This document shows, in pieces, positions 1 to 64,000 of a stretch of DNA of 64,000 bases. The notes below the pieces were generated by a model, which was not told the origin of the DNA, did no database searches, and saw only the letters and a program-made list of their open reading frames with translations. How positions within the stretch are numbered: position 1 is the stretch's first letter; each line of letters begins with the position of its first letter. Source of the stretch: an uncultured Erythrobacter sp. Lineage in GTDB: Bacteria > Pseudomonadota > Alphaproteobacteria > Sphingomonadales > Sphingomonadaceae. Both the position numbers and the translations under genes were made by a program. The stretch is taken from contig CANMMR010000003.1 in assembly GCA_947499095.1 (NCBI GenBank), positions 353,201 to 417,200 of the forward strand, in the 5' to 3' direction.

Positions 1-267
1 GAGTGGGTCTCGACCTACAGCTCGCATCACACCGACGCGATCATGACCGAGGACGATGCCGCTGCGAAGCGCTTCATGGACAGCATCGACAGCGCCATCG
101 TCATGCGCAACGCCTCGACCCAGTTCGCCGATGGCGGCGAATTCGGCATGGGCGCGGAAATCGGCATTGCGACCGGCAAGATGCACGCCCGTGGACCGGT
201 CGGGCTGGAGCAGCTGTGCAGCTTCAAATACCTCGTCCATGGCGACGGGCAGACGCGGCCTGCTTGA
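1..267 (+). CDS. proA: Glutamate-5-semialdehyde dehydrogenase (gamma-glutamyl phosphate reductase), C-terminal part, 5' end outside window
   Basis: Frame reads [77 protein letters not shown], typical ProA C-terminus. Confidence 0.85.
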
Positions 268-352
268 TCCGGCCATCACTTGGCATTAACTATACTGTAA
301 ATCCTCCAAGTTAGGTCGTGTGTCGATCTGGCTTTGGGGGATTTTCAGTATC

Positions 353-1693
353 ATGCAGCAAATCCAATCGGACAGCGGCAAGATCGATGTCGGCGAGCGG
401 CGGAAATATTTCAACATCGGGGCGGCAGAACAGCAGCTCATCGCGCGCATCTGTGCCGGGGCCGAGCCGCATCTCGACTGGATCATGGCCCCGATGGAGG
501 AGCGCCTCACGATTCAGGTCCGCGATGGCGACCTGCCGCCCGATTTCGATGTTGCCGCTACGCTGGAAGCGATGCGCAAGTGTATGGTGATGCATTTCGG
601 CCGTACGATCGACGAAACGTGGATGAAGGTTGCGGCCGGTGTCGGCAACTGGATCACCGAGAACAAGACCGATCCCTATCGCGTCATCGCGCTGATGCGC
701 CTCTCCTTCAACCGGGTGAAGGCGCTGGCGGTAGAGAACGCCGCCGATGCGGACGAACGGGCCGCACGTCTCACCGTCCTTGGCGCAATCAACCACATGG
801 CCTGCGAACTCGCTGTCGCCCGTGTCAATCGCATAGCGCGCTACCGGGAAGCCGATCGCCGCAAGGAAATCGCCGAGCGCTTCCGCACCACCATCGCGGA
901 ACTCGTCGGCCACGCCAACAAGCGCGGCAGCGCGGTCAGCAAGCTGGCCCAGCGCGCCCGCCGCTCGACTGCCTCCATGGCCACCAACGCGGCAGAGATC
1001 GCCGCCGCGGCTGAACAGTCCGCTAACGTCATGGGCAATGCCGCGCAGGAATCGGCGACGCTGGTCGAGAGCATCGACACCACCCACCGCTCGGTCGGCG
1101 AGATCAGCCGCGTCAGCACCGACGCCGCGCGCGAGGCGGATGCGGCAGGCGAAGTCATCAACAAGCTTAGCCAGCACACCACCGAGATCGAGAGCGTCGT
1201 TGGCATGATCCGCCAGGTCGCCGACCTCACCCGCATGCTCGCCCTCAACGCCACGATCGAGGCGGCCCATGCCGGTGAGGCGGGTTGCGGCTTCGCGGTC
1301 GTCGCGGAAGAGGTAAAGTCGCTCGCCAGGCAGACTGAGGTCGCCACCGACGAGATCGTCCGCCAGGTCGAGGGCATCCAGTCCTCCGGCGGGCGCACGG
1401 TCCAGGCTAACCTCGCCATCGCGCAGAGCATCGGACAGGTCTCGCAGACCACCTCCAGCTTCGAGCGCACGATGGAGGCGCAATCGGGCCAGGTGACCAC
1501 CATCGCCAGCATGATCGACGAGACCGCGATGACCGCGCGCACCGTGGCCGAGACCATCGCCGCCGTCAGCGCCTCTGCGCAGGAGATCGACGAGAAGGCC
1601 GTGCGGGTCGAGGACATGTTTGCGATGATCACCGGCGAGCTGAACGAGCTCGAGGTGGCGGTGAACGACTTCCTCGGCGATATCGCGGCGTAG
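353..1693 (+). CDS. Soluble methyl-accepting chemotaxis-type signal transducer with N-terminal globin-sensor-like domain
   Basis: C-terminal MCP hairpin motif [34 protein letters not shown]-terminus resembles protoglobin; no transmembrane segment. ATG at 353 preferred over GTG at 320. Confidence 0.8.
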
Positions 1694-1991
1694 TTTGTTG
1701 GGCCTCAAGCGTCGGCGGCCGCGTCCGCGGCCTTAGGCTATCCTCGCTCACGCGACCTGAAGGTCGCATCGCTGCGGTCGGCCGTGCAGGTGGCCTTTGG
1801 CCAGCTGCGTCTTCGACTTCGCTTCCGGCCTTGCCGGGCCTCCGCCGGCCCGGATCCAGCGCTAGTCTATCCTCTCCTAGAGAACCGAGGCGCAGCCAAG
1901 GCAAGGGCGACCGCCCGCCCGCAGGGGCCCGTAGCGCAGCGGAGGAACAGCCCCGAGGATGCACCGACGGATGTCGGTGCGTAAAACAAAG
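1694..1991 (+). repeat. Structured non-coding element A (TTTGTTGGG end abutting the upstream stop codon; ends in GGAT-loop hairpin and AACAAA)
   Basis: Begins directly after TAG 1691-1693; contains hairpins GGCCGCG-tc-CGCGGCC, GCGACC-tgaa-GGTCGC, GCACCGAC-ggat-GTCGGTGC (1961-1980), and the left arm (1779-1835) of a 57-bp inverted repeat. Confidence 0.6.
1779..1835. repeat. Left arm of 57-bp inverted repeat (partner 2962-3018, 1 mismatch)
   Basis: cggccgtgcaggtggcctttggccagctgcgtcttcgacttcgcttccggccttgcc is the reverse complement of 2962-3018 except one base. Confidence 0.93.
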
Positions 1992-2077
1992 ACTCCCTCC
2001 CCCGGCCTGGACCGGCTCTCCATCGCGGTCCTGTCTTTCATTTTCCTACTCCCCCGAAATCTGCTTCACGCTCGCGG

Positions 2078-2926
2078 ATGACCAGACGCGCAGACCCCCG
2101 CGAGACCCGCCTCCCCGTTCCGGCAGGCGAGCTTCCCGCCTTCACCCCCGTCCCCCGCCAGACCAACCGCCACGACGGCTGGACCGACGACCGCCAGCAC
2201 CGATTCATCGAGGCGCTCGCCGATACCGGCAGCGTCGAGGCCGCCTGCCGCGCGGTCAACATGAGCACCGTCGGCGCCTATTACCTGCGCCGCCAGAAAG
2301 GCGCGGAAAGCTTCCGCAAGGCCTGGGCCGCCGCGCTCGACCTCGGCGTGCAGCGGATCGAGGATGTCGCGATGGACAGGGCGCTCAACGGCGTGGAGGT
2401 GCCGGTGTACTCCTACGGCAAGCTCCTCGGCACCCGCACCACCTATAACGACCGCCTGCTGATGTTCATGCTCCGCAACCGCGCGCCCGAGCGCTTCACC
2501 GAAGGCCGCGCAAAGGGCCTCAACGCGATCGGAAAAATGGAGCTAGAGCGCAAGAAGAAGGAATGGCGCGCCGAATGGGAGGCCGAACGCAAGCAGGTCT
2601 CACCCGACCAAATCCGCGCCACCCTCGACCGAAAGGTCGAGGAATACCGCCAGAAGATCATCGACCGCGATCGCCGCGAGAGCCCTCGCGTGAAAGCCCT
2701 GCGCGCCGAAGTCGAGGCCGCCATCGAAGCCGACCGCGCCGCCGGCTACGACTGCACCCGCGATCCGGACCACGAACTCTATATCGACCCCGACGCCGCG
2801 AAACATTCGGAGGACAAGGACGAACCGACCGCCCTACCCCCACCGGACTGGCGCAAGCGCGAGGTGAAGGAGAGCGAAGTCATCGGACCGAGGGTGCGGA
2901 CGTTGAAGGATGACACTTGGGATTAG
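2078..2926 (+). CDS. Terminase small subunit-like / hypothetical protein
   Basis: 282-aa ORF with N-terminal HTH-like region (QHRFIEALADTGSVEAACRAVNMSTVGAYYLRRQKGAESFRKAWAAAL) resembling phage terminase small subunits; charged C-terminus. Confidence 0.6.
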   Translation: MTRRADPRETRLPVPAGELPAFTPVPRQTNRHDGWTDDRQHRFIEALADTGSVEAACRAVNMSTVGAYYLRRQKGAESFRKAWAAALDLGVQRIEDVAMDRALNGVEVPVYSYGKLLGTRTTYNDRLLMFMLRNRAPERFTEGRAKGLNAIGKMELERKKKEWRAEWEAERKQVSPDQIRATLDRKVEEYRQKIIDRDRRESPRVKALRAEVEAAIEADRAAGYDCTRDPDHELYIDPDAAKHSEDKDEPTALPPPDWRKREVKESEVIGPRVRTLKDDTWD

Positions 2927-3083
2927 TTGGCTGACAAGCGCTGGTTCCGAGCCGTAGGCGAGGCAAGGCCGGAAGCGAAGTCGAAGACGCACCTGGCCAA
3001 AGGCCACCTGCACGGCCGCCCGAGCTTATGCGAGGAAGCAAGCGAGCCGGATGGCTCGCGCCCGCAGGGTCCAAACAAAAACT
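2927..3083 (-). repeat. Structured non-coding element B, inverted relative to element A
   Basis: Contains right arm (2962-3018) of the 57-bp IR, hairpin GCGAGCC-ggat-GGCTCGC (3042-3059), and ends ccaaacaaaaac (TTTTTGTTTGG on the minus strand). Confidence 0.6.
2962..3018. repeat. Right arm of 57-bp inverted repeat
   Basis: Reverse complement of 1779-1835 with one mismatch. Confidence 0.93.
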
Positions 3084-3119
3084 CGAACCTTCGAACGCCC
3101 TCACCAGACAGCGCTTGCG

Positions 3120-3477
3120 CTACGCGTCAAACCCGTGAAACTCACGATGCCATGACAGGAACTTGGGATGCTGCCTGTAGGATTCTATTTCCGACGCCTT
3201 GAGCTTGCATGTCGGATTGATGATCGACTCGACACCCTCGCGATCATCGACCTTGCGGTGCACGATGATCTTCAAATCATTTTTGAACCCTATTAACCCT
3301 CGGTCGAACATCCAATGCGCGGTACCTGAGAGCGCAAGACTATTACGCACGCTGTCAGGGCCGCCATGCTCGACCGAGCGGATGTGCGCGGCCTGTGCTT
3401 CCAATCGGCCACCGCCGTTGACCAGCTTCCTGGCCGTCACCGCGCAGCTGCGATCATAGGCGCGATGCAGGGTTGAC
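3120..3477 (-). pseudogene. HNH endonuclease C-terminal remnant (5' truncated)
   Basis: Minus-strand frame reads *AWSTLHRAYDRSCAVTARKLVNGGGRLEAQAAHIRSVEHGGPDSVRNSLALSGTAHWMFDRGLIGF, an HNH core with N-terminal domain absent and a stop immediately upstream. Confidence 0.6.
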
Positions 3478-3545
3478 CAAGCCTAGATGACGCGCGACGC
3501 TTCTGCGGTAGAAATGTTCCGCTTTGGTTCCATTCCCTCTAGGCG

Positions 3546-5084
3546 ATGCGAATGTCCTGTGCAAAGAGGAAAACTATGCCGCACGCTATCGCCAAATCGA
3601 CCCGCGCCTTGGCTACCCATTCTATCGCATCCCGAGCCGACAAGGTCCGGCGCGAGATTTCTCCAAGGTTGGACAGCAAGCGCCGGGCCGAGCTCGGCCA
3701 GTTCCTGACCCCAGAGCCGGTTGCGGCCGATATGGCCGCGATGTTTGGGGATTTGCCGGAGGATGTCCGCCTCCTCGACGCTGGCGCTGGCGTGGGCTCC
3801 CTGACTGCCGCATTCGTTGCGGAGGCCCTGTCCCGGGAGGAGCCGCCCCGGTCGATTTCCGCGACTGCCTTCGAGGTCGATCCGGCCCTAGCCGAGTTGC
3901 TTGCGCAGACCCTCGAGGATTGCCGCGCGGCCTGTGAGGCGACGGGGGTCCGCTTTGCGTCCCGCATTGTCGAGGACGATTACATTCTGCACTCCGCAGA
4001 GCCGCTCCTCGAGGTGGTCGAGGGATTTAACTGCGCAATTCTGAATCCGCCGTACGCCAAGATAAACAGCGCCTCCCGCTGGCGTCTCGCATTGCGCTCG
4101 CAGGGCATCGAGACCGTAAACCTCTATTCGGCCTTCGTCGCGCTCGCTCTGAACCAGTTAGAGCCCGGCGGGGAGCTCGTCGCCATTACCCCCCGCTCCT
4201 TCTGTAACGGGCCGTACTACCGGCCCTTCCGGGAGCACCTGCTAAGGCTCTCGAGCCTCGAGCGGTTGTATGTCTTTGAGTCGCGGAAGAAGGCCTTTAA
4301 GGACGATGCCGTCCTGCAAGAGAACGTGATATTTCACGTCCGGCGGGGCGAGCCACAGTCCTCTACTGTCCTGCTCGAGACTGACGGCGGAGACGCGCGG
4401 GAGGTCCCCATCGAGGAGGTCGTGCGGCCTGGGGATAAACACCGCTTTATCCGGCTGACGCTCTCGAGCGAGGACGCGGAGCTCGCCAATCGTGTCCAGG
4501 CATTGCCCTGTACGCTGGCGGACCTCGAATTGCAGGTCTCGACGGGGCGCATCGTAGATTTCCGAAGGCGCGAAGAGCTACGCAAGGACGCGGGCGAAGG
4601 CACCGCGCCGTTGCTCTACCCGTCGCACCTACGACACGGGGGTGTCCGCTGGCCTATCCCCGATTTCAAGAAGAGCAACGCCATCGCCATTACGCCGCGC
4701 GTCGAGCGGGAGCTCGTCCCGCCGGGCCGATATCTCCTCGCCAAGCGCTTCTCGTCGAAAGAGGAGAAGCGACGGCTGGTTGTGTCCGTGTACGATGCCG
4801 AGGTCCCGGCGGCCTTCGACAACAAGCTGAATTTCTTTCATCGCAAAGGAGCGGGACTTCCGGACGAGATCGCCTTGGGCCTAGCAGCGTTCCTGAATTC
4901 GACCGCAGTCGACGATTATTTCAGATTGTTTTCCGGGCATACGCAGGTGAACGCCACGGACCTCCGCAACCTACCTTTCCCCTCGATCAAGGATCTTCAG
5001 CGCCTCGGCCGTGCGGCTCCCGTAGGTCAAGAAGCGATTGATCTTGAGGTCCAGTCCATTCTCGAGAAGGGGGCCGAGAATTGA
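3546..5084 (+). CDS. BsuBI/PstI-type (Eco57I-like) N6-adenine DNA methyltransferase; start could be the internal ATG at 3576
   Basis: SAM motif LLDAGAGVGSLTAAF, catalytic NPPYAK; followed by BsuBI/PstI-like restriction endonuclease. Confidence 0.85.
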   Translation: MRMSCAKRKTMPHAIAKSTRALATHSIASRADKVRREISPRLDSKRRAELGQFLTPEPVAADMAAMFGDLPEDVRLLDAGAGVGSLTAAFVAEALSREEPPRSISATAFEVDPALAELLAQTLEDCRAACEATGVRFASRIVEDDYILHSAEPLLEVVEGFNCAILNPPYAKINSASRWRLALRSQGIETVNLYSAFVALALNQLEPGGELVAITPRSFCNGPYYRPFREHLLRLSSLERLYVFESRKKAFKDDAVLQENVIFHVRRGEPQSSTVLLETDGGDAREVPIEEVVRPGDKHRFIRLTLSSEDAELANRVQALPCTLADLELQVSTGRIVDFRRREELRKDAGEGTAPLLYPSHLRHGGVRWPIPDFKKSNAIAITPRVERELVPPGRYLLAKRFSSKEEKRRLVVSVYDAEVPAAFDNKLNFFHRKGAGLPDEIALGLAAFLNSTAVDDYFRLFSGHTQVNATDLRNLPFPSIKDLQRLGRAAPVGQEAIDLEVQSILEKGAEN

Positions 5085-5094
5085 GATGATGGTT

Positions 5095-6036
5095 TTAGTA
5101 CGGGCCCAAAAAGCGCTTACCGTTGAAGTGTATCAAGTGAGTAGGTGCGTCTGAACACCAAACTTCGCTTTCCCAAGAAATTTCTGATAAATAGCGCCCC
5201 ATTATCTGACGGTTTGGAAATGCCGTTACGTAAACAATGCCGGGATTTGCATCCCGGAACAGGGTAGAGAGTTCGTTGTGACGTTTTGCGTCCACCGGGC
5301 CATGGCTCGTGACGGACTCAATCAGTAACAACCAATCACGATCTGAATAATAGAGAACGACATCGGGCATTTTCCCGTGCTGATCTACTGAGACGCCCAG
5401 TGCTTCAAGACGCTCCTTTTGAAAATAGCCAGCCTTCTCGCCGGTATCACCAACATAAATTACCTCTGACCCCGGAGCAAAGCGGGGGCCAAAATCGGTG
5501 ATTATCTGCTTTATGAGTTCGCTGTGCGCGCCAGGTGTGAGCTTAATCTCCTCGCCTCGCGCCACTTCGAGCGGAATCATCTGCATGGAGCGATGCTTGG
5601 CCCATTTTGCTGCAAGCGTCTGTTGTCCATCGAGGAAGGTGTCCAAGCTATCCTCCCAAGCGTCTGATCCATACACCGCAGCTACGTGAGAAGCTTCTTC
5701 GCTAATTTGATAGCAGGCTTTTGGGCTGTTGACAGCACGGTCCGGCTTGTCGGGATTGTATAAAGCAATGCCGGCCTCGACAAACTGATGCATCGTCTGA
5801 CGCCGAAATGTCTCGCGAGTGTTCGGGGCGTACTCACGGCCATAGTGATCTCGACAGAAATTCATGATCGGCGTGATGCCGATTAGCGGCCGCTCAAAAT
5901 CAAGCCAGTCATCGTTTGGACCTAGGTTGAGAAGCGCTAGCAACGTGAGAGCAGACCTCTCATTCTGTTGTCCGCGCGGCAGACCAAGGGCCACTAATAT
6001 AGCTAATGCTTCCTCTATCTTTTGCTTCGAGATCAT
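5095..6036 (-). CDS. BsuBI/PstI family type II restriction endonuclease
   Basis: ORF with FGPRFAPGSEVIYVGDTGEKAGYF...HGKMPDVVLYYSDRDWLLLIESVTSHGPVDAKRHNEL characteristic of the family; convergent with the methyltransferase. Start taken at MISKQKIEEAL. Confidence 0.85.
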   Translation of the reverse strand: MISKQKIEEALAILVALGLPRGQQNERSALTLLALLNLGPNDDWLDFERPLIGITPIMNFCRDHYGREYAPNTRETFRRQTMHQFVEAGIALYNPDKPDRAVNSPKACYQISEEASHVAAVYGSDAWEDSLDTFLDGQQTLAAKWAKHRSMQMIPLEVARGEEIKLTPGAHSELIKQIITDFGPRFAPGSEVIYVGDTGEKAGYFQKERLEALGVSVDQHGKMPDVVLYYSDRDWLLLIESVTSHGPVDAKRHNELSTLFRDANPGIVYVTAFPNRQIMGRYLSEISWESEVWCSDAPTHLIHFNGKRFLGPY

Positions 6037-6058
6037 CGCCGCGACATGCCTCCCAAGA

Positions 6059-7876
<1,818 letters not shown>

Positions 7877-8034
7877 CGCCCGCGCAATTAGCGACGAACG
7901 ATGACCGTGTCAGCAGCTATACGAAATGCACGGCGCTTTTTGCTTCAGCCGAGTTTTGGGGCGAGGACATATCCGGTCCGGGGCTGTTCGGTCCAGGCGC
8001 CCTGTGAATCGAATGCCGGGTTTTGCAAAAGAGA

Positions 8035-10227
8035 TCACGCCGCCTGCTGCTTCGGCGCATTCGCCGAGAGCTTGAACTGCGCGTAAGACCCGGCAGCCGC
8101 CATCCCGCTAGCCGGGGCATATTTGCCCGGAGGCAGGGCCTGAAGCGGAGCACCAGCGGTTGCCAGTTCGTAAGGACTTACCCGGTGGCGGGTGCATAGG
8201 CCCCCGGCCCCATCGTCGACCAACTCCTGCTCGAATTCCACGCCTTGCGTGTCGTCCATCGAACGGCGGACGGTGCATACCGCGAGCTGGCCTTGCCCGA
8301 AGTCCAGCACGAACATGGTCCCTGCAGGCACATCCTCCAGCCCCTGGATCATCGCGCCGGTGCGCGAAAGATTGCGCAGGGTGACGTCGTAATAGTGATC
8401 TTCATGGATTAGGCCGATCTTCCGGAACACCGTGCGGCGCGTCGCACGCTGTGTGCCCGCATCGCTGGGGGCGATGGTCCATTCGCCGTCGGCAATGTCC
8501 TCCAGCACCTGCTCTGCCGTGAGTGCGCCCGAGTATACGAAGCCGCAGGCGTGATAGACGCCGAGCTGCTTCAATTCTTCCATCAACTTCATCGCATGGA
8601 CGCCCGATGCCACAGTTTCCATGCCCATCGCTCCGGCTAGCGCGACGACCGCGCGAACCAGATCGATATCGCCGAGGTCGTTGCCCATGACGGGCTCGAA
8701 GAATTCCTCCCCGATCCGCAAGGCGTTGAGCGGTGCGCGGCGTAGGTAGCTGAGGGAAGACAGGCCGCTGCCGAACTGGTCGAGCGTCAGGCGCACGCCG
8801 AGCTTGAACAGTCGCGCGAGTGAGGTGTCGACCTTCGATCCATCACCCAAGAGAACCGATTCCGGCAATCGTAGCTCGAGCCGCGCAGGATCGAGGTCGG
8901 TCGCCTCGAGCGCTAGCTCGACCGTATCGACAAAGCCGTTGGTTTCGAATTGCAGCGGAGAGATTTGCAGCGAGACGATCAGCGAATCCGGCCACTTGGC
9001 CGCATCTTCACAGGCTTTTCTGAGGCCCCACTCTCCAATCGGCACGATCAGGCGACTGCCCTCCGCCACCGGCAGGAACGTTTCGGGCTCCACCCGGCCC
9101 CGATCCTCGTCGGACCAGAAATATTGCGCTTCGAGCGCCGTGACCCGATTGTCCGCCAGCGAAACGACCGGCTGATATTCGAGGGTGAAATGGCCGGCCT
9201 CGATGGCCTCCGCCAGGTCTTCCTCCATCCGCTTTCGCAGCGTCGCTTCGTGCTCGAGATCGCCGGCATAGAAGCGAAACTGACCGCGGCCTCCATTTTT
9301 CGAGGCATAAAGCGCAAGGTCCGCCGCACGGGTCAGTTCGTCCCGTTCCACTCCGTCATACGGGGCTACCGCGATGCCGATCGAGCAGCCGATCATGCAG
9401 CGGCCTTCCTCGACCGAATAGGGCTGGGAAAGGATCTGGATGATGCGCTTTGCGATCTCGCCCAGCTCGCCGCGATCGTCGAGGTCGGGAATGAGGACCT
9501 GAAATTCGTCGCCACCGAGGCGACCGATTTCGCCGCGCCCGGCCACCGCGCCGCGCAGGCGATCCGCCACTTGCTGCAGCAGCTGGTCGCCGGCGGCATG
9601 GCCCAGCGTGTCGTTGACCTGCTTGAATTTGTCGAGGTCGAGCATCAGCAGCGCCGCCGCACGCTCTGCGTTCTTGAACGCATGCAGGGTGGAATTGATG
9701 CGCTGTTCCATGCAGTGGCGATTGGCCAAACCGGTGAGTGAATCGTATTTGGCGAGGCGATTGGCCTCTTCTTCCGCAACGAATTCCTCGGTCACATCGA
9801 TGGCGGTGCCGCGGAAGCCCATGAAGTCGCCAGCAGCATCGTAAAGGGGGCGGCCGCTGAGCCGCAGGACCAGCTTGCCGCCGTCGGTTTCCGCCTGGAC
9901 CGCCAGCCCCGAAAAGCTTTTGCGCGTGCCGAGCTTGAGACCGAGCGAGCGGCCGTCGGTCTCGCCTTCGACCGGCGCGAAGACATGTTGCATCGGCTGA
10001 TTGATGAGCGTAGCAAAATCCTTGCCGACAGCCTCGACGATCCAGTGGCTGAGATAGGTGACGTTGCCACGGCCGTCTGTATTCCAGAAACCGTAGGCGC
10101 CGCTGGCTTCGATCTCCTCGACAATAAGAGCCTTGGCCTCGGCGCTCACGCCATCGGGAGACGCGCTGCTGCGCGTGCCCGAAGGCTTCTTTCCCTTGAA
10201 GAGTTCCGAGAAGGGCATCGCCCCCAT
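8035..10227 (-). CDS. PAS-GGDEF-(degenerate EAL)-PilZ c-di-GMP signalling protein
   Basis: GRLGGDEFQ present; EAL region lacks catalytic residues (EAQ, LQISPLQF, LDQFGSG, ASGVHA); C-terminal PilZ RRTVFR...LRNLSRTGAM. Confidence 0.85.
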   Translation of the reverse strand: MGAMPFSELFKGKKPSGTRSSASPDGVSAEAKALIVEEIEASGAYGFWNTDGRGNVTYLSHWIVEAVGKDFATLINQPMQHVFAPVEGETDGRSLGLKLGTRKSFSGLAVQAETDGGKLVLRLSGRPLYDAAGDFMGFRGTAIDVTEEFVAEEEANRLAKYDSLTGLANRHCMEQRINSTLHAFKNAERAAALLMLDLDKFKQVNDTLGHAAGDQLLQQVADRLRGAVAGRGEIGRLGGDEFQVLIPDLDDRGELGEIAKRIIQILSQPYSVEEGRCMIGCSIGIAVAPYDGVERDELTRAADLALYASKNGGRGQFRFYAGDLEHEATLRKRMEEDLAEAIEAGHFTLEYQPVVSLADNRVTALEAQYFWSDEDRGRVEPETFLPVAEGSRLIVPIGEWGLRKACEDAAKWPDSLIVSLQISPLQFETNGFVDTVELALEATDLDPARLELRLPESVLLGDGSKVDTSLARLFKLGVRLTLDQFGSGLSSLSYLRRAPLNALRIGEEFFEPVMGNDLGDIDLVRAVVALAGAMGMETVASGVHAMKLMEELKQLGVYHACGFVYSGALTAEQVLEDIADGEWTIAPSDAGTQRATRRTVFRKIGLIHEDHYYDVTLRNLSRTGAMIQGLEDVPAGTMFVLDFGQGQLAVCTVRRSMDDTQGVEFEQELVDDGAGGLCTRHRVSPYELATAGAPLQALPPGKYAPASGMAAAGSYAQFKLSANAPKQQAA

Positions 10228-10326
10228 ACTCTGCTTACCTCACCGGCAATGACGTTATGAATACGGGCTAGCCGGCAATGGTTATTTTTTGCCTAACACC
10301 GACCGGCCGAGGCATCGTCCAAACCG

Positions 10327-12543
10327 TCACTTTTTGCGCGATGAGGAGCTGTCGACTTCGACGAATTTGCGCGGCCTTGCGCCTCCACCGGACATCTCCA
10401 GCTTGAGCAGCTCGTATGGATCCTCCGGCAAACTTGCCAGCGGTTTGCCGGCCGCCTCAATCTGGTAAGGCGACACGCGGTGGCGGGTGCAGAGCCCGTC
10501 GGCGCCATCGCTGATCAACGGAGTTTCGAATTCCACGCCCTGGATCGATCCGTCGGAGCGCCTGACCTTCGCGACTGCCAGCTGGCCGCCACCCAGGTTG
10601 AGCACCACCGGAGTATCGACCGGAACTTCGAGCAGACCCTCGATCATGGCTCCGGTCTTCGACAGGTTGCGAAGGGTCACGGTGTAGACGTGATCGTCGT
10701 GGATCAGCTTGATCTTGCGATAGACCGATTTGCGTTCGGCGCGATATTTTTCCGGACCGCGCGGCTGGAAGAACACGTCTTCGCGCTCGAGCCGCTCGAG
10801 CAGCTCTTCTTGCGAAATGGCCTGCGAGAAGATGAAACCCTGCACGTGGCTGGCGCCGCGTTCGGTGACGAGAGTGAGCTCGTCCTTGGTTTCGACGCCT
10901 TCGGCCACCGTCTCCATTTTCAGGGATTCGGCCAGATTCACGATCGCGCTCATGATCGCAGGGTTGTTGTTGCCCTTCTCCGTCGCGCCGCGCACGAAGC
11001 TCTGGTCGATCTTGATCTTGTCGAACGGGGCATACTGGAGATAGCTCAGCGAACTGTAGCCGGTGCCGAAATCGTCCAGCGCAAGGCGCACGCCGAGCCG
11101 CTTGAGTTCTTCGAATTTTTCCTGCGTCCGCTTCGGATCGCCGGCGAAGACGCTCTCGGTAATTTCGAGCTCGAGCCGGTGCGGCTCCAGGGTCGTCTCC
11201 AAGAGGATAGATTTCACCAAGTCTGGGAAGTCGTCCCGCGCGAACTGGATAGCGGAAACGTTGACCGCCACTCGCAATTCCATTGGCCATTCCTTGGCCT
11301 GGAAGCACACGCGGCGCAGGGCCCATTCGCCCAGATCCTTGATCAGTCCGATATCCTCGGCGACGGGAATGAAGATGCCCGGGGATACGAAACCGCGTTC
11401 GGGATGCTCCCAGCGCATGAGCGCTTCGAGGCATTTGAGCTTGTTGGTCTTGGATTCGACGATCGGCTGGTAATACATCTCCAGCGCGTCGTTCTCGAGC
11501 GCATCGCGCAGATCCTCCTCGATCTCGCGGCGATGCTTCGCGCCGTCGGTGAAATCGATGTGATAGAAGCGGTATTGGCCACGACCCCCGCCCTTCGCGG
11601 CATAAAGCGCGAGGTCTGCGGCCTTCACCAATTCGTCGGTCTCGACCCCGTCATAGGGTGACACCGCAATCCCGACCGAAGTCCCGATGACGGCGCGCGA
11701 ACCACTGATCTGATAAGGCTGCGAGATCATCTGGATCAGGCGCTGGCCCAGTTCGCCCAGGTCGCCGCGGTCGTCCATGTCCGGAATTATGATCTGGAAC
11801 TCGTCGCCGCCCAAGCGACCGATCTCGCCCCGGTTGCCGATGACCTTCTCGATGCGAGCGGCGACCTGGCGAAGCAATTCGTCGCCTGCCGGGTGGCCCA
11901 AGGTGTCGTTGACCTGCTTGAAACGGTCGAGGTCCAGCATCAGAAGAGCACAGCTGCGCTTGGAATGGCGGAATGCGGTCAGGATCGAAGTCAGCCGCTT
12001 CGTCATCCGGTGGCGATTGGCGAGGCCGGTCAGCGAATCATATTGCGAGAGGCGCTCGGCGTCCTTGGAGCTCTGGAATGTCGCGGTCACATCCTTGGCG
12101 CTGCCGCGGTAACCGACGAATTCCTGCTCCGCATCGAATTGCGGCTTGCCGGCGATTTCCCACCATTGCACGCGGTCGCCGACGATGATCTTGACGACCA
12201 GCTGCGAAATCGAATTTCGCGCTCCAAGTAGGAACGGCAGCGGCCGCTGGACCTGCTGGTCGAGGCTTTCGTCTGTCTCGGGTTCGAACACTTCGGTGAG
12301 TTGCTTGCCCATCAGGGAAGAGCCCTCTTCACCGAGTTTTTCGATCGCGTTTTCGGACAGATAGATCAGGCGGCCCTGCCCGTCGGTGGCCCAGAACCAG
12401 CCGAGGCCGGCGTTCTCGAAAGAATCCAGCAGCTGGACGCGGCGCCGCAGATCGGCGTGGCTGATCAGCTTCAGCTCGCTCTCTGCTGCATCTTTCCCGA
12501 TCTCTTTTTTTACCCGCGCGCCGCGCGAGAAAAAGCCAGCCAT
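10327..12543 (-). CDS. PAS-GGDEF-EAL-PilZ c-di-GMP signalling protein (intact EAL)
   Basis: GRLGGDEFQ; CLEALMRW, VNVSAIQF, LEITESV, LDDFGTGYSSL, IKIDQSFV, VAEGVET; C-terminal PilZ. Confidence 0.9.
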   Translation of the reverse strand: MAGFFSRGARVKKEIGKDAAESELKLISHADLRRRVQLLDSFENAGLGWFWATDGQGRLIYLSENAIEKLGEEGSSLMGKQLTEVFEPETDESLDQQVQRPLPFLLGARNSISQLVVKIIVGDRVQWWEIAGKPQFDAEQEFVGYRGSAKDVTATFQSSKDAERLSQYDSLTGLANRHRMTKRLTSILTAFRHSKRSCALLMLDLDRFKQVNDTLGHPAGDELLRQVAARIEKVIGNRGEIGRLGGDEFQIIIPDMDDRGDLGELGQRLIQMISQPYQISGSRAVIGTSVGIAVSPYDGVETDELVKAADLALYAAKGGGRGQYRFYHIDFTDGAKHRREIEEDLRDALENDALEMYYQPIVESKTNKLKCLEALMRWEHPERGFVSPGIFIPVAEDIGLIKDLGEWALRRVCFQAKEWPMELRVAVNVSAIQFARDDFPDLVKSILLETTLEPHRLELEITESVFAGDPKRTQEKFEELKRLGVRLALDDFGTGYSSLSYLQYAPFDKIKIDQSFVRGATEKGNNNPAIMSAIVNLAESLKMETVAEGVETKDELTLVTERGASHVQGFIFSQAISQEELLERLEREDVFFQPRGPEKYRAERKSVYRKIKLIHDDHVYTVTLRNLSKTGAMIEGLLEVPVDTPVVLNLGGGQLAVAKVRRSDGSIQGVEFETPLISDGADGLCTRHRVSPYQIEAAGKPLASLPEDPYELLKLEMSGGGARPRKFVEVDSSSSRKK

Positions 12544-12736
12544 TGGCCATCCCTATCCGCTGTTCGCCCGCCGGTTTCGACAGACGAGAAATTCATGTGA
12601 CTGCCCGTACTAGGTCGAAATTCTTTCCAAACGGATAACCATCGCATGCCGTCTTTCCTGCGCGGGTCGGAGAGTTGCTTGCCAGCATCGGTTGGGTTGT
12701 GCAGTGTGTCTGAACGTTTCTCGGGGGAGGACCTGG

Positions 12737-14050
12737 ATGCGGCATATCGCGATCGTGGGCTCGGGGCCTGCGGGCTATTACACGGCGGAAGCCGCTGCGA
12801 AGAAATGGGGCGAGGAAGTCCGGGTCGACGTGTTCGACCAGTTGCCGGTACCCTACGGCCTGATCCGGACGGGCGTTGCGCCCGACCACCAGTCGATCAA
12901 GCTCGTATCGCGGCGATACGAGAAGACGGCCTTGTCGGATAACGTCCGTTTCGTCGGCAATGTGTCGGTCGGAAGTGACATTTCGATAGCGGAACTGCAG
13001 TCCCTCTATGACGCGGTCATCCTCGCCACCGGTGCTCCGAACGATAGGCAGCTGGACCTGGACGGACACGATCTCGCGAATGTCTTTGGCAGCGCGGCGT
13101 TCGTGGGCTGGTACAATGGCCATCCGAAGTTTGCCGGCCTGGCGCCGGACCTCTCGGGCCGTCACGCCGTGGTGATCGGCATGGGCAATGTCGCGCTCGA
13201 CGTCGCGCGTATCCTCTCGAAATCTAAACAGGAGTTTGCAGGCTCCGACATCGTCGCCCATGCACTCGATGCGCTGGCAGCGTCGAATATCGAGACCATC
13301 ACGATCGTCGGTCGACGCGGCCCTCACCAGATCATGATGACGCCCAAGGAACTGGGCGAACTCATGCATCTCGAATGGGCCAGCCCGCAGGTCGATAAAG
13401 CCGATCTGCCGCCGGTCGATGACGACGCGATCCTCGAACCAGGCCTGCGCAAATCGGTGACGCTCCTGCGCGATTTCGCCGCAATCCCGCAGAATATCCA
13501 TGGCGAAAAACCGATCGCGATCGAGTTCGACTTCTTCGCCAGCCCCATGGCCTTTCACGGCGAGGACGGCAGGGTCACGTCGGTCGAGGTCGAGCGGACC
13601 AGGGTCGAGACCGGACGCGCGGTGGGGACAGGGGAGAACTATTCCATCCCCACCGATCTGGTGGTGACATGCATCGGCTATCGCTCGTCGCCGATCGAAG
13701 GAGTGCCGTTCGACGAGCGGGCGGGCCGCTTCGCCAATAACGAGGGTCGCATTCTACCCGGCCTCTATTGCGTCGGCTGGGCTAGGCGCGGGCCGTCCGG
13801 CACGATCGGCACCAATCGCCCCGACGGCTACGGCGTCATCGAACTGGTCGAAGAAGACATCGAAGCCGGCGAGCGGAATAGAGGCCGCGAAGGCTTCGAC
13901 GAATTGGTCGAGACGCGCGGTCTCGACGTGGTGACCTTCCGGGACTGGCAGAACATCGAGCAGGCTGAAGAGGCCGCTGCCCGCGAAGGTGCGCCGCGCG
14001 AGAAATTCGTCGATGTCGCCAGCATGATCGCTGCGCGCGGGCCACTTTAG
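12737..14050 (+). CDS. FAD-dependent ferredoxin--NADP+ reductase (FprA/adrenodoxin reductase-like)
   Basis: MRHIAIVGSGPAGYYTAEAAAKKW...PYGLIRTGVAPDHQSIK...GRRGPHQIMMTPKELGEL...GWARRGPSGTIGTNRPDG. Confidence 0.9.
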   Translation: MRHIAIVGSGPAGYYTAEAAAKKWGEEVRVDVFDQLPVPYGLIRTGVAPDHQSIKLVSRRYEKTALSDNVRFVGNVSVGSDISIAELQSLYDAVILATGAPNDRQLDLDGHDLANVFGSAAFVGWYNGHPKFAGLAPDLSGRHAVVIGMGNVALDVARILSKSKQEFAGSDIVAHALDALAASNIETITIVGRRGPHQIMMTPKELGELMHLEWASPQVDKADLPPVDDDAILEPGLRKSVTLLRDFAAIPQNIHGEKPIAIEFDFFASPMAFHGEDGRVTSVEVERTRVETGRAVGTGENYSIPTDLVVTCIGYRSSPIEGVPFDERAGRFANNEGRILPGLYCVGWARRGPSGTIGTNRPDGYGVIELVEEDIEAGERNRGREGFDELVETRGLDVVTFRDWQNIEQAEEAAAREGAPREKFVDVASMIAARGPL

Positions 14051-14140
14051 CCTGCTTGCATTCGGAACGCGGCGGTCGCATCACCCGTTGCTGCCGCAGG
14101 GTTAGAGAAAAAATACCTTTGGAGAGGAACGACACAGCCC

Positions 14141-15829
14141 ATGCCGAAGCTTGAAGACGAAGCCGCTCAATCCACTAGCGCGCTCGGCCCCCTCGTCGGG
14201 CTGACCCGCGAAGACATTTTCGGCGCCGTGGCCGTGATGCTGCGCGAAACCGCGTCGGACCCCCAGCGCCTGATGAAGCATAGCCAGGACATGGGACAGG
14301 ACATGATCAAGATCATGACCGGCAAGAGCGACTTGGAACCGCATCCGAAGGACAAGCGGTTCCAGGACCCGGCGTGGCAGTACAATCCCTTCATGCGCGC
14401 GGGCATGCAATATTACCTCGCGGTGCAGAAGGGCGCGGCGAAGTGGGTCGAGGAACTCGAACTGGACGAGCTGGAGAAGGACCGGGCGCGGTTCGTTTCC
14501 AACATGATCATCGACGGCATCGCTCCCACCAACACGCTGATCGGCAATCCCAGCGCGCAAAAGATGGCCATCACCAGCGGCGGCCTGTCCCTGATCAAAG
14601 GCCTCAAAAACGCCTATGACGACATGGTCCACAACAAGGGCATGGTCAGCCAGGTGGACAAGAAGCCGTTCAAGCTGGGCGAAAACGTTGCGACATCGAA
14701 AGGCTCGGTCGTCCTGCGCACCGAGATGATGGAGCTGATCCAGTACGCGCCGACGACCGACGAGGTGTATGAGATCCCGCAGCTCACCATCCCGCCGCAA
14801 ATCAACAAGATGTACATCAACGACCTCTCGCCCGAGAAGTCGGTGGTGAAATACCAGCTCGACAACGGCATCCAGACATTCGTCATCAGCTGGAAGAACC
14901 CGTCGAAGGAACAGGGCCATTGGGACATGGCCGACTACGTCAACTCCTGCCGCGAGGCGATGGAGGCGGTTAGCAAGATTACCGGCAGCAAGAAAGTCAA
15001 TGTCTCGGCCGGCTGTTCGGGCGGCCAGACCGCCTCGATGCTGGCCAGCAAGATGGCTTCGGACGAGGACGATCTGCTCGGCGCGCTGACGCTGATGGTG
15101 TGTGTGCTGCACCCGAAGCAGAACGATATCGAGGCAGGCTCGCTCGTCAGCGAGAACGGCCTCGCGCTGGCCAAGCGCCGCGCCGCGAAAAAGGGCGTGA
15201 TCAAGGGTGACGATCTCGCCCGCGGTTTCGCTTGGCTGCGGCCCAACGATCTCGTCTGGAATTACGTGATCAACAACTACCTGCTCGGGCAGGATCCGCC
15301 GGCCTTCGACGTGCTCTTCTGGAACGCGGACGCTACCAATCTGTCGGCCAGCCTGATGGGCGATTTCCTGACCGTCTACGAAACGCTCGCCTTCACCAAG
15401 CAGGGCGAGGTCGAGATGGTCGACCACAAGATCGACCTCAGCAAGGTGACCAGCGACCTGTTCATCCTCGGCGGCGTGACCGATCACATCACACCGTGGA
15501 AGGCGACCTATCGCTCCACCCGCCTGTTCGGCTCGAAGGACGTGACTTTCGTGCTGAGCCAGTCGGGCCATATGCAGGCGATCCTCAACCCGCCGGGCAA
15601 TCCGAAAGCGAAATATTTCGTTCAGAAGGATGGCCGCAAGAAGCTCCCCGAAACCGCCGACGAGTGGCTGAAGGGGACGGAGGAAGTCGCCGGCAGCTGG
15701 TGGCCGTTTTGGATGGAATGGGTGCAGGCACGCGCGGGCGACACAAAGAAGGCGCCTGCAAAGCTGGGGAACAAGGATTACGAACCGCTGGACCCGGCCC
15801 CCGGTCTATACGTTATGGAAGCCTGTTGA
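14141..15829 (+). CDS. phaC: Class II-like poly(3-hydroxyalkanoate) synthase
   Basis: AGCSGGQT lipase-like box, PhaC core GGVTDHITPWKATYRSTRLFG...LSQSGHMQAILNPPGNPKAKYF. Confidence 0.85.
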   Translation: MPKLEDEAAQSTSALGPLVGLTREDIFGAVAVMLRETASDPQRLMKHSQDMGQDMIKIMTGKSDLEPHPKDKRFQDPAWQYNPFMRAGMQYYLAVQKGAAKWVEELELDELEKDRARFVSNMIIDGIAPTNTLIGNPSAQKMAITSGGLSLIKGLKNAYDDMVHNKGMVSQVDKKPFKLGENVATSKGSVVLRTEMMELIQYAPTTDEVYEIPQLTIPPQINKMYINDLSPEKSVVKYQLDNGIQTFVISWKNPSKEQGHWDMADYVNSCREAMEAVSKITGSKKVNVSAGCSGGQTASMLASKMASDEDDLLGALTLMVCVLHPKQNDIEAGSLVSENGLALAKRRAAKKGVIKGDDLARGFAWLRPNDLVWNYVINNYLLGQDPPAFDVLFWNADATNLSASLMGDFLTVYETLAFTKQGEVEMVDHKIDLSKVTSDLFILGGVTDHITPWKATYRSTRLFGSKDVTFVLSQSGHMQAILNPPGNPKAKYFVQKDGRKKLPETADEWLKGTEEVAGSWWPFWMEWVQARAGDTKKAPAKLGNKDYEPLDPAPGLYVMEAC

Positions 15830-15850
15830 ATTGACGAAAGGCACCATTGC

Positions 15851-16711
15851 GTGACCGCAACCAAAGACGAGCCGATGACCGCAACCATCGAGATGATGGA
15901 GGCTGGCGGGCGCACATTGCGTGTCGCGCATTGGCGGCTAGATGAAAAATCGGACCATCCGCCCATCCTGTTCTTCAACGGCATCGGCGCGAACATCGAG
16001 GCGGTTGCCCCGCTGGCGGAGCGGCTGACCGAGCGCGGTTTCGTGATGTTCGACATGCCGGGCACGGGCGAAAGCCCCGATCCGACCGTCCCCTACAACC
16101 CCTTCACCATGAGCTGGACGGCGAACCAGATTCTCGACCAACTCGGTCTGGGCGAGGTCGACGTCATGGGTGTGAGCTGGGGCGGCGCTATGGCCCAGCA
16201 TTTCACGCTGCAATATCCCAAGCGCACCCGTCGGCTGGTGCTGGTTGCTACTACGGCCGGCATGTTGATGGTGCCCGGGAAGCCGGCGGCCCTTACCAAA
16301 ATGGCCAACCCGCGCCGCTATATCGATCCTGACTTCATGAACGAGCATTTCATGACGCTGTACGGCGGCATGACCAAGCGGGCCGGGAGCAAGGAAGACC
16401 ACATCGGTCGCCTCAAGCCGCCCTCCCCGCGCGGCTATTTCTACCAGCTGCTCGCCATGCTCGGCTGGACCAGCCTCCCCGCCCTGCCTTTCATGGCCAA
16501 GGAGGTGCTGGTGATGATGGGTGACGAGGACCAGATCGTTCCGCTGATCAACGGGCGCATTCTCGCATCGGCTATTCCCAATTCGCGGCTGGAGGTCTTC
16601 GAAGGCGGCGGACATTTGTTCCTGCTGACCCATGCGGACGAGAGCGTGGCAATGCTACGCGAGTTCCTCGACGCTCCGGAAACCAAAGCGGAAGGCCGCC
16701 GCGCAGCCTGA
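15851..16711 (+). CDS. phaZ: Poly(3-hydroxyalkanoate) depolymerase, alpha/beta hydrolase
   Basis: PILFFNGIGANIEAVAPLAE, GVSWGGAMAQ, downstream of phaC. Confidence 0.8.
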   Translation: MTATKDEPMTATIEMMEAGGRTLRVAHWRLDEKSDHPPILFFNGIGANIEAVAPLAERLTERGFVMFDMPGTGESPDPTVPYNPFTMSWTANQILDQLGLGEVDVMGVSWGGAMAQHFTLQYPKRTRRLVLVATTAGMLMVPGKPAALTKMANPRRYIDPDFMNEHFMTLYGGMTKRAGSKEDHIGRLKPPSPRGYFYQLLAMLGWTSLPALPFMAKEVLVMMGDEDQIVPLINGRILASAIPNSRLEVFEGGGHLFLLTHADESVAMLREFLDAPETKAEGRRAA

Positions 16712-16748
16712 GGGCGGCACGGCGGACCATCGGAAAGGACCCAGCCCG

Positions 16749-18230
16749 ATGGAAACCGCCAATCCCGACCCGAACAGAAGGCCCGCTTTCGTTCGCCCCC
16801 ACACCGGTGAAGGCGGCGCGCTGAGCCGCACGGGCTTCGCCTGGGCGGTCTTCGAATGGGCGCGCAATCCCTATTACATCCTCGTCGTCATCTACATTTT
16901 CGCGCCCTATTTCGCGCGGGACATCATCGGCGGCGATGTGCTGGGCAGCGGTACGCTCGACGGGCTGGATCCGGACGAGGCACTGGCGCAGGCGAATGCC
17001 ATCGGCCAGGCGACCATCGCCAGCGTGACGAAATGGGCCGGCGTGATCGCCGCGCTGACTGCACCTTTCCTCGGAGCGGCGCTGGATAGGGGCGGCAGGC
17101 TCAAGCCGATCCTCGCCGTGTTCCTAAGCGCAATCGCGCTGGCATCTGCGGGGCTGTGGTTCGCCATGCCCGGTGGCGAAGGGCTTTCTACTCCGGCGAT
17201 CATGACCCTCTTGGTCGTGGCCTATGTCGGCTACACCTATTCCGAAGTGACGCACAACGCGATGCTGAGCGTCGCCGGAGAGCCGCGCCGTTTGGCGATG
17301 ATATCGGGCCTGGGTCTCGGTCTCGGCAATCTGGCGGCGACGCTGATCTTCATTGCCATCGCGCTGTTCTTCGTCCTGCCCGCAGCGGTCGGCTGGCCTT
17401 TTGCCGCGCCGCTGTTCGGCGTCGATCTGGAGCGTTTCGAGCACGCAAGGCTCGTCGGCCCGATTTGCGCGGTCTGGCTGGCCGCATTCTCGATCCCCTT
17501 CTTCCTGAATGCCAAAGACCCCGGGCAACCGGGCGCCAGCTGGACCAAGGCCTTTAGCGACGGAGCACGCAGCGTTTTCCGCACCCTGCGCGAAGCGACC
17601 CGCTTTCGCGAACTTATGAAATTTCTCATCGCCCGCATGTTCTATGCCGATGCGATGGCGGCGCTGCTGGCGCTCGGCGCGGTCTATGTCGCGCTGTTCC
17701 TGCAATGGAATTTCCTCGAAATGCTCTGCTACGCAATCTTCGCGAGCGCCTGCGCATTCGGCGGCGGCATCTTCGGAGGCTGGCTGGAAGAGCGCGTCGG
17801 CGTGAAGACCGCGCTGGCGCTCGAGATCCTCGCCATGGTCGTCACCGGCCTGGTCCAGCTGAGCATCACGCGCGAGAGCCTGTTCTTCGGGCTGGTGGAC
17901 AATGTCGAAGTCTGGGACGGGCTCGTATTCTCGACCCTCTCCGATCTCGTCTATCTCGGCCTGATCAGCATAATCGCTATCACCGCCACGGCAAGCATCA
18001 GCTCCAGCCGCACCATGCTCGTCGCGCTCGCGCCGCCGGGGCGCAGCGGCGAGTTTTTCGGCCTTTACGCCATCGCCGGGACGATCACCGTCTGGATGGG
18101 CCCTCTGCTGGTCGAACAGTTCACGCTCTGGTCCGGCGACCAGCGCATTGGCATGACATCGATCCATTTGCTGTTCGGCATCGGCCTCGCGATCCTGCTG
18201 TCCATCCGGATGCCCGAACGCTCCGCCTGA
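16749..18230 (+). CDS. MFS transporter (UMF1/Atg22-like)
   Basis: Multiple hydrophobic helices; FAWAVFEWARNPYYILVVIYIFAPYFA. Confidence 0.75.
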   Translation: METANPDPNRRPAFVRPHTGEGGALSRTGFAWAVFEWARNPYYILVVIYIFAPYFARDIIGGDVLGSGTLDGLDPDEALAQANAIGQATIASVTKWAGVIAALTAPFLGAALDRGGRLKPILAVFLSAIALASAGLWFAMPGGEGLSTPAIMTLLVVAYVGYTYSEVTHNAMLSVAGEPRRLAMISGLGLGLGNLAATLIFIAIALFFVLPAAVGWPFAAPLFGVDLERFEHARLVGPICAVWLAAFSIPFFLNAKDPGQPGASWTKAFSDGARSVFRTLREATRFRELMKFLIARMFYADAMAALLALGAVYVALFLQWNFLEMLCYAIFASACAFGGGIFGGWLEERVGVKTALALEILAMVVTGLVQLSITRESLFFGLVDNVEVWDGLVFSTLSDLVYLGLISIIAITATASISSSRTMLVALAPPGRSGEFFGLYAIAGTITVWMGPLLVEQFTLWSGDQRIGMTSIHLLFGIGLAILLSIRMPERSA

Positions 18231-18293
18231 GAAGCGCTGGACAGATCGGTTGCAATGTGGAACCTTCTTCGGCGGAGAGAGGAGCACACAATC

Positions 18294-20045
18294 ATGCCCG
18301 CATTCGACCTTATCATTCGCAACGGCACCATCGTGGATGGCACCGGTACTGAACGCTTCACCGGCGACGTGGCCGTCAAGGACGGCTTGATCGCACAAGT
18401 CGGCACGGTATCCGGCGACGCGGCCGAGGAAATCGACGCAGAAGGCAAGCTCGTAACCCCCGGTTTCGTCGACATCCACACGCATTACGACGGGCAGGCG
18501 ACGTGGGACCAGGAAATGGCCCCGTCGAGCTGGCACGGCGTCACTACGGTGGTGATGGGCAATTGCGGGGTCGGCTTCGCACCCGCCCGTCCCGACAAGC
18601 ACGAATGGCTGATCGGGCTGATGGAAGGCGTCGAGGACATTCCTGGCACCGCGCTGGCCGAAGGGATGGATTGGGGCTGGGAGACTTTCCCAGAATATCT
18701 CGACGCGCTCGAAAAACTGCCGCGCACGGTGGATGTCGGAACGCATGTCCCGCACGGTTCGGTCCGCGCCTATGTGCTCGGCGACCGTGAACGGCCCGGT
18801 GCGATCCCGACCGATGAAGATATCAAGCAGATGGCCGCCATCGTCGAGGACGGCGTCCGTGCAGGCGCGCTCGGCTTCTCGACCTCGCGCACCGTGCTGC
18901 ACCGCGATATCGACGGCGAAGTCGTTCCCGGGACCACGGCAACGAAGGAAGAGCTGATCGAAATCGGGCGCGCCATGGGCCGCGCCGGTCACGGCGTGTT
19001 CGAGATGGCCAGCGACATGAAGCGCGAGTGGGACGAGTTCGGCTGGATGGGCGCGCTCAGCCGGGAAACCGGCCTGCCCTGCACCTATGCCGCGCTGCAA
19101 TCGATCGCCAAGGAGATGTCGCTCGACGAGCAGATCGAAAGCATGCGCGCGGAAAACGACAATGGCGCGAATATCGTTGCCCAGATCGCGCTGCGCGGAA
19201 ACGGTATCGTCATGGCGTGGCAGGGCACTGTCCATCCCTTCCGCTTCCGCCCGAGCTGGCAGGCAATCGAGGAGCTGCCGTGGGAGGAGCAGAAGGCGAA
19301 ACTGCTCGATCCCGACTTCAAGGCGCAGCTGCTGTCGGAAGAAAACGACCTCTCGGAGGTCAACCAGGACATCATCGGGCTGATCATGGTCGTGTGCCAG
19401 GGCTGGCCAATGCAGTTCGAGATGGACCCCGACTTCAATTACGAACCGACGGCGGAAGAAAGCATCGCCGCACGGGCCGAGAAGGCGGGCAAGTCGGGCG
19501 AGGAATATGCCTACGACCTCCTGTGCCGCGACGATGGCAAGGGCTTCATCTACCTGCCGATCCTCAATTACGCAGACGGTAATCTGGATTTCCTTATGGA
19601 CCTCCAGCAGTCCGACGACACGGTGAATTCGCTCTCCGATGGCGGCGCGCATTGCGGGACGATCTGCGATGCGGCCTCACCCACCTTCATGCTCCAGCAT
19701 TGGGTACGCGACCGGGATCGCGGCACGATCAGCCTCGAGAATGCGATCAAGCGCCAGTGCGCCGATACCGCGCGGCTTTATGGCCTGGAGGATCGTGGTG
19801 TCATCGCGCCGGGCTATCTCGCCGATCTCAACATCATCGACATGGAGCGCCTCAAGCTTGGCAAGCCGTGGCTGGCGTTCGATCTTCCGGCAGGCGGCAA
19901 GCGATTGCTGCAAAAGGCGGAAGGATATGTCGCTACGATCAAGAACGGCAAGGTCACCTTCCGCGAAGGCGAATGGACCGGCGCAACGCCGGGCGGGCTT
20001 ATCCGCGGCCCGCAGCGGGCAGAACTGGCGGAGGCAGCAGAATGA
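18294..20045 (+). CDS. Amidohydrolase, D-aminoacylase/N-acyl-D-amino-acid deacylase family
   Basis: [34 protein letters not shown]...[19 protein letters not shown]. Confidence 0.85.
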
Positions 20046-21052
20046 AGGCGATCCGTACCGGCGCTACGCCTTCCACGCTCGATGCTCTCGAACTGGTCGA
20101 TTTGGACGGCCCCGCCGATCCGGGACCGGGAGAGATCACGGTCGATATCAAGGCCAGCTCGCTGAATTATCACGACTATGCAGTCGTGAAGGGAATGATC
20201 CCGACGGATCAAGGCCGTATTCCTATGTCCGACGGGGCTGGCGTGGTGACGGCGGTGGGCGACGGTGTGAGCGAGTTCTCCGTCGGCGATCACGTCGTCT
20301 CGACCTTCTTCCCCGACTGGCTCACCGGCCCGCCCCCGCAAAGCGCTTTCACCCGCGTCCCGGGCGACGGGATCGACGGCTATGCGCGCGAAGCGATCAC
20401 CGCGCCGTCGCACTGGTTCACCCGCGCGCCCGCCGGTTTCAGCCATGCCGAAGCGGCGACATTGACCTGCGCCGGCCTGACCGCATGGCGCGCGCTGTTC
20501 GTGGACTACGCCGTGAAGCCCGGCGACACGGTCCTTGTTCAAGGCACCGGTGGCGTGTCGATCTTCGCTCTCCAATTCGCCAAGGCAGCGGGGGCGACGG
20601 TGATTGCGACCAGTTCCTCCGACGAGAAGCTGGAGAGAGTGAAATCGATGGGGGCCGATCACCTCATCAATTACAAGGAGGTCGAGGCCTGGGGGCCGAA
20701 AGCGCTCGAACTGACCGGTGGGCGCGGGGTCGATTGCGTAGTCGAGATCGGAGGCGCGGGCACGCTCGACCAGTCGATGCTGGCGACGCGGGTCGGCGGG
20801 CACGTGGCGCTGATCGGCGTGCTGGCGGGCTTTTCCGGGCCGGTTCAGACCGCCCTGCTCTTCTCCAAGAATCTGACGGTCCAGGGCCTAACGGTCGGCA
20901 GCCGGAACATGCAGCAGGACATGATCGCCGGGATCGAAGCCAATGGCATCAAACCGGTGATCAGCGACACATTTGCGCTGGCCGACCTCGCCGATGCTTT
21001 CCGCCATCAAGAAAGCGGCAACCACTTCGGCAAGATCGCGGTGGACATCTGA
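20042..21052 (+). CDS. Zinc-type/quinone-reductase-like NAD(P)-dependent alcohol dehydrogenase
   Basis: MDR family GroES-like and Rossmann (VLVQGTGGVSIFALQFAKAAGA); ATGA overlap with upstream gene. Confidence 0.85.
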   Translation: MKAIRTGATPSTLDALELVDLDGPADPGPGEITVDIKASSLNYHDYAVVKGMIPTDQGRIPMSDGAGVVTAVGDGVSEFSVGDHVVSTFFPDWLTGPPPQSAFTRVPGDGIDGYAREAITAPSHWFTRAPAGFSHAEAATLTCAGLTAWRALFVDYAVKPGDTVLVQGTGGVSIFALQFAKAAGATVIATSSSDEKLERVKSMGADHLINYKEVEAWGPKALELTGGRGVDCVVEIGGAGTLDQSMLATRVGGHVALIGVLAGFSGPVQTALLFSKNLTVQGLTVGSRNMQQDMIAGIEANGIKPVISDTFALADLADAFRHQESGNHFGKIAVDI

Positions 21053-21059
21053 CCTCGGT

Positions 21060-22130
21060 TTAGGGCTCGATCACGATCCCTTTGGCGGGATCGATATCGC
21101 CGCCGAGCATGGCAACGAAGGTATCGCGCGCGGCCTCCAGCCCCTGGTTGCGCTCGATCTCGATGCTGTCGCCGGCGTCTTCGAGAAAGCCGTGCCAACT
21201 CTCCGCGATCTGCTTGCCCGCCTCTTCCGGTCCGACCGACTTGAACAGGGCCACCGCATGATCGGGCGCGAAGAACAGGGTCGGCGTGGGTCCGGGGATT
21301 TCGTCGGTGCCGCTGCCGCGTTGATCGACGTGAGTTGCACCGACGAGGCATGAGTATTTGAGCGCATTGCCCAGATGCTCATGCAGGCGGCGCAGCACAT
21401 TCGCATTGCCGGCGAAATCGACCGACACGCTATCCGTGCCCTCGATGCCGCCGATGTCGTCGTATGACAACACGCGGTCGTAGAGCCCGGTCTTCTCCAC
21501 GAAAGCGACATTGCCGGCAGAGGTCAGCCCGACGCGGCGTATTTGGGGCGAGCGGCGCTTGGTAACGCTTGCCAGTCCCATCGCGGTCTTGGAGGAGGCG
21601 CTGGTGAGGATCACCTGGCTTGCGCCGAACCATTCCTCGGAACGCATGAAATATTCGATGAGGAAGCCGGTCTTGAACAGCGGCCCGAAAATCATGCGCT
21701 CGCCCTCGCGGGCCGGATCGTGCTCTGGATCGGCCGCCAGTCGCGAATACTGGTTGTAGATCGGGCTCATCGGCTGGCGATGTGCGGCCATGTCGGTGAA
21801 GCCGCTGGGTGAAACCTTACCGGGCAGGACGTCGAGATGCGTGCCCATGGGCAGATAGCCATAGACCCGCTCGCCCTCGGAGAAATCGGGATGATTGCTT
21901 TGGACGACCCGCGCGTGACCCCACATCGGCACGATACCGTGGCCGTCCGCGGCGGGGAAGAAATTCCAGTAACCGAAGCCGTCTCCGACCACCGCGTAGG
22001 TGACGTTGTTGGCCGTAACCGAAAAGCTTTCGATCTCGAGGCGCACGCCCTCGTCGGCGAGGTCGCCGAACTCCCGCTCCGCGATATGGGTCTTGGTCAG
22101 ATCGGCCTTGTCGACATGGACTTCGCGCAT
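21060..22130 (-). CDS. DUF2855 family protein
   Basis: NNVTYAVVGDGFGYWNFFPA...GTHLDVLPGKVSPSGFTD...LTSASSKTA. Confidence 0.8.
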   Translation of the reverse strand: MREVHVDKADLTKTHIAEREFGDLADEGVRLEIESFSVTANNVTYAVVGDGFGYWNFFPAADGHGIVPMWGHARVVQSNHPDFSEGERVYGYLPMGTHLDVLPGKVSPSGFTDMAAHRQPMSPIYNQYSRLAADPEHDPAREGERMIFGPLFKTGFLIEYFMRSEEWFGASQVILTSASSKTAMGLASVTKRRSPQIRRVGLTSAGNVAFVEKTGLYDRVLSYDDIGGIEGTDSVSVDFAGNANVLRRLHEHLGNALKYSCLVGATHVDQRGSGTDEIPGPTPTLFFAPDHAVALFKSVGPEEAGKQIAESWHGFLEDAGDSIEIERNQGLEAARDTFVAMLGGDIDPAKGIVIEP

Positions 22131-22189
22131 CGCATCTCTCCCTTTTTCGAAGGAGCGACGCTAGCGCGAATTTCAGCCCCCGACGAGGG

Positions 22190-23314
22190 TCAAACCCGCA
22201 TCGGCATCAGTACGTAGAGTGCAGGCGCATTCTCGTCCTTGCGGATCAGCGTCGGCGCGCCTGCATCGGCGAGATGGATCTCGACCACATCGCTGTCGAT
22301 CTGGCTGAGGATGTCCTTCAGATAGCCTGCGTTGAAGCCGATCTCGAACCCGTCGGAGCTGTATTCGGCAGGCACCTCTTCCGAAGCCACGCCATTGTCG
22401 GGCGAGGTCACGGTCAGCGTGATCTTGTCCCTGTCGAGGCCCATCTTCACTGCGCGGGTCTTCTCGGTCGCGATGGTCGCCACGCGGTCGACCCCGGCGA
22501 AGAAGCTTTTCGGATCGAGTTTGAGGAGCTTGTCGTTACCTGTTGGAATAACGCGGGAATAATCCGGGAAGGTGCCGTCGATCAGCTTGCTGGTCAGCAC
22601 CACCCCGCCCTCGCCACCGAGCGTGAAGCGCACCTTGCTGGCCGAAAGGTCGATCTGGACATTACCGTCCATCGATTCCTCCAGAAGCTTGCGCAGTTCG
22701 GCCACGGCTTTGCGCGGCACGATCACGTCGGGCATGCCGTCCGCGCCTTCGGGCCGCGCAATGGTGAACCGTGCGAGGCGATGGCCGTCGGTCGCAGCGG
22801 CCTTCAGCACCGGCTGGTCCTCGTCCGAGACGTGGAAGAAGATGCCGTTGAGATAATAGCGCGTTTCCTCGGTCGAGATCGCGAAGCGCGTGCGGTCGAT
22901 CAGCTCGGCGAGCGTCTTGGCCGGCAGTTCGAAGCTCGTCGGCAGGTCGCCTTCCACGATTACCGGGAAGTCATCCCGCGGGAGGGTGGGAAGCGAGAAG
23001 CGGCTGCGCCCGGCCTTAACCGCCATGCGGTTTTCGGCGGTCTCCAGGCTGACCTGGCTGCCCTCGGGCAGCTTGCGGGCGATGTCGAACAGGAGATGGG
23101 CCGAGACGGTGATCGATCCGGCATCCTCGACACTGGCGTCCATGTGCTCGACCACCTGCAAATCGAGGTCGGTCGCCATGACCTTGAGCGAGCTGTCGCC
23201 TTCCGCCTCGATCAGGACGTTCGAAAGAATGGGAATCGTGTTGCGGCGCTCGACGACCGACTGCACGTGGGAAAGACAGCGCAGCAGCGTCGCGCGTTCG
23301 ATGGTGGCCTTCAT
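22190..23314 (-). CDS. dnaN: DNA polymerase III subunit beta (sliding clamp)
   Basis: MKATIERATLLRCLSHVQSVVERRNTIPILSNVLIEA... ending ...APALYVLMPMRV. Confidence 0.97.
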   Translation of the reverse strand: MKATIERATLLRCLSHVQSVVERRNTIPILSNVLIEAEGDSSLKVMATDLDLQVVEHMDASVEDAGSITVSAHLLFDIARKLPEGSQVSLETAENRMAVKAGRSRFSLPTLPRDDFPVIVEGDLPTSFELPAKTLAELIDRTRFAISTEETRYYLNGIFFHVSDEDQPVLKAAATDGHRLARFTIARPEGADGMPDVIVPRKAVAELRKLLEESMDGNVQIDLSASKVRFTLGGEGGVVLTSKLIDGTFPDYSRVIPTGNDKLLKLDPKSFFAGVDRVATIATEKTRAVKMGLDRDKITLTVTSPDNGVASEEVPAEYSSDGFEIGFNAGYLKDILSQIDSDVVEIHLADAGAPTLIRKDENAPALYVLMPMRV

Positions 23315-23457
23315 GGTCCTACTTTCGTCCCTGCTGGGCACATCGAGGGCCGGAATCGCCCCTCGCGCGCCGGAATATGGATAGCGACCTTAGCGGGGCG
23401 GTATGTGGGGGCAAGGCTGCGCCCGCCGCGAAGGTGATTCCTTGGGGAAAAGTGGGT

Positions 23458-23689
23458 GGTTTTTGTTGGGTTTTTGCTGGGTGCGCCTTCGACATCCGTC
23501 GAATGCTTGCGGCACCGGCCCACTCCCCCACCCGACCACCCATAGAATACCGTGCCGTGGGTGGTCGGGTGGGGGAGTGGGCCGGTACCGAAGGGAAGCA
23601 CGGATGTGCTGACCGCACGCAAACAATGACTTCGCGGGACGGAACAGCCGAGGTAAGCGCGGATGCGCTTCACGCACCCAACAAAAACC
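23458..23689 (-). repeat. Structured non-coding element C with 14-bp terminal inverted repeats and an 81-bp near-perfect palindrome
   Basis: GGTTTTTGTTGGGT (23458-23471) is the reverse complement of ACCCAACAAAAACC (23676-23689); palindrome 23510-23590; hairpins 23488-23503, 23597-23610, 23655-23670. Confidence 0.9.
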
Positions 23690-23695
23690 CCTCTC

Positions 23696-24451
23696 CTACC
23701 CCATCATCGCCATGCCGCCGTTCACGTGCAGCGTCTGCCCGGTCACATAGGCCGCCTCGTCGCTGGCGAGATAGGCAACCGCAGCGCCGATCTCGTCGCC
23801 CTCGCCCATGCGGCCCATAGGGATGCGGGTGTTGATCGCGGATTTCTGGTCGTCGGTCAGCGCATCGGTCATCGCTGTGCGGATGAAGCCCGGTGCGACG
23901 CAGTTCACGGTGATGTTCCGGCTGGCGAGTTCCTGTGCGAGGCTCTTGCTCATGCCGGTCAGGCCTGCCTTGGCCGCGACGTAGTTCATCTGGCCCGGAT
24001 TGCCCGTGTGGCCGACTACGCTGGTGATCGAGATGATCCGCCCGCCCTTGGCCTTCATCATCGGCCGCGCGCTGGCGCGCATGAGGCGGAAGCTGGCCTC
24101 GAGGTTGATGCGGATCACCTCGGCCCACTCCTCGTCCTTCATCCGTATGGCGAGATTGTCGCGCGTGATGCCTGCGTTATTGACGAGAATGTTCATGCTG
24201 CCCAGCGTGTCGACCGTGGCCGGGATCAGTTCCTCGACCTGTTCGGGGTTCGAAAGGTCGCAGGTGATCTCGACATGGTCGTGGCCGAACTCGTCGTTCA
24301 GCTGTTCGCGAAAGGCGCGCAGCTTGGCGGCGTTGGAGCCGGACAGTGCGAGCCGAGCCCCCTGCTTCGCCAGGGCGTAGGCGATCGACGATCCGATCCC
24401 GCCGCTGGCGCCGGTAACGAGGGCGGTTTTGCCTTCCAGGCTGAACATCAT
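23696..24451 (-). CDS. fabG: 3-oxoacyl-[ACP] reductase
   Basis: SDR: LEGKTALVTGASGGIGSSIA...YVAAKAGLTGMSKSLAQE...FIRTAMTDALTDDQK. Confidence 0.93.
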   Translation of the reverse strand: MMFSLEGKTALVTGASGGIGSSIAYALAKQGARLALSGSNAAKLRAFREQLNDEFGHDHVEITCDLSNPEQVEELIPATVDTLGSMNILVNNAGITRDNLAIRMKDEEWAEVIRINLEASFRLMRASARPMMKAKGGRIISITSVVGHTGNPGQMNYVAAKAGLTGMSKSLAQELASRNITVNCVAPGFIRTAMTDALTDDQKSAINTRIPMGRMGEGDEIGAAVAYLASDEAAYVTGQTLHVNGGMAMMG

Positions 24452-25386
24452 CCGTTCTCCTTCGCGAAAGTCTCGAGGTCTTCCATGGTGACGAGGCTGA
24501 CCGTTGCGGCATCCTTGGCGATCCGGCCGACCATCGGGCCGAGGACCTTGCCGCCGAGCTCGACGAAACGCTCGACGCCTGCCTCCTGCATGGCGAGCAC
24601 GCTTTCGCGCCAGCGGACGCGGCCGGTGATCTGGTCGACCAGCAGCGCCTGCTCTTCCGCCGGATCGGTGACGCGCGCCGCGGTGACATTGGCATAGAGC
24701 GGCACGGTGAAAGCCGACGGCGGCGTCTCGCCCAGAGCGGTCTTCATGCGCAGCGCGGCGGGCTGCATCAGCGAGCAGTGGAAGGGAGCGGACACAGGAA
24801 GCTTGATGCCGCGCTTGATGCCGTGGTCCTTGGCCATTGCGATCGCCCGGTCGATGGCTTCCGCATGGCCGGAGATGACCACCTGCGTCGGGTCGTTGTC
24901 ATTGGCGACCTCGCACACCTGCCCCTCTGCAGCAGCCTCTGCCAGTGCGGTCGCTGTCTCGATATCGGCGCCGAGCAGTGCCGCCATGGCCCCCTCGCCG
25001 ATGGGGACTGCGTCCTGCATGGCAATGCCGCGCAGGCGGAGCAGCTTGGCGGTGTCGGTCAGGGAAAAGGCCCCGGCAGCACATAAAGCGCTGTATTCCC
25101 CAAGCGAGTGGCCAGCGACGCAGTCTGCCTTATCTGCCAACGCTACGCCGAATTCCTTCTTTAGCACGCGCGCGGTCGCCACCGAATTGGCCATGATCGC
25201 AGGCTGGGCATTAGCGGTCATGGTAAGCTCGCTCTCGGGTCCGCCGGTCATCAGGCCGAACAGGTCCTGCTTCAGCGCCTCGTCCACTTCCTCGAACACC
25301 TCCCGGGCATGCGCGCTGGCGTCGGCGAGATCGGCGCCCATGCCGACCTTCTGGCTTCCCTGGCCGGGAAAGATGAATGCAGTCAT
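24448..25386 (-). CDS. fabD: Malonyl-CoA:ACP transacylase
   Basis: MTAFIFPGQGSQKVGMG...GHSLGEYSAL. Confidence 0.95.
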   Translation of the reverse strand: MTAFIFPGQGSQKVGMGADLADASAHAREVFEEVDEALKQDLFGLMTGGPESELTMTANAQPAIMANSVATARVLKKEFGVALADKADCVAGHSLGEYSALCAAGAFSLTDTAKLLRLRGIAMQDAVPIGEGAMAALLGADIETATALAEAAAEGQVCEVANDNDPTQVVISGHAEAIDRAIAMAKDHGIKRGIKLPVSAPFHCSLMQPAALRMKTALGETPPSAFTVPLYANVTAARVTDPAEEQALLVDQITGRVRWRESVLAMQEAGVERFVELGGKVLGPMVGRIAKDAATVSLVTMEDLETFAKENG

Positions 25387-25411
25387 GAAAATCTCCTCTT
25401 GAGGAGCGCGC

Positions 25412-26236
25412 CTAGGCGCGTGGGCGGCGCGCCTCAAGCCCGAAGGGGACAATCCTGTTGGCGGCATCATGCGCGATATCGGCACGCCCGAGATAGGGTA
25501 TGCCGCTGCGCGCGCACCATTCCGTGGCGATCTGCACCTCGTCCTTGCCGAAGGGGCGGTCGTTCTCCGGCACATCGGTGATGCGACCGAGGCGCAGACC
25601 GGCGATGCCGTGGAGGTGTTGGGTCACATGGAAGAACAATCGGTCGATCGCATAGTGGTACTCGGCCACTTCCTCGACCATGACGACATGGCCGGAGAAA
25701 TCGGGCGCGAGTTCCGTGCCGATCAGCATGGCGAGCGTCGTCAGGTTGAACGCAACCGCAGGGCGATCGTCGAGATGCGGCTCCAGCCCGCCGTCGTCGC
25801 CGGTCAACCAACCGAGCGCGCGATCGATGGCTGCCTCTCCGCCCTCTCGCCTGATGTCGCCGGCGAGCGGGCCGTGGGCGACGCGCCCGATGCCGTGCTT
25901 GTAGAGCGCTGCGAGCAGGAAGCCGCAATCGGAATAGCCGAGATAGCTCTTGGCGCGGGCATGCTCGTTCATTCCGGCTACAGCCTGCGCGGCGATGCGA
26001 TTGGAGCCATAGCCGCCCATGGCGAACCAGACGGCGTCGAAAGCGGGGTCGTTGGCGCATTCCAGCAGCGCATCGAGGCGTACTTCGTCGGGCCCTGCGA
26101 AGTGGCCCTCCTTCGCGAAGCACTGCTCGTGGAAATGCAGTTCGATGTCCTCGCGCCCGGCGACATGCGTCAGCACCGCATCGGCCCTCGCGCGTTTAAG
26201 GGGTTTTCCCGGAGCACAGATCGCGATTTTCACCAT
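25412..26236 (-). CDS. LD-carboxypeptidase family (peptidase S66)
   Basis: MVKIAICAPGKPLKR...VWFAMGGYGSNRIA...GYSDCGFLLAALYKHG. Confidence 0.75.
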   Translation of the reverse strand: MVKIAICAPGKPLKRARADAVLTHVAGREDIELHFHEQCFAKEGHFAGPDEVRLDALLECANDPAFDAVWFAMGGYGSNRIAAQAVAGMNEHARAKSYLGYSDCGFLLAALYKHGIGRVAHGPLAGDIRREGGEAAIDRALGWLTGDDGGLEPHLDDRPAVAFNLTTLAMLIGTELAPDFSGHVVMVEEVAEYHYAIDRLFFHVTQHLHGIAGLRLGRITDVPENDRPFGKDEVQIATEWCARSGIPYLGRADIAHDAANRIVPFGLEARRPRA

Positions 26237-26289
26237 GCGTCCTGCTAGCGCGCTTGTATCGCGCCGCACAACTCAATAGCTGCGAAGGC

Positions 26290-27717
26290 ATGACCGATAT
26301 GCCCAGCCCCGACGAGCTTTTCGCGCGACCGTTCTTCTTCTGCGGCATAGGCGGGTCCGGCATGCAGCCGCTTGCGCAGATCCTCAAAGGTCGTGGATGC
26401 ACGGTCGAGGGGTCGGATCGCAGCTTGGACCAGGGGCAAACGCCGGAAAAGTTCGCCGCGCTGGAGCGGCAGGGCTTCGGCTTGCATCCTCAGGACGGCA
26501 GGGGGATCGTGTCGCAGGACCAGATCCTCGTCGCCAGCGCCGCGGTCGAGGACACGGTTCCCGATGCGAAGCGCGCGAAGGAACTGGGCTGTCTGCGCCT
26601 GACTCGGGCCGAGCTCAATTCGATCCTGTTCAACACGAGCGGCGCCGGCCTGGCAATTGCCGGAACCAGCGGGAAGTCGACCGTCACGGGCATGCTCGGC
26701 TGGATCCTTCACGCCGTGGGCCGCGAGCCGACGATCATGAACGGCGCGGTGATGAAGAACTTCGTCTCGCCCGAACGCCCCTTCGCCAGCGCGGTGGTCG
26801 GCGGGCAATCGCTCTATGTCAGCGAGGTCGACGAAAGCGACGGCTCGATCGCGCTCTATCGCCCGGCAGTCGGTGTGCTGCTGAACGTCAGCCTCGATCA
26901 CAAGAGCATGGAAGAATTGCGTGCACTGTTCGGCGACTACCTCTCGCGCAGCCGCATCAGCGTGATCAATGCCGACGACGAGGAAGCGCTTGCCCTGCTA
27001 CCGCATGCGAAGGAGGTTATCACCTTCGGCATCGAGCAGGAGAAGGCGCAGATCGGAATCGTGCCGGGCACTATCGCGGAAGGCCCGCTGCGGCAGGCCG
27101 CGATGGTCGTCGACCGCCACGACGGAAGCGAGCATGCGCTGCGCCTCAATATGCCGGGGCGGCACAACCTCTCGAACGCTCTCGCCGCCATCGCGGCGGC
27201 AGTCGCGGCGGGAATCCCGGTCGCGAACGCGGTCGAGGCGCTGGCGGGCTTCGAAGGACTTGCGCGCCGCTTCGACATCGTCGGCACCACCGTTTCCGCC
27301 ATCACCGTCATCGACGATTTCGGCCACAATCCGGAGAAATGCGCTGCGACCCTGCGCACCCTGAAATCGCATCCGGGCCGGGTGATCGCCTTCTTCCAGC
27401 CGCATGGCTACGGCCCCTTGCGCCAGATGGGCGACGAGCTGGCCGAGACCTTTGCTCGCGAACTCGACCGCGGCGATCTCACGATTTTCAGCGACCCGGT
27501 CTATTTCGGCGGCACGGTGGACCGCAGCGAAGGTAGCGAGCGGATCGTGCGGCTGATCGAAGAACACGGCGGCCACACGGAATATATACCCAATCGCAAA
27601 GCAGTAGCAGACCGTATTGTCTCGCTGGCGAAGCCCGGAGACCGAGTCGTGATCATGGGCGCTCGCGACGATACGCTGAGCGAGTTCGCCCGCGAGCTGT
27701 TCCAGCGCCTTTCCTGA
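26290..27717 (+). CDS. Mur ligase family protein (MurC/Mpl-like)
   Basis: FFFCGIGGSGMQPLAQILKGRGCTVEGSD, P-loop GTSGKSTVTGML, DDFGHNP, HGYGPLRQMGDELAETF. Confidence 0.8.
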   Translation: MTDMPSPDELFARPFFFCGIGGSGMQPLAQILKGRGCTVEGSDRSLDQGQTPEKFAALERQGFGLHPQDGRGIVSQDQILVASAAVEDTVPDAKRAKELGCLRLTRAELNSILFNTSGAGLAIAGTSGKSTVTGMLGWILHAVGREPTIMNGAVMKNFVSPERPFASAVVGGQSLYVSEVDESDGSIALYRPAVGVLLNVSLDHKSMEELRALFGDYLSRSRISVINADDEEALALLPHAKEVITFGIEQEKAQIGIVPGTIAEGPLRQAAMVVDRHDGSEHALRLNMPGRHNLSNALAAIAAAVAAGIPVANAVEALAGFEGLARRFDIVGTTVSAITVIDDFGHNPEKCAATLRTLKSHPGRVIAFFQPHGYGPLRQMGDELAETFARELDRGDLTIFSDPVYFGGTVDRSEGSERIVRLIEEHGGHTEYIPNRKAVADRIVSLAKPGDRVVIMGARDDTLSEFARELFQRLS

Positions 27718-27727
27718 CGGTCGCGTG

Positions 27728-28690
27728 TCAGTGCGCGTCGGCGTGGGCTTCGTCGTGATGGCCTAGGCCAAAGACCTTGTGCAGCACGAAAACGATTACC
27801 GCACCGAGGATAAGGCCGGTAAGCGCCGACAATCCTGCAAAGGTCAGCCAACCAAGGATGCCGCCCGCGCGGCCTGCGATCTCGCTCACGCCGTGCTGGA
27901 TCCCTTCGATCCAGTGCTCGGGGCCAGCCACGCCGAGTTCGGCCAGACCGTGCAGTATAATGCCGCCGCCGACCCAGAGCATTGCAATCGTCCCGATGAA
28001 ACTAAGGGCGATAAGAAGCTTCGGCATGAATGCCACCAGCCCCCTGCCAAAGCTCTGCGCGAAAGTGCTTTCCTTCTTGGCGAAACGCAATCCGATGTCG
28101 TCCATCTTCACGATCAGCCCGACAACCCCGTAGACACCGACCGTGACGGCGATGCCGACGATTGCCAGCACGCCGGCGCGGGTAATCAGGTCCTCAGCCG
28201 CAACTTCGTTCAAGGTGATCGCCATGATCTCCGCCGACAGGATCAGGTCGGTTCGAATGGCCCCTGCGATGCGTTGTTTCTCGAAGGCAACGGGGTCGGT
28301 GATCTCGTCTTCCACGGTCTTGCCGTGTTTAGCGCCGCCAAGCTTCTCGATGACCTTCTCGGCGCCCTCGTAGGAGAGGTAACAGCCACCTAGCATGAGA
28401 ATGAAAACGATTGCAGCAGGCAGAAATTCGCTGAGCAGCAACGCACCCGGTAACAGGATGAGCAGCTTGTTCTTCAGACTGCCCTTGGCGATGTCCCAGA
28501 TGATCGGGAGCTCGCGCGCCGGGCTGAGGCCGGTGACGTAGCTTGGAGTAACCGCCGCATCGTCGATCACCACGCCGGCCGTTTTCGACCCGGCACGGCC
28601 TGCAGCAGCGGCAATATCGTCGACCGAAGCCGCCGCGGTGCGCGCGATGATCGATATATCGTCGAGGAGGGCAACCAGTCCGCCGGGCAT
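27728..28690 (-). CDS. DUF808 family membrane protein (YedI-like)
   Basis: MPGGLVALLDDISIIARTAAASVDDIAAAAGRAGSKTAGVVIDDAAVTPSYVTGLSPARELPII. Confidence 0.85.
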   Translation of the reverse strand: MPGGLVALLDDISIIARTAAASVDDIAAAAGRAGSKTAGVVIDDAAVTPSYVTGLSPARELPIIWDIAKGSLKNKLLILLPGALLLSEFLPAAIVFILMLGGCYLSYEGAEKVIEKLGGAKHGKTVEDEITDPVAFEKQRIAGAIRTDLILSAEIMAITLNEVAAEDLITRAGVLAIVGIAVTVGVYGVVGLIVKMDDIGLRFAKKESTFAQSFGRGLVAFMPKLLIALSFIGTIAMLWVGGGIILHGLAELGVAGPEHWIEGIQHGVSEIAGRAGGILGWLTFAGLSALTGLILGAVIVFVLHKVFGLGHHDEAHADAH

Positions 28691-29050
28691 CGTTTTTCCT
28701 TGTAAGTTCCTGATCCGCCGAGTGCTTGCCCGCCAATCGCTCGTGGCGCAACTCTCCTATGGATTTGTAAGCTGTCCTACAGACCCATTCTTGTGCCAAG
28801 CACCATGTAGCGACGGTCGGCATCCGATCGTTGCGGGTCGGATATTCGGCCATCCGGGAGATGCAGGGCTGCGCGATGGCTGGCTGGAAACGAAAGGTGA
28901 CACATGTCTCCGTTCCTTGGGCCACGATCTATTGATAGCACTATGAAATTCCGGCAGGTTGGGTTTTGCAGAACGCGCCTGTCGGTGGTCCATGGACAAG
29001 CACCCGCTTGCGTTTCGCGCCAATCCCGCTATGTGCGCGCATCCCTTCGG

Positions 29051-29099
29051 TCCGCCGGGGGATTCGAAGAAAGCCGGAGGGGCCCCGCAATCCCGCGGA
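29051..29099 (+). promoter_or_regulatory. Candidate structured leader of the rpsF operon (possible S6:S18-type leader)
   Basis: TCCGC-(CGG bulge)-GGGATT ... AATCCC-GCGGA hairpin about 40 nt upstream of rpsF. Confidence 0.35.
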
Positions 29100-29136
29100 T
29101 CAGCCAGCGATCGGCCAGACGTGAAAGGACAAGAGC

Positions 29137-29502
29137 ATGGCTCTCTACGAGCATGTATTCTTGGCGCGACAGGACCTGAGCCAGGCTCAGGTGGACCAGC
29201 TCGCCGCCACCGCTACCGAGATTGTCGAGAAGAACGACGGCAAGGTCACCAAGACGGAGACCTGGGGCCTCAAGAACCTCGCCTACAAGATCGACCGCAA
29301 CCGCAAGGCGCATTTCGTGCTGCTCAACATCGAGGGCCCCGGCTCCGTCGTTGCCGAGCTCGAGCGTCAGACCCGCATCAACGAAGATGTGATCCGTTAC
29401 ATGACCATCGCCGTCGACGAGCACGAGAGCGGCCCGTCGGTGATGATGCGCAAGAACGAGCGCGATTCCAAGAAGCGCCGTGAACGTGAGGAGCGCGACT
29501 GA
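29137..29502 (+). CDS. rpsF: 30S ribosomal protein S6
   Basis: [22 protein letters not shown]... followed by rpsR and rplI. Confidence 0.96.
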
Positions 29503-29726
29503 TGGCCCGCCCGTTTTTCCGCCGCCGCAAGTCCTGCCCGTTTTCGGGCAAGAACGCCCCGACGATCGACTACAAGGACGTCCGCCTGCTGCAGGGCTTC
29601 ATGTCCGAACGTGGCAAGATCGTCCCCAGCCGCATCACGGCCGTCAGCGCGAAGAAGCAGCGTGAACTGGCCAAGGCCATCAAGCGCGCGCGCCACATCG
29701 GCCTGCTGCCGTACATCGTGAAGTAA
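29502..29726 (+). CDS. rpsR: 30S ribosomal protein S18
   Basis: [74 protein letters not shown]. Confidence 0.98.
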
Positions 29727-29737
29727 GGGGAATACCG

Positions 29738-30418
29738 ATGGATATCATTCTCCTTCAGAGGATCGAAAAGCTCGGCTCGATCGGTGACGTCGTCACCGTG
29801 AAGGACGGCTATGCCCGCAACTTCCTGCTCCCGCAGAAGAAGGCCCTGCGCGCCAACGAAGCCAACAAGAAGGTCTTCGAAGCGAACCGCGAGCGCCTGG
29901 AAAAGGAAAACGCCGAGCGTCGTACCGAGGCCGAAAAGGCCGGCGAAAAGGTCGATGGCGAGGAAATCATCCTGATCCGCGCTTCGTCCAACACCGGCCA
30001 GCTCTACGGCTCGGTCAATGTTCGCGACGTCGCTGCCGCCCTCAACGAGAAGGGCCACGACGTCGACAAGAAGCAGGTCATCATGGGCGACCCGATCAAG
30101 ACGATCGGCATGCATGAAGTCCGCATCGATCTACATCCCGAAGTCTCGATCAGCATCAAGGCCAATGTCGCCCGTTCGGACGACGAAGCCGAACTGCAGA
30201 GCCAGGGCATCGACGTGATGGCGCAGATGTTCGAGGACGAGCAGCGCGAAATAGAGGAACAGGCCGAGGCGAACCGCACCGACCCGAACCTCGAGCCCGG
30301 CGAAATCCCGGCCGACATGCTCGAAGACGGCGTCAGCACGCCCGACGACATGTCCGTGACCGAAGCCACGATCGCCGCGACCGCGCCCGAAGGTGCGGAC
30401 GAGGACGAGCAGGCCTGA
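29738..30418 (+). CDS. rplI: 50S ribosomal protein L9 with extended acidic C-terminus
   Basis: [37 protein letters not shown]. Confidence 0.96.
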
Positions 30419-30440
30419 TCGGCCGCTCACGACCCAATCA

Positions 30441-30473
30441 GGGCGCGGCGGCTTCGGCCCCCGCGCCCTTTTT
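30441..30473 (+). terminator. Rho-independent terminator after rplI
   Basis: GGGCGCGG...CCGCGCCC followed by TTTTT. Confidence 0.8.
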
Positions 30474-30547
30474 GTCAGACGCGTCCGCTGGCCCTATGAG
30501 AGGCCACGACGCGAAATCGAAAACAACAAGAGGCAGGAGCAACGCCC

Positions 30548-31987
30548 ATGGACGACATCCCCCAGACCCTCGACCGGATCGAGAGCATTTACGACGCCGC
30601 CGTAGAGCGGCTGCGCGAAGACGTAATGGCCTTCGGCGCCACGCGCGAATTGCCCGCGCCCGAGCGCCGCAGCGACGGCAGCTATGCCTATCCCGAACTG
30701 CGCCTGCGCTTTCGCGGCGGCGACCAGCCCGAAGACCGCAATCGCGCCTTTGGGCGGCTGAATGCGCCGGGCCTCTACACCACCACCGTCACCCGCCCGC
30801 GCCTGTTCCGCGATTACCTGCGCGAGCAACTTGAACTGATCTCGTCGAATTACGAAGTCGAAGTCGAAGTCGGCTCCTCGACGCAAGAAATCCCGTTTCC
30901 CTATGTGCTCGACGGCGATGCCGGTTCGGTTCTCGCAGGCGTCGATCCCAATGCGATCGCGCGCTATTTCCCTTCCACAGAGCTTGCCGATATTGGTGAC
31001 GAACTGGCCGACGGCATCGTGCTCGACAGCGTGGACGATCCGATCCCGCTGTCCCTGTTCGACGGGCTGCGGACAGACTTCAGCCTTGCCCGCCTGGCCC
31101 ATTACACCGGCACCGATCCGGAGCACTTCCAGCGGTTCATCCTGTTCACGAACTATCACCGCTACGTCGATGAATTCGTTGATTGGGCAGGCTCGCAGCT
31201 TGGCAAGGGCGGCTACACGGCGCTCGCAGGGGCGGGCGGCCTGATGCTGACCGAGCAGACCGACGGTGCGCGTGGCCAGTTGTCCGACACGGCATGGCGT
31301 CGTCACCAGATGCCCGCCTATCACCTGATCGGCGAAAACCGCGGCGGGATCACGCTGGTGAACATCGGCGTCGGTCCGTCGAATGCGAAGACCATCTGCG
31401 ATCACCTCGCCGTCCTTCGGCCCGAGGCGTGGCTGATGATCGGCCATTGCGGCGGCCTGCGCCCGAGCCAGAAGATCGGCGATTACGTGCTCGCCCACGC
31501 CTACCTGCGCGACGATCACGTGCTCGACCCGGTCCTCCCACCCGAGATCCCCCTCCCCGCGATTGCCGAGGTCCAGCAGGCCCTCGCCGCCGCCGCCGAG
31601 GAAGTCTCCGGAGAGCACGGAGCCGACCTCAAAAAGCGCATGCGTACAGGCACCGTCGTCACCACCGACGACCGCAATTGGGAGCTGCGCTTTACCCAAT
31701 CGGCCAAGCGCATGTCGCTGAGCCGCGCGGTCGGCGTCGACATGGAAAGCGCGACCATCGCCGGACAGGGCTACCGCTTCCGCGTCCCCTACGGCACGTT
31801 GCTGTGCGTGTCGGACAAGCCGCTTCATGGCGAAATCAAGCTGCCGGGGCAGGCCAACCAGTTCTACGAGGAGGCGATCGCGGCCCATCTTCAGATCGGC
31901 GTCACCACCTGCCGCCTGCTGCGCCAGGAAGGCCCGCGCCTGCACAGCCGCAAGCTGCGCGCTTTCAACGAGCCGCCGTTCCGCTAA
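30548..31987 (+). CDS. amn: AMP nucleosidase
   Basis: Full-length ORF; nucleosidase core GENRGGITLVNIGVGPSNAKTICDHLAVLRPEAWLMIGHCGGLRPSQKIGDYVLAHAYLRDDHVLD. Confidence 0.9.
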   Translation: MDDIPQTLDRIESIYDAAVERLREDVMAFGATRELPAPERRSDGSYAYPELRLRFRGGDQPEDRNRAFGRLNAPGLYTTTVTRPRLFRDYLREQLELISSNYEVEVEVGSSTQEIPFPYVLDGDAGSVLAGVDPNAIARYFPSTELADIGDELADGIVLDSVDDPIPLSLFDGLRTDFSLARLAHYTGTDPEHFQRFILFTNYHRYVDEFVDWAGSQLGKGGYTALAGAGGLMLTEQTDGARGQLSDTAWRRHQMPAYHLIGENRGGITLVNIGVGPSNAKTICDHLAVLRPEAWLMIGHCGGLRPSQKIGDYVLAHAYLRDDHVLDPVLPPEIPLPAIAEVQQALAAAAEEVSGEHGADLKKRMRTGTVVTTDDRNWELRFTQSAKRMSLSRAVGVDMESATIAGQGYRFRVPYGTLLCVSDKPLHGEIKLPGQANQFYEEAIAAHLQIGVTTCRLLRQEGPRLHSRKLRAFNEPPFR

Positions 31988-32013
31988 GGTCGCTCCCGAT
32001 TGGGGAGAGACAC

Positions 32014-32784
32014 ATGACGGGCACACCGAACCGCTCGCGCTCGATTGCAGGCCGCATAGCCATCGTTACGGGCGCCGCCAGCGGCATGGGGGCGGCGACG
32101 GCGAAATTGTTCGCCGCCGAAGGCGCGAGAGTGGCGGTGACCGATCTTGACCTCTCGGCATGCGAAGCGGTGGCTGCGGAGTGCGGCGCAGATGCGCGCG
32201 CCTATGCGCTCGACGTGGCGGATAAGGACGCCGTCGCGAAGGTCGTTGCGACCATCGCCGCGGACTTCGGCGGGATCGACATTCTGGTGAACAATGCCGG
32301 CGTTTCGAGCTTCTGCCCGCTCGACGACGATGGCTACGAGGATGTCTGGCACCGCGCGCTCGCCGTGATGCTCACCGCGCACCAGCGCATGGTCCGCACC
32401 GCCCTGCCCCACCTGCGCCGTAGCGACGCCGCGCGCATCGTCAATATCGCCAGCACCGAGGGCTTGGGCGCAACGGCCGGCGATACGCCCTATGTCGCCG
32501 CCAAGACCGGCGTGACCGGCCTTACGCGCGGATTGGCTGTAGACTTGGGACCGGAGGGCATCACGGTGAACTGCATCTGCCCCGGCCCCATCCGCACCGC
32601 AATGACCGATACTGTGCCCGACGACCACAAGACGATCTTCGCCAAGCGCCGCACCGCTCTGAAGCGGTACGGCGATCCGGAAGAGGTGGCCCACGTGACG
32701 CTGTCGCTGGTGCTACCCGCGGCGAGCTATATCACCGGCGCAGTGATCCCGGTGGATGGCGGGTTGATGGCGCGGAATGCCTAG
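32014..32784 (+). CDS. SDR family oxidoreductase
   Basis: IAIVTGAASGMGAATAKLFAAEGARVAVTD...YVAAKTGVTGLTRGLAVDLGPEGITVNCICPGPIRTAM. Confidence 0.9.
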   Translation: MTGTPNRSRSIAGRIAIVTGAASGMGAATAKLFAAEGARVAVTDLDLSACEAVAAECGADARAYALDVADKDAVAKVVATIAADFGGIDILVNNAGVSSFCPLDDDGYEDVWHRALAVMLTAHQRMVRTALPHLRRSDAARIVNIASTEGLGATAGDTPYVAAKTGVTGLTRGLAVDLGPEGITVNCICPGPIRTAMTDTVPDDHKTIFAKRRTALKRYGDPEEVAHVTLSLVLPAASYITGAVIPVDGGLMARNA

Positions 32785-33275
32785 TCACTCCCACGTTCGG
32801 CGGCGAAGATGATACGATCCGCTTCGGAGATCATGTCGCTGTAGAGCACGATCGATCGCAGGAAGACCTTAGCCGGTATGCCTTCGCCGGTCACGATATC
32901 CCAGGTGACATAGGGATCGCCCTCATCGTCGAGGCTGACAGCGGCGAAGCGGAAATCTTTCGACAGCTGAATCGCCTCCTGCGCCGTCCACGCATCCTCG
33001 CGATCGAAGCCGACACTCAGCTGGACCGCGTCGCAATCGGCCTTCGTTTCTTCGTCGCACCCATGAAAGAAAACCCGCGCTGATCGACCGCCAAATTCTG
33101 CGGTAATCATGGGGTCGCCCGCGTTATCCTTGCCGAGCTCCGCCTCGTAACCCGCCATGTCCAATAGCTCGGTCAGTCCCTGTGGATCGGCAGCCGTAAC
33201 ATCCTGAGCCGAAGCAGCTGCCGGGATTGCGACCGCAAGAGCGACTGCGCCCGATATCGCCTTCGAAGATTTCAT
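32781..33275 (-). CDS. Secreted YbjN-domain-like protein
   Basis: Signal peptide [24 protein letters not shown]; YbjN-like body. Confidence 0.6.
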   Translation of the reverse strand: MKSSKAISGAVALAVAIPAAASAQDVTAADPQGLTELLDMAGYEAELGKDNAGDPMITAEFGGRSARVFFHGCDEETKADCDAVQLSVGFDREDAWTAQEAIQLSKDFRFAAVSLDDEGDPYVTWDIVTGEGIPAKVFLRSIVLYSDMISEADRIIFAAERGSD

Positions 33276-34180
33276 CACCCCTTCCCCTTGGTCTTCGTCT
33301 TCCCGTCTTTCGCGTTCTTCGCGATATAATCGATAATCATACCGGCGATGTCCTTGCCGGTCGCGTTCTCGATGCCCTCCAGTCCCGGCGAGCTGTTGAC
33401 CTCCATAATTACCGGCCCGTGATTGCTGCGCAGCATGTCCACGCCGCACACATTCAGGCCCATGTGCTTGGCTGCGCGTACGGCGGTGCTGCGTTCTTCG
33501 GGGGTGATCTTGATCAATTGCGCGCTGCCGCCGCGATGGAGGTTGCTGCGGAAATCGTCCGCCGCGCCGGTGCGTTTCATCGCGGCGACGACCTTGCCGC
33601 CGACCACCAGCGCGCGGATGTCGGTGCCGCCAGCTTCCTTGATGAATTCCTGCACCAAAATGTTGACGTTCGCGCCGCGGAACGCCTCGATCACGGACTT
33701 GGCCGAAGACATCGTTTCCGCCAACACCACGCCGATGCCCTGCGTCCCTTCCAAAAGCTTGATGACCACCGGCGGGCCCTTGACCGCCTTGATGATCTCC
33801 TCGGCCTGCTTGGGATCGTTGGCATAGGCGGTCAGCGGCAGGCCGATGCCGTATTTTGCGAGGATCTGCATGCTGCGCAGCTTGTCGCGGCTGCGGCCGA
33901 TGGCGACGCTCTCGTTCAGGGGCCAGCAGCCGCGCATTTCGAATTGCCGCAGGATCGACAGGCCGTAGTTGGTGATGGACGCGCCGATGCGCGGGATGAC
34001 CGCGTCGTAGCCCACGCAGGGCTCGCCATTGTAATAGACCTCGGGCCGGTGGCTCGCGATATGCACCGTGCAGCGCGTGGTGTTGAGAATGTCGAGTTCG
34101 TGCCCCCTCTCTTCCGCCGCCTCTTTCAGCCGCTTGTGCGAATAGAGGTTCGGATTGCGGGCGAGCATGGCGATTTTCAT
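33275..34180 (-). CDS. rimK: ATP-grasp RimK-type S6 glutamate ligase
   Basis: [37 protein letters not shown]...[16 protein letters not shown]...[14 protein letters not shown]. Confidence 0.93.
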
Positions 34181-34641
34181 GGTTTGTGGCCTTTCTTGAC
34201 CTTCATTTCCGGCGTCTGGAGCCAGGAATAGCCACTGTCCACGACAAACCGGCGACGCAGCGATGAGCGGCCGATCAGCATAGGAAAGCGCATGTCCCGC
34301 CGGTCGGCGAGGCTGATTTCGGCACGGAATTCGACATCGCCGATCTTCAGCGGCGTCTTTATGACATAGCGATATTGCGTCTCGCCGTTGGAACTGGTGA
34401 TGCCGCGCACATCCACATGCACAGCTTCGCACACCTGGCGCACATGCTGCTGCTGGAAATCGACCGCAAAACGGATGAACTTCTCTCCGTCGCGCTCGAA
34501 TTCTTCCAGCACCTCGCCATGCAGCGAGGAGGTGCGCGCGCCGGTATCGATCTTGGCGGGAACGCCGTGCAGGCCGAGGTCGGGCAGATGCACGAGCTCG
34601 CGCCAGCCGACTGCGGGGAGGAGCTTACGCTTCGCCGTCAT
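34177..34641 (-). CDS. ATP-dependent zinc protease family (RimB-like)
   Basis: [38 protein letters not shown]...[20 protein letters not shown]. Confidence 0.85.
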
Positions 34642-35648
34642 TCGATGATCGCAATCCCGTCGCCGCCGCCGGTCCCCGGCAGACGACGGAGGACTTCGCC
34701 GCTGGCAAAATCGACTTCGGCGATAGTCTCGTCGCGTGTCTCGGCGACATAGATGCGCTCGCCGTCGGGCGACCACAGGATCGTCACCTGCATGCGCTCC
34801 TGCGCGCCGTCCGGCCCTGCCACCGGGATCGAGCGCACGGCCTCGCCGGTCGCAGTGTCGATCACCGTGAGGCCGCCGTCGGCGAGATCGCTCGTCACGG
34901 CAAAGTCGCCCTGCGGCCGTACGGCGATGCGCAGCGGGAATGCCCCGGTCGCAATCTCCTGCCGCACCTCAAGCGTCATCGGGTCGAGCGCGAAGGCCTT
35001 GTCCGACCCGCGCGCGCTGACCCACAGCGTTTCGCCATCGGGCGAGAGCGCAATGCCCTCCGGTTCCTCCCCGCCCTCGACCGAGCGCGGGGCGCGCCGG
35101 GTCTTCAGATCGACCAGTGTCACGGTCTTGCTGCCGAGATCGGTGGTCCAGGCGTGATTGCCGCTCGGCGCGACGGCGATCATGTGGCTGCCCTGTTTGT
35201 CGGTCGCATATTCGAACGTCTCGGCTGCGCCCAGAGGCTCGCGAATCCAGAAAACCGACTGGCGTCCCTCGGCCGTGGCGTAAAGGTCGCCATTGGCGTG
35301 CCATACAATCCCGTGGGGCCGCGCATTCTCGCCAAGATCGATACACCGCGTGCGCACCAGATCGTCGTTGCGGAAGATGTCGACCGTCTTCCCGCCATAG
35401 CAGGCAAGCGCAACGTATCGGTCATCGGGCGAAGTCGCGAGCTCGTGCGGATTGGCGCAGCTCTTCACGAGCAGAGTCTGCTCGCCGCTCGCCAGATCGA
35501 CCTTTGCCAAGGTGTTGCCGAACTTGCCCGCGACGAACAGAGCGCCATCCCCGACCGGATCAACGAGAAAACCAGGGTTCGGCTCCCGCGCCTGCGGTGC
35601 ACAAGCGGCCAGCGCCAGCACACCGCCGAGCGCGATTGCCGATTTCAT
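34638..35648 (-). CDS. Beta-propeller (YncE-like) lipoprotein
   Basis: Lipobox LALAACAP; repeated SPDGxxLWV/VSPDD blades. Confidence 0.75.
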   Translation of the reverse strand: MKSAIALGGVLALAACAPQAREPNPGFLVDPVGDGALFVAGKFGNTLAKVDLASGEQTLLVKSCANPHELATSPDDRYVALACYGGKTVDIFRNDDLVRTRCIDLGENARPHGIVWHANGDLYATAEGRQSVFWIREPLGAAETFEYATDKQGSHMIAVAPSGNHAWTTDLGSKTVTLVDLKTRRAPRSVEGGEEPEGIALSPDGETLWVSARGSDKAFALDPMTLEVRQEIATGAFPLRIAVRPQGDFAVTSDLADGGLTVIDTATGEAVRSIPVAGPDGAQERMQVTILWSPDGERIYVAETRDETIAEVDFASGEVLRRLPGTGGGDGIAIIE

Positions 35649-35650
35649 CC

Positions 35651-37498
35651 TTACCACCCCTGAGGCTTCCCTTCGTTCTGCTCTTCCAGCCACGCCATCA
35701 GCGGGGCGAAATATTCGACCATCGCCATGCCGCTCATCTGCCGCTCGCCGGTGAAGGCCTCGAGCGCGTCGGGCCACGGCTTGCTAGCGCCCATTTCAAG
35801 CATGGCGTTGAGGTTCTTGCCGACTTCCTCATTGCCGTAGAACGAACAGCGATGGAGCGGCCCTTCCCAGCCCGCTTGGTCGCAGGCGGCCTTGAAGAAC
35901 TGGAACTGCAGGATGCGCGCGAGAAAATAGCGGGTGTACGGGACATTGCCCGGAATGTGATACTTCGCGCCCGCATCGAACTTGGTCTCGTCACGCACGA
36001 CCGGCGGGACGATGCCTTGATATTCCAGCCGCAGGTCGTTCCAGCCCTTGTTTAGCTGGTCGGCCGGGATGGTGCCGTCGAACAGCTGCCAGCGATAGCG
36101 ATCGACCATCAGGCCGAAGGGCAGGAAGGCGACCTTGTCCATCGCCTCACGCAGGAGCAGGCCGATGTCCTTGTCGGCGCTCGGCACCTGGCTGCGGTCG
36201 AGCATGTCGATCTGCACGAGATATTCGGGCGTGATCGACAGCGCGATCATGTCGCCGATAGCCTCGTGGAAGCCGTCGTTGGCGCCGTTAAGGTGCAGAT
36301 AGTCCTGCTGGTTGTAGGCGCGCTGGTAATAGTTGTGGCCGAGCTCGTGGTGAACGACCTTGAAGTCGTCCGCATTGCGCTTGATGCACATCTTGATGCG
36401 AAGGTCATCGACATTGTCGACGTCCCAGGCGCTGGCGTGGCAGACCACCTCGCGGTCCTGCGGCTTCACGAACTGGCTACGCTCCCAGAAGGTCTCGGGC
36501 AGCGGATCGAAGCCGAGCGAGGAGAAGAACGCCTCGCCCACGCGAACCATGCCGACTTCGTCATACTGCTTTTCGGCAATCAGTTCGGTGAGATCATAGC
36601 CGATGTCGCCCGCACCCTCGGGCGCGACCAGCGGGTAGATATTGCCCCACTCCTGCGCCCACATATTGCCGAGCAAATCGGCACGGATCGGGCCGATCGC
36701 CGGCTGCACCTCGGCCCCGTATTCCTCGTTCAGCTTGCTGCGGACGTAAGTGTGCAAGGCCATGTAGAGCGGCTTCACTTCCTGCCACATCCGCTCGGTC
36801 TCGGCGGCGAACTGGTCGGGGTCCATGTCGTAATTGGAGCGCCACATGGCACCGAGATCGGCAAAGCCCAGCTCGCTCGCGCCTTCGCCCGCAATGGCGA
36901 TCATGCGCTGGTAATCCTCGCGCATCGGCGCGCCGACATTGTCGTGCCAGCTGGTCCACATCTCGGCCTTTTCGACAGGCGTACGTTCGAGATTGCCCAT
37001 CTCCGCCTCGATATCCGAGCCGTTGATTTCCTCGCCGTTCAGCGTGCCCTTGCCCTTGCCGTACTGGCTGTTGAGGCTGGTCGCGATTTCGTTGAGCTCG
37101 GTCGCCGCGCCGTCGCGCACCGGCGCGGGCATGACGATGCCGTTGCGCAGGATGTCGAGCTTGCGGGCGACTTCGGGGTCGAGCCCGGCGACGCGCGCAT
37201 ATTCGGCGGCCTTGTTGGCATAGGCGACGGACTTCTCGGTCGCTTCTGCGCCGTAGGTTGCGGCCAAAGCATCGGTGTCGGGGGTGATGTAGGTCGAATT
37301 GATCCAGGAGACCCGCCCGTATTCGACGCTAAAGTCGAACATGTCTTCCTCTACCATCGCCACCCAGTCGGCGGCGCCTTGCGGCGTCATCGGAAATTCT
37401 GCCACCGCTTCCATTTCATCGGAGACATGGTCGTCGGCATAGGCGGGAGCGGCGCTGGCGATGGCCAGGGCGGCGAGCGAAGTGCGGAAGAGTTTCAT
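35651..37498 (-). CDS. M2 family metallopeptidase (peptidyl-dipeptidase A / ACE-like)
   Basis: Signal peptide; VVHHELGHNYYQRAYNQQ zinc site, DGFHEAIGD. Confidence 0.9.
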   Translation of the reverse strand: MKLFRTSLAALAIASAAPAYADDHVSDEMEAVAEFPMTPQGAADWVAMVEEDMFDFSVEYGRVSWINSTYITPDTDALAATYGAEATEKSVAYANKAAEYARVAGLDPEVARKLDILRNGIVMPAPVRDGAATELNEIATSLNSQYGKGKGTLNGEEINGSDIEAEMGNLERTPVEKAEMWTSWHDNVGAPMREDYQRMIAIAGEGASELGFADLGAMWRSNYDMDPDQFAAETERMWQEVKPLYMALHTYVRSKLNEEYGAEVQPAIGPIRADLLGNMWAQEWGNIYPLVAPEGAGDIGYDLTELIAEKQYDEVGMVRVGEAFFSSLGFDPLPETFWERSQFVKPQDREVVCHASAWDVDNVDDLRIKMCIKRNADDFKVVHHELGHNYYQRAYNQQDYLHLNGANDGFHEAIGDMIALSITPEYLVQIDMLDRSQVPSADKDIGLLLREAMDKVAFLPFGLMVDRYRWQLFDGTIPADQLNKGWNDLRLEYQGIVPPVVRDETKFDAGAKYHIPGNVPYTRYFLARILQFQFFKAACDQAGWEGPLHRCSFYGNEEVGKNLNAMLEMGASKPWPDALEAFTGERQMSGMAMVEYFAPLMAWLEEQNEGKPQGW

Positions 37499-37567
37499 TG
37501 GCGTTCTCTCAGACAATATTGCGACTGGTTTCATTGGCTACCGGATTGCACCTGTGCCGGCGCTTAA

Positions 37568-38323
37568 TCAAGCGGGATCGCCGAGCCATTCGGCAATCGC
37601 GAGGCCGAGGTCCGGCTTGGTGACGCTGCTCATGTGCGTGCCGGGCACTTCCACGAAATCCGCATCGGGCAGGAGGTTGGCGAGTTCCTCGGCCGAGCCA
37701 TTGTCGCGGTCCTCGTCGCCGCAGACGACCAGCGCGGGCATGGTCACCCGGTCGAGCAAGGCGAGGTCGAGATCGGGCATGGTGTCGAGGAGCAGCCGCG
37801 CCGCGGTGCGGTCGACACCTTGCGATTTCAGGAACTGCATCGAGAAATAGGCCGGATCGCCCTTCGGGATGGCATCGAATTCATCGATCACGCGGCGGAA
37901 AATGGTCGCGCGCTTGTCCCACTCGCCGAGGCCTGCCTTGCCCATTCCGCCGACCACGATCCGCTGCGGCTCGAGCACGCCATGCGCCACCGCGTGCAAG
38001 GTCGTGCGCGCGCCGAGGGAGAACCCGCCGAGGTCGTAGTCCGTGAGCCCGAGATGCTCGACCAGCGCGGCGACATCGCGCACCAGCACATTCTGCGGAT
38101 ATTTCTCCGAATCGTGCGGCGCAGCGCTTTCGCCATGCACGCGAAAGTCGAGCATGAGCACTTCATAGCCCCTCGCCGCGATGGCAAGATGATGGCCCCA
38201 CTTGATCCAATTCATCTCCGCGCTGGAGAAGAGGCCGTGAAGCAGCACGAAGGGCCGCCCTTCGCCATGGCGATGAAGCGCGAGTTCGGTGCCGTCGAAG
38301 CTGGTGAAGGTTTTGGTTCTCAT
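37568..38323 (-). CDS. Alpha/beta hydrolase
   Basis: PFVLLHGLFSSAEMNW, GGFSLGARTTL. Confidence 0.8.
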   Translation of the reverse strand: MRTKTFTSFDGTELALHRHGEGRPFVLLHGLFSSAEMNWIKWGHHLAIAARGYEVLMLDFRVHGESAAPHDSEKYPQNVLVRDVAALVEHLGLTDYDLGGFSLGARTTLHAVAHGVLEPQRIVVGGMGKAGLGEWDKRATIFRRVIDEFDAIPKGDPAYFSMQFLKSQGVDRTAARLLLDTMPDLDLALLDRVTMPALVVCGDEDRDNGSAEELANLLPDADFVEVPGTHMSSVTKPDLGLAIAEWLGDPA

Positions 38324-38970
38324 CGCTTCGCCAATCCCTTCTGCTCCATGCGCCATCGCACCATCTCGATCCGGTCCTGCCCGAAGAAGGGTTCGCCATC
38401 GAACACCAGCGTCGGCACACCCCAATGGCCGGCGGCCTCCAATGCGTTCTGATTGGCGGCGATCTCGTCGTCGAGCGCCTGCGCATCGCTCTCGATCTCC
38501 GCCTCGATTTCCTCCGGATCGAGTCCCGCAGCTTCCAATGCGTCTGCGAGATGCTCTCCCTCATGCCAGTTTTCCTGGCCACCCCAAATCATGCGCCCTG
38601 CCTCGGCAGCGAAGACCAGACCTGCGCCGCGCCGGGCGGCAGCCTGACCCATGCGCGTGACGCGGCGGATGTAAGGCTGATCGTCGGCGATCTTGCGGGT
38701 CGCAGTATCCTGCACGATCGGATCGGGTCGGGGCGCGCCGAAGGGGATGTCATGGAACTGGGCCACCCGCAGCATGTCGCGCATGGTGTAGCCGAGCCAG
38801 TTGGGGTGGTTGCGCTCGAAGAAATCGGGCTCGCGGATGGCCAGCGGCCACACCGGGCGCAGCGCGATGTCGAGGTCGTAATCCTCCGTCATCGCGCGAT
38901 AGCGACCGATGGACAGATAGCTGTAGGGCGAGCGGAAGCTGAAATAGAGCTCTGCGGTGAGGGTCATCAC
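38320..38970 (-). CDS. 2-hydroxychromene-2-carboxylate isomerase/DsbA-like protein
   Basis: LYFSFRSPYSYLSIGRY...WGVPTLVFDGEPFFGQDRIEM. Confidence 0.8.
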   Translation of the reverse strand: MMTLTAELYFSFRSPYSYLSIGRYRAMTEDYDLDIALRPVWPLAIREPDFFERNHPNWLGYTMRDMLRVAQFHDIPFGAPRPDPIVQDTATRKIADDQPYIRRVTRMGQAAARRGAGLVFAAEAGRMIWGGQENWHEGEHLADALEAAGLDPEEIEAEIESDAQALDDEIAANQNALEAAGHWGVPTLVFDGEPFFGQDRIEMVRWRMEQKGLAKR

Positions 38971-38992
38971 GCCCTTATACGCAGCTGGCGCG

Positions 38993-39547
38993 TCAGCGGA
39001 AGAAGCAGCTCACCCCGGCCTGCAGGGCGTCGATGTTCCCAGCCTCATCGGCAAAGCCGGTGATCGTTCCGTAATCTGCGGTCGTGTACTGGAACTCGCC
39101 TTCGAGCGTGGTGTCGAGCTCCTGCACTTGCCGTTCGCCTTTCAGCGCATCGAGCGTCGAGACGCCGGGCCGCACGCCGTCGGAGGTTGCCACAGCCTCA
39201 CCCTCGCGCAGGAACCAGCCGGCGAACTTGCCTTCGAGGAAGGCGAGTTGCAGCGGGCCGTACTGGCTGAAGTCCATGGGCCCCGCGCCGCACTCCTCGT
39301 TGGAGCTCTCTTCGCCCTCCGAGCCGAAGGCCTGCGCGGCCATGGCATCGACTTCCTCGCGCGCCGCGCCGAAGCGAAGCGGTTCGCCGCCGTTTGCTCC
39401 GACACCATCCGCAGAAACTACGAGCTTCGCGTCACCCACGCGTTCGTCAGCCGAAGCAACGTCAGCCACCGGCTCGTCGGAACCCTCGGGGTCGCCGCAG
39501 GCTGCGAGTGCGAACGGCAAAGCAATCAGGAGGGCTCTTTTCATCAT
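38993..39547 (-). CDS. Hypothetical lipoprotein
   Basis: MMKRALLIALPFALAACGDPEG lipobox. Confidence 0.6.
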   Translation of the reverse strand: MMKRALLIALPFALAACGDPEGSDEPVADVASADERVGDAKLVVSADGVGANGGEPLRFGAAREEVDAMAAQAFGSEGEESSNEECGAGPMDFSQYGPLQLAFLEGKFAGWFLREGEAVATSDGVRPGVSTLDALKGERQVQELDTTLEGEFQYTTADYGTITGFADEAGNIDALQAGVSCFFR

Positions 39548-40569
39548 CCCTTCTTGAGGCACTCGCGCCCGAGCAGTTCCGCGATCTGCACCGCGTTCAG
39601 CGCCGCGCCCTTGCGCAAATTGTCGGACACGCACCACAGGTTCAGGCCGTTCTCCACGGTCGGGTCCTCGCGCACGCGGCTGATGTAGGTGGCGCTGTCG
39701 CCCGCCGCCTCGACAGGGGTGATGTATCCCTCGTCCTCGCGCTTGTCGACGAGCATGCAGCCCGGTGCTTCACGCAGGATATCCTGAGCCTGCTCGGCCG
39801 AGATCTCCTTCTCGAATTCGATGCTGACGGCTTCCGAATGGCCGACGAACACCGGTACGCGCACGCAGGTGGCGGTCAGCTTGATCTTGGGATCGAGGAT
39901 CTTCTTGGTCTCGACGACCATCTTCCACTCTTCCTTGGTCGAGCCATCGTCGAGGAAGACGTCGATATGCGGGATCACGTTGAAGGCGATCTGCTTGGTG
40001 AACTTCACGGGCTCCACCGGATCGCCGACGAAGATGTTGCGGCTTTGCTCGAACAGCTCGTCCATGCCAGCCTTGCCTGCACCGGAAACCGACTGGTAGG
40101 TGCTGACGACCACGCGCTTGATCGTGGCGGCATCGTGCAGCGGCTTGAGCGCCACCACCAGCTGCGCGGTCGAGCAGTTGGGATTGGCGATGATGTTGCG
40201 CTTCGAAAAATCGTGGATGGCGTCGGGGTTCACCTCGGGCACGATCAGCGGCACGTCGGGGTCCATGCGGTAGAGCGAACTGTTGTCGATCACCACGCAG
40301 CCGGCAGCCGCCGCCTTGGGCGCATATTCCTTTGCCGGACCGCTACCCGCGGCGAACAGGGCGATGTCCCAGCCCGACCAGTCGAAATGCTCGATATTCT
40401 TGCACTTGAGCATCTTGCCGGTGTCGCCGAATTCGACCTCCGAACCCTGCGAGCGGCTGGAGGCGACGGCGGCGATCTCGTCGATCGGGAATTCGCGCTC
40501 GGCAAGAACCTGCATGACTTCGCGCCCGACATTCCCGGTCGCGCCGACGACGACGATACGATAACCCAA
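39544..40569 (-). CDS. asd: Aspartate-semialdehyde dehydrogenase
   Basis: MGYRIVVVGATGNVGREVMQVL...NPNCSTAQLVVAL. Confidence 0.96.
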   Translation of the reverse strand: MGYRIVVVGATGNVGREVMQVLAEREFPIDEIAAVASSRSQGSEVEFGDTGKMLKCKNIEHFDWSGWDIALFAAGSGPAKEYAPKAAAAGCVVIDNSSLYRMDPDVPLIVPEVNPDAIHDFSKRNIIANPNCSTAQLVVALKPLHDAATIKRVVVSTYQSVSGAGKAGMDELFEQSRNIFVGDPVEPVKFTKQIAFNVIPHIDVFLDDGSTKEEWKMVVETKKILDPKIKLTATCVRVPVFVGHSEAVSIEFEKEISAEQAQDILREAPGCMLVDKREDEGYITPVEAAGDSATYISRVREDPTVENGLNLWCVSDNLRKGAALNAVQIAELLGRECLKKG

Positions 40570-40654
40570 ATCACTTCTCCAGAAACTGTTCGCCGCCGAG
40601 ATAGCGACTGCTGGCGCGCCCGCAACCGCACATTCGATTGCGCAGGGTAAAGCG

Positions 40655-42952
40655 CTATTCCGGCGGCGTCACGCCGTGATGTTCGAGGAAGCGGAACACG
40701 GTGTTGTAACGGTGCGGGCTGATCTGCTCGCCCGCAACGCGGTGGGTGTAACCGGGATAGAGCATCATCTGGAACGGCACATTGCCTTCCTGCATCTTGG
40801 AGATGATCTCGGTCGCATTCTCGAACACCACGTTATCGTCCGCCATGCCGTGGATGATCAGCAGCGGATCGCTGATTGCGGTCGCGTTCGGGATCGCACT
40901 GGCGGCCTCGTAGGCCGCGCCATCGGCTTGCGGCGTGCCCATGTAACGTTCGGTGTAATGCGTGTCGTAAAGCTCCCACTTGGTCACCGGGGCGCCGCTG
41001 ATGCCCGCGGCATAGAGGCCCGGATCGGCCTGCAACTGCTTCAGCGTCATATAGCCGCCATAGGACCAGCCATCGATCGCGATCTTGTCCGGATCGACGA
41101 AATCGAGCGTCTTGAGATACTCCGCCCCCGTCTTCTGGTCGCGCACCTCTACGCCTCCCATGGCGCGGTAGATCGGCTGTTCGAAGGCGACGCCGCGATT
41201 GGCGGAGCCGCGATTGTCGAGCGCGAACCAGATATAGCCCTTGTCCACGATCGCCTGCCGCAGCGCCCCATTCCAGCCGCGATTGACGATCTGCGGGCCG
41301 GGCCCGCCATAGTGGTAGAAATAGACCGGATAGCGCTTTCCCGGCTCCATCTCCGGCGTGACCATTTCCCAATAGAGCGGCGTGCCGTCCTCGGCGGAAA
41401 TCGTGCCGTATCGCGTCGGGCGGTGGCTGGGGAGGAAGGGCGCATAGGGATGGTCGGAATCGAGCCTGTTCTCTTCGACCCAGGCAAGCCGCTCGCCCTG
41501 CTGGTCGGCGAGGTAGATTTGCGGCGGCGTATCGTCGTTGGACCGGGTGACGAGCAGCGTCTGCCCCTTGCCATCCATCGTTGCCGAATAGGTGTAGCCG
41601 GACTCAGTGAGCCGCCGGGACGCACCGATCGTGTCGAAACCATAGTCCAAGGCGTAGACGTGCTGCTCAAGCGGATCGTCCTCGCTCGTCGCGAGAAAGA
41701 ACAGGCGCCCGGTAGACTGATCGACGCCGACCAGCTTGGTGACGACGAATTCGCCCCGCGTCAGCTGGCGGGACGTGCCCCAATCATCGCCCGAGTACAG
41801 GTACAGGTGCCCGAAACCATCGCGCTCGGACCACCATATCAGGTCGCGATTGTCGAGAATGCGGTAATCGTCGGAAAGGTTGATCCAGTAGTCCTGCGCC
41901 GCTGCTTTCTCGGCGAAGACCGGAGCCACGGCACCGGTCGCGGGATCTACGCGCAGCACGTCCATATGCGTCTGCTCGCGGTTCTGGCGCTGGATGTAGA
42001 GCGCGCTGCCATCGGGCGCCCAGTCGACGCGGGCGAGGTAGAAATCGGTCGGATCGCCATCGGTGTAGACGCGCGGATGCTGGAAATCGGCGAGGTTCAC
42101 CTTCACGCGGTTCCCACCGTCGGGATCCATCACATAGAGTTCGACATCGGCGTTCTCGCTGCCCGCGACCGGATAGCGCTGGTCGAACACCTTGGTGCCG
42201 GTCGCGCCGATCGCAGCGCGGGTGACGATGCCGACCATGCTCTCGTCGAAGCGCTGCACCGCGATGCGGCTGTCGTCGGGGCTCCACCAATAGCCGGTGA
42301 GCCGCCCCATTTCCTCCTGCGCGACGAACTCCGCTTCGCCCCAGCGGATGGCCTCGCCCTCCTTGGGCGTGATCGGTGCAGTGTCCTTGCCCACCTCTCC
42401 GACCCACAACTGCCGGTCGCGCACGAAGCTGACGTACTTGCCCGTCCCGCTGAGCGACGGGTTGAGTTCGCTTTCCTCGGTATCGGTCAGCTGGACCACC
42501 TCGCCGCCGATGCGCGCGAGATAAAGATCGCCGTCGAGCGGCACGAGCACGCCCTCGCCATCCTTGGTCCATTGATAGCTGATGATGCCCTTGAGATTGC
42601 CGACGCGGGCGCGCTCGCGCTGCATCTTCTCGTCTTCCGACAGTTCGCGCCCGGTACCCAGCGCTTCGCTATCGACCAGCATCGACCATTCGCCGCTCTC
42701 GCGGTCGTAGCCCCACAGATCGTAGCGCTCGCGGTCGTCCTCACGATTGCGCAGCAGGGTGAGATAGCGGCCGTCGGGCGACAGCTTCGCCTGCCGCGGT
42801 GCGGGGCCATCGAGGTCGGGCGAAGCGAAGACGCGTTCGAAAGTCAGCTCCACAGGCGCGGTCTCCTCTGACGATGGGGCAGTCTGGGCGGCAAGCGGCG
42901 CCGCGAGGCAGGTGCCCAGCGCCAGCGCGGCGGCGAAGGTAATAGGACGCAA
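40655..42952 (-). CDS. S9B dipeptidyl-peptidase IV-like serine peptidase (probable TTG start)
   Basis: GWSYGGYMTLK nucleophile, signal peptide LRPITFAAALALGTCLAAPLAAQ; ATG-start ORF begins at 43030 but GGGAGAG SD precedes TTG 42952. Confidence 0.85.
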   Translation of the reverse strand: MRPITFAAALALGTCLAAPLAAQTAPSSEETAPVELTFERVFASPDLDGPAPRQAKLSPDGRYLTLLRNREDDRERYDLWGYDRESGEWSMLVDSEALGTGRELSEDEKMQRERARVGNLKGIISYQWTKDGEGVLVPLDGDLYLARIGGEVVQLTDTEESELNPSLSGTGKYVSFVRDRQLWVGEVGKDTAPITPKEGEAIRWGEAEFVAQEEMGRLTGYWWSPDDSRIAVQRFDESMVGIVTRAAIGATGTKVFDQRYPVAGSENADVELYVMDPDGGNRVKVNLADFQHPRVYTDGDPTDFYLARVDWAPDGSALYIQRQNREQTHMDVLRVDPATGAVAPVFAEKAAAQDYWINLSDDYRILDNRDLIWWSERDGFGHLYLYSGDDWGTSRQLTRGEFVVTKLVGVDQSTGRLFFLATSEDDPLEQHVYALDYGFDTIGASRRLTESGYTYSATMDGKGQTLLVTRSNDDTPPQIYLADQQGERLAWVEENRLDSDHPYAPFLPSHRPTRYGTISAEDGTPLYWEMVTPEMEPGKRYPVYFYHYGGPGPQIVNRGWNGALRQAIVDKGYIWFALDNRGSANRGVAFEQPIYRAMGGVEVRDQKTGAEYLKTLDFVDPDKIAIDGWSYGGYMTLKQLQADPGLYAAGISGAPVTKWELYDTHYTERYMGTPQADGAAYEAASAIPNATAISDPLLIIHGMADDNVVFENATEIISKMQEGNVPFQMMLYPGYTHRVAGEQISPHRYNTVFRFLEHHGVTPPE

Positions 42953-43187
42953 TCGATCTCTCCCGGCAGTCCGGCGCCGGTGATGGCGAGCGCGGCAGAT
43001 CGGCGCAAGCCCCATGCGCCTGCAACCCATGCCTAATTTCGCCTTAAGCGCGCTTCCTTAAATCCCGTTAAGACGTGGCAGCGCAGACAAGCATGGACGT
43101 CGCGGGGCCGAATTTCCGGCTCACAGGTCCCGCGGCGGCAATATCGAAGGGAGGCCAAGTCCGGTCTCCTCTTACGATCCCCACGCA

Positions 43188-43227
43188 AAAGGGCGGTCCC
43201 CACATCGGGAGCCGCCCTTTATTTTTT
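43188..43227. terminator. Bidirectional-looking terminator downstream of rplS
   Basis: AAAGGGCGG...CCGCCCTTTATTTTTT. Confidence 0.65.
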
Positions 43228-43250
43228 GCGCTGTTCGCGGTGAGGCGCGC

Positions 43251-43619
43251 TTACGCCTTCGGCGCGTTGTCGCGACGCTCGGCGATACGGGCGCGCTTAC
43301 CGGTGCGGCCACGCAGGTAATAGAGCTTCGCGCGACGCACGATGCCGCGGCGGACCACGGTGATGCTGTCGACGATCGGGCTGTAAAGCGGGAACACGCG
43401 TTCCACGCCTTCGCCGAAGCTCATCTTGCGGACGGTGAAGTTGCTGCCCATGCCGCGGTTGGAGCGGGCAATGACGACGCCTTCGAAATTCTGGACACGC
43501 TCGCGGGTGCCTTCGACGACCTTCACGCCGACGCGGACGGTATCGCCTGCGCGGAATTCGGGAATGTCCTTGCCGAGGTTTTCGATCGCTTCGGCTTCGA
43601 GCTGCTGGATCAGGTTCAT
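43251..43619 (-). CDS. rplS: 50S ribosomal protein L19
   Basis: [37 protein letters not shown]. Confidence 0.97.
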
Positions 43620-43631
43620 GGCCTGTATTTC

Positions 43632-44369
43632 CTACTTCTTTTGCCGCGCGCCAGAGGCAGGTCGGTCCCGAGCGTCACTGTAACGCTCCCAAAGGTCCGG
43701 CCTGCGTAACCGTGTGTCGTCCTCGCTCCTGGCCTTGCGCCATGCAGCGATTTTCGCATGATCCCCCGATCGCAGCACTTCAGGGATCGTGCGCCCTTCC
43801 CATTCCTGAGGTCGGGTATATTGCGGGTATTCCAGGAGGCCGTCCTCGAACGATTCCTCATGCCCGCTGTCGGGCGCGCCCATTACTCCGGGAAGCAGGC
43901 GAATGCAAGCGTCGAGAATCGCCAGCGCGGCAGGCTCTCCGCCGGATAGCACGATGTCGGCAAGGCTGACCTGCTCGATCTGCGGATAGTGCTCGAACAA
44001 GCGCTCGTCGAAGCCTTCGAACCGACCGCAAATGATGGCGACGCCAGGGCCCGCCGCGATCTCGCGAATACGCTCTTGGTTGATGGGTTTCCCGCGCGGC
44101 GTCATGGCGAGGATCGGCCTGCCCTCACCAACGCTTTCGATAGCCCGCCCCAGCACATCCGCCTTGAGCACCATGCCTGCCCCGCCGCCCGCGGGCGTAT
44201 CGTCGACCGCGCGATGCTTGTCCGTGGCAAAATCGCGGATTTGCACGGTCTCGCACGACCAGTCCCCCCGTTCGAGCGCCTTGCCCGCCAGCGACACGCC
44301 CAGCGGCCCGGGAAACATCTCGGGGTAGAGGGTCAGGATGGTGGCGGCGAAAGTCATCGGGCGAGCCAT
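43632..44369 (-). CDS. trmD: tRNA (guanine-N1)-methyltransferase
   Basis: [27 protein letters not shown]...[13 protein letters not shown]...[12 protein letters not shown]; start could be 44357. Confidence 0.95.
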
Positions 44370-44413
44370 TAGCGCCGCGGGCACCGCTTTGCCATCCCGC
44401 GCGTTGAGGCTGC

Positions 44414-45328
44414 ATGGATGTGGACGATTGCATTATCGTGGGCGCTGGCCCGGCCGGGCTGACTGCCGCGATCTACCTTGCGCGCTATCACCTTGCGATC
44501 CGCATGTTCGATTGCGGCACCAGCCGCGCGAGCTGGATCCCGACCAGCCACAACCACGCCGGGTTTCCCGACGGCATCCACGGCGAAGAGCTGCTCGACC
44601 GCATGCGTGAACAGGCGGCGAAGTACGGCGCACGGCGTGAGCCGAAGCGCGTCACCGATCTGGCGAAGGACGGTGATACCTTCGTCGTCACCTGCGACGA
44701 CGAGACTTACCGCGCGCGCTCCGTCCTGCTGGCGACCGGCGTGGTCAACAACCGACCCGAGGGCATCGACGAGCAGTTGCACGACGAAGCGCTGTCACGC
44801 GGCCTCATTCGTTATTGCCCGGTCTGCGACGGCTACGAAGTTACCGACAAGCGGGTCGGAGTGATCGGCACAGGCGAACACGGCACCGCCGAAGCACAAT
44901 TTCTGCGCGGCTACACTGCCGATCTGACGCTGATCTCCCCCCATGGCGACCACGACCTGTCGGACGAATGCTCCGCCGCGCTGGACGACGCCGGGATCGC
45001 GCGTGTGGCAGGGCCCTGTGGCGGCTTCGCTATCGCCGGTGATAAATTTGCGGTGGAAACTTCACAGGGGCGCTTGGAATTCGATTCCATCTACCCTGCC
45101 CTCGGCTCCGTGGTCCGCTCCGGCCTGGCAAAGTCATGCGGAGCCGAAGTGACCGACAAGGACTGCATCATCGTCGGCGATCACATGGAAACCAGCGTGC
45201 CGGGCCTGTTCGCCGCTGGCGATGTCGTCCTCGGCCTCGACCAGATCAGCCATGCGATGGGTCAGGCCGGTGTCGCCGCCACGACCATTCGCAATCATCT
45301 CGCCAACGAAAAGCCGCTCCGGCGCTAG
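44414..45328 (+). CDS. Thioredoxin reductase-like FAD/NAD(P) oxidoreductase
   Basis: [51 protein letters not shown]. Confidence 0.85.
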
Positions 45329-46056
45329 CCGCATCTGACAAAGACGATGCCATCACCCGCTATCGATGCGGAGCCGATCGTCAGGGGATCGTAGGCTGCG
45401 TCGGTCGCCGGGCGCAGGATAGCGACACCGTCAGGTCCGCGCGCTTCCATCGGCAGGTCCTGCCGCGGCTCGTCCAGATCGAGCCGGGGGTAATTGCCGA
45501 GAATGATCCCCGCATCATTGTCGTGCCCGCCCATCTCGGCCTCGAGGACCAGCGCGCCCGGGCTTTGACGGTTGGCGAAATCCGGACTGGCGCAATCCGC
45601 GTCGACGCCCTTCGCAACCCATTCTCCGATGAGATAGTCGGCGGTCAGTGCAATGCCGCCGGCCCTCGCCGGATCACGGTCGTGTGCAGGAGGTTCGGCC
45701 TTTTTTATGTCCTGCACAACGAGCGTCCCCTGCCCCTGCTGGCAGAAGCTGGCATCGGCAATCTCGCCGGTGATGAACACATAGTCGCCCGCTGCGAAGT
45801 CGGCGTCGCCCATTGTGAACGACCAGAGCTCGCCGTCGGGAGTTGTGAGGGTCGCGCATTCGACCCCGTCACCGATGCGGCCCTGTTTGGTGACGAGCGC
45901 CGGCTGACCGGATGGCCGGGTTCCAGCAGCCGGATTGCCGGTTTAGTCGTTAATTTCAGGAGGAGACCCCGGATCCGGTTCGCCCGCGCCGTTGCAGGCT
46001 GCGAGGGAAAGGGACGCTGCGATAGCGAAACTGCTCTTCAATCCGGATCTCGTCAT
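45325..46056 (-). pseudogene. Putative lipoprotein gene interrupted by an in-frame TAA (45943-45945)
   Basis: Minus-strand frame from ATG 46056 reads MTRSGLKSSFAIAASLSLAACNGAGEPDPGSPPEIND*TGNPAAGTRPSGQPALVTKQGRIGDGVECATLTTPDGELWSFTMGDADF..., continuing in the same frame to the stop at 45325. Confidence 0.6.
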
Positions 46057-46089
46057 GCCGTTTCAACGGTACGCCAACCGTGGATGTTC

Positions 46090-46575
46090 CTAATCCATGA
46101 AGTCCGGATTGATCGTCAGCGTGCTTTGATCCCAGCCGGGCACGGCCTGCTTGGTCAGCGGGACCATGAATTTCTTGCCGTCGGGCTTCTCGATCTCGAC
46201 GATATCAGTGGCGCCGAAATTCTCGACTGCGCAGACCGTGCCGACCGCTTCGCCCGTTTCGGTGACGACGGCGAGGCCGAGGAGGTCGGAGAAGTAGAAC
46301 TCGCCCTCGTTCAGCGCCGGCAGGGCCTCGCGCGGCACGCAAAGGGCGGTGCCTCGCAACGCTTCCGCCGCGGTCCGGTCGCGGACTTCGGCAAAACGCG
46401 CGATGGCACCGCCCTTGTTGTCGGAGCGGACCTTCGACAGCGTCAGGGCGCCATCGTTGAAGCTCTTGTGAGCTTTCAGGGCATCGAGCCCTTCGCCCAG
46501 CAGCTTCAGGCGGACTTCGCCCGCCACGCCATGCGCGCCGGTGACGGCGGCGAGCGTGAGGGGCTTGTCCGGCAT
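46090..46575 (-). CDS. rimM: Ribosome maturation factor RimM
   Basis: LAAVTGAHGVAGEVRLKL...FYFSDLLGLAVVTE...FMVPLTKQAV. Confidence 0.93.
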   Translation of the reverse strand: MPDKPLTLAAVTGAHGVAGEVRLKLLGEGLDALKAHKSFNDGALTLSKVRSDNKGGAIARFAEVRDRTAAEALRGTALCVPREALPALNEGEFYFSDLLGLAVVTETGEAVGTVCAVENFGATDIVEIEKPDGKKFMVPLTKQAVPGWDQSTLTINPDFMD

Positions 46576-46584
46576 CGAAGTGGC

Positions 46585-47064
46585 TTACTCGGCCTTTTCT
46601 TCGGCTTCGTTGGCGGTTTCCGCAGCTTCCGCAGCGGCACCGTCTTCGGCAGCGGCGTCTTCGGTTGCTGCTTCTTCAGCCGGAGCCTTGGCTTCTTCCT
46701 CGGCGGCCTTGGCGGCTTCAGCAGCCTCGGCTTCCTTGGCAGCCTTTTCCTCGGCGCGTTCCTTGGCGGCTTCGCCCGGTTCGCCCTTCTTCGGGTTGTT
46801 CTTCGGCGCACGCTCGAGGATGCCGGCGGCGTCGAGGAAGCGGTGCACACGGTCGCTCGGCGTGGCGCCGACGCTCAGCCAGTGGCGGGCACGGTCTTCG
46901 TTCAGCTTCACGCGCTCGCCCGAATCCTTCGGCAGCATCGGGTTGTAGGTGCCGATCTGCTCGAGATACTTGCCGTCACGCGCAGCACGCGAGTCGGCAA
47001 CGACGATGCGGTAGTAGGGGCGCTTCTTCGCGCCGCCGCGGGAAAGACGGATTGCAACTGCCAT
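46585..47064 (-). CDS. rpsP: 30S ribosomal protein S16 with long Ala/Glu-rich C-terminal extension
   Basis: [42 protein letters not shown]. Confidence 0.97.
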
Positions 47065-47098
47065 TTGATATTACCTTTCGAATGTAAACGTCTGAAAT

Positions 47099-48595
47099 CT
47101 ATTTCTTGTCGAGGAGATCGCGGAGTTCGGGCGGGAGCGTGGAGGGATCGACTCCCGGCTCCTTGCCGCCGCCCATTCCGGACAGGCCGCCGGCCGCACC
47201 GCCCGGGCCGCCGAGGCCCGGCATCGCAGCACCCATGCCCCCGCCGCCGAACAGCGCGCCGAGGCCCTTGAGGCCGCCCATCTTCTTGATCTGCTTCATG
47301 GCGCGGGACATCTCCTGATGCATTTTCAGGAGCTTGTTCACATCCTGAACCTGCGTGCCCGAACCTGCAGCCACACGCTTCTTGCGCTTGGCGTTCATCA
47401 ACGCGGGGTTCTTGCGCTCCTTCGCAGTCATCGAGCCGATGATCGCGTCCATATGGAGCAGCACACGGTCGTCCATGCTGAATGCCGCCATCGCCGCCTT
47501 GGCTTTCTTCATGCCGGGCATCATGCCCGCCAGCATGCCGAGGCCGCCCATGTTCTGCATCTGCTTCAGCTGCATGCGCAGGTCGTCGAGGTCGAACTGA
47601 CCCTTCGCCATCTTCTTGGCGAGTGCTTCGGCCTCGTCCTGCTTGATCGTTGCCGCGGCCTTTTCGACCAGCGACACGACATCGCCCATGCCGAGGATGC
47701 GGCCGGCGACGCGCTTGGGATCGAAAGCCTCGATAGCGTCCAGCTTTTCGCCCGTGCCCGCGAATTTGATCGGCTTGCCCGTGACATAGCGCATGGAGAG
47801 CGCCGCGCCGCCGCGTGCATCGCCGTCCATGCGGGTCAGCACCACGCCGGTCAGCGGCACTTCGCCGGTGAAGCTCTGCGCGACGTTGACCGCGTCCTGG
47901 CCCGTCAGGCTGTCGACCACCAGCAGCACTTCGGTCGGCGCGGAAACGCCGGCAATCGCCTTCATCTCGGCCATCAGCGCTTCGTCGACATGCAGGCGGC
48001 CCGCTGTGTCGAGCAGCAGAACGTCGGCGCTCTGCAGCTTGGCGCTGTCCATCGCGCGGCGAGCGATGTCGACCGGCTGCTGGCCTTCGACGATCGGCAG
48101 CGTCGCCACATCGACCTGCTCGCCCAGCACCTTGAGCTGTTCCTGCGCGGCCGGACGATTGACGTCGAGCGACGCCATCAACGCCTTTTTGCCGTGCTTC
48201 TCGCGGATCAGCTTGCCGAGCTTGGCCGTGGTCGTGGTCTTACCCGAACCCTGCAGGCCGACCATCATGATGACGACCGGAGGCTTGGCGTTGAAGTTGA
48301 GTTCGCGATCCTTGGGATCGGCACCCTCGCCGCCGCCGAGCATTGCCGTGAGTTCGTCGTCGACGATCTTGACGACCTGCTGACCGGGCGTGACCGATTT
48401 CAGGACGTCCGAACCGATCGCCTTTTCGGTAACCGCATCGATGAAGCGGCGCACCACCGGCAGTGCGACGTCGGCTTCGAGCAGCGCGATACGAATTTCG
48501 CGCATCGCCTCGCGCACGTCGCTCTCGCTCAGCGCACCGCGCCCCTTCAGGCGGTCGAAAACATTGCCGAGGCGGTCGGACAGACTGTCGAACAT
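47099..48595 (-). CDS. ffh: Signal recognition particle protein
   Basis: MFDSLSDRLGNVFDRLKGRGALSE...GLQGSGKTTTTAKLG...DTAGRLHVDE. Confidence 0.98.
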   Translation of the reverse strand: MFDSLSDRLGNVFDRLKGRGALSESDVREAMREIRIALLEADVALPVVRRFIDAVTEKAIGSDVLKSVTPGQQVVKIVDDELTAMLGGGEGADPKDRELNFNAKPPVVIMMVGLQGSGKTTTTAKLGKLIREKHGKKALMASLDVNRPAAQEQLKVLGEQVDVATLPIVEGQQPVDIARRAMDSAKLQSADVLLLDTAGRLHVDEALMAEMKAIAGVSAPTEVLLVVDSLTGQDAVNVAQSFTGEVPLTGVVLTRMDGDARGGAALSMRYVTGKPIKFAGTGEKLDAIEAFDPKRVAGRILGMGDVVSLVEKAAATIKQDEAEALAKKMAKGQFDLDDLRMQLKQMQNMGGLGMLAGMMPGMKKAKAAMAAFSMDDRVLLHMDAIIGSMTAKERKNPALMNAKRKKRVAAGSGTQVQDVNKLLKMHQEMSRAMKQIKKMGGLKGLGALFGGGGMGAAMPGLGGPGGAAGGLSGMGGGKEPGVDPSTLPPELRDLLDKK

Positions 48596-48660
48596 GCCTA
48601 CTTCTCCTTCCAGTAACTTGCGCTACCGGATCTTCCTTGTCCGGTCGCTTCCCGAACCGA

Positions 48661-48681
48661 AAAAGTGGAAGCCACTTTTTC
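48661..48681. repeat. Short perfect hairpin AAAAAGTGG-AAG-CCACTTTTT upstream of ffh
   Basis: 9-bp perfect inverted repeat, 3-nt loop. Confidence 0.7.
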
Positions 48682-48975
48682 TGGGAAGCTCCCGTAAACG
48701 CAAAAATCGCCGGCGGACGAGAACTCGTCGGCCAGCGTGGGGAATTCCCCGATGAAACCCAAACTGTTTGCCCGGGTGTGGTGGAAGCAAGCCGCAGCCG
48801 TCGCCACGACCTGCTACCATCAAACCCGAAGTGCCATTTCGCCGGATGTTGGTTCGTGTTGGAAGCGAAAATGGTGGATTGGGAGAACCGGCGCGCAGCG
48901 GCCATTCAGGCCGTGAGCCCCGGAAGCGCACCAAGCCGCCATTTGCAGCCCAACACGGGCCAACAGACGGTGAAA

Positions 48976-49051
<76 letters not shown>

Positions 49052-49141
49052 GAGCCATTTCGAAAGACACGCCCTGGGAGGCATGTCACCCTTGCGGGAG
49101 GCGCCCAATATAAGCGCCCCCGCCCTAATGCAATAGCTAAA

Positions 49142-49486
49142 TCAGCTTTCGTCGGCGTCGTCGTCGTCGCCCTTGGACTTGGTTTCGACGCCGAGATCGT
49201 CGTCGCCGCCGAGGTCGACTTCGTTGTCGGGCGAATCGTCGTCCTCGTCGATGTCGATGTCCAGATCGTCGTCGTCGTCGTCGCCGCCCAGATCGCTATC
49301 GGCCTCGCCCTTCTTGTCCTTCTTCTCTTCCTCGGCGAGAATCGGCTGCTTGGACTTGAGCACGGGCTCGGGCGTCCATTCTTCACCGCATTCGATGCAG
49401 GTGACGGGATCGTCCTTGTTCAGATCGTAGAAGCGGGTGCCGCAATTCGGGCAGGTCCGCTTGGTGCCCCATTCAGGTTTGACCAT
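49142..49486 (-). CDS. TIGR02300/FYDLN-acid family protein
   Basis: MVKPEWGTKRTCPNCGTRFYDLNKDDPVTCIECGEEW plus Asp-rich tail. Confidence 0.9.
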   Translation of the reverse strand: MVKPEWGTKRTCPNCGTRFYDLNKDDPVTCIECGEEWTPEPVLKSKQPILAEEEKKDKKGEADSDLGGDDDDDDLDIDIDEDDDSPDNEVDLGGDDDLGVETKSKGDDDDADES

Positions 49487-49643
49487 GTGTAATCCTTGGA
49501 TTGCCGCCCCCTCGCCACTGCGTGGGGGCCGTGAATTCGTAATCGTATTGATGGGATCCCGCAGGGCAGGAATCAACAGCGCGCGCGCCTTGCCAGAACA
49601 GGTATGCGCTGTCAAAGCGCCGCCTTCATATGGATATGCCTTC

Positions 49644-50951
49644 GTGACCGCCCACCGCTTCATGCCCTCGGGCCCGCTGACCGGCCGCATCCGCGTGCCG
49701 GGCGACAAGTCGATCAGCCACCGCGCGCTGATGTTCGGCGCGCTGGCCGTCGGGCGCAGCCGCATCTCCGGCCTGCTGGAGGGCGAGGACGTGCTCGCCA
49801 CCGCCGCCGCCCTGCGCGCAATGGGCGCGACAATCGGGCGTGACGGTGAGGACTGGGTCGTCGACGGCGTCGGCGTCGGAACGTTGCTCCAGCCCGAGCA
49901 GGCGCTCGACATGGGCAATTCGGGCACCTCGACGCGACTGCTGATGGGCCTCGTCGCCAGCCACGGCATTACTGCCGCCTTTACCGGCGACGGGAGCCTC
50001 TCGAAGCGCCCTATGGGCCGGGTTATCGATCCGCTCTCGCTGATGGGCGCGAGCTTCACGCCCTCGCCTGGCGGCACGTTGCCGCTGATGATGGAGGGCA
50101 TGCAGCCCGCCGTCCCGATCGAATATCGCCTGCCGGTCGCCAGCGCGCAGGTGAAAAGCGCCGTACTGCTGGCAGGACTTAATACGCCCGGCACGACCAC
50201 CGTGATCGAACCGGTCCCGACGCGCGACCACACCGAGCGCATGCTGCGTGGCTTCGGCGTCGATGTGCAGGTCGAGGAGGCGGACGGCGAGAAGCGCATC
50301 ATGGTAACCGGTCCGATCGACATGACGCCGTGCGACATCGTCGTCCCGGGCGATCCGTCGTCCGCCGCCTTCTTCGCCGTCGCGGCTAGCATCGTGCCGG
50401 GCAGCGATCTCGTCATCGAGAACGTCGGCCTCAACCCGACCCGCAACGGGATCTTCCGTGTGCTGGAGCAGATGGGTCGAAATATCGACTATCTCGACAA
50501 ACGCGAAGTGGGCGGCGAGCCGGTCGCGGACTTGCGGGTGCGCCACACGCTGCTGAAAGGCGTCCAAGTCGATCCGGCCATCGCGCCGAGCATGATCGAT
50601 GAATTTCCGGCGCTGTTCGTCGCCGCCGCACTGGCGGAAGGCACGACCGTCACGAGCGGCCTCGAGGAGTTGCGCGTCAAGGAAAGCGATCGGCTTTCGG
50701 CAATGGCCGCGGCGCTGACAAACGTCGGTGCCGATCTGCAGGAGCGCGAGGATGGCCTGCTGATCAAAGGAAGCGGAGGCAAGCCCCTTCTCGGCGGCGG
50801 CCCTGTGACCACCCACCTCGATCACCGCATCGCCATGAGCATGGCAGTCGCTGGCCTCGTCAGCGAGCAAGGGGTCGAGATCGACAGCACCGATCCCATT
50901 GCGACGAGCTTCCCGAATTTCATGGACCTGCTCTCGGAGGCCGCGGCGTGA
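49644..50951 (+). CDS. aroA: 3-phosphoshikimate 1-carboxyvinyltransferase (GTG start)
   Basis: LTGRIRVPGDKSISHRALMFGALAVG...DMGNSGTSTRLLMG. Confidence 0.95.
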   Translation: MTAHRFMPSGPLTGRIRVPGDKSISHRALMFGALAVGRSRISGLLEGEDVLATAAALRAMGATIGRDGEDWVVDGVGVGTLLQPEQALDMGNSGTSTRLLMGLVASHGITAAFTGDGSLSKRPMGRVIDPLSLMGASFTPSPGGTLPLMMEGMQPAVPIEYRLPVASAQVKSAVLLAGLNTPGTTTVIEPVPTRDHTERMLRGFGVDVQVEEADGEKRIMVTGPIDMTPCDIVVPGDPSSAAFFAVAASIVPGSDLVIENVGLNPTRNGIFRVLEQMGRNIDYLDKREVGGEPVADLRVRHTLLKGVQVDPAIAPSMIDEFPALFVAAALAEGTTVTSGLEELRVKESDRLSAMAAALTNVGADLQEREDGLLIKGSGGKPLLGGGPVTTHLDHRIAMSMAVAGLVSEQGVEIDSTDPIATSFPNFMDLLSEAAA

Positions 50952-51217
50952 TCGACCTCGATATCTATTCCCTCATCGGCTTCCTCGGCACCGCGTGTAT
51001 CATTGGCGCCTACGCCTATCTCACGCTGAGGGACGCGCCGAACCCGTTCGTCCTCCACGGCACCAACCTCGCCGGGGCCGCTTTGTTGACCATATCGCTG
51101 CTGGTCCACACCAACTGGCCGAGCCTGGTGCTCGAAGGCTTCTGGGCCGCCATCGCCCTGGTCGGCATCGCCAAGGCTATCCGCACGGGGCGCAAGGGGC
51201 AGGAGCGCGAAGCATGA
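50948..51217 (+). CDS. Small membrane protein (CBU_0592-like)
   Basis: Three hydrophobic helices; IDLDIYSLIGFLGTACIIGAYAYL; overlaps aroA and cmk. Confidence 0.65.
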   Translation: MIDLDIYSLIGFLGTACIIGAYAYLTLRDAPNPFVLHGTNLAGAALLTISLLVHTNWPSLVLEGFWAAIALVGIAKAIRTGRKGQEREA

Positions 51218-51837
51218 TCATCGCCGTCGACGGCCCGACGGCCTCGGGCAAGGGCACCATCGCCAAGGCTCTCGCGGCGCATTTCGGCCTGCCGCACCTC
51301 GATACCGGCCTGCTCTACCGCGCGGTCGGGTACCAATGCGCGCAGGACGGCGGCGAGCCGAACTCGCTGGCCGATGCGCTAACCGCGTGCGCTTTCCCCG
51401 ATAGCCTGCTCGACGACCCCGAATTGCGCAGCGAGGCCGTCGGTGCGCTGGCCAGCAAAGTCTCGGTCCACCCCGCCGTCCGCAGGGCACTGTACGAACG
51501 CCAGCGCGCCTTTGCAGAGCAGGAAGGCGGCGCGGTGCTCGACGGGCGCGATATCGGCACGGTCATCGCGCCGGACGCCGACGTGAAACTGTTCGTCACC
51601 GCCAGCGTCGCCGCGCGCGCTCAGCGCCGCTTCGCCGAAATGCGCTCGCAGGGCCGCGCAGTGACGCTGGAAGACATCACCGCCGACATCGCACAGCGCG
51701 ACGCACGCGACATGAACCGCGCCGATGCACCGCTCAAGCCGGCCGCAGACGCGCTGATCTTCGACACGACGAATTTCGGCAAGGACGAAGCGATCGAAGC
51801 CGCGATCGAAGCGGTTACTAGCGCGGCGGAGCGATAG
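51214..51837 (+). CDS. cmk: Cytidylate kinase
   Basis: [39 protein letters not shown]...[21 protein letters not shown]. Confidence 0.95.
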   Translation: [207 protein letters not shown]

Positions 51838-52193
51838 CCGCTTTCCTACCGGCGACGTGTCGTGGCAGGACCTCGTCCGAAGTCCAGCAAAACTGTCGCA
51901 CCGATGCCGCATTTTCGCGCCCGGACTTTTTCCCGCCAGAACTGTGGTCCATGCGGTCCATGTTCAGGAGCGGCGCCCTTGCAATTCGCTTGCCTTTTAC
52001 GCCCCTTTCGCCTAGGCGCGCGCCCGTCCCGAGCATCACATGGATCGAACGGACCTTCGCGGCGGCATCCGGCCTCGCGGAGAACACGGCCCTCTTGCCC
52101 CGTACGGCCCGCGCGATGGTGCGCGGGCAGACGGAGAAAGACCCCGGGAAAACCGGTGGCCGGTAGCAAAACGAACGTCAGGACTACTCAAAT

Positions 52194-53897
52194 ATGGCAA
52201 CTGCAGCCAATCCCACCCGCGCCGATTTTGAGGCGATGCTCAACGAGCAGCTCGGCGGCGCAGACGAAGGCGGTTTCGAAGGCCGTGTCGTCAAGGGCAC
52301 CGTCACTTCCGTAGAGAACGGTTTCGCCCTTATCGATGTCGGCCTGAAGAGCGAAGGCCGCGTCGACCTCAAGGAATTCATGCGCGGCGAAGGCGACGAA
52401 GCGCCCAAGACCGGTGACGAAGTCGAAGTCTATGTCGACCGCGTCGAAAACGCCGACGGCGAAGCCATGCTGTCGCGCGACCGCGCCCGCCGCGAAGCCG
52501 CTTGGGACAAGCTGGAAAGCGAGTTCGGCGAAGGCAAGCGTGTCGAAGGCCGCATCTTCGGCCGCGTCAAGGGCGGCTTCACCGTCGACCTCGACGGTGC
52601 CGTGGCCTTCCTGCCCGGCAGCCAGGTCGACATCCGCCCCGTGCGCGACGTCACCCCGCTGATGGACATGGCCCAGCCCTTCCAGATCCTCAAGATGGAC
52701 CGCCGCCGCGGTAACATCGTCGTCTCGCGCCGTGCGGTTCTCGAAGAAACCCGCGCCGAACAGCGCAGCGAGCTGATCGACAAGCTGAGCGAGAACGAAG
52801 TGATCGACGGCGTCGTGAAGAACATCACCGATTACGGCGCCTTCGTCGACCTCGGCGGTATCGACGGCCTGCTGCATGTCACCGACATGAGCTACAAGCG
52901 CGTCAACCACCCCAGCGAAATGATCGAGATCGGCCAGACCGTGACCGTGCAGATCATCCGCATCAACGAAGACACCCAGCGCATCAGCCTCGGCATGAAG
53001 CAGCTGGAATCGGATCCGTGGGATGGCGTTTCGGCCAAGTACCCGGTCGGCATGAAGCTGACGGGCACCGTGACCAACATCACCGAATACGGTGCATTCG
53101 TCGAAATCGAGCCGGGCATCGAAGGCCTGGTCCACGTTTCGGAAATGAGCTGGACCAAGAAGAACGTCCACCCGGGCAAGATCGTCTCGACCTCGCAGGA
53201 AGTCGAAGTCATGGTCCTCGAAGTGGACAGCGAAAAGCGCCGCATTTCGCTCGGCCTCAAGCAGGCCCAGCGCAATCCGTGGGAAGAGTTCGCAGACAAG
53301 CACCCGGTCGGCTCGAAGGTCGAAGGCGAAGTCAAGAACGCCACCGAATTCGGCCTGTTCATCGGCCTCGACGGCGACGTCGACGGCATGGTCCACATGT
53401 CGGACATTGCCTGGGGCATCTCCGGTGAAGACGCGCTGGCCCTGCACCGCAAGGGCGAGCAGGTCGAAGCCGTCGTGCTCGACGTCGACACCGACAAGGA
53501 GCGCATCAGCCTCGGCATGAAGCAGCTCGAAAAGGGTGCACCGACCGAAGCCGGTGCTTCGGGCAGCCTCCGCAGGGGCGAAACCGTCACCGTCACCGTT
53601 CTCGAAGTCCGCGATGGCGGCCTCGAGGTGCAGGTCGGCGAAGACGGCGCGACCGGCTTCATCAAGCGCAGCGACCTCGGCCGCGACCGCGACGAGCAGC
53701 GTCCCGACCGCTTCCAGGTCGGCAACAAGGTCGACGCTATGGTCACCGGTTTCGACCGCTCGAAGAAGCCCAACTTCTCGATCAAGGCGCGTCAGATCGC
53801 CGAAGAGAAGGAAGCGGTTGCTCAGTTCGGTTCGTCGGATTCGGGTGCATCACTCGGCGACATCCTCGGCGAAGCGCTGAAGAAGAAGGAAGACTAA
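52194..53897 (+). CDS. rpsA: 30S ribosomal protein S1
   Basis: Multiple S1 repeats (GAFVDLGGIDGLLHVTDMSYKRVNHPSEMI etc.). Confidence 0.98.
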   Translation: MATAANPTRADFEAMLNEQLGGADEGGFEGRVVKGTVTSVENGFALIDVGLKSEGRVDLKEFMRGEGDEAPKTGDEVEVYVDRVENADGEAMLSRDRARREAAWDKLESEFGEGKRVEGRIFGRVKGGFTVDLDGAVAFLPGSQVDIRPVRDVTPLMDMAQPFQILKMDRRRGNIVVSRRAVLEETRAEQRSELIDKLSENEVIDGVVKNITDYGAFVDLGGIDGLLHVTDMSYKRVNHPSEMIEIGQTVTVQIIRINEDTQRISLGMKQLESDPWDGVSAKYPVGMKLTGTVTNITEYGAFVEIEPGIEGLVHVSEMSWTKKNVHPGKIVSTSQEVEVMVLEVDSEKRRISLGLKQAQRNPWEEFADKHPVGSKVEGEVKNATEFGLFIGLDGDVDGMVHMSDIAWGISGEDALALHRKGEQVEAVVLDVDTDKERISLGMKQLEKGAPTEAGASGSLRRGETVTVTVLEVRDGGLEVQVGEDGATGFIKRSDLGRDRDEQRPDRFQVGNKVDAMVTGFDRSKKPNFSIKARQIAEEKEAVAQFGSSDSGASLGDILGEALKKKED

Positions 53898-53928
53898 GCT
53901 CTTCCATCCCTTCTCAGGGTAATCATGA

Positions 53929-53963
53929 AGGCCCGCTTGCTCATCTGAGCAGGCGGGCCTTTC
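53929..53963 (+). terminator. Terminator after rpsA
   Basis: AAGGCCCGC-T-TGCTCA-TC-TGAGCA-G-GCGGGCCTTT. Confidence 0.8.
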
Positions 53964-53994
53964 CTACTCGGGCCGGGCGTCCTACACTCCCGGC

Positions 53995-54750
53995 ATGTTG
54001 CAAGTTCACCAGTTCCCGTGCCTGTCCGACAATTACGGCTTCCTGCTCCACGATCCCGAAAGCGGAGAGACTGCCGCAATCGATACGCCCGATGGCAAGG
54101 AGTATTTGAAACAGGCCGAGGCCAAAGGCTGGCGGATTACGCAGATCTGGAACACGCACTGGCACCCCGACCATGCGGGCGGAAACAAGGACATCGTCGA
54201 GACGACAGGCGCGACGGTTATCGCCCCGCAGGAGGTCGACAAGCTCAGCCCGATCGACCGCGTGGTCGGCAATGGCGACAGCGTCTCGCTGGGTGAATGG
54301 ACCGCGCGCGTGATCGACGTGTCGGGCCACACCAACGGTCACATCGCCTATCACCTCGCCGATGCCGACATGGCCTTCGTCGGCGACAGTGTGTTCGCGC
54401 TGGGCTGCGGGCGCATGTTCGAAGGCGAGGCAGAGCAGTTCTGGAACAGCCTCGACCGGATCAGGCAGTTGCCGGAGAACACCCAGCTCTATTGCGCGCA
54501 CGAATACACGGCGGCCAATGCCAAATTCGCGCTGCATGCCGATCCCGACAATGCCGAACTGCGGCTCTACGCCGCACAGGTCGAGGAGAAGCGCGCCAAG
54601 GGCGAGCCGACCGTGCCGACGGTGCTCTCGCGCGAGCTGGAGACCAATCCTTTCCTGCGGGCCGACGATCGCGCCATGCGCGACCGCTGGGGCGGCAGCA
54701 GCCCAGCAGAAACCTTCGCGGCCCTGCGCGCGGCGAAGGACAATTTCTAG
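53995..54750 (+). CDS. gloB: Hydroxyacylglutathione hydrolase (glyoxalase II)
   Basis: NTHWHPDHAGGNKDI, GHTNGHIAYH, GCGRMFEG, AHEYTAANAKFA. Confidence 0.95.
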   Translation: MLQVHQFPCLSDNYGFLLHDPESGETAAIDTPDGKEYLKQAEAKGWRITQIWNTHWHPDHAGGNKDIVETTGATVIAPQEVDKLSPIDRVVGNGDSVSLGEWTARVIDVSGHTNGHIAYHLADADMAFVGDSVFALGCGRMFEGEAEQFWNSLDRIRQLPENTQLYCAHEYTAANAKFALHADPDNAELRLYAAQVEEKRAKGEPTVPTVLSRELETNPFLRADDRAMRDRWGGSSPAETFAALRAAKDNF

Positions 54751-54754
54751 GGCG

Positions 54755-55729
54755 ATGCGGGCGCTCGAAGTCAGCGCGCTGTCCGACGACCTGTCCGGCG
54801 TCGCGCTGGTGGAGCGGACGCGGCCCTCACCTCAGCCCGGCGAAGTTCTGGTCCGCGTGCGTGCGGCCTCGCTCAACTATCCCGACCTGCTGATGACGCA
54901 GGGCAAGTACCAGTTCAAACCAGAGCTTCCGTTCGTGTCCGGCCTCGAAATGGCAGGCGAGATCGTCGAGGCGGGCCCGGACAGCGGGTTCGCGGTCGGC
55001 GACCGGGTGATGGGCGGCGCGAAGACGGGCGCCTTCGCCGACTATGTCGTCCTTCCCGCCAAATCGCTGCGAGCTGTACCCGAGGGGCTGGATTTCGGGC
55101 AGGCGGCGGCGATGGGCGCGGCCTACCACACCGCTTATGTCGCGCTGGTCGAATTGGGCGGTCTGAAGGCCGGACAAACGGTGTTGGTCCACGGTGCGAG
55201 CGGCGGAGTGGGTCTTGCAGCTTGCGATCTCGCGAAGGCGCTCGGCGCGCGGGTCATCGCTGCAACGCACCGAGACGACAAGATCGAACCGCTCAAGCGC
55301 ATTGCGCAGCCCGAGGCGGTGATCCTCAACACCAGTCGGTTCCGAGAACAGGTCTCCGAGCTTACCGACGGGGGCCTCTGCGACCTCGTCTACGATCCCA
55401 TTGGCGGCGATGTGTTCGACGAGAGCACGCGCTGCGTGACCTTCGGCGGCAAGTTGCTGGTGATCGGCTTCGTGTCCGGTCGCATTCCCGAGATCGCGGT
55501 CAACATCCCGCTGATGAAGGGCTTCTCGGTGGTAGGTGCTCGCGCGGGCGAATACGCGCGACGTTTCCCCGACCGCGCCGAGCGCATTGCGGCGGAGATC
55601 GACCGTCTTGCCAGCGCCGGCGCCATCACCCCGCATTTAGACCGCACCCTGCCCCTGGAGGATTGGCGCGAAGCCTTCGAGGCCATGCAGCGGGGCGAGA
55701 TCATCGGGAAAGTCGTGCTCGAACCCTGA
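54755..55729 (+). CDS. NADPH:quinone oxidoreductase family (MDR)
   Basis: RAASLNYPDLLMTQGKYQFKPELPFVSGLEMAGEIVEAG, VLVHGASGGVGLAA. Confidence 0.9.
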   Translation: MRALEVSALSDDLSGVALVERTRPSPQPGEVLVRVRAASLNYPDLLMTQGKYQFKPELPFVSGLEMAGEIVEAGPDSGFAVGDRVMGGAKTGAFADYVVLPAKSLRAVPEGLDFGQAAAMGAAYHTAYVALVELGGLKAGQTVLVHGASGGVGLAACDLAKALGARVIAATHRDDKIEPLKRIAQPEAVILNTSRFREQVSELTDGGLCDLVYDPIGGDVFDESTRCVTFGGKLLVIGFVSGRIPEIAVNIPLMKGFSVVGARAGEYARRFPDRAERIAAEIDRLASAGAITPHLDRTLPLEDWREAFEAMQRGEIIGKVVLEP

Positions 55730-55737
55730 GCGGAATC

Positions 55738-55764
55738 AGAAAGGGCGGCCCCGCAGGACCGCCC
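55738..55764 (-). terminator. Terminator of the F0 ATP synthase operon
   Basis: Minus strand GGGCGGtcctgcggggCCGCCCTTTCT. Confidence 0.7.
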
Positions 55765-55793
55765 TCTCGAAAGTCAGCGTTGCGACGCGGCGA

Positions 55794-56360
55794 TCAGATC
55801 CCCGCGATCACCTTGTCGGCCAGCGCGCGATCGGCCTCGGCGTCGTGCTTCTCGGCGATCAGCTTGCGGCTAGCCTGCGTGGCGGCAGTGACAGCGCGAT
55901 TGCGGACGTCCTCGACCGCTTCGCGCTCGGCTGCGGCGATCTTGTCTTCGGCCATGCGCTTGCGGCGCTCGACCATCGCCTTGCTGTCTTCTTCTGCCTT
56001 CACGAGCAGGGCGTCGGCTTCGTGCTGGGCGTTTTCCAGCATGGCCTCGGCGTCCTTCTCGGCACTGGCGATCTTGGCGGCGTATTCGTCGCGCAGGGCT
56101 TCGGCTTCGGCGCGAAGCTGTTTGGCTTCGTCGAGCTGCTCCTTGATCGCGGCGATCTTGCCGTCCAGGCCGCCCGCGATGGTCTTGTGCACCTTGGCGC
56201 CGAAAAGGGCGATCAGGATCAGGACCAGCATCGAGATCGAGACCCACTGGTAAGGCTCGAGGCCCCACAGCGAGGGTTCGGAATGCTTGGCAGCACCCGC
56301 ATCGACTTCGACGACGGCTTCGGGCTCGCCCGTGGTCAGCGGCTGGGGAGTGTTAGCCAT
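55794..56360 (-). CDS. atpF: F0F1 ATP synthase subunit b
   Basis: Single N-terminal TM then long coiled coil; last gene of atpI-B-E-F'-F. Confidence 0.85.
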   Translation of the reverse strand: MANTPQPLTTGEPEAVVEVDAGAAKHSEPSLWGLEPYQWVSISMLVLILIALFGAKVHKTIAGGLDGKIAAIKEQLDEAKQLRAEAEALRDEYAAKIASAEKDAEAMLENAQHEADALLVKAEEDSKAMVERRKRMAEDKIAAAEREAVEDVRNRAVTAATQASRKLIAEKHDAEADRALADKVIAGI

Positions 56361-56847
56361 GGATCATGGCCTCCTTCACGGCCTTGGCGGCGGTCGGCTT
56401 GGTTACCTTCACGCCCGCAAGGGTGGCGACGATGTCCTGCGCCGCTTCGACCGCGACCGATTCCACTTCCGTCAGCGCGGCGGTGCGCGCTTCGGCGATG
56501 CGGGTTTCGGCATCGGCCAGCTTCTTGTCGAGCCGGGTCTGCGCGGCCTTGAGCCGAGCCTCCGACTTGGCGGCCGCCTCGTCCTTGGCTTTGGCGACGA
56601 TCGCCTGCGCCGCGGCGCGGTTCTCGTTTTCCTTGACCCGCCAGGCTTCTTCCTCGGCGTCGGCCGCATCGCGTGCGGCCTTGGCAGCAGCGAGGTCGCC
56701 CGAGATCTGCGAATCGCGCTGGGCAACCGTGTCCATCACCTTGGGCACCATGCCCCGACCGATGACGAAGAAGGTGATGCCGAAGAAGATCAGCAGCCAG
56801 AAGACCTGGCTGGACCATGTTTCGGCAAGCTGTGCTATCTGTGGCAT
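56353..56847 (-). CDS. F0F1 ATP synthase subunit b'
   Basis: MPQIAQLAETWSSQVFWLLIFFGITFFVIGRGMVPKVMDTVAQR. Confidence 0.9.
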   Translation of the reverse strand: MPQIAQLAETWSSQVFWLLIFFGITFFVIGRGMVPKVMDTVAQRDSQISGDLAAAKAARDAADAEEEAWRVKENENRAAAQAIVAKAKDEAAAKSEARLKAAQTRLDKKLADAETRIAEARTAALTEVESVAVEAAQDIVATLAGVKVTKPTAAKAVKEAMIHG

Positions 56848-56931
56848 ATCAGCTCTCGATTAGCGGGACCGCTGGAAATCTGCGGCCGGTCGGTGCTCTT
56901 GCGCCGACCGGCCGGATCGATCCGTTTCGTC

Positions 56932-57159
56932 TTAGGCGACGAAGATCAGGATCATGGCAACGACGAACGCCAGCAGGCCGAGAAGCTCGGCAGCGGCGAA
57001 GCCGATGAACAGGCGGCCCTGCTGGCCGTCGGCAGCGCCGGGGTTGCGCAGCGCGCTTTCGAGGAACGAACCGAAGACGTTACCCACACCGATGGCGGCC
57101 ATGCCGGCACCGATTGCAGCGAGACCGGCACCAACCAGCTTTGCAGCTTCTACTTCCAT
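56932..57159 (-). CDS. atpE: F0F1 ATP synthase subunit c
   Basis: MEVEAAKLVGAGLAAIGAGMAAIGVGNVFGSFLESALRNP. Confidence 0.97.
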   Translation of the reverse strand: MEVEAAKLVGAGLAAIGAGMAAIGVGNVFGSFLESALRNPGAADGQQGRLFIGFAAAELLGLLAFVVAMILIFVA

Positions 57160-57199
57160 GACAAACTCCTTTGGGAAAACAGATAATTGCGTTGAAGAC

Positions 57200-57988
57200 T
57201 TAGTGGAGATGCTCTGCATCGTTGATGTAGAGCGAGGTCAGCAGGGCAAAGACATATGCCTGGATGCCTGCGACCAGAATTTCGAGGGCGCTGATGCCGA
57301 TCATCAGGATGAAGCTCGGCAGGCCGACAAGGGCGCCGAAGCCGAGGCCGGCGTTCGTGCCGTCGATCACGAAGCTCGACAGCACCTTGAGCAGCACGTG
57401 GCCGGCCATCATCGCGACGAACAGGCGCAGCGCGAGGCTGAAGGGGCGCACCATGAAGGAAATGAACTCGATCGGCGCGATCACCGGGACCATCGGCAGC
57501 GGCGTGCCGTGCGGCACGAACAGGCTGAAGAAATGCAGCCCGTGCTTCCAGAAACCGACCAGCAGGACGATCGAAAAGCTGATGATCGCCAGCACGCCGG
57601 TGACGGTGAAGTGACTGGTGAAGGTGAACGGGTGGATGCCGACGATGCCGAGCGGGAGGAGGCCCAGCAGGTTCGCGACCAGGATGAACATGAACAGGCT
57701 GAAGACATAGGGCACGTATTTGCGCCCTTCCTTGCCGATGTTCGCTTCCAGCATGTTGTCGATGAAGCCGGTGAAGGTTTCCACCATCATCTGCCAGCGG
57801 CCGGGGACCAGCTCGCGCTTCATGCCGCCAAGCACGAAGAGGAACAGCACCACGGCGGTGACCAGCATCCACATCGCGCTGTTGGTGAAGGCGATGTTGA
57901 AGCCGGCGAGTTCCCAGCCCTGCGTGCCCGCGATCGGTTCGATCGCGAACTGCTTCATCGGATCGACTTTGGCCTGTTCGGCTGCCAC
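57200..57988 (-). CDS. atpB: F0F1 ATP synthase subunit a
   Basis: FAIEPIAGTQGWELAGFNIAFTNSAMWML...SLALRLFVAMMAGHVLLKVL. Confidence 0.96.
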   Translation of the reverse strand: MAAEQAKVDPMKQFAIEPIAGTQGWELAGFNIAFTNSAMWMLVTAVVLFLFVLGGMKRELVPGRWQMMVETFTGFIDNMLEANIGKEGRKYVPYVFSLFMFILVANLLGLLPLGIVGIHPFTFTSHFTVTGVLAIISFSIVLLVGFWKHGLHFFSLFVPHGTPLPMVPVIAPIEFISFMVRPFSLALRLFVAMMAGHVLLKVLSSFVIDGTNAGLGFGALVGLPSFILMIGISALEILVAGIQAYVFALLTSLYINDAEHLH

Positions 57989-58042
57989 GTCTAAGTGTCC
58001 CTCAAGTCCTATGAACAGCGCCCCGAAATCCCGCTTGCGGGA

Positions 58043-58363
58043 TCATTCGTCGGGACGCTTGTTTGCCGCGCGGATAATGTTCCTGAAGGCCACGATTATT
58101 CCGAGGAACAATCCGACCAACAGACCCCAGGGCGATGTGCCGGCAAACCAGTCTACGGTCCACCCGATCACCGCGCCGCCGAGAATACCGCCCAGAAGGT
58201 CAGCCAATACCCGGTTGCCGGAGCGATAATTCGCATCCGCACCCGACATTTTCGGCTGGTTACGCTGATTTTCGCGCTGCTGGGCGGCATTGAGCCGCTG
58301 TTCCAGCGCGTCGATCCGCGCATCCTCCTCGATGGTTTCTCGTGCAGGCTTGTCGTCGCTCAT
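58043..58363 (-). CDS. atpI: ATP synthase protein I (AtpI/AtpZ-like)
   Basis: LADLLGGILGGAVIGWTVDWFAGTSPWGLLVGLFLGIIVAFRNI. Confidence 0.9.
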   Translation of the reverse strand: MSDDKPARETIEEDARIDALEQRLNAAQQRENQRNQPKMSGADANYRSGNRVLADLLGGILGGAVIGWTVDWFAGTSPWGLLVGLFLGIIVAFRNIIRAANKRPDE

Positions 58364-58548
58364 GCCAGGCTCCTTTGAAGGGGGTTGCGCGGCACGGGCA
58401 CGGACTTGCCCGCCGAGGGCGCCGCCCCCTTAGAAGGGGGGCATTGGGGAGTCAACATGAAGAGGGTGGGAAAAGGGGAGGTTTTGTGGGGTGCGGTCAG
58501 AAGATCCGTCCCGACCTTGCTATTCCGTCCCACAACCTTACCCGGAGT

Positions 58549-58763
58549 CTTTGTTGGGTGCGCTATCGACATCCGTCGATAGCTTGCGGCTCTGGCCCAC
58601 TCCCCCACCCGACCACCCATAGAATACCGTGCCGTGGGTGGTCGGGTGGGGGAGTGGGCCGGAGCCGAAGGGGAGCACGGATGTGCTTCCCGAACGCAAA
58701 TATGATCCCGCGTGGGCTGGTGCCGCTAAGGAAAGCGCGTATGCGCTTTCCGCACGCAACAAA
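58549..58763 (-). repeat. Structured non-coding element D, second copy of element C
   Basis: 69 bp (58594-58662) identical to 23517-23585; palindrome 58587-58667; hairpins 58562-58583, 58671-58691, 58730-58751; TTTGTTGGGTGCG/CGCACGCAACAAA ends. Confidence 0.9.
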
Positions 58764-59168
58764 TTACGGACAACGCGAATCCCGCATAGGCGGTGCACTC
58801 GTGCGGGTCTCCCAGCTACCGCTAGGCGCCTGATACTTCTCGCCCGGTGAAGTCGCCAGGATCGCCTGGCAGCCGGCGGTCAGCGCGTACTCTTCCAGCG
58901 TCGCATTGGTCGCCTTCGCGCGCTCGGCATAGACCGCACGGCGCTTGATATTGATATCGTTGACGAGGCGCTGGAGTTCCGGCGTGCTCGCACCGACGAT
59001 GCCGAGATAGCCGTCCATCTTCTCGCCCACCTGCCCGGCGGAACGCGCTGCGGCATAGGCGGGATCGCGCTGGGCGAAGGCCGGGGTCGCGAGGCCGCCG
59101 ATGGCGGTCGCGATCGCGACGCCTGCCAGCAGGCCCTTGGAAATTCGCTTGGTCATCATGTCACCCAT
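58764..59168 (-). CDS. YdbL family (DUF1318) periplasmic protein
   Basis: Signal peptide; DGYLGIVGASTPELQRLVNDINIKRRAVYAERA; next to YnbE-like and YdbH-like genes. Confidence 0.8.
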   Translation of the reverse strand: MGDMMTKRISKGLLAGVAIATAIGGLATPAFAQRDPAYAAARSAGQVGEKMDGYLGIVGASTPELQRLVNDINIKRRAVYAERAKATNATLEEYALTAGCQAILATSPGEKYQAPSGSWETRTSAPPMRDSRCP

Positions 59169-59431
59169 CAGAAAATATCCGCATTCTCTTCGATCGTATT
59201 GCCCGCGTCTTCCGCCAGGCGATAGATCACTTCCTGCCGGATGTTGACGTTAAGCTCTATCACGATCGGTTCTTCCGGCGCATTCACCGTGACGCATCCG
59301 GCCAAGCCGAGCGGAACGAGCGCTACCGCCACCATCCGTGCGAACCTGTGTGCTTTGCAATCCCCCTGCATGGCAAGGCTTGTCGCAGCGCGCGCGCGGT
59401 CCGTCAATTTGCCGTTTGTCATAGCGCTCAT
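59168..59431 (-). CDS. YnbE-like lipoprotein
   Basis: VPLGLAGCVTVNAPEEPIVIELNVNIRQEVIYRL. Confidence 0.8.
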   Translation of the reverse strand: MSAMTNGKLTDRARAATSLAMQGDCKAHRFARMVAVALVPLGLAGCVTVNAPEEPIVIELNVNIRQEVIYRLAEDAGNTIEENADIF

Positions 59432-62400
59432 TCGCTTTCCTGCTGCTGAATGGTGGATTCATCGGGGACGAGGTCCGCCGGCGAAATGTCGTCCTCGGCT
59501 TCCTCGCCGGTGATGCTGCGTCGCAAGAGGCGCTCGCCGTCGTCGGAGAGCAGGCCCAGCTCGCGCGGATCGCGCACGGCAGACGGATCGTAGAGCGCCT
59601 TCATGCTCGTCAGCAGCTGGTAGAATTGCGCCCGGATATTGATCCGGAACTGCAACGGCAGCGCGGCGAGGCGCTTGGTGATGAAATTGGACGAGGCGCC
59701 CTCGCCCTGGCTCACGCCGTCGAAGCGCACGCGGGTGACGATTTCGCCCGTCAGCGGCCCTTCCATCACCACGCGCATCTGGCGGTAATCGAGGCTCTTG
59801 AGGGCATCGAAGGCGAAATTGGCGATCGGCGATAGGTCCTCGTAAGTCAGCTCGCCGACATAGGAGATATTGCCCCCCGGCTCGCGGGAGATAAGTACGC
59901 CCGTATCGATGCGGCCATTGCCGTTGGCGTCGAACACGATGGGGATGGTGCCGTCGAACTTGCCAGTGGCGGAAAGGTTTTCCAGCTCCATCTGCGCCAC
60001 GAATTGCGCGGCCTCGAGGCCGACGATCTCGAAGATATAGCGCCGCTCCTCGCTCGCCCCGATGTTGAAATCGACATCGCGCAGGTAGAGCTGGCCGCCC
60101 ATGAAGGGCCAGCTGCCCCCTGCCACCGCCAGCACCTCACCATTACGCAGTTCGAATTCGACCTCGCCGTCGAGCACTTCGATGCCCGGATTGACCGCAG
60201 CGACGCGCAGCCGCTGGTTCGGCGCGGTCGTCAGGCCGAGCAGATCGGTGAATCGGATAGTCCCGCTCGCGCCGGTCACCGGCCCGAAAGCGGCTGCGAA
60301 ATCGAGGTCTTCGGTGGTGAAGCTGCCCGTGCTGGTCACTTCGCCCGCGGGCGACCAGTCGATCCGGCCTTCGCCCGTCACCACGCCATCGGCATTGGCT
60401 ACGACGCCCAGGGCGAGCCGTGATAACTCGTCCGGCTGCAATTGGCCGTCGAACAGGACGCCCGGAATATCGAGGTCGGCATAGCCCGATCCGCTCGACA
60501 GATCGTGGCGGATATCGACTTCGGTCACGACCCGGTCGCTGCCCGGATGACGCAGGACGGCGTTCGCGTCGATCACATTGTCGACGAGCGTCAGACGCGC
60601 GTCGCGGGCGTCGAGCGGCTCGAAACGCGCGTCGGCCTGCCGGTCGAACAGGCGGAAGACGCCGTCCGATATGGCCAGCGCGCCATTGGCATAGGACCAG
60701 TCGCCGCTGGTGTTGCGGATATCGAGGGGAACGGAAGCCAGCGTGACTTCCGCGTCGTCGAAGGTTCCGGCGATATCCCTGCCGAAGCGTGCGGTGAGAT
60801 CGCTGATGCGGAAGCGGCTCGCCGTGTCTGCCGGCCCGAGCGATATGTCGAGGGCGCGTGCCGTCATGACGCCGGGAAAGGCCAGCCCGACCGGCCCGCT
60901 CGCAATGCGGATCGGGGTCTGGCCGAGAAAACCTTCGAGGTCGAGAGCGCTCGTGCCCGCCGCGATCCGCAATCCTCCGGGACCGCTCGACACGATGGAT
61001 CGGCCGCTGGCGGGGCAAATGGTCAAACCCTTCCGCTCGAAGCGGAGGTTCGCGAGTTCGAGCCGGTCGAAGGCAACCGGCGTGCAGCTGTTCCACAGCG
61101 CCAGCGATCCGCCGGATTGCCAGCGGCCATCGACCGGGATGCGCAGGTTTTCGGTCGCGCCGCCCGGGAGCGGGCCGGATGCCTCGATCCGACCGGCGAA
61201 GCGGACGACACCGTCGGGGGCCTGGAACACGTTGAGCTGCGGGACTGCCAAAGCCGAGTTTCCGGCCGTGTATCGCTCCATCGACAGGCGGAAGACCGAA
61301 GCGCCGCGCGCCGATTGCTCCATCCGCCCGTTGATCCGCGGCATGTCTGCGCCGCCGGTCGCGATGTTGCCTGACAATCGCGGAGCGCCATCGCCCTCGA
61401 CGCCATATTCGAAGCGCGAGAGCGATACGACGCGCTCGCCGCTGCCGCTCGACAGCTGCGCGGACGGCAGGATCAAAGCGATATTGTCGTCAGTGCTGCG
61501 GAAACGGAAATCGGCTTCCAAGGCGCTCCCCCGCGCCTTGGTCTGAAGTGCAGCCGCGATTTGGCGAACGATCGGTTCCACCAGTGTCCCGTCACCGACT
61601 TCGGCCAGCGACCGGAAAGACGACAGCATCTGCGCGCCGGGGCGCAGGCCATTGCCTTCGAGGCGGCCCTCGAGCTGCACTCGCTCGAAATCGGAGCGCA
61701 GCCGGCCCTGCCCCTCGACCGACAGGATCGCCGCAAGTGCTTGTGGGCTATCGACGCCGCGGCCGACCAGCGCATAGCGGACAGCCACCGTCTCTCCCGG
61801 CATGCTGGCGCGCACCGTCCCCGTGACGCCATCAGCGGCATAGTCGGCGTAACGCGAGGCTCCGCCATCAACGCGCGCGGCCAGTTGAGCGCCGGACAGT
61901 TCTTCGTCGAGCGAGGCGTCGAGTTCGAAGTCGTAGTCCGCAAGGGCCAGCCCGGCGTCCTCGCACGCAAGCCGGCCGAAGCGCACCGGCCCACTGAAGC
62001 GCGGCTTGCCGCCGTCGGTCGTCACATCGCCATAGGCCGTGGCACCGGTCGCGGCGCAGCGGTCGAAGGCAAGTTCGGGCGCACTCGCAGCAAATATTCC
62101 TGCGAACCCATCGTCCAGCTGACCGGACCCTTCGACCTTGAGGCCCACGGGGCCGTAATCGGTTTCCAGCAGCCCCCGCCCGTCCTCGACGGCGACATTC
62201 AGCGCAGGCAGGCCCGGCGGCTCGTCGCTTTCGCGGAAGATCGCCGGGTCGAGTGCGCCGAAACTCAGCTCGCCATCGCGATAGGTTCCGAACAGGCGCG
62301 GACGCACCAGACTCACCGAAGCGATCTCCGGCAGGCCGAGCCGGTGCCGCAACCGAACCACGACCCGCTCGACGGTCAGGTCCGGCGCGTCCGGATCACC

Positions 62401-62661
62401 GATCACGAGGTTGGAAATTATCTGCGTGCGCCCACCGACCCGCTCTATCTCGTAGGTAGCCTTGAGGCCGTTGGCTGCCAGCTGGTCCGCAACCAAATCC
62501 TCGGCGATGCTGTAGCGGCTGAACCATGCGACAAGCAGCGCGGCGATGGCGAGCAACGCCAGAGTCGCGGGCACCATCCAGCGTTTCTTGCGCCAACGCG
62601 GACGCGATCGGGCAGGCTGCGCCCCTTCCTCGCCCGAGTCATCGATGCCAGCGCTTGCCAT
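59428..62661 (-). CDS. YdbH family AsmA-like intermembrane transport protein
   Basis: N-terminal TM followed by >1000-aa beta-rich region; C-terminal SYVGELTYEDLSPIANFAFDALKSLDYRQMRVVMEGPLTGEIVTRVRFDGV; neighbours YnbE/YdbL. Confidence 0.85.
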   Translation of the reverse strand: MASAGIDDSGEEGAQPARSRPRWRKKRWMVPATLALLAIAALLVAWFSRYSIAEDLVADQLAANGLKATYEIERVGGRTQIISNLVIGDPDAPDLTVERVVVRLRHRLGLPEIASVSLVRPRLFGTYRDGELSFGALDPAIFRESDEPPGLPALNVAVEDGRGLLETDYGPVGLKVEGSGQLDDGFAGIFAASAPELAFDRCAATGATAYGDVTTDGGKPRFSGPVRFGRLACEDAGLALADYDFELDASLDEELSGAQLAARVDGGASRYADYAADGVTGTVRASMPGETVAVRYALVGRGVDSPQALAAILSVEGQGRLRSDFERVQLEGRLEGNGLRPGAQMLSSFRSLAEVGDGTLVEPIVRQIAAALQTKARGSALEADFRFRSTDDNIALILPSAQLSSGSGERVVSLSRFEYGVEGDGAPRLSGNIATGGADMPRINGRMEQSARGASVFRLSMERYTAGNSALAVPQLNVFQAPDGVVRFAGRIEASGPLPGGATENLRIPVDGRWQSGGSLALWNSCTPVAFDRLELANLRFERKGLTICPASGRSIVSSGPGGLRIAAGTSALDLEGFLGQTPIRIASGPVGLAFPGVMTARALDISLGPADTASRFRISDLTARFGRDIAGTFDDAEVTLASVPLDIRNTSGDWSYANGALAISDGVFRLFDRQADARFEPLDARDARLTLVDNVIDANAVLRHPGSDRVVTEVDIRHDLSSGSGYADLDIPGVLFDGQLQPDELSRLALGVVANADGVVTGEGRIDWSPAGEVTSTGSFTTEDLDFAAAFGPVTGASGTIRFTDLLGLTTAPNQRLRVAAVNPGIEVLDGEVEFELRNGEVLAVAGGSWPFMGGQLYLRDVDFNIGASEERRYIFEIVGLEAAQFVAQMELENLSATGKFDGTIPIVFDANGNGRIDTGVLISREPGGNISYVGELTYEDLSPIANFAFDALKSLDYRQMRVVMEGPLTGEIVTRVRFDGVSQGEGASSNFITKRLAALPLQFRINIRAQFYQLLTSMKALYDPSAVRDPRELGLLSDDGERLLRRSITGEEAEDDISPADLVPDESTIQQQESE

Positions 62662-62716
62662 TGCGGCACACTTGCGCGCAAGCCGCGCCAAAGGCAATGC
62701 AAGTAATTGAATCGAA

Positions 62717-63430
62717 GTGACGGGGTTTCGCTTGCCGGAGAACAAGAAATCAACGGCGAGCCACGCCGGGGCCGGCCATCGTGAGCGGCTGCGCCAGCGG
62801 ATGCTGACCGGCGGCGCCGAAGCCCTCGCCGATTACGAACTGCTGGAATACCTTCTCTTCGCCGCCTTCCGCCAGGGCGATACCAAGCCGCTCGCCAAGC
62901 GCCTGATTGCGCATTTCGGCTCCTTCTCCGCCGTCCTCACCGCCGAAGTGGGCGCGCTGAAACAGGTCAAGGGCATGGGCGAGACCAGCGCGGCGGCGCT
63001 GCACTCGGTAGCGCTGGCCGCCCGCCGCATGACGCGCGGCGAAGTCGAGAACAAGCCGGTGCTCGGCAGCTGGCAAGCGCTGCTCGACTACCTTGCGGTC
63101 GACATGGCGCATCTCACGGTCGAGCGCGTGCGCGTCCTCTACCTCAACACCCAGAACCGCCTGATCCTCGACCATCATGTCGGCGACGGCTCGATCGACG
63201 AGGCTGCGATTCATCCGCGCGAGGTCATCCGCAAGGCTTTCGATATCGGCGCAACCGCGCTGATCCTGGTGCACAACCACCCGAGCGGCAATCCCGAGCC
63301 GAGCCGCGCCGACATCCAGATCACCCAGCGGATCGCCGAAGCCGGCCGCCTGCTAGGCGTGACAGTCCACGACCACGTGATCGTCGGGCGAAGCGGGCAT
63401 GTCTCGCTGCGCGCAAAGGGGCTGATCTGA
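62717..63430 (+). CDS. radC: RadC family protein (JAB/MPN domain)
   Basis: HNHPSGNPEPSRADIQIT JAMM motif; start uncertain (GTG 62717 or TTG 62731). Confidence 0.9.
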   Translation: MTGFRLPENKKSTASHAGAGHRERLRQRMLTGGAEALADYELLEYLLFAAFRQGDTKPLAKRLIAHFGSFSAVLTAEVGALKQVKGMGETSAAALHSVALAARRMTRGEVENKPVLGSWQALLDYLAVDMAHLTVERVRVLYLNTQNRLILDHHVGDGSIDEAAIHPREVIRKAFDIGATALILVHNHPSGNPEPSRADIQITQRIAEAGRLLGVTVHDHVIVGRSGHVSLRAKGLI

Positions 63431-63538
63431 CCGGCACGCACGGCACCAAGGGTTGCACAGCGGCGGGCATGCGGGAAATGGCTTTGTCTTGCGAGGCTCG
63501 CAGGGGGCGCTAGTAAGGCGGGCGAAGGGGACAATGCT

Positions 63539-64000
63539 TTGAACTTGAAGGCCGCGCTGGACGAGGCCCGCACCGAAGAGGACGTCAAGGACGCCTATAT
63601 CGCTGCGCTGGGCCTGAAGAAATATTTCAAGGGGCTGGTCGATATCCAGACCGAGGAGGTGTGGTTCGAGGCGAAGGACGCCCCCACCCCGGCCATCGTC
63701 ATGTTCGCGCAACCGTTCTTCTATGTCCGTGCGGCGCGCAAGCGGGGCGAGCCGATCCCCGCCTTTCTGGCCGTGATCGATCGCCAGAAGGCGGCGCTGA
63801 TGCCGACCGAAAAGGCGCTGGCCCTGCTGGACGACAAGAGCATCGAATGGCCCAAATCCGGCTCCGGCGCGGATCGCGTTCTGGCCGGGCAGATCGCTCC
63901 CTATGTCCAGGCGCATATCGTCGAGCGAAGCAGGCCATTGCTTATCCAGTTCAGCGGCGAACGCCGCCGGTGTTGCGTAACCGAGAGACGAGTGTGGTCG
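63539..64000 (+). CDS. N-terminal fragment of a probable restriction-modification/defence-like protein; truncated by window end; TTG start
   Basis: Open frame absent from the ORF track: LNLKAALDEARTEEDVKDAYIAALGLKKYFKGLVDIQTEEVWFEAKDAPTPAIVMFAQPFFYVRAARKRGEPIPAFLAVIDRQKAALMPTEKAL...; SD GAAGGGG upstream; VWFEAK resembles an ExK nuclease motif. Confidence 0.5.
   Translation, partial: MNLKAALDEARTEEDVKDAYIAALGLKKYFKGLVDIQTEEVWFEAKDAPTPAIVMFAQPFFYVRAARKRGEPIPAFLAVIDRQKAALMPTEKALALLDDKSIEWPKSGSGADRVLAGQIAPYVQAHIVERSRPLLIQFSGERRRCCVTERRVWS

Follow-up and report, generated by a model that had tools for sequence, protein, structure and literature searches.

A mosaic, dispersed palindromic repeat family of intergenic sites in Erythrobacter and other Alphaproteobacteria that is apparently undescribed

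The gap between dnaN and fabG of an uncultured Erythrobacter sp. contains a nested set of inverted repeats, which raises the question of what kind of element this is, either a mobile repeat resembling MITEs or REPINs or a structured 3'-UTR, as the original prediction had proposed, and of how far it extends beyond this locus. We analyzed it within a window of 64,000 nucleotides, this term denoting the whole stretch of DNA under study. Both genes lie on the minus strand, no gene is called in the gap between them, in agreement with the non-coding nature predicted for the element, and the stop codon of fabG lies within 6-7 nt of its end, again as anticipated. The whole compound element (positions 23458-23689) consists of a core unit plus an extra right half-unit, and is bounded by 14-bp perfect inverted ends, the left of which, GGTTTTTGTTGGGT (23458-23471), pairs at 14 of 14 positions with 23676-23689. 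The core unit starts with the left end GGGTTTTTGCTGGGTGCG (23468-23485), which is 94% complementary to 23673-23690 (alignment A1), followed by a left terminal hairpin on the minus strand (23485-23506) that belongs to stem class a and reads outwards as GCATTCGAC-GGAT-GTCGAAGGC. The 81-bp palindrome lies next to it, with 33-nt arms that are 97% complementary: the left arm is C-rich (23510-23542), the 15-nt loop TAGAATACCGTGCCG (23543-23557) is of a recurrent type found in both orientations, and the right arm (23558-23590) contains the core sequence GGGTGGYCGGGWGGGGGMGYGGG, which fits a G-quadruplex motif. The core unit is completed by its right terminal hairpin on the plus strand (23593-23614), of stem class c, which reads GGGAAGCAC-GGAT-GTGCTGACC and has a perfect inner stem of 5 bp, and by the right end CGCACGCAAACAAT (23614-23627; alignment A1). 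The extra half-unit (23635-23690, plus strand) contains a remnant of a palindrome arm, GGGACGGAACAGC, the hairpin AAGCGC-GGAT-GCGCTT (23655-23670) and the end CGCACCCAACAAAAACC. The three small hairpins are therefore present where they had been described and, when read outwards, share a C-GGAT-G loop that had been overlooked. RNA folding of the 232-bp region gives -152.8 kcal/mol, with z = -13 against dinucleotide shuffles.

The boundaries originally proposed for the unit, 23458-23689, did not survive comparison with the rest of the genome, for the sequence repeated elsewhere corresponds to about 23468-23627, the remainder being an additional half-unit of the same family. A genome search located the element at about 24 places in the 2.96-Mb genome, which rules out that only the two copies noticed initially exist. 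In the repeat unit of about 150 bp, the central palindrome lies between two 9-bp hairpins, which are bordered in turn by the end GTTTTTGTTGGGTGCG and, on the far side, by the inverted end CGCACGCAACAAAAAC. Comparison of the copies indicates that a full unit is formed by two inverted half-units sharing the central palindrome, each consisting of one arm of the palindrome, a hairpin of 9 bp closed by a GGAT loop and an end of the form CGCAC(C/G)CAACAAAAAC; half-units are also found standing alone, as at locus L042. The second copy in the window (58474-58765, with its core from 58547; locus L022) has half-units on both sides and looks like one element nested inside another. Neighbouring copies have only host genes between them, as judged from their translations, and so a composite transposon with cargo was rejected.

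The start of a copy usually lies no more than tens of nucleotides from a stop codon. Genes were called with a simple script based on codon usage rather than with a trained gene finder; by these calls, the genes flanking the copies in this genome are on the same strand in 16 cases, convergent in three, divergent in four and undetermined in one, while gaps with the palindrome elsewhere are 28 tandem, 13 convergent and 8 divergent, the corresponding values for other gaps being 120, 41 and 54. Presence within the genus is patchy, from zero in some species to dozens of matches in others. At dnaN-fabG, the copy is shortened in the nearest relative (G002), decayed in another (G005) and absent in all further relatives for which this intergenic region was read. 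The rpsL-rpsG gap is occupied in five species and empty in one. The genes pdxJ and acpS, named from their translations, overlap as ATATGA in our genome and are separated in G002 by a unit that follows a TAG stop and precedes a GTG start; another insertion found only in G002 is also clean. These clean empty sites in relatives, together with others, show that the element has inserted between genes, with no consistent target duplication at the clean sites, even if part of this distribution could also result from spread by recombination or from vertical inheritance followed by loss. Since most of the copies tested in our genome are common to G002, the movement is mostly not recent. The copy between rpsL and rpsG, which is kept across several species and genera, may have a function. 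(The same gap contains a form of the palindrome with diverged stems in several genera of Erythrobacteraceae, at loci L149, L160 and L200, the copy of our genome being L036.)

Conservation is highest in the central palindrome, which extends well outside the genus, where the outer hairpins vary by lineage. Within the order, 73 of 401 genomes contain its 23-nt core, in a patchy distribution, whereas the reversed core, used as a control, gave no match in the genomes listed. The core is found also in records of Kiloniellales, Rhodospirillales, Hyphomicrobiales, Kordiimonadales, Minwuia and Acetobacteraceae which, even if only one arm was searched, usually show the other arm too, plus a GGATAC/GTATCC-like loop and the extension CCGGTGCCG. 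On both strands it fits the motif of a putative G-quadruplex. Six Kiloniellales loci (L180, L181, L188, L189, L207 and L216) have TTCCGCGTGAGCGGAAAACGCTCTAG-type ends around the palindrome, with the small hairpin on one side only, and in a Hyphomicrobiales MAG (L174, 87-323) a 107-bp unit is repeated three times in tandem, with a palindrome arm related to that of the element and a loop containing a TATAATCC motif. The core is also carried by 35 stretches from a virus collection (L262-L296). Several of these are prophage or GTA-like structural clusters, with genes for capsid, portal, tail and baseplate, in which the palindrome occupies various short gaps between co-directional genes. Phage records gave no match to the palindrome, and among plasmids it was found, alone, in three sphingomonad records.

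We then considered how the structure evolves. The consensus fold of 16 units from our genome has a closing stem formed by the inverted ends plus three hairpins, arranged as a four-way junction, and at least one compensatory double change is present at 24 of its 55 predicted pairs. The 80 outer hairpins collected from this genome and its relatives comprise 42 distinct stems; of their 720 pairs, 677 are of the Watson-Crick type and 18 are G-U. Some stems are chimeric, combining two types, and at one orthologous site (L034 vs. L110) two species have the left and right hairpins in opposite order; therefore, half-units seem to recombine. The outer stems fall into three classes, namely a (GCYWTCGAC), b (GGTCRGGAC and similar) and c (GGRAAGCGC and similar), and none of the 27 units having both hairpins carries the same class at its two ends, against an expected 8.9 (P ~3e-5, with classes defined on the same data and some sites orthologous). 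Homotypic ends are equally missing from the 11 copies of our genome, the set in which the rule was first noticed (P = 0.02), and from 16 copies of relatives (P = 0.001), or nine when only the sites not already represented are counted (P = 0.02). Bacterial cells destroy long perfect palindromes, or replicate them poorly, in a process involving SbcCD. Homotypic units are likely missing because each would be a single near-perfect palindrome, about 150-170 bp long, and suffer this fate; units of this kind, near-perfect palindromes of at least 150 nt, may also be lost during sequencing or assembly.

An alternative reading is that the element acts in mRNA: transcribed between cistrons or at 3' ends, it would form three hairpins upon a closing stem that block nucleases or set how strongly the two flanking genes are expressed relative to each other. 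Sites just after stop codons and inside operons, the retention of the rpsL-rpsG copy in several species and genera, the very stable fold and the four-way-junction consensus with compensatory changes would all fit this explanation. In the transcript sense, moreover, G-U outnumber A-C mismatches by 7 to 1 in the outer stems and by 25 to 16 in the central palindrome, underpowered counts that provide only a hint of RNA-level selection; the excess is weak and could stem from C to T mutation of the sense strand. Paired changes are expected to fit constraint on RNA or on DNA alike, for DNA hairpins predict them equally well and so does template-switch repair, which also maintains pairing in quasi-palindromes. 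The orthologous dnaN-fabG copies, however, are decayed (G005) or internally deleted (G002), and many relatives have no element at the same sites. An RNA role is weakly hinted at by the sequence data, and the originally suggested structured 3'-UTR would be compatible with the position of the element, but we regard this explanation as rather unlikely. Intrinsic transcription termination could account for strong hairpins located after genes, but no stem of the element is followed by a T-run and copies lie within operons, such as rpsL-rpsG and the structural operons of phages or GTA, rendering this function highly improbable. The likelihood of a binding or titration element for CsrA/RsmA, with ACGGAUGU in hairpin loops, is close to nil: the GGAT loops closed by C-G resemble the CsrA consensus, but a search that detected its controls showed no CsrA gene in the genome, which refutes CsrA titration here.

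The other alternatives concern the enzyme that may have moved the element. A REPIN mobilized by a RAYT tyrosine transposase would have, like the element, two inverted hairpin units dispersed in intergenic space, and one Y1 transposase locus is indeed present in our genome. This locus, however, is flanked by GGGGACAGTATACTTAATT repeats rather than by the palindromic element, a Y1 match is absent from six copy-rich relatives (G002, G005, G007, G014, G016 and G018), and no GTAG tag is found at the foot of the hairpins, the stems of which are flanked by CAAG/CGCAC (alignment A1). RAYT is consequently ruled out as the driver in the copy-rich relatives, all of which are without a Y1 gene, and a REPIN is very improbable overall. 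The repeats flanking the Y1 locus of our genome fit GGGGWSAS, the motif described for other tyrosine transposases of the TIR type (PMC3733652). At locus L045 (1855-2854; G000:C6:76354-77353) there are tandemly duplicated Y1 frames, each after TTCCGGGGACAGTATACTTAATTG(A/C)CC, which resemble the TIR-type tyrosine transposases of the same study. A MITE of a classical DDE IS with TA/YTAR targets, regenerating TAG when inserted at stop codons, could explain the terminal inverted repeats, the several junctions reading TAG then TTTTTG and a clean pair in which the empty site has TAA and the filled site TAG at both ends, compatible with TA/YTAR. Yet TAG stops beside palindromes are not significantly enriched across Alphaproteobacteria (23/87 vs. 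126/608, P = 0.26), so that the stop-codon target was rejected as a general rule, other clean sites show no TA duplication and no IS with matching ends was found; this origin appears decidedly unlikely. A scan of our genome with the TIR pattern, allowing one mismatch, produced 14 hits, most at known copies and two, C2:86031 and C4:70581, matching none. Apart from these two hits, neither the scan nor the clustering of neighbours revealed an autonomous IS with the same ends, although unannotated collections could hide one; in other taxa, no transposase recurs beside the palindrome, the recurring neighbours being phage or GTA structural genes and housekeeping genes. The original likeness to MITEs or REPINs therefore holds for a mobile-type, multicopy, dispersed element with inverted ends and empty sites, but not for a REPIN proper, given that the GTAG tag is missing, as is RAYT in copy-rich relatives; a link to MITEs in general is no more than possible, neither an autonomous partner nor a consistent target duplication having been seen.

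On balance, the element is probably a non-autonomous family of dispersed palindromic repeats of the REP/BIME kind. The best reading of its distribution is a family that was mobile in the past, is intergenic and mosaic and has mostly been tolerated at sites located 3' of genes. New copies of such repeats would arise by insertion via a trans-acting enzyme, after which selection would spare mainly intergenic ones, as a rule those directly behind a stop codon; exchange of half-units by recombination could then generate mosaic copies, the swapping of ends, stems of chimeric type and nested arrays. Units with like ends would be eliminated as long palindromes. A more specific proposal, which we consider speculative and improbable, is that a palindrome spread across the class is mobilized by an unrecognized enzyme that reads structure and needs two unlike end hairpins around a G-quadruplex-capable palindrome, with stems free to drift as long as they remain paired and the ends differ. 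Whatever the enzyme, a repeat family occurring across a whole bacterial class, also in essential operons, seems to be unnamed in the sources searched, and its rule of heterotypic end hairpins constitutes a measurable prediction, offering a natural test of the survival of long palindromes in bacterial chromosomes.

The absence of a named family, as originally supposed, agrees with the lack of any Rfam match above the gathering threshold, the best matches below it being hairpin hits to microRNA models. No description was found in the literature searched, with ISfinder and subscription papers lying outside the search, nor did the literature searches turn up a match to ISfinder families, RIME or ERIC. 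The element is apparently undescribed, either as a family of its own or as a new variant among repeats of the REP, BIME or MITE kind. BIMEs and ERIC-like elements of enterobacteria are likewise mosaics assembled from small palindromic modules; they lie mostly downstream of genes and are class-wide but patchy, yet as far as is known they are unrelated to the element in sequence. IS-derived MITEs are equally short and non-coding, with inverted ends and empty sites in relatives, but for the present element neither an autonomous parent nor a constant target duplication is seen. REPINs and GTAG REPs (PMC3116915; PMC3733652) similarly combine two inverted hairpin units into one larger intergenic structure of patchy copy number; the element differs from REPINs in the lack of a GTAG tag, in the lack of RAYT in copy-rich genomes, in its larger unit of about 150 nt and in having its strongest conservation in the central palindrome. 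Parallels are also shared with the CGTC REPs (Di Nocera 2013, PMC3733652), which are alphaproteobacterial, dispersed and arranged as inverted dimers, many of them heterodimers, with stems of 8-9 bp and loops of 4-5 nt (9 bp and GGAT in the element), and have no dedicated transposase known (PMC3733652). The element does not have their CGTC (TGTC/CCTC) tag or CCA tail, and membership fails on the tag (alignment A1 vs. PMC3733652); additionally, it possesses long terminal inverted ends and a third, far larger palindrome in the center that is conserved in sequence. It joins the CGTC REPs as an alphaproteobacterial palindrome without known transposase.

Follow-up and report, generated by a model that had tools for sequence, protein, structure and literature searches.

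The intergenic region between ydbL and atpI holds a strongly palindromic element, D, which closely resembles a second element, C, elsewhere in the window (the whole analyzed stretch of DNA, 64,000 nt), while the stems of the two differ in sequence. Covariation is the standard proof of a selected RNA structure. The locus raises the question whether such paired changes betray an RNA that is conserved for its fold or a DNA palindrome that evolves as such.

Boundaries and Fold of Elements D and C

The placement of D between ydbL and atpI was borne out, as was its start directly after the ydbL stop codon. In contrast, the interval 58549-58763, taken as element D in the preliminary description, proved to be composite: D proper covers only 58550-58703, and 58704-58763 is half of an older copy. 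The features are as follows.

58043-58363, minus strand: atpI/atpZ-like gene (ATPase_gene1, AtpZ/I-like protein), followed by ATP synthase subunit a
58482-58545, plus strand: older copy, left half; CCCGG joins AGTCTTTG at its junction, as in other nested copies
58482-58495, plus strand: older copy, left inverted end TTTTGTGGGGTGCG
58495-58516, plus strand: older copy, decayed end hairpin GGTCAGAAG-ATCC-GTCCCGACC
58517-58545, plus strand: older copy, left arm remnant, with CCCGG at its end
58550-58703, plus strand: element D proper, complete copy (covariance model R1: 152.5 bits, E 4e-37, D being one of the 62 training rows)
58550-58561, plus strand: D left inverted end TTTGTTGGGTGC
58562-58583, plus strand: D left end hairpin GCTATCGAC-ATCC-GTCGATAGC, type A
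58587-58667, plus strand: D central hairpin, arms 58587-58619 and 58635-58667 (33 bp, 97% complementary)
58620-58634, plus strand: D central-hairpin loop TAGAATACCGTGCCG
58670-58691, minus strand: D right end hairpin, type C, from the right end inward GGGAAGCAC-ATCC-GTGCTCCCC
58692-58703, minus strand: D right inverted end, decayed (GAACGCAAATAT)
58704-58763, plus strand: older copy, right half, including arm remnant CGTGGGCTGGTGCCGC
58730-58751, plus strand: older copy, right hairpin GGAAAGCGC-GTAT-GCGCTTTCC
58752-58763, plus strand: older copy, right inverted end GCACGCAACAAA, adjoining the ydbL stop codon
58764-59168, minus strand: ydbL (DUF1318), stop codon TAA at 58764-58766
23473-23626, plus strand: element C proper, complete copy (covariance model: 149.2 bits)
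23628-23689, plus strand: older copy beside C, right half

D is indeed a second copy of C, both being complete copies of one repeat, and the covariance model scan finds no further complete copy in the window. The two agree at 139 of 154 positions, and sequence comparison confirmed the 69 bp shared exactly by 58594-58662 and 23517-23585. Both reported swaps are present in the sequence: T-A in the left hairpin of one copy faces A-T in the other, and the outer central stem has A-T against T-A. The claim that the differing stems still pair is clean for these two swaps but not at three other positions, namely a C.T mismatch in the left hairpin of C (GCCTTCGAC/GTCGAATGC), one mismatch in its outer palindrome (CGGCACCGG/CCGGTACCG) and a G.T wobble in the outer palindrome of D (CGGCTCTGG/CCGGAGCCG). 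Moreover, the left hairpins represent two stem types (GCCTTCGAC and GCTATCGAC), each common to many copies; the difference between D and C is one between widespread stem types, and not a private pair of point changes.

The DNA fold of 58549-58770 reaches -88.5 kcal/mol, compared with -41.4 +/- 3.4 for shuffles (z -13.8), and the fold energy of C is also far below that of its shuffles (z -12.2). At D, the repeat fold scores well on both strands.

Anatomy and Distribution of the Repeat Family

A complete copy consists of an inverted end, an end hairpin, TT(G), a central hairpin, a second end hairpin and an inverted end, and can fold as a cloverleaf with weakly kept inverted ends (~12 bp), two unlike end hairpins and one long central hairpin. 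The constant head, or inverted end, is TTTGTTGSGTGC (12 nt). End hairpins have a 9-bp stem and mostly an ATCC loop, while the central hairpin has arms of 31-33 bp around a 15-nt loop, the outer part of the arms being of two types, CGGCACCRGCCC or GCTGTTCCRTCCC. The inverted ends vary, are 75% paired in the 62-copy alignment and add little to the covariation. In G257, which belongs to another genus, the same architecture is built from entirely different stems, e.g., GCTGATCGC and GCCAATCGC.

BLAST of the genome returned 46 alignments at ~25 places, and the covariance model at least 48 matches over both strands, i.e., at least 24 places. A scan of a 2.0-Mb part of the sister genome G036 gave 44 candidate end units, of which a few are due to chance (a shuffled contig gave 4). 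Matches occur in 40 of the 61 sampled genomes of the genus, the rich ones holding at least 20 places, and in 46 of 151 genomes of the order, of which the distant ones may hold the central hairpin only. Named records comprise Erythrobacter, Qipengyuania, Altererythrobacter, Pontixanthobacter, Aurantiacibacter and Novosphingobium. The repeat belongs to Erythrobacteraceae and Novosphingobium, and weaker relatives are spread across Sphingomonadales. Pattern matches in Sporosarcina, Anaerolineae and Chitinophaga were dismissed as chance, the hairpin being absent there. As far as we found in open-access papers, the family has not been described.

Pairing Is Kept While Stems Change

The 177 end units, collected by their ends and arm motif with pairing left unused, are 83% Watson-Crick paired versus 48% upon shuffling (maximum 54% in 1000) and include 21 distinct perfect stems. 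In alignment A1 (62 copies), the three hairpins are 94-96% paired, with 382 double-changed cells versus 142 in shuffles and a covariation score of 0.288 versus 0.119 in shuffles and at most 0.059 when slid. As the copies of the family are related, shuffles of this kind overstate significance. The spacer between rpsL and rpsG offers a further case: nine genera carry nine different left arms there, with stems still paired (89%, against 51% in 2000 shuffles that never exceeded 76%). The larger alignment with shuffled controls, proposed in the preliminary description, thus gave a strong signal in the 62 copies, the 177 units and at rpsL-rpsG, and the null outcome did not occur.

The further proposition that compensatory pairs imply a maintained structure survives in part. 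Pairing is kept, as the covariation in all three hairpins demonstrates, but for a near-perfect palindrome maintenance by selection does not follow from it. Through template switching between hairpin arms, both partners of a pair change in a single event (PMC8794818), and spacers become inverted (PMC8604942). Compensatory changes alone are no proof of a selected RNA structure, as an identical trace results from template switching and from conversion, and covariation cannot separate RNA from DNA constraint.

The rpsL-rpsG spacer suggests that selection on structure, be it RNA or DNA, acts on some copies at least, and the copy there is a candidate for a domesticated or regulatory one. Such a structure occupies this spacer in about one third of 30 genera (L330, L334, L342, L344, L346, L348, L353, L357 and L359), directly before a conserved CACTCCGAAGGAGTT..ATG in which the ribosome-binding site of rpsG can pair in a small hairpin. 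In other genera, the spacer is 28 nt long or contains unrelated palindromes.

The Two Ends of a Copy Are Never Alike

In none of 110 complete copies (62 + 48) are the two end hairpins alike. Those of the 62 copies share at most 14 of 22 letters; under random assortment of ends, 20.4 copies with 15 or more letters alike would be expected, and the minimum in 5000 shuffles is 9. The 48 further copies, taken from other genomes, likewise contain no alike pair, with 11.8 expected and a minimum of 2. Two apparent like-ended exceptions turned out to be end units of nested copies that are not partners.

If the ends were alike, the hairpins would merge into a single palindrome with roughly 70-75 bp per arm, and like-ended copies are probably lost via replication blockage and SbcCD-type cleavage. 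A heterodimer preference with "no obvious explanation" is known from the GTAG and CGTC super-families of REP/BIME (PMC3733652), and for this milder bias in REP dimers Di Nocera and colleagues proposed clearance by SbcCD (PMC3733652). The exceptionless rule described here turns the unexplained REP-dimer tendency (PMC3733652) into a testable statement: for a palindrome of such size to survive, its end modules must be unable to pair mutually.

Places Are Kept While Their Content Changes

Site comparisons were run against the sister genome G036. Flanks could be matched in G036 for 15 loci of G000. Of these, 13 hold the repeat in both genomes; L018, which has a bare central hairpin in G000, corresponds to an empty site in G036, and L021 is replaced there by another repeat. 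For complete copies of five genomes, the site is occupied in all 23 comparisons, which are not independent, as several share a site (~12 distinct sites). Flank identity is ~89-99%. In only ~8 of the 23 are both end types retained, and in 15 end types are swapped. Three sites have the same end types in both species but, in place, an inverted central loop relative to G036: the inversion is exact at L005 and L028 and diverged at L015. The stem of L009 is chimeric, with the left arm of one type and the right arm of the other, and such stems point to recombination between copies.

The sites of D and C display the same diversity. At the orthologous place of D, the genomes G036, G077 and G002 share the outer ends of the older copy and carry other versions inside these similar ends, while G071 (L064, the ydbL-atpI spacer) has ~450 bp of unrelated sequence instead of the repeat. 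The element is absent from this site in G076, G080 and G007, where a terminator-like hairpin is found, although G076 has 20 family matches elsewhere. The site of C holds differing versions in G071, G077 and G036 and a remnant in G002, and is empty in G076, G007, G031 and G067.

D is nested in the older, split copy, with CCCGG joined to AGTCTTTG at the left junction. This junction and its mirror, ACT joined to CCGGG, recur at other sites, and it seems that incoming copies took the place of the tip of an older central hairpin. A preference for insertion into the tips of target hairpins, an idea drawn from L004 and L018, was abandoned, as the flanks of the 62 copies have no extra complementarity. 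At L018, the bare central hairpin of G000 lies within the tip of a stem resembling a terminator, and the corresponding place in G036 (C2:473588-473664) is empty.

Nature of the Repeat and Rival Explanations

With moderate confidence, we read the family as a REP/MITE-like, non-coding, dispersed palindromic DNA repeat, for which a transposase was not found and which changes mainly in place. Its copies would have arisen by past transposition through an enzyme not found here. At present, template switching between the arms would keep them complementary and invert the loop, while conversion or recombination between dispersed copies would swap hairpin types; both processes are read from the patterns of change, and the structure is probably kept mainly at the DNA level. 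As neither a transposase nor a target-site duplication nor a clean empty site was found for any complete copy, mobility is inferred from dispersal only. The flanks of the copies show no common signal. Gene orientation around copies was left out, because a simple ORF caller reads through GC-rich palindromes.

Transposition in the narrower sense of a MITE, i.e., of non-autonomous insertion-sequence copies mobilized by a transposase recognizing the 12-nt inverted ends, could explain these ends, the dispersal, the nested copies and the shared end junctions. We regard it as possible, yet somewhat unlikely: the sites are old and shared, the ends vary and are incompletely paired, no target-site duplication was noticed, and a non-exhaustive search of 2.0 Mb of G036 revealed no long element bounded by the ends of the family that could act as autonomous partner. 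An RNA-level element is unlikely. Here, a transcribed cloverleaf would protect or process mRNA 3' ends or regulate the downstream gene, with selection on RNA pairing producing the compensatory changes. This would agree with the strong covariation, with the location of both D and C just after a stop codon and with the copy between rpsL and rpsG, which is paired in nine genera and immediately followed by the ribosome-binding site of rpsG. However, neither the position at D nor the hairpin type is conserved, nearby species carry other versions at D, and element-free relatives have an ordinary terminator; furthermore, the fold is good on both strands, and loops that are inverted in place require a mechanism acting on DNA. 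The only Rfam match in the window at or above the gathering score of its family is a tRNA, and D yields none. Weak matches at D to microRNA models, far below gathering, were discarded as hits of generic long-hairpin models.

Intrinsic termination of transcription is hard to reconcile with the absence of a hairpin followed by a T run from either strand of 58300-58900, and we consider it highly improbable, even though element-free relatives have a terminator after ydbL and copy-bearing species do not. Equally remote is a REP/BIME moved by RAYT (Y1 tyrosine transposase), despite the head-to-head hairpin units, the constant head, the mosaic pairs and the heterodimers also described for REPs (PMC3733652). 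Y1_Tnp is present in only 6 of 61 genomes of the genus and in none of the eight element-rich ones (G002, G005, G021, G036, G064, G071, G072 and G077), and the GTAG or CGTC tag is absent; RAYT is not the present mover of the repeat. The Y1 locus of G000 has other flanks, without repeat units, and is unrelated to the repeat. At that locus (C6:76396-77017; L031, L032), a partial 5' duplicate lies upstream of the Y1 transposase gene, and both are preceded by TTCCGGGGACAGTATACTTAATTG.

Finally, a dedicated recombination or replication process might fix the sites, swap end modules, nest copies in old central stems and enforce unlike ends. We hold this to be distinctly unlikely; if true, the family would be a cassette set in structured DNA, unlike an ordinary transposon.

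Relation to Known Repeats

The dispersed REP/MITE-like reading places the family beside several known systems. As in REP/BIME (PMC3733652), short intergenic hairpin units are arranged mostly as head-to-head pairs with spacer hairpins, and under a broad definition of REP/BIME, which covers hairpin units dispersed between genes and frequently arranged as inverted pairs, the repeat belongs with them. It differs from the GTAG and CGTC types by its own head, TTTGTTGSGTGC, in place of such a tag, by its 12-nt inverted ends, a fixed long central hairpin, many stem types and the lack of a RAYT, and by a heterodimer rule that is exceptionless in 110 copies.

A REPIN is a RAYT-dependent inverted pair of REPs, whose two alike units form one larger palindrome. 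The present repeat also combines two inverted hairpin units in one larger palindrome, but its units are never alike and RAYT is absent. Bacterial MITEs such as Correia, NEMIS and RUP are non-coding, dispersed, intergenic and bounded by terminal inverted repeats. The repeat shares all these features (12-nt ends, 75% paired), whereas its three hairpins and diversified stems set it apart, and no parent insertion sequence or target-site duplication was found.

With hairpins shaped by template switching (PMC8794818, PMC8604942), the family has in common multibase compensatory changes, homogenization of arms and inversion of the spacer. Those studies concern RNA genes and yeast coding sequence, in contrast to a dispersed bacterial repeat. 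With more than 100 copies, many of them at one site in several species, template switching, gene conversion and selection become separable, and hairpins that are swapped while copies stay put make the repeat a good natural test of the evolution of DNA palindromes.

Variants of the architecture were also observed. In G114 (L462-L467), a variant family follows the same central-hairpin plan with other end hairpins, e.g., AAAATGCGC-CAAT-GCGCATTTT and AAATCCGGC-TTT-GCCGGATTT. A solo version at C1:729461-729507 of G036 has one hairpin between both inverted ends; its counterpart in G000, L013, is a complete copy.
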